Below, one piece after another: positions 1-31,818 of a DNA stretch of 31,818 bases (the stretch's first letter is position 1; every line of letters begins with the position of its first letter). Source of the stretch: a virus; the IMG/VR virus record IMGVR_UViG_3300035670_000881, positions 1 to 31,818 of that record. One strand, written 5' to 3'. A model generated the notes under the pieces. That model saw only the letters and a program-made list of their open reading frames with translations, was not told where the DNA came from and ran no database searches. The translations under genes were made by a program, and so were the position numbers.

Positions 1-235
1 CTCGTTTGCGGCCATCCTCGTCCGTGATGCGATCCCCGACGCGAATGACCGCGTCAGTGCTCACGTGCGCATCGCTGGTGATTTCCCGATCCGTTTCGGT
101 GCGGACGACATTCTGCTCGTTGAACCACCGGACGCGAATCTCGGTCGCGATCCCGTACGTGTTCCCGCCGTAAGCGTCAGTTCCGATGCGGCGTTCGAGC
201 GTGCATTTCTGCAGGAAGAACCGCTCGATCCACAC
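1..235 (-). CDS. Head-tail completion protein, partial (C-terminus beyond window)
   Basis: An open frame starts at a GTG just after the stop of the connector gene and stays open to base 1, giving 78 codons (begins MWIERFFLQKCTLERR). Position directly after the gp6-like connector, together with the motif order (Cys near the N-terminus, basic/aromatic strand, then DRITDEDGRKR), suggests a small head-closure or stopper protein that joins the filled head to the tail. The start is two bases past the upstream TAA, with only a weak GGGAC upstream as ribosome site. The family is inferred mainly from gene order. The C-terminal part lies outside the window. Confidence 0.6.
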   Translation of the reverse strand, partial: MWIERFFLQKCTLERRIGTDAYGGNTYGIATEIRVRWFNEQNVVRTETDREITSDAHVSTDAVIRVGDRITDEDGRKR

Positions 236-236
236 G

Positions 237-983
237 TTAGAGTCCCGTGTCGATGATGCGGTACGGGGACAGAAGCGCGATCGCGTCACCCCTGAGGCCG
301 CCATTGAAACTCATGCTCGCACCCTGGTTGTTGCTGACGTTCCCGTACGTGATGCTGGCGTTGTCGATTCGTTCCGTCTGCACGTTCGCGTTCGGTCGAT
401 CGAGGTAGTCGCTCACGTGCGCGATGATCGCCTGCTGAATGCCCATCGGGACGCTGGCGCTAGTGCTGCCGTAACCGGCGTTGTACGTGACGAGGACGGC
501 AGCGCGATCCCGAACGTCGGTTGGCCAACTGACGCCTGGGTTGAGCACTACCCGCGCGGGTTCGGTGATCGAATCGACGTAGTAGGACGACGAATCGATG
601 GTTCGAAGCGTGTTGCTCTCGTCGTAGTACTGCACGGTCGTGAGGGTCACGAGCGGTGGTCTGGGGAGCAGGATGGGTTCCTGGCTGATGAACGCGCGTA
701 GGGGCGCTTGAATGGTGCCATCCCACCATGGGATGCGGCCGGGGGGGAAGCGATCGACTTGGTACTGGATGGTTTGCGTGATGAATGCGCGCGCGGTGAA
801 CTCTTCCGCGAGGGTGCGTGCGATCGTGATTTGCATCGCGATCGTTGCGTCGCGCGTGTCGGTGGTGATGCCGAGCATCGCTTTGACTTGCTCGACGCTC
901 ACGGGTTCGATCGCTGGCGGTACCGTGACCCGGAGTGCCCATCGTGGGTCGGGTGTCCAGCGGGAGCGGAGGGCGGGAATCAC
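237..983 (-). CDS. Phage gp6-like head-tail connector protein
   Basis: 248 aa. The N-terminal pattern VSVEQVKAMLGITTDTRDA, with a following helix rich in acidic residues and an EEFTARAF segment, is typical of gp6/gp15-type connector proteins that form a ring under the portal after packaging. These proteins are usually 100-200 aa; this one is longer, with a middle beta-rich part (residues about 75-165) and a C-terminal helix. The start is GTG, preceded by GGAG eight bases upstream and overlapping the previous stop (GTGA). It lies after the capsid genes, as expected. The family call is good; the role of the extra length is unknown. Confidence 0.75.
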   Translation of the reverse strand: MIPALRSRWTPDPRWALRVTVPPAIEPVSVEQVKAMLGITTDTRDATIAMQITIARTLAEEFTARAFITQTIQYQVDRFPPGRIPWWDGTIQAPLRAFISQEPILLPRPPLVTLTTVQYYDESNTLRTIDSSSYYVDSITEPARVVLNPGVSWPTDVRDRAAVLVTYNAGYGSTSASVPMGIQQAIIAHVSDYLDRPNANVQTERIDNASITYGNVSNNQGASMSFNGGLRGDAIALLSPYRIIDTGL

Positions 984-1243
984 TTGATGCGCTCCACGGT
1001 CGCCTTCGCTTTCCTGCTTGGTGCGGAGCGAGCGGTGATGCTGCTGCTGCGCGGGATGGCGGGCGTGTTCTCGTCCGCATGCAGTCTTTCTGCCCAGCCT
1101 CGCTGCAGTGCAACAGTCACGAAGCCGTTGCCCGCGCGAGGATCGAGGCTGCTGACGATCTCCCCGATGCCGAACTGCACGACGGAGTGACCGTCAGGCA
1201 GCCAGGCGGCGCGGGAGAGCATGCGGACGAGAACGGGTTTCAT
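980..1243 (-). CDS. Small virion-region protein of unknown function
   Basis: 87 aa, basic, starting MKPVLVRMLSRAAWLPDG and ending in a Lys/Arg-rich tail (PSRKAKATVERIK). No family is recognised. It sits between the head-decoration-like gene and the gp6-like connector and is translationally coupled on both sides (TAATG with the gene before, GTGA with the gene after), so it is very probably expressed with the head genes. A small head-joining or minor capsid role is an inference from position only. Confidence 0.6.
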   Translation of the reverse strand: MKPVLVRMLSRAAWLPDGHSVVQFGIGEIVSSLDPRAGNGFVTVALQRGWAERLHADENTPAIPRSSSITARSAPSRKAKATVERIK

Positions 1244-1686
1244 TAGCTGACGGCGCCCGTCGTGACGGTCTTCGCGTTCGCGGGATCGCGATCGCTGAGG
1301 GTCAGGACAGCCATGAGGCTGACGAACGCGCTGACGGTGCCGGTCGCGTCGAGGAGGACGCGAAGGTACCGCTTGCTGCCGACGACACCGACGGCGGCGA
1401 CGTTCGCGGTGACGGCGTTCTGGAGGGTCGGCATCGTACCGCGGAGGTTCGCGGCGGCGACGTCAGTGTAGGAACCGGCGGTGCCGGGCGTCGCGGATGC
1501 CTCTTGGACTTTGATGACGATGTTGTTCGAACCGGCGCTCGCGGTGACGTCCGAGTACGTCGCGACGATATCGACGGCATCGAAGCCCTGGAGGTCGAGG
1601 TAAACGCTGCTGGTGTCCGCCGTGACGGCGGCAGCTGGCGCGAGGAGTTGCACGTACTTCTTGCTGGTGACGGTCTCGCGATTCAT
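1243..1686 (-). CDS. Capsid-associated (decoration-like) structural protein
   Basis: 147 aa from the second of two nearby ATGs. AGGAG lies six bases before ATG 1686, whereas it touches ATG 1692, so MNRETVTSK is the better start. The protein is rich in Ala, Thr, Val and Ser, with alternating beta-strand patterns (YLDLQGFDAVDIVATYSDV, RYLRVLLDATGTVSAFVSL), almost no Cys and few charges. This looks like a beta-sandwich virion protein. It directly follows the major capsid gene with a 12-base gap, the usual place for a head decoration or stabilisation protein. No signature proves that role. Confidence 0.6.
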   Translation of the reverse strand: MNRETVTSKKYVQLLAPAAAVTADTSSVYLDLQGFDAVDIVATYSDVTASAGSNNIVIKVQEASATPGTAGSYTDVAAANLRGTMPTLQNAVTANVAAVGVVGSKRYLRVLLDATGTVSAFVSLMAVLTLSDRDPANAKTVTTGAVS

Positions 1687-1698
1687 GCTCATCTCCTA

Positions 1699-2892
1699 TC
1701 AGCTCGCCGCGATGTCCATCAGCTTGAACGCCTCGAAGTTGAGGACGTCCCCGCCGACGCGCTTCGTGGTGTAGAACTCCACGTGCGGCTTCGCCGAGTA
1801 CGGATCGCGGAGGATGCGGATGCCGAGGCGATCCACGATGGTGTAACCCTGACGGAAGTTACCGAAGCCCGCGACGACAGCGCCGCCGGCGATGTCCGCC
1901 ATGTCTTCGAACTCGACGATCGGGTAACCGGCGAGGGTGGCAGGCTGGTTCCCGAAGCCGGGTGCCCACATGAACTGCCCGGTGCCGGCACCGCCCGACT
2001 CGTCGCGGATGGTGCGGATGACCCCGACGGTTGCGCGGTTCATCACCCAGACGCTGCCGGGACGGTACGCGGCTTTGAGGGCGTAGATGATGTTGTAGAT
2101 GCCCTCGGCGGCGATCGTCGCGGCGTCGAGGGACGGGATGCGTTCAATCGTGCCGCGGGTGGTGCCGTCCGCGTAGGTGGTGAACCCGCGGGGTTGCCCG
2201 ACGCCGTTACCGTTGACGAACGCGAGGTTCTCGGTGCGCGCGAACTTGTCCGCAACTTTGCGGCTGATCCACGCTTCGATGTCCACCGCGCTGTCGTCGA
2301 GGAGCTTCTGCGTCGCGCGGGGGTTCGCGTAGAGTTCGTGCGTCGGGATGCGCCACTGACCGAGTTGCGGCGTGGCGGTTTCGGCGCGGGAGCCGCGTTC
2401 GGCGACCCAGGCGGCGGCAGCTTCATCGCCGTCGAAGAGACCCTCGAGAGCGTCCGTGCTGATGGTTTCGACGGTCGCGACCTGCCGCATCGGGCTGGTT
2501 TCGTAGACGACCTCGATGATGCGAGCGGACTGTTGCGGGGTGACGAGGTACCCGCCGTCCGGATCGGAATCCACGCTGAGCGCCTTCTGGTGCTGCTCGA
2601 GGATGTCGCGTTCGTGCGCGGTGAGGCGCTGCTCGCCGCGGCGGAGGTACTTGACGAGGACTTCGCGGGCGGGATCGGAATCCTTCGCGATCGGCGCGTT
2701 CGCGGTCGTGCGGAGCGCCTGCGCTTGGGTTTCCTTGAGTTGGTCGGTGAGTTCGTCGATGCGGGCGTTCAGTTTGGTGAAGGTCTCGCGAGCGAGGCCG
2801 TCCGCCTTACGCCATTCACCGAACTCGGTCGCGCGCTGCTGCAGGGTCGCGATGGTTTCCTGCAGTTCACGCTGGAGGTTTTGAGTGTCCAC
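1699..2892 (-). CDS. HK97-family major capsid protein
   Basis: About 397 aa. The N-terminal 100 residues are a charged helical scaffold (delta) domain (LQRELQETIATLQQRATEF...ARIDELTDQL) that would be removed by the adjacent protease. The rest has the HK97 fold signatures: DPDGGYLVTPQQSARIIE, MRQVATVETI, AWVAERG, DSAVDIEAWI, NGNGVGQPRGF, GSVWVMNRATV, TLAGYPIVEFEDM and IVDRLGIRILRDPY. GTG 2892 has AAAGGA six bases upstream and is preferred. ATG 2907 in the same frame overlaps the protease stop (ATGA) but has no ribosome site; both remain possible. It assembles the icosahedral shell. Confidence 0.95.
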   Translation of the reverse strand: MDTQNLQRELQETIATLQQRATEFGEWRKADGLARETFTKLNARIDELTDQLKETQAQALRTTANAPIAKDSDPAREVLVKYLRRGEQRLTAHERDILEQHQKALSVDSDPDGGYLVTPQQSARIIEVVYETSPMRQVATVETISTDALEGLFDGDEAAAAWVAERGSRAETATPQLGQWRIPTHELYANPRATQKLLDDSAVDIEAWISRKVADKFARTENLAFVNGNGVGQPRGFTTYADGTTRGTIERIPSLDAATIAAEGIYNIIYALKAAYRPGSVWVMNRATVGVIRTIRDESGGAGTGQFMWAPGFGNQPATLAGYPIVEFEDMADIAGGAVVAGFGNFRQGYTIVDRLGIRILRDPYSAKPHVEFYTTKRVGGDVLNFEAFKLMDIAAS

Positions 2893-2903
2893 GCTGGTTC
2901 CTT

Positions 2904-3590
2904 TCATTGGTGCTTGAGGAGTTCTTGCGCTTGCCTGAGGGCGCGGGACAGGACCGTGCTCTCTGATGCGCCGGCTGGGGGCGCTGGTTCCAGTGTTGCA
3001 CGAACGGAGCGTAGCAGTCGCGTTAGTTCGATCTGCGCGTCGATGCTCTTCTTGAGCTCCGCGATGGTGTCACGCAAGTCCGTGAGGATGGGGTCGGCTT
3101 TCACGGCGGTGATCACGGCAGCTTCGTTCGCCGGGAACGTCACCATGCTGTATTCCCAGAGGCGTACTTCGCGGAAGACGCGCGCTTGCCGTTCCTCGTC
3201 GTACATGGCGGCGGCTTGCCCGTCCTCAGCCATGCGGGGGACGGTGAAGCCGATGCTCATGCCGCCGAGAGCGCCAGCTTTCGCGAGCGCGTACGCTTCC
3301 TGCGCCTTCTGGACGGGCATGACGAGTTGCGCCATGACGCGAAGGCCGTTCTCGTCCTCGGTCATGGATTTCGTGACGCCGATCGGCATCGCGGCGTCAT
3401 GCTGCCAGAGGACGGGCACAGCGCGGTTCTTCGCTTGCCAGGAGCGGATCGTGCGACGGAACGCGCCGGGGGCGATGATGTCACCCTCCGCGTCGATCAC
3501 GTTGAAGACGCTGGCGTACCCTTCGATCATTCCGTCTTCACTGACGGCTTTCACTTGGAACTCGAAGCTGCGACGCAGCAGGTCACTCAT
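2904..3590 (-). CDS. HK97-family prohead protease
   Basis: 228 aa serine protease (peptidase U35/S78 type) that cleaves the capsid scaffold domain during prohead maturation. Visible family features are FEFQVKAVSEDGMIEGYASVF at the N-terminus, the D-x-x-GDIIAPGAF strand, the catalytic His in VLWQHD and the Ser in GGMSIGF, followed by the typical WEYSMVTFPAN segment. A C-terminal helical extension is rich in Leu, Arg and Glu. The start MSDLL is fixed by a GAGGAG ribosome site and an ATGA overlap with the portal gene stop. An upstream in-frame ATG at 3626 would overlap the portal gene more and lacks support. Confidence 0.93.
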   Translation of the reverse strand: MSDLLRRSFEFQVKAVSEDGMIEGYASVFNVIDAEGDIIAPGAFRRTIRSWQAKNRAVPVLWQHDAAMPIGVTKSMTEDENGLRVMAQLVMPVQKAQEAYALAKAGALGGMSIGFTVPRMAEDGQAAAMYDEERQARVFREVRLWEYSMVTFPANEAAVITAVKADPILTDLRDTIAELKKSIDAQIELTRLLRSVRATLEPAPPAGASESTVLSRALRQAQELLKHQ

Positions 3591-6031
3591 GGTTCTTTCT
3601 CCTCGTAGAAGACGGCGCATCGGCATTGAATGACGTTGCTGGCGCTACCGGCTGGGTCGCCTGGGTACTGGAGTTCCTCGCCGTCGACGATGAAGACGCC
3701 GCGAATGTCGGTGCGTTGCCCGTCGGCGGCTCGATGCGCGTCGCGGGTGCGATCGTCACTCGTCGCGATCCACACTTTGTCGAGGTCGAGGCCGGTCGCG
3801 AGCGCGGCATCTTGACTGCCGCGATTCGTCGCGCGGATCGTTTCGGTGCGTGCGATGACGAGTGAGCGGTTCGGGATGATCTGCTCGAGTTGCAGGCGGT
3901 CGATGAGTTCAGCAATGTTCGGCATGCTGAGTCCTTCACCGACGCCGATGCCGATCAATCCGGCGAGCTCGTCGAGAGTGGTCTTCTGGACTTGCCCGAC
4001 GAGTTTCGCGGTGTGATTCACGGCGGCTTCGAGCGACTGCTGGAAGTAGATGCCGAACAGGAGCCGCCAGAGGTTCATGTTCACTTGCGGTGCCTGCTGG
4101 CGTTCGAGGCGTTTCCCGGTGAGTCCCTGGTAGGCGTCCTCGCCGCCTGCGTACGTGATTGCAAGAATCCACGGTAGCAGGTCGTCGGCGAGTTCCTGTT
4201 CGGTGAGGAGTGCTGCGGGGAGTTTGATGAGCGCATCCGCTGGGCTTTTCGCGGAGTTCATCGCGGTGCTCACGCGAGCGCGTTGCCGTTCGAACACGCT
4301 GCCGATGTGCTCCGCGAAGCGGTTCTCCCATTGGATCTGAAGGCGTGTGCGGGCACGCTGGTATTCGCTCGGGTTGTCGCGGGCGAGGAGGATGCGTTGC
4401 TGGTCGTCCTCTTGCTTGGTGCTGCGGCGTTCGCGGGCTTCCTCGCGTTCGATGATCGCGCGTGCCCAGCGTTGTCCGGGGTCGCCTCCCCAGAGTGCCC
4501 ATGCGATGCGGCCGGCGCTTGGGTACCCGTCCTCGCCGGGGTTGAAGCCGGTGCCTTGCTTGTCGACCTCGTGCCGCGCGAAGTAGGAGTTCATGCGGCG
4601 GACGGTGTCGATCGGTAGGTTCCGGCCGTTGCTGATGTCCCTGGCGCGGGCGACGCCGACTTCGGTGCCGCCTCGACCGTACTCTTGTCGCCATGCGAGA
4701 CCGCGTCGTGCTTCGTCACGCATGCCGCTCGTGACCGGGTACGACTTCGTGAGCATGCGGAGTTCGACTTGCTCGTCGAGGTCGTCGAGGGTGTCGTCGA
4801 GTTCGTCGTCGGGAATCTCCTCGATCTCGTCCTCGTCGTCGGGTGGCATTGCGACACCGCCGCCGGCGGGTGCTGCGAACTCGTCACCGTCATCGACGGG
4901 TTCGTACCCGAGAAGGTGCCGGGCTTCGTTGCGGGTAATGAAGCCGGTCTTGTACCCGATCTCCGCTCGCGTCCAGAGGCTTTCTTGGTCTTCGCTGAGG
5001 CTCGAGTAAGCATCGCGATCGTACGCGAGTCGCACGTTCGGACCGTAGAGGGGAGCGAGCCAGGCGTTGAGTTCCTCGGTGAGGTACTCGATGAATGGCA
5101 GGACGGTCGTGATCGTGAGGGATCTGAGTGCTTGGCGTTGGTTCTCGAACGTGCCCTCGGACAGTCCCGTGATGACGGGGTGAACGCCGAAGGCGGCGTG
5201 AATCTGACGAGCAGCGTCCTCCTGCCCGGCGAGGAAGTCTAGGTCGCGGGGGCTCAGGCCGAGTTCCTGCCAGGTGGTGCCGTCCTCGACGAGCATCGGG
5301 CGGCCACGACGCGCCATCGCGGCAGCATCATCGAGCTGCTCACGCAAGCGGCTGAACTGCTGATCGGTGAGCCGCTGGTTCGTCACCCAAGCGCCGGAGG
5401 GTCGAGCTCCGTTCTGGATGAGCGCGAGGTTGTGCGCCTGCCCACCGTTGAAGGTGTCGATGCCGCGCGCTGCCGCGGCGAGGGGCGACAATCCGTACCA
5501 GTCATCGCTCGGATTCCACTTCTTCAAGTGCCGAATCTGCCAGGAGTCGTACCGAAGTTTTTGTCCACCGACCTCGTACTCGTACCCTCGAATCAGCGTC
5601 TGCGGATCGGGAATGACACGCATCCGATCGGGTCGTTTCACCCACAACTCGACGGGTGGCCGGTTCGGGAGACCGACTCTCTCGATGTACGTGTTCCCTG
5701 CCGTCTCGATGAAGCCGATGACGGCTTCGAGGAAGCTGCTGCTGGACTGCTGCGGGTTCGGGCGTTTCATCAGGTCGAGGAGCGGATGACGATCGGCTTC
5801 CTCGTCGTTGACGAAGACCATCCACTTCGTGTCGCGTGCCATGCGGCTGATCCAGCCGACGCAAGCGTACGCCCAGACGGCTTGCTCGTAACCTTCGCGG
5901 ATGAGGGCATCGAACCGGCGGGGGGTCCAGATGGCATCTTGTCCGCGGACCGCTTCGACTTCGATGCGGGTCGCTGCGCTCGCTTTCGTTTCCGTCACGT
6001 CACCTCGAAGGCGACGCAGAAGGTTGAGCAT
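3587..6031 (-). CDS. Portal protein fused to a MuF-type head morphogenesis domain
   Basis: 814 aa, about twice the usual portal length. Residues 1-395 are an HK97/phage_portal domain (VWAYACVGWISRMA, WYGLSPLAAAARGID, GTFENQRQALRSLTI, ITRNEARHLLGYEPV). Residues 396-422 are a very acidic Asp/Glu linker. Residues 430-525 hold a compact basic domain often seen separately in phage head proteins (EYGRGGTEVGVARARDIS, GYPSAGRIAWALWGGD). Residues about 690-811 are a MuF-like C-terminus (ARTETIRATNRGSQ, VWIATSDDRTRDAH, IQCRCAVFY). The portal is the DNA channel and tail vertex; MuF proteins are injected or minor capsid components. AGGAG lies six bases before ATG. TAATG overlap with TerL and ATGA overlap with the protease. 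No frameshift is seen, so the fusion appears real. Confidence 0.93.
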   Translation of the reverse strand: MLNLLRRLRGDVTETKASAATRIEVEAVRGQDAIWTPRRFDALIREGYEQAVWAYACVGWISRMARDTKWMVFVNDEEADRHPLLDLMKRPNPQQSSSSFLEAVIGFIETAGNTYIERVGLPNRPPVELWVKRPDRMRVIPDPQTLIRGYEYEVGGQKLRYDSWQIRHLKKWNPSDDWYGLSPLAAAARGIDTFNGGQAHNLALIQNGARPSGAWVTNQRLTDQQFSRLREQLDDAAAMARRGRPMLVEDGTTWQELGLSPRDLDFLAGQEDAARQIHAAFGVHPVITGLSEGTFENQRQALRSLTITTVLPFIEYLTEELNAWLAPLYGPNVRLAYDRDAYSSLSEDQESLWTRAEIGYKTGFITRNEARHLLGYEPVDDGDEFAAPAGGGVAMPPDDEDEIEEIPDDELDDTLDDLDEQVELRMLTKSYPVTSGMRDEARRGLAWRQEYGRGGTEVGVARARDISNGRNLPIDTVRRMNSYFARHEVDKQGTGFNPGEDGYPSAGRIAWALWGGDPGQRWARAIIEREEARERRSTKQEDDQQRILLARDNPSEYQRARTRLQIQWENRFAEHIGSVFERQRARVSTAMNSAKSPADALIKLPAALLTEQELADDLLPWILAITYAGGEDAYQGLTGKRLERQQAPQVNMNLWRLLFGIYFQQSLEAAVNHTAKLVGQVQKTTLDELAGLIGIGVGEGLSMPNIAELIDRLQLEQIIPNRSLVIARTETIRATNRGSQDAALATGLDLDKVWIATSDDRTRDAHRAADGQRTDIRGVFIVDGEELQYPGDPAGSASNVIQCRCAVFYEEKEP

Positions 6032-7239
6032 TATAGGCTCCTGACGCGCGGGCCGCTTCCGGCTGCGCTGACTTGATTGTAAGCGTACGCTGCAGCGTCG
6101 ACGAGGTCATCGTGCTTCCCGACGGGGAAGCTGAGGAGTTCATCCTCGTACTCTTCGAGGGCTTCCTCGTGCCATACGAGTCCTTGTTCGTAACGGACTG
6201 CGAGGGGTAGGAAGCGCGTGAGTTTGTCCTTGTCGGGTTTGATGCCGATGATCGGGAGGGTGCTGTCGCGGAGGAGTTGCTCGACGACGGCTGCCTGGTA
6301 CTGCACGCTTTCGATCGCGATGATGGCGGGCTTGTAGCGATGCGCGAGCGCGCGAATGAAGTCCACGCTTCCTTGGAATCCGGCGCGGGTGCGGCTGGCG
6401 TGAACGACGTGAATGTTGTCTTGGTGTTTTCCGAGGATGACGGCGGCGGTGTAGTCCGCGTCGGTGCGTTTGCTGATGGCGAGGTCGACGCCCATGACGA
6501 GGGTCATGCCGGCGGGGGCGGGTGCGTGCTTCAGCCATTCGCGGCGGACGGTGGCGCCTTGCATGTCGACGAACTCGGCGAGGTACTCCTGCTGGTACAC
6601 GAGGCTGGGGAGTTCCCGTTTGGCGGTGTCGAGTTCGGTGGCGCTGATGAATGGGTTGAGGCTGGTGGGGAGTTGGTGACTGATCCAGTCGGGGTCGTTG
6701 CTGCGTCCGCGGTCGAAGAGGGTGCGGAAGTAGTTTGCGCCTTTGGGCGTGCTGGCGAACCAGGCGCCACCGCGGTAGTCCGTGAGGGTGGGCCTGATGG
6801 CTTCGAGCCATTGCCGCTCTAAGCGGGAGGCCATGGCGGCTTCGTCGACGGCGATCGCGGCGTACTTCCTGCTTCGTCCTGGGTCGTCGGTGTTGTGGAG
6901 AGTCCAGAACTCGAGGGTGCCGCCGGTGATGAGCTCAAGGCGTTTCTTCTGCTGGTCCTTGTGTCGAATGACGGGTGTGAGGAGGCGTACGGCGTCACGC
7001 CAGGCTTCGTCGAAGAGTTTCTCGTTCGGTGCGAACCAGGCGCATGGGCGGCCGGTGAGGAGGACGGGAATGAGGCGATCGAGTAGGAGGACGGTTTTCC
7101 CGAAGCGTCTTCCGCATGCGAGGACGTTGAAGCGGCGTGCCTCACTGACGATGCGTGCCTGCTCGCGATGCAGTTTGGGCAGCTGCAGGTTGACTTTCGG
7201 CTTAGGTTTGTTCTTCGGTGATCGGTTGCTGCTCAACAT
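6031..7239 (-). CDS. terL: Terminase large subunit (packaging ATPase and nuclease)
   Basis: 402 aa. The N-terminal ATPase has Walker A ACGRRFGKTV (residues 41-50), Walker B IAVDEA (129-134) and the coupling motif ASTPKG (162-167). The C-terminal RNase H-like nuclease shows its acidic residues in MGVDLAIS (Asp252), IAIESVQ (Glu310) and HDDLVDA (Asp377/378/381). It is complete and of normal length. It pumps DNA into the prohead through the portal and cuts the concatemer. GAGGTG five bases before ATG supports the start, which lies 38 bases inside the small-subunit gene; the stop overlaps the portal start as TAATG. Confidence 0.96.
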   Translation of the reverse strand: MLSSNRSPKNKPKPKVNLQLPKLHREQARIVSEARRFNVLACGRRFGKTVLLLDRLIPVLLTGRPCAWFAPNEKLFDEAWRDAVRLLTPVIRHKDQQKKRLELITGGTLEFWTLHNTDDPGRSRKYAAIAVDEAAMASRLERQWLEAIRPTLTDYRGGAWFASTPKGANYFRTLFDRGRSNDPDWISHQLPTSLNPFISATELDTAKRELPSLVYQQEYLAEFVDMQGATVRREWLKHAPAPAGMTLVMGVDLAISKRTDADYTAAVILGKHQDNIHVVHASRTRAGFQGSVDFIRALAHRYKPAIIAIESVQYQAAVVEQLLRDSTLPIIGIKPDKDKLTRFLPLAVRYEQGLVWHEEALEEYEDELLSFPVGKHDDLVDAAAYAYNQVSAAGSGPRVRSL

Positions 7240-7666
7240 ACGTCACCTCGATCTGCATGCCGCCGGAGTGTTCGACTTGATCGTTGGTGAGGCCAAGGAG
7301 TTTCGCGAGGTTCATCGCGGCGGCAATCCGCGCGCTTGAGTGCGTGTCGGGTCCGTCGCCGTTCATTTCGGATTCGAGTCGGTGGATGATCGCGCGGGTG
7401 CGAGCTTCTAGTTCTTGGATGCGTTCGCGTTCGTTTGCGCGGTGCGTGTCGAGCATTTCTTGCTCGAGGTTCCGTCCGAGTTGGTCCTTGAGGTAGGCGA
7501 TGCGTGCTGCGACTTCGGGGCGGCGACTGAGGATGCTGCCTTGGCTGGCGGGGGTGGTGCTGTTGTAACCAGCTGCGTTGTACGCTCGCGTTTTCGTTTC
7601 GCCGCTCGCGACGGCGCGTGCGAAGTGCTCGTGCCGAATGTTTAGGAGCGGTTGACTTGCGTCCAT
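7202..7666 (-). CDS. terS: Terminase small subunit
   Basis: 154 aa. The N-terminal half has the terminase_2 helix-turn-helix pattern (RHEHFARAVASGETKTRAYNAAG, then SQGSILSRRPEVAARIAYL), followed by a long charged helix (residues about 65-105) for oligomerisation. Small terminase subunits bind the packaging start site and load TerL. The gene overlaps TerL by 38 bases and starts four bases after a 52-aa gene whose last codons carry a possible GAGGTG ribosome site, rather far (13-14 bases) upstream. The structured non-coding block beyond that small gene is a plausible recognition site. Confidence 0.88.
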   Translation of the reverse strand: MDASQPLLNIRHEHFARAVASGETKTRAYNAAGYNSTTPASQGSILSRRPEVAARIAYLKDQLGRNLEQEMLDTHRANERERIQELEARTRAIIHRLESEMNGDGPDTHSSARIAAAMNLAKLLGLTNDQVEHSGGMQIEVTYVEQQPITEEQT

Positions 7667-7670
7667 GCGG

Positions 7671-7829
7671 TTAGGGTAGCACCTCGAGTCGGTACCGCCG
7701 CTCAGCGATGTTGAGTGCGGTGAGTTGCGCTTGCGCTTGCTCGCGGGTAGGGTGGCAGCCCATCACGCGACCATCGTCGTCTTTGATGACGCAGTATTGG
7801 TTCCGGCGGTTGACGATCGAGTACGGCAT
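7671..7829 (-). CDS. Small phage protein (52 aa) upstream of terminase
   Basis: A short real gene: 52 codons starting MPYSIVNRRNQYCVIKDDDG and ending IAERRYRLEVLP, then TAA. The ribosome site GAGGAG sits five bases before ATG. The pattern with Tyr-Cys-Val, Asp/Glu turn, CHPTREQAQAQLTALN is one I recall from small proteins or protein ends near terminase and portal genes in many phages; its function is unknown. The hydrophobic pattern suggests a tiny beta-beta-alpha fold. It is the first gene after the late leader region and would be the first translated on the late transcript. Confidence 0.8.
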   Translation of the reverse strand: MPYSIVNRRNQYCVIKDDDGRVMGCHPTREQAQAQLTALNIAERRYRLEVLP

Positions 7830-7853
7830 CGTGGCTCCTCGGGGGTGAACGAT

Positions 7854-7881
7854 GAGTGCCAGCGGTTTCCCGCTGGCACTC
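7854..7881 (-). promoter_or_regulatory. 12-bp hairpin with GAAA tetraloop in late leader
   Basis: GAGTGCCAGCGG pairs perfectly with CCGCTGGCACTC; on the minus-strand RNA the loop is GAAA, a stable GNRA-type tetraloop. It ends about 25 bases upstream of the ATG of the 52-aa gene. There is no U-run after it, so it is unlikely to be an intrinsic terminator. A role in mRNA stability, translation control or packaging-site recognition is inference. Confidence 0.65.
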
Positions 7882-7930
7882 GCCGCTGGTCATGCAAGCC
7901 GATCATGGCTGTCCTCTTTGAGGACTGGTG

Positions 7931-7982
7931 GGTCGGGGGTAGCGGTGGTTTAGGCGCGGGATTCCTCCCGCAGTCCCCGACC
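7931..7982 (-). promoter_or_regulatory. Multi-stem leader structure at predicted late mRNA 5' end
   Basis: Perfect eight-base arms GGTCGGGG and CCCCGACC enclose a second hairpin, GCGGGA/TCCCGC (7956-7971). On the minus strand the outer stem begins exactly seven bases after a TAGACT -10 box, so it would be the very 5' end of the transcript. A six-bp hairpin with an AAA loop follows at 7911-7925. It is too short for a tRNA and lacks tRNA arms. Confidence 0.55.
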
Positions 7983-7989
7983 TGCAGGG

Positions 7990-7998
7990 AGTCTAGCA
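7990..7998 (-). promoter_or_regulatory. Probable late promoter, extended -10 TGCTAGACT
   Basis: Read on the minus strand the box is TGC-TAGACT. The same TAGACT hexamer occurs in the clear plus-strand promoter at 11819-11824. No good -35 is visible; instead a 12-bp inverted repeat covers about -20 to -57. Expected start of transcription is near 7982. It would drive the 52-aa gene, terS and the head genes. Confidence 0.5.
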
Positions 7999-8002
7999 CA
8001 AG

Positions 8003-8040
8003 ATCGAGGCGTCTCCCGCGGTACCGGAAGACGCCTCGAT
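8003..8040. promoter_or_regulatory. 12-bp inverted repeat upstream of late promoter (possible operator)
   Basis: ATCGAGGCGTCT and AGACGCCTCGAT are perfect inverted copies separated by 14 bases. The pair fills the region where a -35 box would be for the TGCTAGACT promoter just downstream on the minus strand. It could be the site of an activator or repressor of late genes, or the stem of a terminator that ends the rusA operon; the lack of a T-run argues against an efficient intrinsic terminator. Confidence 0.5.
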
Positions 8041-8094
8041 GCGTTCGACGGGGCTTAGGTGCTTGGCGGCTCCTCCCGACGAACGCTGAGCGCA

Positions 8095-8103
8095 AGTCTA
8101 GCA
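8095..8103 (-). promoter_or_regulatory. Second copy of extended -10 TGCTAGACT
   Basis: An identical nine-base TGCTAGACT lies 105 bases upstream of the other copy, just beyond the end of rusA. The repeated exact box, with TG one base before the hexamer, suggests tandem promoters for the late operon. A GGAGGAG sequence follows about 25 bases downstream but has no start codon at a useful distance. Confidence 0.45.
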
Positions 8104-8113
8104 CGCTCCCGTT

Positions 8114-8494
8114 TCAGTTGCTGTTCGGGTGGTACGTAGCGATGGTCGCGATCACTCGCTCGTCTAGACTCACGGCGGCTCGATGAATGCAGATGCGATC
8201 GATCTGACTGTCATCGAAGCCGAGGACGGGAGCGATCGCGTCGATCAGGATCTTCTCGCGATTCGCGATATCGAACCTCCGAGCGTCCGGCGGATGGAGC
8301 ACCAGCGTGACGGCGATCCGATCGGTCGCCGTGAAGATCGGCGTGGGATGCACTCGCTTCGTGAGCACCTGCGCGAGTAGCGCGTAGTTCCGCGCGTTCT
8401 GGCTTTTGATTCGACGGGTACCCGTCGCGGTGCGGACGGTCGCGTAAGCGTGATTGCTGGTGGGTGGCCACGGGAGCGTGAGGGTGGTTGTCAT
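8114..8494 (-). CDS. rusA: RusA-family Holliday junction resolvase
   Basis: 126 aa, close to the 120 aa of E. coli RusA. The RusA signature is clear: a PWPPTSNHAY start, then HPPDARRFDIANREKILIDA with acidic residues Asp70, Asp75 and Asp85, and GFDDSQIDRICI with Asp94/Asp95. These residues coordinate the metal for cleavage of four-way DNA junctions. In phages the enzyme resolves branches before packaging. The start ATG overlaps the previous stop as ATGA. It is the last gene of the replication operon, directly before the late leader region. Confidence 0.9.
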   Translation of the reverse strand: MTTTLTLPWPPTSNHAYATVRTATGTRRIKSQNARNYALLAQVLTKRVHPTPIFTATDRIAVTLVLHPPDARRFDIANREKILIDAIAPVLGFDDSQIDRICIHRAAVSLDERVIATIATYHPNSN

Positions 8495-8745
8495 GCCGCG
8501 TTCTCCTCGAGCGTGCGGCGAGCGACGACCATCCCGAGGAGGGTGATGCGGTAGCTGTTGAATGGGGTGCGTTGCACGCTTTTCGCTTCGCCGAGGGTGA
8601 CGAGTTCCTTGAAGGCGCTGAGGTTACGCCAGCCGTTCTGGCGGGGGATGAAGTCCGGCTCGCCGCGCTCGTGACTGAGGTAGAGGTCGTGGAGTGCCTG
8701 ATCGAGATGCTTGGGTGGGACGGCTTCCTGATTCTCTTGGGTCAC
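8491..8745 (-). CDS. Small DNA-metabolism-operon protein of unknown function
   Basis: 84 aa from GTG 8745, with AAGGA nine bases upstream and a GTGA overlap with the previous stop. The sequence (VPPKHLDQALHDLYLSHERG, NGWRNLSAFKELVTLGEAK, SYRITLLGMVVARRTLEE) looks like a compact alpha/beta winged-helix-type protein. The NLSAFKEL-LGE segment with a following basic strand could be a DNA-binding wing. I do not recognise the family. A longer upstream extension of this frame is His/Arg/Pro-rich shadow coding and was excluded. Confidence 0.65.
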   Translation of the reverse strand: MTQENQEAVPPKHLDQALHDLYLSHERGEPDFIPRQNGWRNLSAFKELVTLGEAKSVQRTPFNSYRITLLGMVVARRTLEENAA

Positions 8746-9962
8746 TGGAGGATGTCCTTCATCGTGCCGGCGAGGGGGAGGATGTCGATCGTGCGGTAGA
8801 AGAACGTTTTGACGCTGCCGAGTTGCATGATCGGGAGGTACCTGAAGCGTTTGTTGTCGGTGAGGGCATGCGCGACTTTGCGGGCGATGTTGTTCGGTTC
8901 GTAGTCCGTGCGGAACGTGCGGATGACCTCGTCGATGGTGATGCCGCCGATGATGCTGATCGCTTCGTTGCCGCGCATCCATTCGATGCCGTCGATCGTG
9001 ACGCGGGGAATGCGGATGGTGGTGGGTTCGGTGTACTTGGGGAGTTGCCCGATGGCGCCTCGACCTTGGTATTGCGCGTGGATGAGGCGTTCGCAGTCGG
9101 TGCGGCTGAAGAGTGGGATGGGGTCTTGCATGCGTTCGTGGCCGATGTCGAGGCGACGCATGATCGGGTACCTGGCGCCGTAGAGGCTCCAGATGGTGCC
9201 GCGTCGGTAGTGGCTGCGTTCGAGGAGTTCGGGGTGGTGGGCGGCGAGGTGCTGCTTCAGGTAGTGGGTGGTGACGTAGTGGATGCCGTCGTGGGTGTGT
9301 TCGTGGATGTTGATGGGGGTTTGTTTGGGGAGGCTGGGTTCGCGTGGCGGTTTGGGTGCGGCGATCGGTTTGGGTGCGCGTGGGATTTTGGGTGGCTTCG
9401 GTTTCAGGTGCTTACGGACGGCTGTCGTGTGGCAGGTGACGCTGCAGTATTTGCTGGTGGGTTTGGGTGGTGTGAAGGTCTGGTGGCATTCGAGGCAGGT
9501 GCGGGGGTCTCGGTTGTGCTTGCGAACTTGGCCGAGGCGGAGGTTTTGGCGGCCGAGGTTGATGCTGCAGTCGCGGCTGCAGAACTTCCTGCCGGCGCGT
9601 TTGGGGGTGAAGACTTTTTTGCAGTGTTGGCAGGTGACGGGTTGGTTGCGTGGTTCGCGTGGTTTGGGTTTGTGGATGGGGTTCGGGTTGCGTTTGGGCG
9701 TGATGCGGGTTTTGGGTTCGGGGAGGTTGGGTTGCTCGTGTTGCGGTTGGGTGCGTTGCCGATCGCGGTATTCCTCGGCGCTGGCGATTTGGTCTTCGCG
9801 GGAGCGCCAGGTGCCGCGTTGGTGGGTGAAGACGAAGCTGTCGGTGATGTCGCGGTTGTGGATGACGCGGGCGTGGAGGGCTTCGGCGAGGAGGGGGTGT
9901 TGTTCGATGGCGCGTTCGAGGGCGGCGGCGGTGTCGATGTCGAAGTGCTGGTAGAGGTTCAC
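8742..9962 (-). CDS. Protein with two treble-Cys zinc fingers, unknown function
   Basis: 406 aa from GTG 9962 (GTGA overlap with the preceding stop). Residues 1-70 are helical and acidic. Residues 80-108 are a Pro/Lys-rich linker. Two similar fingers follow: C111-x2-C114-x13-C128-x3-C132 and C156-x2-C159-x13-C173-x3-C177, each with the pattern F-T-P then K-(F/Y)-C-S. A second Pro/Lys linker (about 183-220) precedes a C-terminal half with repeated HTH-like segments (DGIEWMRGNEAISIIGG, VTTHYLKQHLAAHHPELL). This resembles MYM/FCS-type zinc fingers joined to DNA-binding modules. It lies between the replication initiator and RusA, so a role in replication or transcription is likely, but the exact function is unknown. 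Confidence 0.75.
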   Translation of the reverse strand: MNLYQHFDIDTAAALERAIEQHPLLAEALHARVIHNRDITDSFVFTHQRGTWRSREDQIASAEEYRDRQRTQPQHEQPNLPEPKTRITPKRNPNPIHKPKPREPRNQPVTCQHCKKVFTPKRAGRKFCSRDCSINLGRQNLRLGQVRKHNRDPRTCLECHQTFTPPKPTSKYCSVTCHTTAVRKHLKPKPPKIPRAPKPIAAPKPPREPSLPKQTPINIHEHTHDGIHYVTTHYLKQHLAAHHPELLERSHYRRGTIWSLYGARYPIMRRLDIGHERMQDPIPLFSRTDCERLIHAQYQGRGAIGQLPKYTEPTTIRIPRVTIDGIEWMRGNEAISIIGGITIDEVIRTFRTDYEPNNIARKVAHALTDNKRFRYLPIMQLGSVKTFFYRTIDILPLAGTMKDILQ

Positions 9963-10405
9963 CAGTTTGCCTCGTCGCGTTCGATGCGGTCGAGTTGCGC
10001 GCGGAGTTCGCGGAGTTCGTTCTTGAGGCCGATGATGTCGCTGTCGCGATCGCCGTCGGTCTCGATTCGGAACTGGCGTGCGTGGCGTTCGTACGCGGCG
10101 CGTGCCTTGGTGGCTTCGTTGAGGAGTTCGGTTTGTTCCTTGCCGACGGCGCGGTTCGCTTTCGCTTCGAGGTCGTCGACGGCGGCGAGGAGCTGCTCGC
10201 CGTTCGCGCGGAGGCGAGCGTAGTCTCCCTCGCGGTACTGGATTTGGTCCTTGATGGCGCCGGCGCAGCAGGTGGTGCCGGGGTGGTAGATGATGGCGCG
10301 GCCGTTCGCGGCGGTGCGTTTGATGACGGTGCCGCAATGCCGGCAGCCTTGGCGTGGGTTGCCGAGGATGCGGATGTCGTCGTGGTAGGTGCTGGTGATG
10401 GTCAC
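9959..10405 (-). CDS. Cys-rich coiled-coil protein, unknown function
   Basis: 148 aa from GTG 10405 with an ideal AAGGAG five bases upstream. The N-terminal part has a possible zinc site (C21-x2-C24, H41, C46/C47 in HPGTTCCAG). From residue 55 on it is nearly all helix with heptad-like Leu/Ala spacing (RLRANGEQLLAAVDDLEAKA, LKNELRELRAQLDRIERD), suggesting a coiled-coil dimer. Located between the initiator and the double-zinc-finger gene and coupled to the latter by GTGA. A replication-associated role is inferred from position only. Confidence 0.7.
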   Translation of the reverse strand: MTITSTYHDDIRILGNPRQGCRHCGTVIKRTAANGRAIIYHPGTTCCAGAIKDQIQYREGDYARLRANGEQLLAAVDDLEAKANRAVGKEQTELLNEATKARAAYERHARQFRIETDGDRDSDIIGLKNELRELRAQLDRIERDEANW

Positions 10406-10414
10406 GTGGGCTCC

Positions 10415-11329
10415 TTAGTCGAGGGTGATGCTGTCGAGGGGTGTGAGGCCGTCGCGGAGGCTTCGGCGTGGGGTGGTTGTACCAGGTTGCGTGTCGTTGG
10501 TGGTGAGGAGTTTGCGGATGTAGGGGATGGGGTGGGTGATGGTGGCGCCTGCTTCGATGACGGTGCGGATGGCGAGTTCGGTTCTGTGGTCGGTGTTGGT
10601 GCGGGCGAGGTTGAGGAGTTGTTCGGCGATGCTGGCGAAGGCGGTGGGTTTCCAGTCGTAGATCGATTGGAGGTCGGTGAGGGCTGCCCAGACGCGGGGG
10701 TGCTGCTGAGAGAGGAGGCTGCCGGCGTTGCGGGTGGCGCGGCGTCGTTCGGCTGCTTGTAGGGCGTGTCGGACTTCTGGGTCATCCCCTAGGCTTGTCA
10801 TTCCCGGCGTGTCGGTTGCGGTGAGGTTCGCGGGTTCCGGGGGGGTAGGGGGGGTTTTAGGTTCAATGTCTATTCCATGACTATTCTCGGTAGGTCTGTG
10901 GGGACCCCATGGGGTTCTGTGTGAACCGGGGGGGGTTCCCTGTGAACCCCATGGGGTTCTGTGTGAACCGGGGGGGGTTCTGTGTGAACCCCCTACCTGG
11001 TCTTCTGCAGTTTGCTCGACATGCGTGACTTTCGCGGCTTTCTTGCCTGGAGTCGCAAGGCGGTATGCGTTGCTGATCTGCCTGTTGTCCTCGTAGCGCT
11101 TCTGCTTCTCGACGATGAAGCCGAACTTCAGGAGTTCGTCGATGGCGCGTTTCACGCTGGATCTGCTGAGATGCGTTTGCCGTTCGATGGTGGAGTGCTT
11201 GGGCCAGGTGATGCCAGTCTCGTCGTTCGCGTATGAGGCGAGCAGCAAGAGGACATGGCAGCTGGTTGGGCTGAGGTCACAGTCTTCCTCAATAAGCTGC
11301 TTGACGTGCTCGGTCATCTTGTACCCCAT
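10415..11329 (-). CDS. Helix-turn-helix replication initiator (O-like)
   Basis: 304 aa. Residues 1-85 form a winged-helix domain of the phage replisome-organiser/Rep type (DLSPTSCHVLLLLASYANDE, ITWPKHSTIERQTHLSRSSVKRAIDELLKFGFI). Residues about 113-150 are a seven-residue repeat, GSHRTP(P/W), encoded by the 21-bp tandem repeats. The C-terminal half is helical and may recruit a host helicase or loader. The start is fixed by AAAGGAGGTGATC directly before ATG, a 13-base match to the 16S rRNA 3' end. Upstream open frame to 12115 is shadow. As in lambda O, an origin within the initiator gene is likely. No helicase or polymerase gene is seen, so host machinery would be used. Confidence 0.8.
   Translation of the reverse strand: MGYKMTEHVKQLIEEDCDLSPTSCHVLLLLASYANDETGITWPKHSTIERQTHLSRSSVKRAIDELLKFGFIVEKQKRYEDNRQISNAYRLATPGKKAAKVTHVEQTAEDQVGGSHRTPPGSHRTPWGSQGTPPGSHRTPWGPHRPTENSHGIDIEPKTPPTPPEPANLTATDTPGMTSLGDDPEVRHALQAAERRRATRNAGSLLSQQHPRVWAALTDLQSIYDWKPTAFASIAEQLLNLARTNTDHRTELAIRTVIEAGATITHPIPYIRKLLTTNDTQPGTTTPRRSLRDGLTPLDSITLD
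10890..10994. repeat. Five 21-bp tandem repeats (iteron-like, putative origin)
   Basis: Four good copies and one degenerate copy with exact 21-bp spacing; the GAACC element falls at about 10902 (as GGACC), 10923, 10944, 10965 and 10986. The core is GGGGTTCTGTGTGAACC, itself an inverted repeat (GGTTC-n5-GAACC). G-runs of eight separate some copies. Just left of the array (about 10854-10889) is an AT-rich stretch unusual for this GC-rich genome. Repeats plus AT-rich DNA inside an initiator gene is the classic lambda-type origin arrangement. Confidence 0.7.
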
Positions 11330-11342
11330 GATCACCTCCTTT
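11330..11342 (-). promoter_or_regulatory. Exceptionally strong ribosome binding site of initiator gene
   Basis: On the minus strand AAAGGAGGTGATC sits immediately before ATG 11329 with five bases between GGAGG and ATG. It matches the complement of the 16S rRNA 3' end over 13 bases, far longer than the other sites in the window. It decides the start of the initiator gene. Confidence 0.85.
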
Positions 11343-11365
11343 GGGTGGTGTGCTATTCTTGTTGT

Positions 11366-11389
11366 GTCGGGGTCACCTCCTTCCCCGAC
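11366..11389 (-). promoter_or_regulatory. Hairpin presenting an SD sequence in its loop
   Basis: GTCGGGG and CCCCGAC pair perfectly; on the minus-strand RNA the ten-base loop is exactly AAGGAGGTGA. No ATG, GTG or TTG follows at a usable distance, and the initiator gene has its own site about 25-45 bases downstream. It may be a ribosome standby site or a titratable decoy. Confidence 0.55.
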
Positions 11390-11415
11390 CGACGTGGGTG
11401 CTTGACCAGCAGTGG

Positions 11416-11443
11416 GATCGGCGGAGTGTGGGCTCCGCCGATC
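11416..11443 (-). promoter_or_regulatory. 11-bp hairpin with CCCACA loop after the membrane peptide gene
   Basis: GATCGGCGGAG pairs perfectly with CTCCGCCGATC; read on the minus strand the loop is CCCACA, the same as in plus-strand leader hairpins at 17128 and 17450. It begins two bases after the stop codon of the 32-aa gene and lies upstream of the initiator. No T-run follows on the minus strand, so it is probably an RNA element and not a simple terminator. Confidence 0.6.
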
Positions 11444-11445
11444 TC

Positions 11446-11544
11446 TTATTGGTCGTTGGTGATGAGGTCGCTGATCCAGGCGCCGAGGGTGCCGATCAGG
11501 GTGATGGTGAGGATGATGCCGGCGATGAGGAGGGTGGGGGTCAT
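11446..11544 (-). CDS. 32-aa single-pass membrane peptide
   Basis: A very short gene: MTPTLLIAGIILTITLIGT then LGAWISDLITNDQ, almost entirely one hydrophobic helix. AAGGAG five bases before the ATG and an ATGA overlap with the Xre-family gene make it credible despite its size. It would insert in the cytoplasmic membrane. The role is unknown; peptides of this kind next to repressors can act as exclusion factors or anti-repressors, but nothing here proves that. A much longer frame upstream is a shadow and was excluded. Confidence 0.65.
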   Translation of the reverse strand: MTPTLLIAGIILTITLIGTLGAWISDLITNDQ

Positions 11545-11744
11545 TCGATCTCCTTGAGGGCTTGCTCGACGGGGATGCCGAGGACTTCGGCGAGTTTGCG
11601 GACGGTCTTCGTGTTTGGGCGGACGTGTCCGTTTTCCCAGTAGCTGATGATGGTGCGGCTGACTCCGAGTTGGTTGGCGAGTTGGTTCTGGTCGATGCGG
11701 TGTAGGGCGCGGTGCATGCGGATGCGGGCTGCGAGTTGGTCCAT
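11541..11744 (-). CDS. Xre-family transcriptional repressor
   Basis: 67 aa from ATG 11744 with AGGAGG five bases upstream. It is a bare lambda-Cro/C1-type helix-turn-helix: MDQLAARIRMHRALHRIDQ, NQLANQLGVSRTIISYWENG (recognition helix about residues 29-40), RPNTKTVRKLAEVLGIPVEQ. It lacks a C-terminal protease or dimerisation domain, so it is Cro-like in size. It is divergently transcribed from the plus-strand early operon, with a palindrome (11776-11790) in the shared promoter region that is its natural candidate operator. It probably controls the choice between the two transcripts. Confidence 0.9.
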   Translation of the reverse strand: MDQLAARIRMHRALHRIDQNQLANQLGVSRTIISYWENGHVRPNTKTVRKLAEVLGIPVEQALKEIE

Positions 11745-11762
11745 GCGTGCCTCCTGGTCGTG

Positions 11763-11791
11763 AGTGTACCTGGTCTGCACGTTGCGTGCAA
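11763..11791 (-). promoter_or_regulatory. Promoter for the Xre/replication operon
   Basis: On the minus strand: -35 TTGCAC (11786-11791), 17-base spacer, -10 TACACT (11763-11768). The predicted start is near 11755, giving a very short leader with AGGAGG almost at the 5' end. The -35 overlaps the palindrome at 11776-11790, so autoregulation by the Xre protein is likely. Confidence 0.65.
11776..11790. promoter_or_regulatory. Operator-like palindrome between divergent promoters
   Basis: TGCACGTTGCGTGCA is a perfect inverted repeat with a three-base centre. It lies between the -35 boxes of the two divergent promoters and overlaps the one for the Xre gene. Size and place fit the binding site of a Cro-sized dimer. 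Confidence 0.6.
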
Positions 11792-11795
11792 CGGG

Positions 11796-11824
11796 TTGAC
11801 GGTCTGGCGCGAGGGGTGTAGACT
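11796..11824 (+). promoter_or_regulatory. Sigma-70 type promoter of plus-strand early operon
   Basis: TTGACG (11796-11801), a 17-base spacer and TAGACT (11819-11824). This is the clearest promoter in the window. Transcription should start near 11831, right at a small CCGCG/CGCGG hairpin and just before the AAGGAGG of the first gene. Confidence 0.8.
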
Positions 11825-11831
11825 TCTCGTA

Positions 11832-11847
11832 CCGCGCCCATACGCGG
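11832..11847 (+). promoter_or_regulatory. 5' leader hairpin with CCCATA loop
   Basis: CCGCG and CGCGG enclose CCCATA. The stem starts eight bases after the -10 box, so at the 5' end of the mRNA, and is followed at once by CAAGGAGG. It belongs with the CCCACA-loop leader hairpins. Confidence 0.55.
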
Positions 11848-11860
11848 CAAGGAGGTCATC

Positions 11861-12025
11861 GTGTTGGAGTTCGATCGGTCGACGGAAGCGCCTTTCACGC
11901 TCGCGCAGTGCGGCGAGTGCGATGAGGGGTGCGAGTTCTGCAATCGCGGGTGGGATCTCCTGCCCGTCTGCACGCTCGAGGAGCTCGTGCAGCTGCTCGG
12001 TAGCGACCCGGAGGTGCTGTCGTGA
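11861..12025 (+). CDS. 54-aa Cys-rich protein, first gene of early operon
   Basis: Starts at GTG with AAGGAGGTCATC immediately upstream, an excellent ribosome site. The protein begins MLEFDRSTEAPFTLAQ and holds five cysteines, C17-x2-C20-x3-C24-x2-C27 and C37, so it probably binds zinc. The acidic C-terminus (CTLEELVQLLGSDPEVLS) is helical. It ends TGA overlapping the GTG of the next gene. As the promoter-proximal early gene it may be a regulator or host-interaction factor, but I do not recognise the family. Confidence 0.75.
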   Translation: MLEFDRSTEAPFTLAQCGECDEGCEFCNRGWDLLPVCTLEELVQLLGSDPEVLS

Positions 12026-12303
12026 GTGACGCGCAGAAGGCCGAACGTCTTGTCGAGGCCGAGAAGCAGCTCGCCGAGCTTTCCTCGAACGGGTTGACGT
12101 ATCAGGGGGAACCATACGTCACTCACGGCGATGCGCTCAATCTGCTTCGCATCGTTCTCAAGGTGAGCGAAGGCGGCGCGGCGCACTACGTGCGTGCCGC
12201 TCGCAACGAAGATCAGCTGCGGAGCTATCAGGTTCATCCTCGCGCTCGCTTGTACCCCAGTGTCGACGTTCTTGCGCTTCTGAGGAAGGTGGCTAATGAG
12301 TGA
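12022..12303 (+). CDS. Hypothetical early protein
   Basis: 93 aa starting at GTG (GTGA overlap with the 54-aa gene) and overlapping the RecT-like gene by eight bases. Helical N-terminus (AQKAERLVEAEKQLAELSS), then a Tyr-rich middle and a C-terminal helix (VDVLALLRKVANE). No family recognised. Its tight coupling with the annealing protein suggests co-expression and perhaps a role in recombination, which is inference. Confidence 0.65.
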   Translation: MSDAQKAERLVEAEKQLAELSSNGLTYQGEPYVTHGDALNLLRIVLKVSEGGAAHYVRAARNEDQLRSYQVHPRARLYPSVDVLALLRKVANE

Positions 12304-13174
12304 TCTGGTGAAGTCGGATGCTCGGCAACTCGTTCGGAACATCGACGATCTCGCGCGCGTCAGCAAACTCCTCGCCGACAGCGGGTACTTCACGGATGCG
12401 CGTGATGCCGCGCAATGCGGCGTGAAGGTCCTCGCCGGGTTGGAGATGGGCATCGGTGCGTTCTCGAGCATGGCGGGCATTCACGTCATCAAGGGGAAGC
12501 CGTCGATCGGCGCCGGCTTGATGGCCGCCGCCGTGAAGCGCAGCGGGAAGTACAACTACCGCGTGACGAAGCACACGGCGACGGAGTGCGTGATCGATTT
12601 CTTCGAGCGTGGCGAAGCGTGCGGTACCAGCAGCTTCAGCATGGATGACGCGAAAGCTGCTGGTCTCGTGAACAACGACAACTGGAAACGAGCGCCTCGC
12701 AACATGCTCTTCGCGCGCGCGCTCAGCAACGGCGTCCGGTGGTACTGCCCGGATGTCTTCGACGTGAGCACGTACGTTCCGGAGGAGCTCGGCGCGGATG
12801 TCGACGAGGAAGGCAACTTGGTGCGGGTGCCTGCCGCGGCTGCGCCGGCGAAGGTCGCGATCGAACCGGCACCAGCGGCTCCTGCTGCTCCCGTCGAGGC
12901 GATCGAGGATGCCGAAGTCCTCCCGGAGCCGATCACGCAGGAGCAGATCACGCTGATCATGCAGGTCTTCAAGGCTGCCGGCATCGACGTTCGCACGAAG
13001 GCTGGTAAGGAGCAAGCGAGCGATCTCCTGAGCCACGTGCTCGAGCAGCCGATCACGACGATGAAGGGCATGACGGCGATCGAGGCTGGCGCGTTCCTCA
13101 CCGCGTTCCTGACGGCCGACGGTGTGGTCGATGAGGATGAGGTGCGCGCGATCGTGCTGGAGATCGGCGCGTGA
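12296..13174 (+). CDS. RecT-like single-strand annealing protein
   Basis: 292 aa. Residues 1-165 match a phage family often labelled RecT or recombinase: LARVSKLLADSGYFTDARDAAQ, KVLAGLEMGIGAFSSMAGIH, VIKGKPSIGAGLMAAAVKR, then KRAPRNMLFARALSNGVRWYC. A Pro/Ala-rich linker (about residues 178-205) leads to a C-terminal helical domain (QEQITLIMQVFKAAGID, ASDLLSHVLEQPITTMKGM) that may contact SSB or other partners. Such proteins pair single strands during phage replication and repair. No partner exonuclease (RecE, lambda-Exo or YqaJ type) is recognisable beside it. Acidic C-terminal tail (VVDEDEVRAIVLEIGA). The family call is from memory of the pattern. Confidence 0.72.
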   Translation: MSDLVKSDARQLVRNIDDLARVSKLLADSGYFTDARDAAQCGVKVLAGLEMGIGAFSSMAGIHVIKGKPSIGAGLMAAAVKRSGKYNYRVTKHTATECVIDFFERGEACGTSSFSMDDAKAAGLVNNDNWKRAPRNMLFARALSNGVRWYCPDVFDVSTYVPEELGADVDEEGNLVRVPAAAAPAKVAIEPAPAAPAAPVEAIEDAEVLPEPITQEQITLIMQVFKAAGIDVRTKAGKEQASDLLSHVLEQPITTMKGMTAIEAGAFLTAFLTADGVVDEDEVRAIVLEIGA

Positions 13175-13395
13175 GCATCCGGCAGGCGCTCGGGATGGAC
13201 ACGACCGTGTTCACGATCGGGGAGGCCAGCGACATCGTCGCTGGCTCCCTCAACATGACGACGCTGGAGGCGCGCGCGATTCTCGATGTCGAAACCGAGG
13301 AGCGGAGCCTGTTCAGCATGACGGATGGTGTCGACGTGTGGATCTTCCGCGTCGACTTGTACGCCTGGCTCGATCTTCAGGAGGGTGTCGCATGA
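13171..13395 (+). CDS. Hypothetical early protein
   Basis: 74 aa from GTG 13171, overlapping the RecT-like stop (GTGA). The middle has a helix-turn-helix-like pattern (FTIGEASDIVAGSLNMTTLEA), followed by VETEERSLFSMTDGVDVWI, and could be a small DNA-binding adaptor. No firm family. Coupled by ATGA to the following gene. Confidence 0.6.
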   Translation: MSIRQALGMDTTVFTIGEASDIVAGSLNMTTLEARAILDVETEERSLFSMTDGVDVWIFRVDLYAWLDLQEGVA

Positions 13396-13808
13396 CGAAC
13401 TGGTCGCAGGAGATCATGAATCACGCGCTCGAGTTGAATCATCCGATCGCGTTCGCGACTCGCGCGCATCACCTCGCTCGTCGCGTCGCGGAGGTTGGGC
13501 GCGCGAAGTGGACGACGGACGCTGGCACGCTTGTCGATCCGGCGGAGGTCGAGCCGTTGTTGCAGGCGTACTCGAGCCTTCAGATCGCGGCGACGGATGA
13601 GTACCTGAACGAGAGCGAGTGGGAGGGTGTGCAGGGTGCGCCGTCGCGGTTGCAGACGTTGACGTTCTTGCGGGATTGCTTCAAGCATGCGCAGTGGCAG
13701 ATCGAGACGACGTTGATCGCTTCGAAGCCGGCGGCGGTGCTTGTCGACGTGAATGGCGAGCTGCAGGTGCTGATCGCTCAGTTGGAGGAAGCATGCAAGG
13801 AAGCGTGA
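13392..13808 (+). CDS. Hypothetical early protein
   Basis: 138 aa, mainly helical (HALELNHPIAFATRAHHLARR, LQTLTFLRDCFKHAQW, LQVLIAQLEEACKEA). ATG 13392 overlaps the preceding stop (ATGA). No motif that I recognise. It follows the RecT-like gene by one gene, so a recombination role is possible, but it has no visible nuclease acidic cluster. The longer frame upstream of this ATG is shadow of the RecT-like gene. Confidence 0.65.
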   Translation: MTNWSQEIMNHALELNHPIAFATRAHHLARRVAEVGRAKWTTDAGTLVDPAEVEPLLQAYSSLQIAATDEYLNESEWEGVQGAPSRLQTLTFLRDCFKHAQWQIETTLIASKPAAVLVDVNGELQVLIAQLEEACKEA

Positions 13809-14014
13809 TGCAGGAGTCCCTGGGGGTGCTGGCGTTGTTCAGCGTGTGGAACCTGCTGATTCTGTTGGCGATCTGGCGGGTGTCGGTTCGTGCTGTGGAG
13901 CGTGCGCGGCGGGATGCGATCGTTCAGACCGCGAGTGCGTACGCTGCGCAGATCGCTTCGAAGCCGCCGAGGAAGCCACGCGAGAAGAAGGAGACGAATG
14001 ATGCTGCAGCATGA
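13793..14014 (+). CDS. Small single-pass membrane protein
   Basis: 73 aa from ATG 13793; ATG 13808 or GTG 13805 in the same frame are also possible and would give about 68-69 aa. GGAGGA precedes the first, AAGGA the others. One hydrophobic helix (LGVLALFSVWNLLILLAIW) is followed by a positively charged helix and a Lys/Arg-rich tail (KPPRKPREKKETND), so the C-terminus is probably cytoplasmic. Function unknown. Confidence 0.65.
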   Translation: MQGSVMQESLGVLALFSVWNLLILLAIWRVSVRAVERARRDAIVQTASAYAAQIASKPPRKPREKKETNDAAA

Positions 14015-14783
14015 GTACGCCATCGAACTGTCCACGCTCTACAACGTGCGATGCGCCAAGTGCCTCGACGTCGAGAACAGCGTGAATCTCTCTCGCGTGA
14101 TCACGAACCAGAGCAAGGTGCTTACCGTGCGTCTCGAGTTCGACTGCCCGTCTTGCGACGCCACGACCGTCGTGAACTTCGTGCATGCCGGGAATCCGAC
14201 CGTTGTCCAGTATTTCTGGGTTCCTGGTACTGCGTCGGATCGCTACGCCACCGTTCATTCCAGACCCGAATACCCGATCGGTCATGGTTGGCGCAATAAG
14301 CCAGCCGAAGGCACCCCAGCCGTCGTCGCACCCGAACCTGTCGTCGCTCGCGAATCCGAAGCGGAGCGGCGCGAGAAGCAACAGCAGATCGAGCGGACCG
14401 CGAATGCCCTCGAAGCGCATCGCAAGATCGCAGAACTGGTGCTTTCCAAACGACGCAGCAAGCTAGCCTTTGCCAATCGCAGCACGGTTGTTGGTCGACT
14501 CGCTAAACTTCGTGAGCAATGGGTTTGGGCTGTTGATGCCAGCAATCCCGCGATCGAGGAGATCCTGAACGATCACGGTGGCAAGCTAATCATCGGCAAA
14601 CTCTGGGAAGATCTGAAGCTGATTGCGACGACTCAGAAAAAGCATCACAGGGGAGGAGTGGCCGCTCAGAGGACGTTCTCTGTCACGCTCGGTAGCCGAG
14701 CCCAAGTGTGGTGCTACCTGTTCCCGGCAAAATCCCTCGAGGATGCCCGCAAAGGCGTGCTTCAGATCGGATCGATGTTCTGA
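13998..14783 (+). CDS. Zinc-ribbon protein of unknown function
   Basis: 261 aa from the first of two adjacent ATGs; AAGGAG lies four bases upstream. The N-terminus has a zinc-ribbon pattern, C19-x2-C22 and C50-x2-C53, with beta strands between. A charged coiled coil follows (about 115-150, EAERREKQQQIERTANALE), then a mixed C-terminal domain ending VLQIGSMF. No catalytic motif recognised. The next gene starts inside its stop (TGATG). A nucleic-acid-binding role is plausible from the ribbon and the basic character. Confidence 0.7.
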   Translation: MMLQHEYAIELSTLYNVRCAKCLDVENSVNLSRVITNQSKVLTVRLEFDCPSCDATTVVNFVHAGNPTVVQYFWVPGTASDRYATVHSRPEYPIGHGWRNKPAEGTPAVVAPEPVVARESEAERREKQQQIERTANALEAHRKIAELVLSKRRSKLAFANRSTVVGRLAKLREQWVWAVDASNPAIEEILNDHGGKLIIGKLWEDLKLIATTQKKHHRGGVAAQRTFSVTLGSRAQVWCYLFPAKSLEDARKGVLQIGSMF

Positions 14784-15436
14784 TGAGCCTGAAGCGCTTG
14801 AACCTTCGCATTCGCGCCCACGATGCCCTCCGCGTCGCACTCGCCATCCGCACCATCGGCGACAAGCACGCCAGCATCAACGTCCTCTTCGACAAGGCCG
14901 GCAACCCGACCGAGCTCTTCAACAGCGACAACTACTGCGTCGCGTACGTCCCACTCGCCGATCACCTGGTCGAGTGGGACGCCCAGCCGGTCAGCAGCAT
15001 GAAGTTCTGGGTGACCCTCAACCGGTACCCGGCGAAGCCGATCGGGGATGCTGAACTTCGCATCGAAGCTGAACCCGATCCGGAAGCTGTCCCGTTCGGA
15101 CGACTCATGATCGACAACTTCCCGATCGGCACTCTCGCTCACGCTGGCAACGACGCGATGGCAGGCGTACGCAATGTCGTACCAGTGAACCTCGAGCAGC
15201 TGCCCATCGCGCCACCATCCGGGATGGACGTCCTGCACGTCGCCAGCATCCTGAAGCACGCGAGGAAGCCACCCGCTCGCGCGATGCCCGTCGTCCTCCC
15301 TGGTGGCGGGTACGCGTTCCACTACGCCCTCGACGACGGCGGGGAGTTCATCATGGTGAGCCTTCGTGGTCCCGACGATGAGATGAAACGCTTCGATGCG
15401 ATCGTTCGCACCGTTCGCGAGAAAGCACCCTTCTGA
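14783..15436 (+). CDS. Hypothetical early protein
   Basis: 217 aa, alpha/beta composition, starting MSLKRLNLRIRAHDALRVAL. The start shares one base with the previous stop (TGATG), and the same arrangement links it to the next gene. Notable segments are FDKAGNPTELFNSDNYCVAYV, DVLHVASILKHARKPP and a C-terminal MVSLRGPDDEMKRFDAIV. No family recognised. Codons here end more often in C than in neighbouring genes, hinting at a different origin or expression level. Confidence 0.7.
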   Translation: MSLKRLNLRIRAHDALRVALAIRTIGDKHASINVLFDKAGNPTELFNSDNYCVAYVPLADHLVEWDAQPVSSMKFWVTLNRYPAKPIGDAELRIEAEPDPEAVPFGRLMIDNFPIGTLAHAGNDAMAGVRNVVPVNLEQLPIAPPSGMDVLHVASILKHARKPPARAMPVVLPGGGYAFHYALDDGGEFIMVSLRGPDDEMKRFDAIVRTVREKAPF

Positions 15437-15927
15437 TGACGCGAGCGGATTGGGATCGCATCGCGTTGTACCTCCCGGAACGCGCAGAGGGTGCCGTCGT
15501 GGAACGCGAAGCACTCTGGTTCGAGTTGATTCTCAGCCTCGCGGACGTCACTGAGATCGCGATGGTCGCGGGTCGTTCGAAGAACAAGGCGCATCTCCTG
15601 AGCCTCGTTGATGCGTGCGATCAGTTAGCAGCCGCCGCGATCGACATGCTATTGCAGGGCTTCTACAAGGAGATCGAGCAGGTGCGGGAGTTGATCGAGA
15701 CGGAGAATCAACGCTCCGCGATTCGGCACGGGTCACCAGCCGAGCGGACCGAGAGCCTCCTGACGCTGCTGCTCGTCCTCACCGAGGAGGTCGGCGAAGT
15801 CGCTGAAGCGGTGCAGATCGACAAGAGTTGGCGGACGTGGAAAGTCGCCGATGAGCTGGTGCAGGTCGCATCGGTGACTTGCACGATCCGAGCGATTGCT
15901 CGAGCGCGATCGGGCGTGAACGCATGA
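15436..15927 (+). CDS. MazG-like NTP pyrophosphohydrolase-type protein
   Basis: 163 aa, all helical. The C-terminal 65 residues carry the MazG-superfamily pattern LTEEVGEVAEAVQIDKSW (E-E-x-x-E) followed by VADELVQVASVTCTIRAIAR, which supplies the second E in a shortened form of the usual E-x-x-D helix. Such enzymes hydrolyse non-canonical or excess nucleoside triphosphates, and phage versions may also act on (p)ppGpp signalling. The missing Asp of the second motif makes activity uncertain. The N-terminal 90 residues are an additional helical segment. TGATG overlap with the gene before, ATGA with the gene after. Confidence 0.65.
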   Translation: MTRADWDRIALYLPERAEGAVVEREALWFELILSLADVTEIAMVAGRSKNKAHLLSLVDACDQLAAAAIDMLLQGFYKEIEQVRELIETENQRSAIRHGSPAERTESLLTLLLVLTEEVGEVAEAVQIDKSWRTWKVADELVQVASVTCTIRAIARARSGVNA

Positions 15928-16121
15928 CCTCGTACCGTGGTCGCGATCGGGGTGATGGCGAGGAGCTGCTGAAGGTCATCGTGACGCTTCCGAAGAGCAT
16001 CCTGACGGAACTCGACATCGTCGTCACGCACTACAAGCAGGAGACGCGGAGTTTCAATCGGAGTGCTCTCATTCAGGAGGCTCTGTCGCTGTACCTGGAG
16101 GGTCTGAATGATGAGCGGTAG
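15924..16121 (+). CDS. Ribbon-helix-helix DNA-binding protein
   Basis: 65 aa. A short basic start (MTSYRGRDRGDGEELLK) leads to the ribbon strand KVIVTLPKSI and two helices, LTELDIVVTHYKQET and NRSALIQEALSLYLEGL, the CopG/Arc arrangement. Such proteins bind operators as dimers. Start fixed by ATGA overlap with the MazG-like gene. The two palindromes near early promoters (11776-11790 and 16783-16801) are candidate targets, but this is inference. Confidence 0.8.
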   Translation: MTSYRGRDRGDGEELLKVIVTLPKSILTELDIVVTHYKQETRSFNRSALIQEALSLYLEGLNDER

Positions 16122-16344
16122 GGATGTCGTGCTGACGCATGAGGGCGTGTCTTACGTGCCGGCGGATGAGGCGATCTTGCGGGTTCGTCGCGCAAGCGGG
16201 TTGTCGATCGCGGGTGCTTACCGGCGGATCGCGATGGCGCGCTCGAGGGGACTGGTGCGGACGATCCTCGTGAGCAAGAAGCAGCGTTGGTTCAGTGTCG
16301 ATGACTTGGCGACTTTGATCGCTGGCATCAAGGAGGAAGCATGA
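16108..16344 (+). CDS. Small helix-turn-helix-like protein
   Basis: 78 aa from ATG 16108 or 16111, with GGAGGG upstream, overlapping the ribbon-helix-helix gene by 14 bases. The middle (ILRVRRASGLSIAGAYRRIAM then ARSRGLVRTILVSKKQRWFSV) looks like a winged helix-turn-helix of MerR/excisionase size with a basic wing. A role as regulator or recombination directionality factor is possible, yet no integrase is visible in the window. Overlaps the next gene by ATGA. Confidence 0.6.
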   Translation: MMSGRDVVLTHEGVSYVPADEAILRVRRASGLSIAGAYRRIAMARSRGLVRTILVSKKQRWFSVDDLATLIAGIKEEA

Positions 16345-16709
16345 AGACTTTCGTGATGAGTGTCGTTGTGGCGTTCGGGTTCGCGTTCGGGATGAGCAGC
16401 CCAGATCAGGCGTACGTGACTGGCTTCGCGAGCGTGATCGCGAGTGAAGCGGATTGGGTGATGACGGAGTGCCCTGAGGGTCTCGACGTGCCGGTGATCG
16501 CGTGCGTGTTCGGGAGCGGGAATCAGGAGCTCGACAAGATGATCTTGGATTTGTACGTGCCTCGGTACGCTGAGTGGTTGGTGCCGTGGGTGCGGTCGAG
16601 TGAGATGGCGATTGGGCGGATGATGTCGACGGGGATCGGGGAGATGCACGTGATGAGTTTCGAGGTGAGTCCGTTCGTGACGCTGGTGTTCTTCTGGAAA
16701 AAGTTCTAG
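16341..16709 (+). CDS. Exported or membrane-anchored hypothetical protein
   Basis: 122 aa. The N-terminus (MKTFVMSVVVAFGFAFGMSS) is a typical signal peptide, with possible cleavage after residue 18-24. The mature part is acidic with two Cys (TECPEGLDVPVIACVFGSG) that may form a disulfide outside the cytoplasm, and ends in aromatic/hydrophobic VTLVFFWKKF. AAGGAGGAAGC before ATG and an ATGA overlap support the start. Last gene of the first early operon, followed by a terminator. A host-envelope role, for example exclusion, is inference. Confidence 0.65.
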   Translation: MKTFVMSVVVAFGFAFGMSSPDQAYVTGFASVIASEADWVMTECPEGLDVPVIACVFGSGNQELDKMILDLYVPRYAEWLVPWVRSSEMAIGRMMSTGIGEMHVMSFEVSPFVTLVFFWKKF

Positions 16710-16730
16710 CGGCTGCTGGTGTTCGATCTG

Positions 16731-16765
16731 ATCCCGTCGGGTTCGCTCGACGGGATTGTTCTTTT
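16731..16765 (+). terminator. Intrinsic terminator of the first plus-strand operon
   Basis: ATCCCGTCG and CGACGGGAT form a perfect nine-bp stem with an eight-base loop, followed by TGTTCTTTT. It stands 22 bases after the stop of the exported protein gene and before the next promoter. Confidence 0.85.
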
Positions 16766-16782
16766 GGGGATAACCCGCCGGG

Positions 16783-16814
16783 AGTTGACACGGCGTCAAC
16801 TACGGGTTTAGAAT
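16783..16814 (+). promoter_or_regulatory. Promoter with palindromic operator over the -35 box
   Basis: TTGACA (16785-16790), an 18-base spacer and TAGAAT (16809-16814) form a strong sigma-70 type promoter. The -35 lies inside AGTTGACACGGCGTCAACT, seven-base inverted arms around ACGGC (16783-16801). A repressor bound there would block the promoter. It starts the second plus-strand operon. Confidence 0.8.
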
Positions 16815-16823
16815 GCCTTCATC

Positions 16824-16850
16824 AGCGGGATCACCCACACCCTGCCCGCT
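16824..16850 (+). promoter_or_regulatory. 5' leader hairpin with CCCACA in the loop
   Basis: AGCGGG and CCCGCT pair around a 15-base loop that contains CCCACA. It begins nine bases after the -10 box, near the transcript 5' end, and is followed directly by GCAAGGAG of the first gene. Confidence 0.5.
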
Positions 16851-16864
16851 GCAAGGAGACGAGC

Positions 16865-17119
16865 ATGAGCACCATCTTCGACACCACCCCGACCACCAGC
16901 ATCGACCACACCATCTGGAAGAAGTTCAACGAGTACACCTACGTCACCCCCGAGGAAGTCCTCGCCGCTCACGGCAACGACATCTCCACCGTCATCTTCG
17001 CCGCCCTCATGAACGACAACACCGCCGACCTCCTCAACGACATCGCTGACCAGCACCACTGCGAACCCAGCGACATCCTCCGCAGCATCAGCCGCACCCT
17101 CCACGCCGCCCGCGCCTGA
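16865..17119 (+). CDS. Hypothetical protein, first gene of second early operon
   Basis: 84 aa, acidic and helical (DHTIWKKFNEYTYVTPEEVL, NDISTVIFAALMNDNTADLL, CEPSDILRSISRTLHAA). AAGGAG upstream of ATG. Codons end almost always in C, stronger than in the structural genes, which suggests high expression or a different origin. No family recognised. A CCCACA-loop hairpin both precedes and follows it. Confidence 0.7.
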   Translation: MSTIFDTTPTTSIDHTIWKKFNEYTYVTPEEVLAAHGNDISTVIFAALMNDNTADLLNDIADQHHCEPSDILRSISRTLHAARA

Positions 17120-17127
17120 ACCCCCCC

Positions 17128-17153
17128 GCCCCGGCAGCCCACACTGCCGGGGC
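17128..17153 (+). promoter_or_regulatory. Intergenic 10-bp hairpin with CCCACA loop
   Basis: GCCCCGGCAG and CTGCCGGGGC enclose CCCACA. It starts eight bases after a stop codon and ends 21 bases before the next ATG, with CACAAGGAGG following. No T-run follows. The surrounding 55-base intergene is similar to that at 17442-17495. Confidence 0.75.
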
Positions 17154-17174
17154 ACCCCCACAAGGAGGCACGCA

Positions 17175-17441
17175 ATGAGCTCGAAGACGAAGACCATCAA
17201 GGTGATCGTGTACCCGGACGGCAGCACCTCGTCCATCACCCGCAGCAGCCGCGGCTGGGCGTGGTACCCGCCCCGCAGCGGGAAGCACGAGAGCAGCGAC
17301 CTCCAGGGCGTGGCTAGCAACGCCGCGCAGTACGGTGGCAAGATCGAGATCCGCCCGAACCCGTACTACCGCGAACCCACCGGCATGGAAGTCCTGCAAG
17401 CCGCCCTGACCAAAGCCTTCTCCCCGACCCGCCGCCGCTGA
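17175..17441 (+). CDS. Hypothetical small basic protein
   Basis: 88 aa, beginning MSSKTKTIKVIVYPDGSTSS and ending TKAFSPTRRR. Beta-strand-rich N-terminus (KVIVYPDG, GWAWYPPRSG), then a short helical C-terminus (MEVLQAALTKAF). AAGGAGG before ATG. No recognised domain. It is flanked by two related intergenic hairpins, so its expression may be tuned separately from the genes on either side. Confidence 0.7.
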   Translation: MSSKTKTIKVIVYPDGSTSSITRSSRGWAWYPPRSGKHESSDLQGVASNAAQYGGKIEIRPNPYYREPTGMEVLQAALTKAFSPTRRR

Positions 17442-17449
17442 ACCCACTC

Positions 17450-17476
17450 GCCCCGCCGACCCACAATCGGCGGGGC
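17450..17476 (+). promoter_or_regulatory. Second intergenic 10-bp hairpin with CCCACAA loop
   Basis: GCCCCGCCGA and TCGGCGGGGC enclose CCCACAA. Same distance from the stop codon (eight bases) and same relation to the next AAGGAG as the hairpin at 17128. The stems differ by several base changes while pairing is kept, which argues for a conserved structure. Confidence 0.75.
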
Positions 17477-17495
17477 ACACTCATAAGGAGACGAC

Positions 17496-17942
17496 ATGCC
17501 CACCTGCCCGAACGCACCCGCTCGCGAGATCGAGCACCAGACGCGACTCACCCGCATCCGCGAGTTCATCGAACTCGCGAACCACAAGAACGACCCCGAA
17601 GCCCACCGCAAAGCGCAATGGGTCCTCCACCGCATGAACGGCATCGCACTCTTCGGCGTCTACCCCTACCAGTACAAGGAAGCCGAAACCGTCTGGAACT
17701 TCGCGATCGAGTTCCTCAGCGGCCGCCGCGATCGGAACGCCCTCGAACGCATCAACGACCTCCACCCCATCGACGCCGCGATCGACATCGCGTACGACCT
17801 CCACACGAACGCACCCCTCAAGCACTTCATGCAGCACGAACGCGACGTGCCCGAAGCGTTCCTCGTCGACCTCTTCATCAACATCACCCGCATTCGCGAC
17901 CTTGAACGCGAGAAGATCATCACCCTGGAGGAACAAGAATGA
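17496..17942 (+). CDS. Hypothetical helical protein
   Basis: 148 aa, mostly helix (QTRLTRIREFIELANHKND, AHRKAQWVLHRMNG, ALERINDLHPIDAAIDIAYDL). AAGGAG precedes ATG. The His-rich middle (HPIDAA, YDLHTNAPLKHFMQHERD) is notable but does not match a known metal site. No family recognised. Its stop overlaps the start of the lipoprotein gene (ATGA), so the two are co-translated. Confidence 0.7.
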   Translation: MPTCPNAPAREIEHQTRLTRIREFIELANHKNDPEAHRKAQWVLHRMNGIALFGVYPYQYKEAETVWNFAIEFLSGRRDRNALERINDLHPIDAAIDIAYDLHTNAPLKHFMQHERDVPEAFLVDLFINITRIRDLEREKIITLEEQE

Positions 17943-18319
17943 ACCGCATCGCCGCGCTCGCCACCATCCTGATCGCCAGCCTCACCCTCACCGCCTGCAA
18001 CGAAGTGACCGTCAACTGGATTCCCGAACTCGTCTGGAATGAGAGCGTGTACGCCGGCGAGTGCCACGTCGACATCGCGATTCAACCGAGCGCTCGCGTG
18101 CACTTCATCCTCACGAACTGCAAACCAGGAACTCGCGGTTGGCTGCACCTCGAAGGCGGCATTCATCCCCTCAGCGCTCGCCCATTCATCTGGAGCCCGA
18201 ACCCGCGCCGCATCCAGAATCAGTACTGGGTTCGCGTGAACCTCACTGACGGCAGAACCGATCCGAAAACGAGCGGTGAACCCGTCGAGTTCATCGGGAT
18301 GCTCTACTACACCTGGTAA
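17939..18319 (+). CDS. Small lipoprotein
   Basis: 126 aa with a lipoprotein signal: MNRIAALATILIASLTLTAC, lipobox LTAC, giving a lipidated Cys20. The mature part (VTVNWIPELVWNE, CHVDIAIQPSARVHFIL, CKPGTRGWLHLEGG) is a beta-rich domain of about 105 aa with two further Cys that may pair. Many temperate and lytic phages express small lipoproteins early to exclude other phages, which would fit its place in an early operon far from the lysin. It is less likely an o-spanin because of that distance. Confidence 0.78.
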   Translation: MNRIAALATILIASLTLTACNEVTVNWIPELVWNESVYAGECHVDIAIQPSARVHFILTNCKPGTRGWLHLEGGIHPLSARPFIWSPNPRRIQNQYWVRVNLTDGRTDPKTSGEPVEFIGMLYYTW

Positions 18320-18334
18320 CGCTCAGGATCCACG

Positions 18335-18372
18335 AGGACGCCCTCGGCGCTAGTCGAGGGCGTCCTTCCTTT
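18335..18372 (+). terminator. Terminator of the second plus-strand operon
   Basis: AGGACGCCCTC pairs with GAGGGCGTCCT (11 bp, ten-base loop), followed by TCCTTT on the plus strand. It lies between the lipoprotein gene and the convergent XF1762-family gene and may stop both, though the minus strand has no T-run. Confidence 0.75.
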
Positions 18373-18913
18373 ACTGCTCTTCGAACAACGGGAACACCGC
18401 CTGAGCGCGACCAGGTAACTCTATTTCGCCTGGCGGCATGAGATTCAGCGTCTTGACCCATCGCGTTTTGTCACCACTCGGCTGATCGGTTCTTCGCGGC
18501 TTGCCGTCAGTATGTTTCCACTGCCTGCCTCGAGCGATCGCCTCCATTGACCAACCAGCCGCTCTGAGGCTCGTCCCTGCTTCTTCCTCCAGGATGTACG
18601 TTTGGATTTTGCCGTAACCGAGTTGCTTCCCGATCCTGGCGGCGGCACCGTAGAGCATCGAGCAGGCGTTCGGGGTTCCATCCGTCGCGAGCCTCGTGAC
18701 TTCAAGAACCTGCCTTGGGTGACCAGCCAATCTAGCCACGGGACGTCCAATCACGGCTACGCCTCGAAGATTGTTTTGCTCGTCGATGATGCCGATGCTG
18801 AATCGATGACCCAGGACTGGCTTGTGGTGACGATGGAATCTGCCGACGAACTCGTTCGCCTCCGTAAGTTCGACTGGGATGATCGTCAATCTGATCGCGT
18901 TACCCGGCTTCAT
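18371..18913 (-). CDS. XF1762-family (GNAT-like) phage protein
   Basis: 180 aa. The pattern matches a protein family widespread in phages: VELTEANEFVGRFHRHHKPV, GHRFSIGIID, LRGVAVIGRPVARL, EVTRLATDGTPNACSMLYGAA, GYGKIQTYILEEEAGTSLRAAGW. The fold is that of GNAT acyltransferases but the substrate is unknown. Length is normal. The C-terminus (RQWKHTDGKPRRTDQ, RWVKTLNL) is basic. Upstream GGAAGG is a moderate ribosome site. It lies alone on the minus strand between two terminators, convergent with the lipoprotein operon, so it probably has its own weak promoter. Confidence 0.85.
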   Translation of the reverse strand: MKPGNAIRLTIIPVELTEANEFVGRFHRHHKPVLGHRFSIGIIDEQNNLRGVAVIGRPVARLAGHPRQVLEVTRLATDGTPNACSMLYGAAARIGKQLGYGKIQTYILEEEAGTSLRAAGWSMEAIARGRQWKHTDGKPRRTDQPSGDKTRWVKTLNLMPPGEIELPGRAQAVFPLFEEQ

Positions 18914-18953
18914 GCCTGCCGCCTTCCGACATCAACAATGCGTGAGATAAGCG

Positions 18954-18979
18954 AACACCCCCGGTCGCCCGGGGGTGTT
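18954..18979 (-). terminator. Hairpin terminator after the 71-aa gene
   Basis: AACACCCCCGG and CCGGGGGTGTT form an 11-bp stem; on the minus strand the loop is GCGA, a GNRA-type tetraloop, and the stem is followed by TTCGCTTATCT in part. It lies 21 bases after the stop of the minus-strand 71-aa gene and upstream of the XF1762-family gene. The plus strand shows TTTCACTT after the stem, so it may act on that strand too. Confidence 0.65.
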
Positions 18980-19000
18980 TCACTTCGTCCTCGAGCGCGA

Positions 19001-19216
19001 TCAGCGTCGCCAGTCACCACCCGGATCGAACCGCGGATTCTCCTGCAGGAAACCGACACGCGCGAACGACCGCGCCTCGACGCGCTTCCGCATCGCGAGA
19101 ACCCGCAACCAATCCGGCTTCGATTCATCACGAGCGACAGCCTCGAGTCGCTGAGCGACCCGCACGAGTTCGACGGGAGAAAGGCGCGACAGGGGAGAGT
19201 ACGGAAGTCGTTTCAT
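19001..19216 (-). CDS. Hypothetical 71-aa basic protein
   Basis: Starts at ATG 19216 with GGAGG four bases upstream (MKRLPYSPLSRLSPVELVR). Strongly basic and helical (VAQRLEAVARDESKPDWLRVL, MRKRVEARSFARVGFL), ending FDPGGDWRR. I do not recognise a family. It has its own leader: TAGAAT at 19257-19262 on the minus strand, then a CCCACA-loop hairpin, then the ribosome site. A hairpin terminator follows. It is thus an independent unit of one gene. Confidence 0.7.
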   Translation of the reverse strand: MKRLPYSPLSRLSPVELVRVAQRLEAVARDESKPDWLRVLAMRKRVEARSFARVGFLQENPRFDPGGDWRR

Positions 19217-19226
19217 GCTGCCTCCA

Positions 19227-19262
19227 GATCCGCGTGTGGGCACGGGATCGATTCGCATTCTA
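19227..19262 (-). promoter_or_regulatory. -10 box and CCCACA-loop leader hairpin of the 71-aa gene
   Basis: On the minus strand TAGAAT (19257-19262) is followed after seven bases by GATCCCGTG-CCCACA-CGCGGATC (19249-19227), which pairs with one bulge and one G-T. The ribosome site TGGAGG follows directly. No good -35 is visible. Same architecture as the leaders at 11832 and 16824. Confidence 0.55.
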
Positions 19263-19271
19263 CGAGTGACG

Positions 19272-19284
19272 TACCATCAAGTGG
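19272..19284 (+). promoter_or_regulatory. Possible leaderless promoter of the glycosyltransferase gene
   Basis: TACCAT lies exactly seven bases before ATG 19285 and there is no ribosome site in between (CAAGTGG only), which fits a leaderless transcript starting at the ATG. It overlaps divergently with the promoter of the 71-aa gene. The 14-base stretch around it (GTACCATCAAGTGG) recurs imperfectly (GTACCATCTAAGGG) right after the gene. Confidence 0.45.
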
Positions 19285-19953
19285 ATGAGAGCACCCACTG
19301 CCGTCATGATCAGTCACGTCAGCCGCGGGTACGCTGGCGGACTCCGCGATCAAAGCCTCGCCGCGCTCGCGACCGCTGGCATCACCCCAACCGTCATTGT
19401 CAGCACCCGCATTCCCGGCACCGACACTGAAGTGAAGCGCGTCGCATGGCACGCGATTCACCACGGAGCGAACCACCCCGACGGACTCCTGTTCTTCGAG
19501 GACGACATCACCGTCGACGCGAGCATGATGCGAGCCGCGCTTAGCTTGGACTATGGCGATCACGACCTCGTCACCTTCTGCCTGCTACGCCGCACGCTCC
19601 TGCCGGCAGCTCACCAGGATCGGTACAGCAACGGTGGCGCATCGTACGTCGTCCCGATCGGACGGGAAGCGTGGCGTGATGACAAGCGCGGATTCCACGG
19701 CAGCATGGGACTCTGGCTCAGTCCCACCCTCGTCAGTCGCGCCATCAGCCTGAAGCACGAGTTCATGACACCCACCGGTGAACCGATCACGAGTCCGATG
19801 ACGCCCGCCGAGGAAACGCGCGGGAAACCATGCGGTTTCGACTTCTGGCTCAGAGATCGAGCACTCAATCCCGCGACGGTCATGCCGAACCCGATCGGTC
19901 ACCGAACCGATCAAGCGAGCACCATCAAGGTTGCGAGGAAGTTCCGAGCGTAG
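19285..19953 (+). CDS. Glycosyltransferase-like protein (moron-type gene)
   Basis: 222 aa. GT-A-like features are the N-terminal strand TAVMISHVSRGYAGGLRDQS, AGITPTVIVSTRIPG, and the DXD-type motif LLFFEDDITVD (residues 69-78), with later GGASYVVPIGREAWRDD and CGFDFWLRDRAL segments. It would transfer a sugar from a nucleotide sugar with a metal ion. It lies alone on the plus strand between minus-strand genes with its own promoter and terminator, like a moron. It resembles the second glycosyltransferase (22073-22870) in length and in the EDDI motif. The target (virion, DNA or host surface) is unknown. Confidence 0.75.
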   Translation: MRAPTAVMISHVSRGYAGGLRDQSLAALATAGITPTVIVSTRIPGTDTEVKRVAWHAIHHGANHPDGLLFFEDDITVDASMMRAALSLDYGDHDLVTFCLLRRTLLPAAHQDRYSNGGASYVVPIGREAWRDDKRGFHGSMGLWLSPTLVSRAISLKHEFMTPTGEPITSPMTPAEETRGKPCGFDFWLRDRALNPATVMPNPIGHRTDQASTIKVARKFRA

Positions 19954-19983
19954 TACCATCTAAGGGTGCCGTCAGGGGCATTC

Positions 19984-20021
19984 GAGGTCGAGCGGTCGTC
20001 TCCCGCTCGACCTCAACTTTT
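19984..20021 (+). terminator. Terminator of the glycosyltransferase gene
   Basis: GAGGTCGAGCG and CGCTCGACCTC form an 11-bp stem with a nine-base loop, followed by AACTTTT. It separates the gene from the convergent phosphoesterase gene, whose stop lies within the T-run. Confidence 0.85.
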
Positions 20022-20889
20022 ACGGGATTGCACGTTCGAAGTACCACCGCGTAATCTTCTCACCGCCGCGTCGTTTCCGCGTGAAGTTCACCCACCAGCC
20101 GCTCGGCAACCGCGGTCCTCTCCCCTTCTCGACGTGATACCCGGCGCCACCCGAGAACTCGTCCTTGAACGTGCCGACGACGTAATGCTCCTGCTCCGTC
20201 GCGAATGGTCGGTACCGCTTCATGCCGAGACGCCACTGCTCATGCGCGACGTAGTAACTGCTGTGAACGTGCCCACTGACGACGAATCGAGCGTCAGGGT
20301 ACGTGACCGCGCGACGTTGCGCCTGAATCACACCCTTCGTGACTTCCCCGCCACCACCGTACCCGTGACTGATCCAGAACGGCACGTCGACGATGCGAGG
20401 ATCGTTCTCATGCCGGATCTTCGCAACCGCGTACGTCTGGTAACCCGGCGTGACTGGCGTGCCGCCCGCTCGCGTGAGGTTCGCGGCGAGGAGCTGCTCG
20501 ATGCGGACGCCCGCGACACGCGCGACACTCGACTCGTGATTCCCCTGCAGGATCACCCAAACGTTCCGAGCGTACGGCAGCAGGAAGTCCGTCACGTCAT
20601 CCAGCACGGCACCCAAGTACGAGCCAGCTTCGGCGTACTCCCGCTTCAAGGCCGATAAGCTAGCGCGCCGATCGCCGTACCCCTGCATGACGTCGAAGAC
20701 GTCGCCGAGAAGCACGACGAGTGCATCCCGCTCGACAGCTTCGTCGAGGAGCGCCCGTACGGCTTGCCGATCAGCGCGAGCATTGTCGAGATGCAAATCC
20801 CCGAGGAATAACAGCGTCGCCGGGTTACCAGTGGCAGTCTTACCGATCGCGATAGGGACGTGGGGATGCTGCTGGATTTCCCAACTCAC
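20020..20889 (-). CDS. Calcineurin-like metallophosphoesterase
   Basis: 289 aa with all five metal-binding blocks: GDLHLD (Asp31, His33), GDVFD (Asp63), GNHE (Asn117, His118), His175 in WISHGYGGG, and GHVH (His207, His209). It should hydrolyse phosphomonoesters or diesters; in phages this family may act on nucleic acids, nucleotides or cell-wall-linked phosphates. It is the last gene of the late operon, coupled by ATGA to the coiled-coil membrane protein gene next to the lysin, which is an unusual place for such an enzyme. Start fixed by that overlap. Confidence 0.88.
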   Translation of the reverse strand: MSWEIQQHPHVPIAIGKTATGNPATLLFLGDLHLDNARADRQAVRALLDEAVERDALVVLLGDVFDVMQGYGDRRASLSALKREYAEAGSYLGAVLDDVTDFLLPYARNVWVILQGNHESSVARVAGVRIEQLLAANLTRAGGTPVTPGYQTYAVAKIRHENDPRIVDVPFWISHGYGGGGEVTKGVIQAQRRAVTYPDARFVVSGHVHSSYYVAHEQWRLGMKRYRPFATEQEHYVVGTFKDEFSGGAGYHVEKGRGPRLPSGWWVNFTRKRRGGEKITRWYFERAIP

Positions 20890-21134
20890 TTCGCATCCCC
20901 GTGCAGCTCACGAATCAGATTCTCAAGGTGACGAACGCGCTGCTCGAGCTCCTGCCGATAAGCGCGTTCGCTGTTCAACTCGAGCCGCAAGTTCCTCACG
21001 ACGAGTTCCATCGTCTGCACAGCCGTATGATCCGCACTCGCATTCTTCCCGCGGCGAGTGAACCAGTGCGTCAGGACGGCACTCAGGACGCTGCTGCCAA
21101 GCGCGACGAAACTGACGAGCACCTCGGTGCTCAA
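20886..21134 (-). CDS. Single-TM coiled-coil protein, possible holin partner
   Basis: 82 aa from a TTG start four bases after the preceding stop; ATG 21185 in frame would give 99 aa but overlaps the neighbour by 47 bases and has no ribosome site. One hydrophobic helix (VLVSFVALGSSVLSAVLTHWF) is followed by a basic turn (TRRGKN) and a long coiled coil (LRLELNSERAYRQELEQRV). This topology occurs in small phage lysis proteins. It lies between a second TM protein and the phosphoesterase, downstream of the lysin. A holin or anti-holin role is an inference. Confidence 0.6.
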   Translation of the reverse strand: MSTEVLVSFVALGSSVLSAVLTHWFTRRGKNASADHTAVQTMELVVRNLRLELNSERAYRQELEQRVRHLENLIRELHGDAK

Positions 21135-21138
21135 GGCG

Positions 21139-21510
21139 TCACATCTTCCCGGCCTGCTCCATGAACGCAGTGAGGGCAGGGTCATCGTTCACGGTGGCAG
21201 TCGCGATGCGAACTGGCGCATCCTGTTTCGCTTGAACGACTTCAGGTTCCGTTTCGGCATCGTGCTTGAAGACCCCGACGAGATTCAGGATCGTGACGGC
21301 CGCGTCGATGAGGAGCTCGATCGCCTTCACGGCCTGCTCACCCCACGCTAGATTCAATCGCAACGCGGTCGCTCGCAAGTAATCGAGGACGAGTTCCTTC
21401 TTCTTCGCGCCAGTCGTGTCCTTACTCGCGACGGACTCCACGACGGCGATGCCGGCAATGACGTGAGGCAACCACGCGAGGATGATCGGAATGAACTGCA
21501 GGTAACGCAT
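21139..21510 (-). CDS. Membrane protein next to lysin, holin candidate
   Basis: 123 aa from ATG 21510, GGAGG five bases upstream. The N-terminal helix (FIPIILAWLPHVIAGIAVV) is membrane-spanning. The middle (KKKELVLDYLRATALRLNLA, AVKAIELLIDAAVTILNLVG) has a second moderately hydrophobic helix, and the C-terminus is acidic with a terminal helix. Size and place directly after the lysin fit a holin that forms pores for endolysin release, and the pattern resembles LL-H/phi-type holins, but no family signature is certain. Confidence 0.6.
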   Translation of the reverse strand: MRYLQFIPIILAWLPHVIAGIAVVESVASKDTTGAKKKELVLDYLRATALRLNLAWGEQAVKAIELLIDAAVTILNLVGVFKHDAETEPEVVQAKQDAPVRIATATVNDDPALTAFMEQAGKM

Positions 21511-21600
21511 GCGAACCTCCACCCTCAGGGTATCAAGACCGACCGCATCTGGTTACGCGCCGCATTCGTCTGCGACGCAACCAACTGACGATCCGGTGAA
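21511..21600 (-). other. Short gap after the lysin gene
   Basis: 90 bases between the lysin stop and the next start. Apart from the ribosome site of the next gene I see no gene, hairpin or clear promoter in it. It is one of the few gaps in an otherwise overlapping operon. Confidence 0.5.
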
Positions 21601-22098
21601 TCACGCGAGGCGAGCGACGAGTGTCGTTCGGAAGAACACCAGCGGCGTGACGCTCGTGTTCCTGCGATTGAATCCTTCCGGCCTGAATCTGGGGTTGATG
21701 TTCTCGAGGACGAGATCGTGCTCGAGGAGAATCCCGACATGCCCAACGAACGTTCCCGCCTTCGTCGGTGCGACATCCCACCTGAAGAGCAGATCGCCTG
21801 GCTGCGCGAGTTCCCGCATGATCCGATTCCCGATGTACCGCTGTCCCGGCGCGGGTTCGATGATCCCGTACCCATCACTGCGGAGGCTGCGTTCCATGTC
21901 TCGCGCCCACGGGTCGTTGTCATCGCCGGGAGCGCGTTCCACGCGAGCTGTGAGATAGGAGTCGTAGAAGTTGATGCCGAGCGCATGCTCGACGACGATC
22001 CGCGTCATCTTCAGGCAGTACCCGCTCGCGACGGGAAGCTGAAGTTCACCCGCGAGCGCCTTCGTGCAGCTCCTACTGATTCTCTCGTTGCTTGTCAC
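21601..22098 (-). CDS. NlpC/P60-like peptidoglycan hydrolase (endolysin)
   Basis: 165 aa from GTG 22098, GGAGG ten bases upstream, overlapping the glycosyltransferase gene by 26 bases. Catalytic Cys28 in VASGYCLKMTRIVV and His120 in GTFVGHVGILL, followed by VLENINP, form the NlpC/P60 or CHAP-type triad; the PGDLLFRW turn before the His is typical. It would cut peptide bonds in cell-wall peptidoglycan. No signal peptide, so it needs a holin. An upstream frame extension to 22206 is shadow of the overlapping gene. Confidence 0.78.
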   Translation of the reverse strand: MTSNERISRSCTKALAGELQLPVASGYCLKMTRIVVEHALGINFYDSYLTARVERAPGDDNDPWARDMERSLRSDGYGIIEPAPGQRYIGNRIMRELAQPGDLLFRWDVAPTKAGTFVGHVGILLEHDLVLENINPRFRPEGFNRRNTSVTPLVFFRTTLVARLA

Positions 22099-22870
22099 GC
22101 TGTTTGCGCCTCCGATCGACGAATGCTTGCGCGATGCTCGCGCGGGTTCTGAGGACGGGACGGTACTTCGGGCCTTCCGCCCAGGCGTCGATGAACTCGC
22201 CGCCATCGAGCGGATCGAACCACCGCATCCCGAAGCTCATGCTGCGCATGATGCGATTCGTTTGCTCTCGACCCGTTCGATCCTGCCGATGCTGCACCGG
22301 GTGCGGGAGGATGCTGAAGACGCGCTCGTTCCGGTTCTCGCGGAGCCAGACGTGCAGGCGTCCATCCCACGGGTTGCGATGCGATCGACCATCCGTGCGA
22401 GTAAGGACTTCGATCATGGTGTCGAGGAGCCGCGCGGGAATGAGGACGCATTGCGTGCCGAAGAGTGCCGCGCGTTCCCTGACGGCGTACGCTCCGCGGA
22501 CGAGTGCTTCCTCGTTCGTGATGCTCCGCTCGATCTCCCGACCGAAATGCTCTCGCAAGCGCGCCGGCGTATCGTTCAGGTACAAGTACGTGACGGCGTC
22601 CAGGCGGACGGCGAGATCGAGTGCCCACGGGAACAGTTGCTGGTCGATGTCGATGTCGTCCTCGACGTACAGGGTCGGGAGGCGTTTCGTTGCCGCGTGC
22701 GTGAGTGCTTCGTGGGCGATCGCGCGATTCTGCGCTGGTCCAGCTGGATTGCAGGGGCTGAGGAAGACGATGGGGTCGAGACCAGCCTGCCGGAGTTGCG
22801 GGATCGTGCGTGCTCGCGCTGTCTCCCGAACGCGGCAGGATGCCATGACCGTCAGGACGTCATGGGACAC
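22073..22870 (-). CDS. Second glycosyltransferase-like protein
   Basis: 265 aa from GTG 22870. Family features: VLTVMASCRVRETARARTI, AGLDPIVFLSPCNP, the DXD-type TLYVEDDIDID (residues 67-76), AVTYLYLND and a later DGRLHVWLREN. The arrangement (short N-terminal strand, TIPQL helix, acidic metal motif, then helices) parallels the plus-strand glycosyltransferase at 19285. It lies in the tail-fibre part of the late operon, which suggests it modifies virion proteins or host surface glycans late in infection. The acceptor is unknown. It overlaps both neighbours. Confidence 0.72.
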   Translation of the reverse strand: MSHDVLTVMASCRVRETARARTIPQLRQAGLDPIVFLSPCNPAGPAQNRAIAHEALTHAATKRLPTLYVEDDIDIDQQLFPWALDLAVRLDAVTYLYLNDTPARLREHFGREIERSITNEEALVRGAYAVRERAALFGTQCVLIPARLLDTMIEVLTRTDGRSHRNPWDGRLHVWLRENRNERVFSILPHPVQHRQDRTGREQTNRIMRSMSFGMRWFDPLDGGEFIDAWAEGPKYRPVLRTRASIAQAFVDRRRKQRDKQRENQ

Positions 22871-23375
22871 CGAAGAGCACCATCCGCGCTCGCTCGACCG
22901 TGATCGAGGCCGAGCTGGTCTTGTTCGCGAACCAGACACTCACGACGTCATCCTCGTCGAGTTCGAGGAGCCACATGGAGTGCAGCTTCGCGACGACTTG
23001 ATTCGTCACGCTCGCATTGCATTCCGTCGCGTCGATCGGCGTGCCGTTCAACGCGAGTTTGATGCCGAGCGTCTTCGGTGCGGATGCCGTGACGTCCGCG
23101 GTCGCGATCACGTACGTCATCTGCGGTCCCGGATCGGTGCGGCGAATGCCGAACACGCCGCTGGCGCCGGCGGCGGTACCGACGTCCGTGGTGCCCTCCA
23201 AGGTGCCTGTGAGGCCGCTGTTGATGAACACCCCTGGCGTGATGCCAGTGAAGTCGATCGTGCCGCTTGTCGTGCGGTACAGCGCGCCTCGGAACTGGTT
23301 AGCGGGTGGACCCGCGGGTCCGACGGCTCCCGCCGTGACGACGAGCGTTTCGGTGTTGTCGACGACGACGATCAT
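22860..23375 (-). CDS. Tail tip or fibre protein, beta-rich
   Basis: 171 aa. N-terminus MIVVVDNTETLVVTAG then a short collagen-like GPAGPPANQF, then a beta-rich domain (FINSGLTGTLEGTTDV, MTYVIATADVTA, VSVWFANKTSSASITV) ending in RARMVLFGVP, like TNF/C1q-type jelly-roll domains of phage receptor-binding proteins. Start overlaps the previous stop by ATGA. Its role in host contact is inferred from fold pattern and position after the fibre genes. Confidence 0.65.
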   Translation of the reverse strand: MIVVVDNTETLVVTAGAVGPAGPPANQFRGALYRTTSGTIDFTGITPGVFINSGLTGTLEGTTDVGTAAGASGVFGIRRTDPGPQMTYVIATADVTASAPKTLGIKLALNGTPIDATECNASVTNQVVAKLHSMWLLELDEDDVVSVWFANKTSSASITVERARMVLFGVP

Positions 23376-23713
23376 GCCTTGACCTCCCGCTCGACCGTCA
23401 GGGCGCCATCGAGGATCGTGAGACGCCTCGAGTCACTGAAGGTGATGGTGATCTCGTACACGTACCAGTTCAGCGTGAGTGCTCGCGTTTGCGTCGGTGT
23501 GAGCGTAAGGGTGAAGACGCCACCCGTCGCGTTCGTGATGACGACCTCGGGAGCGGTCGTGAACTGCAGCGCAGGTGCGCCGCCGGGGACGGGAGCGATG
23601 CTGAACTCCACCGTGGCGCCGAGGAGACTCACGGGCGTCGTGTTGTCATCTTCCTTGACGGCGATCTGGTGCTTGAACGTGTCGCCTTGCCTGGCTGTGA
23701 ACGTGTACGCCAT
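23372..23713 (-). CDS. Baseplate upper-protein-like (BppU N-terminal) protein
   Basis: 113 aa. The pattern TFTARQGDTFKHQIAVKEDD, VSLLGATVEFSIA, GVFTLTLTPTQTRAL, YVYEITITFSD and LTILDGALTVEREV is that of the small Ig-like/BppU N-terminal proteins in siphophage tails. The last 25 residues (DGALTVEREVKA) are typical. It probably anchors the receptor-binding protein to the tail tip. ATG directly follows the TAG of the gene before; the stop overlaps the next start (ATGA). Confidence 0.75.
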   Translation of the reverse strand: MAYTFTARQGDTFKHQIAVKEDDNTTPVSLLGATVEFSIAPVPGGAPALQFTTAPEVVITNATGGVFTLTLTPTQTRALTLNWYVYEITITFSDSRRLTILDGALTVEREVKA

Positions 23714-23998
23714 CTAGGGTTCCTCCTCGGGATCCGGTTCGGGTTCGGGTGCTGGCGGGGAAATGAACTCGTCGAGGACTGGATCGTACGTGCCACCGAT
23801 CCGAGCGTACCGACCACGGAACGAACCGTCCTCGCTAGTCTCCAACCACGTGTCTTGATTCCGATAGAGGCCGTGCAGGAATGCTTGACCGAGCGGTTCG
23901 CTGTCGGGGAAGGACAAGTTGCCGCAATCTTGATTGCTGACGACGACTACTTGGTCGATGATGCCGTCCGCGGGAACATGCGCGAAGAGGTGACTCAT
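23714..23998 (-). CDS. Small tail-region protein with acidic Pro tail
   Basis: 94 aa. MSHLFAHVPADGIIDQVVVV then a Cys-rich turn and SFRGRYARIGGTYDPVLDE, which resembles the short phage proteins with a Y-A-x-I-G-x-x-Y-D motif common next to tail fibres. The last dozen residues are PEPEPDPEEEP, an acidic Pro repeat. Start fixed by ATGA overlap. Possibly a fibre-associated or assembly protein; exact role unknown. Confidence 0.7.
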   Translation of the reverse strand: MSHLFAHVPADGIIDQVVVVSNQDCGNLSFPDSEPLGQAFLHGLYRNQDTWLETSEDGSFRGRYARIGGTYDPVLDEFISPPAPEPEPDPEEEP

Positions 23999-24834
23999 GA
24001 GAGGGGGTACCTAATCACGATGATGCCGCTTCCTCCGTTGCCTGCGTTTGCATCATCTGCACCACCGCCGCCATCTCCGGTATTCGCTGCGCCAGATGCG
24101 CCACCCGTACTTGGGGTCACTTGCCCATCGCCGCCGGTTGCGTACGTGACGCTTGAGCCGGTGATGTCGCTTGCAAGGCCAACGCCGCCGACGGTTTCGA
24201 CAGTGTTGTTATTAGCCGATGCGTTCGATGCGGCTCCACCGGCACCGCCCCCACCGGCTGCCGCAGCAACGGTTCCAGCAGTTCTTGTTGCGCTCGCATC
24301 ACCACCTTTGTTCCCCTGGCCGCTTGTTCCTGCTCCACCTGTTGCAGTCGTCGTTCCGGTTGTCGATCTCGACACTGCGGCTCCGCCGCCGCTGCCTCCC
24401 GATAATCCATTGTTATCGCCGAAGTTGTTTGAGCCGCCACCACCGCCCCCGGTGGCAGTGATTGAAAGTTCAACGATTTGGCTATTGCTACCGCTTGCGC
24501 CAGCGTCGTTTACGGTTGCACCAGCGCCACCGCCGCCGATCGTAATCGTGTAAGTCGTTGCGGTGACCGTGCTGGAGCCGGTTAGCATGCCGCCAGCGCC
24601 GCCGCCAGCGCCAGCGTTAGCTCCTCGACCTCCTCCTCCGCCGCCTGCGACGACGAGGTACTCGATCAATCCATCAGAACCAGCGTCAGACACGACGAAC
24701 GAAGTGCTGCTCGTAAACGTGTGGATCTTGTAGTTCCCGACGGTAGTCTCAGTGCCGCCCGTCGCGCTGATCGGAACGAATCCGCCTGCGGCATTCGCGA
24801 GGAACGCTGGGTCACCCAGCTTGAGGGTCTTCAC
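23995..24834 (-). CDS. Glycine-rich tail fibre tip/adhesin-like protein
   Basis: 279 aa from GTG 24834 (GTGA overlap). After IHTFTSSTSFVVSDAG and IEYLVVAGGGGGG it has at least seven polyglycine runs separated by short variable stretches, ending NGGSGIIVIRYPLS. This is the known layout of glycine-rich phage adhesins and fibre tips, where Gly-helix bundles display variable loops for receptor binding. No RBP family can be named with certainty. It is a strong candidate for a host-range determinant. Confidence 0.8.
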   Translation of the reverse strand: MKTLKLGDPAFLANAAGGFVPISATGGTETTVGNYKIHTFTSSTSFVVSDAGSDGLIEYLVVAGGGGGGRGANAGAGGGAGGMLTGSSTVTATTYTITIGGGGAGATVNDAGASGSNSQIVELSITATGGGGGGSNNFGDNNGLSGGSGGGAAVSRSTTGTTTATGGAGTSGQGNKGGDASATRTAGTVAAAAGGGGAGGAASNASANNNTVETVGGVGLASDITGSSVTYATGGDGQVTPSTGGASGAANTGDGGGGADDANAGNGGSGIIVIRYPLS

Positions 24835-25607
24835 GGTTCAACCGCCCACGCGGCGATGATGTCGGTCTCGTTCGTTCCGAACGCCGTCAGCGTCAGGATG
24901 CCGACCTTGTTCGCGTTGAGCGTGAAGCCCGACGCGGGTTTCGTACCCACCCAACGCCAGCTCGCCGAGTAAGTGATCGTGCGATTCGTGCCACCGTTGA
25001 TGATCCTCAGGGTCGCCGATCGACCCGCCGCGCGGTTACTCGTCACGAGCGACGTGATGTTCCCCGTCAGCGTCCCTGTCGTCTGAAGCATCGAGCTGCT
25101 CAAGTCCACGGTGATCGTGCCCGAGGTGCCAAGCGTGACGAGCGTCGTCTCGACCTGTTTATTCGTGACGATCGCACCCGTCATCGTGCCGCCCGACAAC
25201 GCGAGGAGGTCACCGACGGCGACGGAGGCTTGCTTGATGAGCTTTCCGGTTGTTCCGTCGAAGAGCGCGATCCGATCCGTCGTCACGCTCGACGGTCCCA
25301 CGACCAGATCAGCTTCGAGCTTCGTGCCGTCCTGCAGAACCTTGCCGGTCGTACCGTTGTACACGGCGACCCGTCCCGAGGTCGCGCTAGCGGGACCCTC
25401 CACGAGATTCGCTTCCGTCTTCGATCCCTGCTTCACGAGCTTCCCGGTCGTGCCATCGAACACGACCAACCGCTCATTCGTGACGGTCGTTGCGGGACCC
25501 TCGACAGCCTTCCCGAAGTTATTGTTCACCTTCGTCATGCCCGCCCGAGGAGTATCCCCAGTTCCGTCGTTCGCGACGGTGCCAACATTCACGGTCTCGA
25601 AAGCCAT
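24831..25607 (-). CDS. Tail fibre protein with tandem repeats
   Basis: 258 aa. The N-terminus VNVGTVANDGTGDTPRAGM then KVNNNFGKA is the common fibre-attachment motif. Three repeats of 33-34 residues follow (starting near residues 37, 71 and 104), each with a G-P-(A/S) turn, (L/V/I)-x-(V/L)-(F/Y)-(D/N)-GTTGK(L/V) and a short loop. Residues 140-258 are a beta-sandwich-like C-terminal part (TGTLTGNITSLVTSN, SATLRIINGGTNRTITYS). It probably forms a trimeric fibre shaft that carries the glycine-rich tip. Start fixed by TGATG overlap. Confidence 0.82.
   Translation of the reverse strand: MAFETVNVGTVANDGTGDTPRAGMTKVNNNFGKAVEGPATTVTNERLVVFDGTTGKLVKQGSKTEANLVEGPASATSGRVAVYNGTTGKVLQDGTKLEADLVVGPSSVTTDRIALFDGTTGKLIKQASVAVGDLLALSGGTMTGAIVTNKQVETTLVTLGTSGTITVDLSSSMLQTTGTLTGNITSLVTSNRAAGRSATLRIINGGTNRTITYSASWRWVGTKPASGFTLNANKVGILTLTAFGTNETDIIAAWAVEP
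25200..25499 (-). repeat. Three tandem repeats (about 100 bp each) in the fibre gene
   Basis: They code for three 33-34-residue units with the shared core DGTTGKL(V/I)KQ or NGTTGKVLQD. DNA copies have diverged, while the protein pattern is kept, which implies an old duplication under selection. Confidence 0.75.
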
Positions 25608-26068
25608 CAGTTCCTCCCGCTCGCCGTCACGAACACCATATCGACACGGTACCCCGCCTCGATCGGCGTTCGCGCGAACGACTGCAACGCCAGAATGTCA
25701 AAATCCCCAAAAATCACCCGGATCAGAACGGCATCCTCAGCGGCAGACTGAACTGCGCTCACGTCCCCCGCTGCCGTCACGATGCCATCATTCGCCACCG
25801 ACCACACTTCACCAGTCACGCGCAGCAACTGAGGACCAGGTCGACCACTGCCAGCCTGGAACCAGACGCTCCCGTACGGATTCCTGAGCATCTGACGATC
25901 GAACGTGATCGAATCCGCTTGAGCATTCCCGACAATGTACGACCACGATCCCGATGAATCACGAAAAATCACGAAGCCATTCGTCGCGGGAGCATCCTCA
26001 TCCCACGTGAACGCTGTCGTGCTATCCAGCGTGATCGCGGTCGTATCAAGCGTCACGAACGGCGTCAT
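25607..26068 (-). CDS. Baseplate-associated protein of unknown function
   Basis: 153 aa, beta-rich (TTAFTWDEDAPATNGFVIF, SWSYIVGNAQADSITFD, ILALQSFARTPIEAGYRV). It looks like a virion protein with one fibronectin-like sandwich and a C-terminal part. No known family. Coupled by ATGA upstream and TGATG downstream, between the large tail protein genes and the fibre. Confidence 0.65.
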   Translation of the reverse strand: MTPFVTLDTTAITLDSTTAFTWDEDAPATNGFVIFRDSSGSWSYIVGNAQADSITFDRQMLRNPYGSVWFQAGSGRPGPQLLRVTGEVWSVANDGIVTAAGDVSAVQSAAEDAVLIRVIFGDFDILALQSFARTPIEAGYRVDMVFVTASGRN

Positions 26069-26430
26069 GCTGGACCCGTCGGCGCGAACGCGAGCGTCAC
26101 GAACACATGCGGTTGCTCCAACTCGATCGTCGCACTCACGATCCCATCCACCGCTTGCGTACCCTCGTAAGTCACCACTTGCGTCGCCAAGTTCGCCGTC
26201 GCGATCACCGAGTACGCTGCCTCGTACGCTTCCTTGTACGACGCCTCATCCATCAGGACCCGCACGGTGAGTGGTGATGGTAACTCGAGGAGATCGCCAT
26301 CCACGCGAGCATCCGTCGAGTACCTCGGCTGGAATGCCGTGACGGCGTACGATTTCGTTCTCGGCTGGATCGTGTACACGTTGAACGTCAGGACGCTACC
26401 GACGCTCGGCGTGATCGACAGGGGAGTCAC
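26065..26430 (-). CDS. Tail/baseplate protein of unknown function
   Basis: 121 aa from GTG 26430 with AAGGAG five bases upstream. Beta strands alternate (SVLTFNVYTIQPRTK, LLELPSPLTVRVLMDEAS, IVSATIELEQPHVFVTLAF). It may be a small tail-tip or fibre-adaptor protein. No family recognised; position between the large tail protein and the fibre genes is the main evidence. Confidence 0.65.
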   Translation of the reverse strand: MTPLSITPSVGSVLTFNVYTIQPRTKSYAVTAFQPRYSTDARVDGDLLELPSPLTVRVLMDEASYKEAYEAAYSVIATANLATQVVTYEGTQAVDGIVSATIELEQPHVFVTLAFAPTGPA

Positions 26431-28145
26431 AGCGTCTCCTTCGTTTGAGTGAGGCGACGAACGAGGGCGTCGAGCACGATCGCTTCCGCTTCGAGATCAG
26501 CGTCGTACCGCTGCCCGGCGTAATACCTCGTCGTGACGCCGCCATCGATCGTGATGCGGTACTCGACGCGCTCGACGGGCATGATGACGTTCGTGCCGCC
26601 GTCACCAGGTGCGATATCCAGTTCCGTCGCGATCCCCTGGTACCCCTGCAGGTCGACGATTGCGGCTTCCTGCTGCAACGGCTTGATGAGACTCTGGAAG
26701 ACGCGATCCCTGACGTCAGTATCGACTTCGTACATAGCGCAATCGTAGATTCGCAAGCCAGTCACGCCGAGGATCTTGATGAACTGAACAGGGTCGATCG
26801 TGATCGACGTTGCTGGCGCTGGTGGATTCAATGGAATCACGACCTGCCTCGGGATGATTTCCGTGTCCGTGTTCGTCGCGGGAAACTCGTACACGACCTC
26901 ACTCGTCCACGTGTACTGAGTCGGACCGATAAAAGCCGACTTCGAACCAGTTCTCAGAATCGGCACTGGCGCATCGCTGCTGTACCAGAGAACGATGACG
27001 TCTCCAGCTTCAGCGTCGATTTGGATGACGCTCGGATCAGACCAATCGACCGCCTGCCCACTGGCGTGAGCGACAGCTGCGCCAGCGTAAACGCTCGCGT
27101 AAGTCGTCAGGTCCCCATCCGTGCCATCAGCAAGATCGTTCCAATCAGCATTCGCTGCGAACGACTCGCTTCTCCTGATGTAGTAATCAAGCGGGTTCGT
27201 GACTGTGATGACCTTCTGAATCAACGGTGCATCACTGACGCCTGGAAAGACGGCAGTCGTCGGCTGTATCGACAATGCACCAAAAGCGTTGCCGGTCATA
27301 TCGACCGTCGTACTGCTTGTCGCCTCACGAGAAAGCACAGTCACGACATTCGCTTGAGGTCCGCCAGCAAACAGTACGAGGTACGGGAACGTGAACTGGT
27401 TCTCTGTCGAGATGGGTTGCCATTCGACGCTGACATTCGGATCGGTCTCATCAACCGCAAGGCTAGAATCGAACACGCGACGGAAGAAGAAGTACCCCGT
27501 CGCATCGACACCCCACCTGACTGGAGGAACGACATCGCCAGCGTTGAACGTGACGCCGTCGTACACGTACGTCTCGCTGGCTGGCACGATGAATGCGCCG
27601 ACTTGCGCTGCTCTCTGATCGAGGAAGTCCCCGAAAATCTGAAAGTCCGTCTGCGCAGTTCCGATCGAGAATCCAGTCGTGGGTGTCGAATCTGAATCCC
27701 TCGTCACGCCGGGGTAAACAGTCACGCCAAGAGGACCAGTAAGACTGAATGCCGGAAGATCAGCAGCATCCGTACTGGTGAGGCTAGCGTAAGGCCAGTA
27801 CGGAAGCCGAACGATCGGAGCCTCGTACATCCGCTGCTTCAACCCGAGCGCCTCGTACACCTGCACGCGATCCGATCGAGTCGTCCCGACCGTCGTCACG
27901 ACACCCTTCCAGACACTCACCCACGAACTCGTACCCGTGTCGTACAGCTGCAGGGTGATGATGTACCTCGGACCGATCGCGTTCCTGCTCGGCAACGCGC
28001 TGAACTGCATCGTGAGGCAGTTACCAGCGGAGTCGACATCGAAGCTGTCGAAGCTTACGATGCCGCCATCGCCGTCCACTTGACCTGGTCCGTACGTCGC
28101 GACGCTAACGTTCGCTGGCGTCGCGACCTGCAATCGCCACTGCAT
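26427..28145 (-). CDS. Large tail tip protein (Dit/Tal-region type)
   Basis: 572 aa directly after the tape measure, where siphophages carry distal-tail and tail-associated proteins. It starts MQWRLQVATPANVSVATY and has many beta-strand stretches and aromatic loops (YIITLQLYDTGTSSWVSVWKG, YVYDGVTFNAGDVV, ATGYFFFRRVF), ending in RRLTQTKETL. Segments such as LQVATPANVSVATYGPG and WVSVWKGVVT resemble phage hub proteins (gp27/Tal-like), but I cannot assign a named family. It probably builds the tail-tip hub. TGATG overlap with the tape measure. Confidence 0.7.
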   Translation of the reverse strand: MQWRLQVATPANVSVATYGPGQVDGDGGIVSFDSFDVDSAGNCLTMQFSALPSRNAIGPRYIITLQLYDTGTSSWVSVWKGVVTTVGTTRSDRVQVYEALGLKQRMYEAPIVRLPYWPYASLTSTDAADLPAFSLTGPLGVTVYPGVTRDSDSTPTTGFSIGTAQTDFQIFGDFLDQRAAQVGAFIVPASETYVYDGVTFNAGDVVPPVRWGVDATGYFFFRRVFDSSLAVDETDPNVSVEWQPISTENQFTFPYLVLFAGGPQANVVTVLSREATSSTTVDMTGNAFGALSIQPTTAVFPGVSDAPLIQKVITVTNPLDYYIRRSESFAANADWNDLADGTDGDLTTYASVYAGAAVAHASGQAVDWSDPSVIQIDAEAGDVIVLWYSSDAPVPILRTGSKSAFIGPTQYTWTSEVVYEFPATNTDTEIIPRQVVIPLNPPAPATSITIDPVQFIKILGVTGLRIYDCAMYEVDTDVRDRVFQSLIKPLQQEAAIVDLQGYQGIATELDIAPGDGGTNVIMPVERVEYRITIDGGVTTRYYAGQRYDADLEAEAIVLDALVRRLTQTKETL

Positions 28146-31100
28146 CAGAGGGGCCTAAGTGCCTTCGTGATCCCGCGAGGACCGAACGTTTGCGTCGTTG
28201 GCATTCTGATTTCGACTCCCTCCAGGATGAGGCGATCAAGGAGTGGCGTGAGGCGCTCGAGGCTCGCAGTGAATGGCGGGAGGGCATCGAAGCCGCTGTC
28301 GCGCGTGAGGTCGCCACCACCGACGGCTGCAGCGAGGAGATTCGCGGCTTGCAGCATGCGAATGCTCGCTTCGACGATGGGTGTCGCGACGGCGAACTGG
28401 ACGCCTTGGCTGGTGCCGGTGAAGACGGCGGGTGTCGGATCGGGGAAGACGGTTGGGCGATCAATCGGCGGCACCGGGGTCGGCGTGGGTGGCGTCGGCG
28501 CCGGAGGCGTCGGCGTTCTCGGTGGCGTGCCACTTGGCTTGTTTCCACCCCACCTTCCACCGCCGCCACCTCGAGGGGGTCCATCGGGGTATCGATCGCC
28601 GGGTGTACCGCCACCAGTACCTGGCGGCTTCCTCGGAATGCGAGGAATGCCGATGAGGGTATCGTCTGGCGGTTGCGGTCCCCTATCCCCCGGTGGTTCA
28701 TCCGGTGGTTCATCAGGTGGCTCGACGGGAGCAGGTGGCCCGACAGGAATGGGAATCGTTTCCGCGGGAGGCGGAGGTTCCGGTCGAGGTTCACGAAGGT
28801 CAGGGAACCCACCTGGAGGAGCCGAAGGTCCAGAGCCGATCAGAGGAACGAGGTTGCGAACTCGACCAAGCGTGAGGATCGCGACGGCAGTATTGATCAC
28901 GGTCGCGAGCGCGTTGTACACCCCGCGGATGACTGCCGCGACGCCATTCAGGACGGGAGCGAGGACGTTCTGAATGATCCACGTGATCGGCTTCAGGGCT
29001 CCAGTAAGGAGCGAACCGAACGCGGAGAACAGGCTGCTTGCGACGTCGATCAGAGGCTTCAATGCGTCGAACAACGCGACGAACAACGGACTCAAGGCTT
29101 CAATCAGCGGCTTGAAGACATCCGTCAGGATCGCCGTGATAGGTTCGAGTGCGTAACCGAGCAGATCGACGAACGCCACAATGACCGGCTGCAATGCCGT
29201 TAGGAGATCAACGACGGCTGCGAGGAACGGTTCGAGTGCAATCGCAATGACGCTACCGACCACGTCGATGAACGGCTGCAGAGCTTCGAGGGTTCTCTCG
29301 AAGACCGCTCGAACAGCCTCGCTGGCGTCGATGACGGTCATCAGGATCTCGGCCAGGATCGTGAACGGATCGAACGTTAGACTAACCGCATTCGTCGCTT
29401 CATCCAACGAAATCGAGAAGCCGCTGAGGAGATCGCCGAGGAGAGGAACGTTTGCCGTTAGCGTGTCGAATAGCCTGACGACTACATTCCCGAAGCCAGT
29501 CAATGCCTCAGAAACGTAACCGAGCTGGTCAGCGAAATGATCGAGGATCGCTTGGATGCCCGTCGCGATACCAGTCGGCAGATCGCCACCTTCGCCGGTG
29601 ATCCCGAGAAGTTCATTCTTGAGAGCTACGACTTCCCGAAGTCGTTCGGCGAGGCCCAGGTAGGATTCCGACTGAGCGCCAACGAAATCCATCTCCATCC
29701 CGATGGCGATGGCGTAATCATCGAACGCGCGAATGAGTTCATTCTCCGTGACGAGACCGAGTTCAAACTTCCTGCGAGTCAGGTTGGCGGTTTCTTCAGC
29801 CAACTCCATCGTCGATTCCGCGAACCGAGCGTAATCCGGGAACTCAGCTTCCGCGGCAGCTCGACTCGTTTCCTCGATGCCTAGCCGAATATCCTCGGTG
29901 CCATCGACGATGTCGTCGATGAGTTCGTTCGTCTCAGCCGCGTTCCGATTCAGGAAGTCCAGGACGGCATTCGTTTGCGCTTCGACCCCGTCGACGATGT
30001 TCTCAGTGAACTCGAGGACTTCTTCGCCGGTATTCCTGACGTCATCCTCGATGCTGTCGATGATCTCGCCGCGAATCCGATCGCTTTCCTCGACGCCATC
30101 GTTCACCAGGGTCGCGAGATCGTTCATGTCGCTCGCGATCTCATCCGCAAGCAACTCGGTTTGCCGCGTCAATCCATCGCTGATGCGTCTCGCGTCAGAT
30201 ACTGCCGCTTCGATGGATGCCGTGAGTTCTTCGTAGTCGAACTCGAAGGTGTCGATGCTGTCGATGAGCGCGTCGATGGCAGCGATGTTCGTGAACACGA
30301 ACTCGATGGCTGCGTTCGCTTGCCGCTGCAACGCCTCGGCTGCAGCGTCCGCTGCCGCGCTCGCTGCCTCGATGCCATCGGTGATGCTTCCCAGGGCGGC
30401 AGCGTTTGCCGCGTCGATTTCCGCGATCGCTTCATTCGCTGCCGCTGCGGCAGCAGCTGCGGCTGCCATCGCTTCAGCAGCTTCGTCGCGTTGCTTTACG
30501 CTGGATTCCGTCGCGGCATCCGTTGATTCAGCGAGTGCCCGATTGGCATCAGCTAGCGGTTCAACGCCGGAAGAGACGGCAGTCTGATTTGTTCGCGTTA
30601 TTCCCTCGACGGTGCGATTCAACGCAGCGGTCGCTGCGTCGTTCGCTTCGAGTTCCGTCCGAAGTGTCGCTTGCCTCTCCGCGAGGATCGTCACTTCGCC
30701 AGCGGACTGCGCGAGGTAATCGTTGTTCGTGTTGATCGTCGAGTTCAGCAGGCGAATGGTCTCAGTGTGATCCTGAGCATCGCGACGTTCCCGCAACCGA
30801 AGGCGATTCACTTCCCGCTGGTTAATCGCGTTCTGTTCGAGGAGACCATTCCGTCGATCGATCAACGTGTTCAGATTCGACGTCGTAGTCAGCAGTTCAG
30901 TTTCGATATTCGATCGTGCGGTCGCGAGGACGGCTTCCTCGCCGGCAACCTGAGCGCGCGCCCACGCTTGAACGATTCGATCAAGTGCTTCCTCGGCGGT
31001 ATCCGCCGTCGCGATCGACTCGAGGGCGTAGTTGATGAACGCTTGCCGACCGTTCTCGTTGATGTCATTCGCGAGGGTCGAGACGCGGCTGAGGAGCGAG

Positions 31101-31818
31101 TCGCGTGCCGCGCGATCCGCAATGCGAGCGCCGACTTCCTCGAGCGTATCCCCGCTCGCGATTGCCGTCTCGGCGTACTCGAGGAATGCCGTCTTCGCAT
31201 CACCATCGAGGGTGTCAGCGATCTCGTTCACTTTCGAGCGGAGACTCTCGACGCTGTCGGTCGAGTCCATCACCGATGTGCTAACTGCGCGGATCGGGGT
31301 GATGAAGTCTCTCGCGGCAGTCGTTAGTCGTTCAGTTTCTGCGGTGACGAGTTCGATCGCGCGCGCGTTGCGTTCCAACGCGATGGAGCCAGGACCGAGT
31401 TGCTCCTCGACTTCTTTGGCGCTGTCTCGCGTTGCGAGGAAGCCTGCCGTGAGGCCAGCGAGGGCGGTGACGCCGAGGATGATCCACCCGGCTGGACCAG
31501 CTGCGGCGAGCATCGCTGTGCGAAGCACCGTGATTGCCGTCGTGACTGCCGTCAAACCGGTGCGGAGTGCGAGGAAAACTTCGACTGCCTTACCTGCCGC
31601 GAGAAGCAGCGGACCGATGCTTGCAACGACCGCAACGATGATCGTCGCGATGCGAAGCACGAGCGGATTCAACTCGCTCATCGTCGTGAGCCAGCCAGCG
31701 AGGCGATTCACGAGATTCGTGACGAACTCCAGCAAGCCGCTTTCGGCGACGGCGATCTGCAACGCCTCGAAGGCGCTGCTCAACTCGGCGATCGCGCCGT
31801 TGAAGCCCTGCATGCGCG
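28145..31818 (-). CDS. Tape-measure protein, N-terminus beyond window
   Basis: At least 1,222 aa; the frame stays open to base 31818, so the true start is outside. The visible start (MQGFNGAIAELSSAFEALQI) and the two TM-like stretches (VLRIATIIVAVVASIGPLLLAAGKA split by helices, AAGPAGWIILGVTALAGLTAG) match the C-terminal part of the TIGR01760-type core. Then come very long coiled coils (residues about 130-680), a row of hydrophobic helices (about 700-980), a Pro-rich stretch (about 28425-28845) and a helical end (GPRGITKALRPL). It sets tail length and is ejected in infection. Confidence 0.92.
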   Translation of the reverse strand, partial: RMQGFNGAIAELSSAFEALQIAVAESGLLEFVTNLVNRLAGWLTTMSELNPLVLRIATIIVAVVASIGPLLLAAGKAVEVFLALRTGLTAVTTAITVLRTAMLAAAGPAGWIILGVTALAGLTAGFLATRDSAKEVEEQLGPGSIALERNARAIELVTAETERLTTAARDFITPIRAVSTSVMDSTDSVESLRSKVNEIADTLDGDAKTAFLEYAETAIASGDTLEEVGARIADRAARDSLLSRVSTLANDINENGRQAFINYALESIATADTAEEALDRIVQAWARAQVAGEEAVLATARSNIETELLTTTSNLNTLIDRRNGLLEQNAINQREVNRLRLRERRDAQDHTETIRLLNSTINTNNDYLAQSAGEVTILAERQATLRTELEANDAATAALNRTVEGITRTNQTAVSSGVEPLADANRALAESTDAATESSVKQRDEAAEAMAAAAAAAAAANEAIAEIDAANAAALGSITDGIEAASAAADAAAEALQRQANAAIEFVFTNIAAIDALIDSIDTFEFDYEELTASIEAAVSDARRISDGLTRQTELLADEIASDMNDLATLVNDGVEESDRIRGEIIDSIEDDVRNTGEEVLEFTENIVDGVEAQTNAVLDFLNRNAAETNELIDDIVDGTEDIRLGIEETSRAAAEAEFPDYARFAESTMELAEETANLTRRKFELGLVTENELIRAFDDYAIAIGMEMDFVGAQSESYLGLAERLREVVALKNELLGITGEGGDLPTGIATGIQAILDHFADQLGYVSEALTGFGNVVVRLFDTLTANVPLLGDLLSGFSISLDEATNAVSLTFDPFTILAEILMTVIDASEAVRAVFERTLEALQPFIDVVGSVIAIALEPFLAAVVDLLTALQPVIVAFVDLLGYALEPITAILTDVFKPLIEALSPLFVALFDALKPLIDVASSLFSAFGSLLTGALKPITWIIQNVLAPVLNGVAAVIRGVYNALATVINTAVAILTLGRVRNLVPLIGSGPSAPPGGFPDLREPRPEPPPPAETIPIPVGPPAPVEPPDEPPDEPPGDRGPQPPDDTLIGIPRIPRKPPGTGGGTPGDRYPDGPPRGGGGGRWGGNKPSGTPPRTPTPPAPTPPTPTPVPPIDRPTVFPDPTPAVFTGTSQGVQFAVATPIVEASIRMLQAANLLAAAVGGGDLTRDSGFDALPPFTASLERLTPLLDRLILEGVEIRMPTTQTFGPRGITKALRPL

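Follow-up and report, generated by a model that had tools for sequence, protein, structure and literature searches.

Hairpins with a common CCCACA loop and different stems ahead of ribosome-binding sites in a phage genome

Introduction

Cluster K mycobacteriophages carry at gene starts a constant, asymmetric 13-base sequence, SAS (GGGATAGGAGCCC, with up to two deviations). Beside it lies an inverted repeat, ESAS, whose imperfect 17-bp arms are conserved and whose spacer is variable; the function of SAS and ESAS was not known at the time of description (PMC3203893). In Escherichia coli, a hairpin near the 5' end of an mRNA impedes RppH and stabilises the message, and Bacillus subtilis mRNAs are likewise stabilised by 5' hairpins (PMC3997798). 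Phage translational operators offer another comparison: that of the T4 DNA polymerase gp43 is a hairpin upstream of the start codon, and its loop letters UAAC are kept in T4 and RB69 (PMC3014915).

Here we describe six small hairpins of an uncultivated bacterial virus that have a CCCACA-type loop in common and differ in their stems, each preceding the ribosome-binding site of a different gene. They lie in a window of 31,818 nt, the whole stretch of DNA that was analysed; joined by a bridging IMG/VR contig, the window was assembled into a circular phage genome of about 36 kb. The sequence-only reading of this DNA had likened the set to the mycobacteriophage SAS. The likeness holds for position, as SAS and ESAS are also dispersed, directly upstream of gene starts and in one orientation, but the constancy is reversed: arms are constant and the spacer variable there, whereas arms are variable and the loop constant here (PMC3203893). 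The CCCACA hairpins have no conserved 17-bp arms of the ESAS type and, unlike SAS/ESAS, three of them lie at predicted mRNA 5' ends. Reading of the upstream regions did not find the SAS sequence.

Results

Six CCCACA-type sites had been listed before this work and all six are present, each in sense orientation relative to the genes beside it. Copy 1 (11416..11443, minus strand; GATCGGCGGAG-CCCACA-CTCCGCCGATC, 11 bp, RNA fold z of -5.1) lies 2 nt past the stop codon that ends a membrane-like ORF of 32 aa and about 75 nt ahead of the Shine-Dalgarno sequence (SD) of the replication-initiator leader. Copy 4 (17128..17153, plus strand; GCCCCGGCAG-CCCACA-CTGCCGGGGC, 10 bp, z of -4.0) and copy 5 (17450..17476, plus strand; GCCCCGCCGA-CCCACAA-TCGGCGGGGC, 10 bp, z of -4.4) belong to the same operon. 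They have GCCCCG...CGGGGC in common and 8-nt spacings on both sides, with a stop codon upstream and AAGGAGG (copy 4) or AAGGAG (copy 5) downstream; their likeness may be due in part to descent by duplication. A second CCCACA near copy 4, unpaired, adjoins the SD at 17157.

Copies 2, 3 and 6 are weak as lone hairpins (shuffle z of +0.4, -1.4 and -1.6, respectively). Copy 2 (11832..11847, plus strand; CCGCG-CCCATA-CGCGG, 22.6 bits) has a stem of 5 bp. For copy 6 (19227..19249, minus strand; GATCC-CGTG-CCCA-CACG-C-GGATC, 23.1 bits), the energy model gives a 9-bp stem interrupted by a single bulged C, and the loop CCCA, the alternative being 5 bp next to a CCCACA loop. The weakest is copy 3 (16823..16851, plus strand; CAGCGGG-ATCACCCACACCCTG-CCCGCTG), in which 7 bp enclose a loop of 15 nt; CCCACA occupies the middle of this loop and is not closed as a hexaloop. 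This copy, previously given as 16824-16850, is weaker than described.

Genome-wide, four hairpins combine a loop of 6-7 nt with a perfectly paired stem of 8 bp or more, and three of these four have the loop CCCACA(A). Three hairpins with stems of at least 7 bp and any one common loop arose in just 1 of 1,500 dinucleotide shuffles. The hexamer is scarce, with 12 CCCACA sites when both strands are counted. Six of the 12 fall in the 60-nt sense-upstream windows of gene starts, which make up 4.3% of the sequence (binomial 4e-6, an approximate value because the gene-start list was hand-curated), and none falls in the antisense windows. Across the inner five pairs of five copies, every cell is paired (25/25, 100%) and both sides change at every pair; the loop letters CCCA-[CT]-A are constant in five copies while every inner stem pair differs. 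Covariation in the stems, which had been set beforehand as a test, is therefore present. The earlier view is supported in so far as the copies form a dispersed family, with a constant loop on changing yet paired stems, ahead of ribosome-binding sites and in three cases at predicted mRNA 5' ends; an RNA element is the best reading of such a set. Chance resemblance could be argued from the weaker copies 2, 3 and 6, which would not convince alone. It is already contradicted for the three long copies by the common loop in 3/4 hairpins, the shuffle result and the complete inner pairing, and we give it almost no weight.

Five copies stand 1, 1, 1, 8 and 8 nt ahead of AAGGAG(G) or GGAGG, and copies 4 and 5 begin exactly 8 nt past a stop, in agreement with the spacings first reported. 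The same is true of the 7-9 nt that separate copies 2, 3 and 6 from a -10-like hexamer. These three form a minimal 5' leader: predicted +1 to +3, hairpin, one base, SD and start codon, with 1-3 nt between the stem and a +1 predicted from sequence. Copy 2 begins at about +2 of the predicted early transcript, behind a predicted promoter of the early rightward operon (11796..11824, plus strand; TTGACG-17-TAGACT), and the AAGGAGG of the gene at 11861 follows after 1 nt. Copy 3 begins at about +3 of its predicted transcript, behind a predicted promoter (16785..16814, plus strand; TTGACA-18-TAGAAT) overlapped by the inverted repeat AGTTGAC-ACGGC-GTCAACT (16783-16801); AAGGAG follows after 1 nt. Copy 6 begins 7 nt past TAGAAT, with no recognisable -35, and is followed by GGAGG after 1 nt. 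The promoter scan scored 9/12 at copy 2 and 11/12 at copy 3, two matches being about the shuffle level (mean 1.5, sd 1.3). No promoter is evident at copies 4 and 5. Behind copies 3, 4 and 5 lie, all on the plus strand, an 84-aa ORF (16865..17119, function unassigned), an 88-aa ORF (17175..17441) weakly similar to DUF6330, below the Pfam cut-off, and a 148-aa ORF (17496..17942, function unassigned); an intrinsic-terminator-like hairpin (18335..18366, plus strand) ends their operon.

Could the repeats act as DNA, an operator or recombination site with a fixed 6-bp centre for a repressor or an Xer-like protein? Three copies lie at predicted transcription starts, and copy 1, with 11-bp arms around a 6-bp centre, resembles the geometry of tyrosine-recombinase sites. 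However, the variable part is the arms, which such proteins read; copies 4 and 5 lack an evident promoter; and orientation tracks transcription in 6/6 copies. We consider a DNA-level site very improbable. Copy 1 was also flagged as terminator-like, but on the opposite (plus) strand, because of TCTTATT, and no evident plus-strand gene lies upstream of it. Since a sense-strand U-tract after the stem is absent from 6/6 copies, the set does not consist of terminators; ordinary intrinsic terminators or attenuators are an even more improbable account. Antitermination sites (nut/boxB- or put-like) at phage transcript starts would fit the several copies at predicted operon starts, and lambda-type N proteins bind hairpins in a loop-specific manner. 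Yet in copies 2, 3 and 6 the hairpin follows +1 too closely to admit a boxA, two copies lie inside an operon already opened by copy 3 and would be redundant, and intrinsic-terminator-like hairpins stand at operon ends, not just 3' of the elements. Antitermination thus seems to us as improbable as a DNA site.

Relatives and further copies were sought widely. No relative, near or distant, was found by blastn against 50,697 phages. IMG/VR scans with the TerL, portal, RecT-like, gene-B and gene-C proteins matched contig 3300034073_004063, which is the same phage, and otherwise just distant loci that lack the element; a TerL search of genome contigs gave no match. Further copies, whose absence from related phages would count against the sequence-only reading by its own criterion, did not appear in the rest of the studied genome, in 80 loci around related capsid genes or in pattern scans. 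No CCCACA-loop hairpin of at least 7 bp occurs in those 80 loci and other loci (1.36 Mb of phage DNA, mostly capsid-related). The pattern AGCCCACACTSSS..AAGGAG had 13 matches in viral contigs, with no stem above 4 bp; CCCACA..GGGG..AAGGAGG had 90, of which 80 were inspected and none was convincing. Of 80 matches in a pattern scan of genome contigs, one, in a Chloroflexales MAG, had both an SD and an 11-bp stem; as pattern search found no second convincing copy in that genome, we regard it as coincidence. Because the scans covered variants that are AG/CT-closed or have a GGGG stem, their negative outcome is a partial one. Covariance models from Rfam gave no match above the gathering cut-off in the window. 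The CCCACA-loop hairpins appear to be a family proper to the studied phage, or unshared at the distances sampled; the DNA searched holds no homologous copies by which selection on the loop could be judged.

Within the phage, a paired CCCACA at 10902 (minus strand) is a degenerate iteron of the replication origin and was not counted as a leader hairpin. We also excluded, as unsafe, a weak copy with 4 bp and the loop CCCAC that lies at a GTG start codon (33585 of the extended genome). No RNA-binding protein was recognised among the phage genes tested, and the 12 CCCACA/TGTGGG sites include no non-coding candidate for a phage small RNA with UGUGGG to pair with the loop.

Discussion

We favour, at about an even chance, leader and intercistronic RNA hairpins in which the stem protects and insulates and the CCCACA loop is additionally read by one trans-acting factor. 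The anatomy of the hairpins, their non-random occurrence, the compensated pairing, the orientation and the lack of U-tracts are observed, while transcript starts, protection and any binding factor are inferred. The copies would be sense-strand RNA hairpins in mRNA leaders and intercistronic gaps. In three predicted transcripts the stem would close the 5' end 1-3 nt from +1 and leave the SD free one base downstream; in the operon at 16865-18319, a hairpin would separate independently initiated genes. Most likely the stem would shield the message from 5'-end-dependent decay and keep the ribosome site clear of folds formed by upstream sequence. The loop may be recognised by a phage or host RNA-binding protein, or by an RNA, that tunes the genes jointly; such a factor is suggested because GNRA loops occupy like positions elsewhere and CCCACA occupies six early/middle sites. 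Counting against this explanation, copies 2, 3 and 6 are weak, CCCACA is not a closed hexaloop in copy 3, and a long distance separates copy 1 from its SD.

Like the stabilising stem-loops of the ompA/papA type, copies 2, 3 and 6 are predicted to lie at or very near an mRNA 5' end with a free SD downstream, but the reviewed examples are single-gene leaders, whereas the phage set comprises several leaders and two intercistronic copies (PMC3997798). As in phage translational operators, the loop letters are constant on a variable stem. A gp43-type operator, however, occurs once per autoregulated gene; the CCCACA hairpins are six and dispersed, with the SD outside the hairpin, a different loop and no recognised binder. 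We know of no 5' stabilising stem-loop with one loop repeated across several leaders, or with two intercistronic copies. Should a factor indeed read the loop, the set would be a compact regulon acting at the RNA level in a tailed phage, with a layout comparable to that of SAS/ESAS. Its structural signature, a loop that stays constant on covarying stems with a single base ahead of the SD, is clear and makes it directly testable in reporter leaders.

The same phage has three GNRA-loop hairpins of 11-12 bp (7854, 18954 and 33624). They resemble the CCCACA copies in being sense, lacking a U-tract and preceding genes, and differ in having a GAAA/GCGA tetraloop. Because these stand in like positions, the job of the stem is probably general, namely 5'-end protection and ribosome-site insulation; the CCCACA loop is probably the mark of an early/middle-gene subset. 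Perhaps the hairpins are structural leaders and spacers only, and the loop is a relic of duplication of one ancestral element, whose stems later drifted with compensation, or is kept since a loop of C and A alone does not pair with the SD? That GNRA loops serve at equivalent positions suggests that the loop is exchangeable, and the sequence and spacings common to copies 4 and 5 point the same way, as does the failure to recognise an RNA-binding protein among the genes tested. Nevertheless, in unlinked operons and on both strands the loop is constant and nearly all stem pairs have changed, which is the opposite of neutral drift after duplication. We regard a structural role alone as quite possible, though short of probable; even then, the phage would have given separate translation units a hairpin in their leaders. 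Returning to a loop that is read, a full post-transcriptional regulon strikes us as rather unlikely: one phage or hijacked host factor would read the six CCCACA loops of early/middle genes and switch translation or stability jointly, sparing the GNRA class, which is mainly in late-gene leaders.

The GNRA hairpin at 7854..7881 (minus strand; 12 bp, GAAA loop, no U-tract) precedes the GAGGAG of a 52-aa ORF (7671-7829), the same type of position as that of the CCCACA copies with another class of loop. That at 18954..18979 (minus strand; 11 bp, GCGA loop) lies immediately past a stop codon and upstream of a Mom-like gene, on the strand of copy 6 and downstream of copy 6's gene.

Six hairpins with a constant loop lie ahead of phage genes

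The six hairpins claimed by the sequence-only reading are all present, at 11416-11443(-), 11832-11847(+), 16823-16851(+), 17128-17153(+), 17450-17476(+) and 19227-19249(-) (copies 1 to 6). Every copy lies on the coding strand of the neighbouring genes, and none of the six is directly followed by a sense-strand U-tract. A simple CCCACA-type loop was borne out for copies 1, 4 and 5, which have long perfect stems (11, 10 and 10 bp), and for copy 2 (5-bp stem, loop CCCATA). However, copy 3 has a 7-bp stem and a 15-nt loop with CCCACA at its centre, and the stem of copy 6 is bulged.

Five of the hairpins had been placed just ahead of Shine-Dalgarno (SD) sequences. Copies 2, 3 and 6 indeed share one layout: a -10-like hexamer, 7-9 nt, the hairpin, one base, the SD (AAGGAGG, AAGGAG and GGAGG, respectively) and a start codon. 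These promoters are consensus matches only, and no -35 was found beside the hexamer of copy 6. If transcription began 7 nt past the -10, its start would precede the stem by 1-3 nt. Copies 4 and 5 lie between cistrons, exactly eight bases past a stop codon as proposed and 8 nt ahead of an SD, in the operon begun by copy 3 (16865-18319(+)), which a terminator-like hairpin closes at 18335-18366. Copy 1 lies far upstream of the replication-initiator gene, 2 nt past the stop codon that ends a membrane-like ORF of 32 aa. The analysis supports reading the hairpins as an RNA leader element.

Could a shared loop arise by chance? Genome-wide, four hairpins combine a 6-7-nt loop with a perfect stem of at least 8 bp, and in three of them the loop is CCCACA; three hairpins with any common loop appeared in 1 of 1,500 dinucleotide shuffles (stems of at least 7 bp). 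The two strands together hold 12 CCCACA sites, and 6 of them fall within 60 nt sense-upstream of gene starts, windows covering 4.3% of the sequence (binomial 4e-6, with a gene-start list that we curated). The claim that stems change yet stay paired also held. With one loop A of copy 5 removed to keep register, a five-copy alignment has 25/25 cells paired and all five pairs differing on both sides; slid pairings of the same alignment are 28-50% paired. Because all the copies belong to a single genome, what the alignment demonstrates is pairing regardless of sequence rather than evolutionary history.

A second class of hairpins

The longest perfect hairpins of the genome (nine with stems of at least 9 bp) form three groups: three terminator-like (16731, 18335, 19984), three CCCACA (copies 1, 4 and 5) and three with GNRA tetraloops. 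The last are intergenic, on the coding strand, without a U-tract and upstream of genes (GAAA, 7854-7881(-); GCGA, 18954-18979(-); GAAA, 33624-33649(-) in coordinates extended around the circular genome). Thus, hairpins precede several separate translation units, and those with CCCACA form a subset located between 11.4 and 19.3 kb, in the early/middle region. Such hairpins are not universal, since the separate genes at 11744 (repressor-like) and 19285 have none ahead of them.

Proposed stem protection and a possible reader of the loop

A stem adjoining the mRNA 5' end hinders RppH and 5'-dependent decay in Escherichia coli, and a 5' stem stabilises mRNA in Bacillus subtilis (PMC3997798). In the phage, a stem near the 5' end would likewise hinder 5'-dependent decay and leave the SD exposed. 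Such protection would explain the stems, their spacing and the GNRA counterparts, but not why CCCACA is constant in six hairpins of several operons while the stems change. A common reader of the loop would account for that constancy, as it does for the T4 gp43 operator loop (PMC3014915). No such reader was recognised among the phage genes tested. Perhaps the loop is merely inherited and tolerated? We place this explanation close behind a shared reader.

The sequence-only reading also likened the hairpins to the Start-Associated Sequences (SAS/ESAS) of Cluster K mycobacteriophages (PMC3203893). We rejected membership, because here the loop is constant and the arms vary, opposite to the SAS/ESAS pattern.

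Distribution in other genomes

The window, a virus record of IMG/VR, stems from a tailed phage, as its TerL, portal, major head protein and tape measure genes indicate; a Mom-like/XF1762-family protein (18371-18913(-); phrog_1384, NF045478) is a possible DNA-modification gene. The IMG/VR contig IMGVR_UViG_3300034073_004063 (24,048 b) matches both window ends at 99.9% identity and joins end to start, adding 4,142 b. The genome is therefore circular or circularly permuted, at about 35,960 b. This contig, which breaks off within the replication-origin repeats near 10,938, served for checking the part absent from the window.

Both this part and related phages had been named as places to look for further copies. 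The bridge holds no long CCCACA hairpin, and 1.36 Mb of related-capsid and other loci hold no CCCACA-loop hairpin of at least 7 bp. Our phage collection contained no sequence relative of the hairpin region, Rfam gave no family match, and scans of viral and prokaryote contigs with degenerate patterns returned isolated matches only. At the distances sampled this absence is real, yet it makes a weak test, since none of the sequences covered came from a close relative spanning the region. In one Chloroflexales MAG locus (L257, 210-262), a CCCACA-loop hairpin with an 11-bp stem stands about 10 nt ahead of AAAGGAG and an ATG; a pattern search of the same MAG found no second convincing one.

Probable origin and candidate operators

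Within the O-like replication-initiator gene lie five iterons (10890-10985(-); GGTTCACACAGAACC) with a 21-bp period and spacers alternating CCCCCC and CCATGG, probably a lambda-type origin. The leader of this gene (11330-11390(-)) carries two tandem near-perfect anti-SD complements. A GTCGGGG/CCCCGAC hairpin holds the first, AAGGAGGTGA, in its loop, with no start codon at the usual spacing; the second precedes the ATG. Two inverted repeats overlap predicted promoters and are candidate repressor operators: AGTTGAC-ACGGC-GTCAACT (16783-16801) and, near the HTH gene, GTTGCACGCAACGTGC (about 11775-11795). Finally, the gene at 19285(+) is a candidate leaderless gene, with a TACCAT (region 19270-19287) ending 7 nt before its ATG and no SD.
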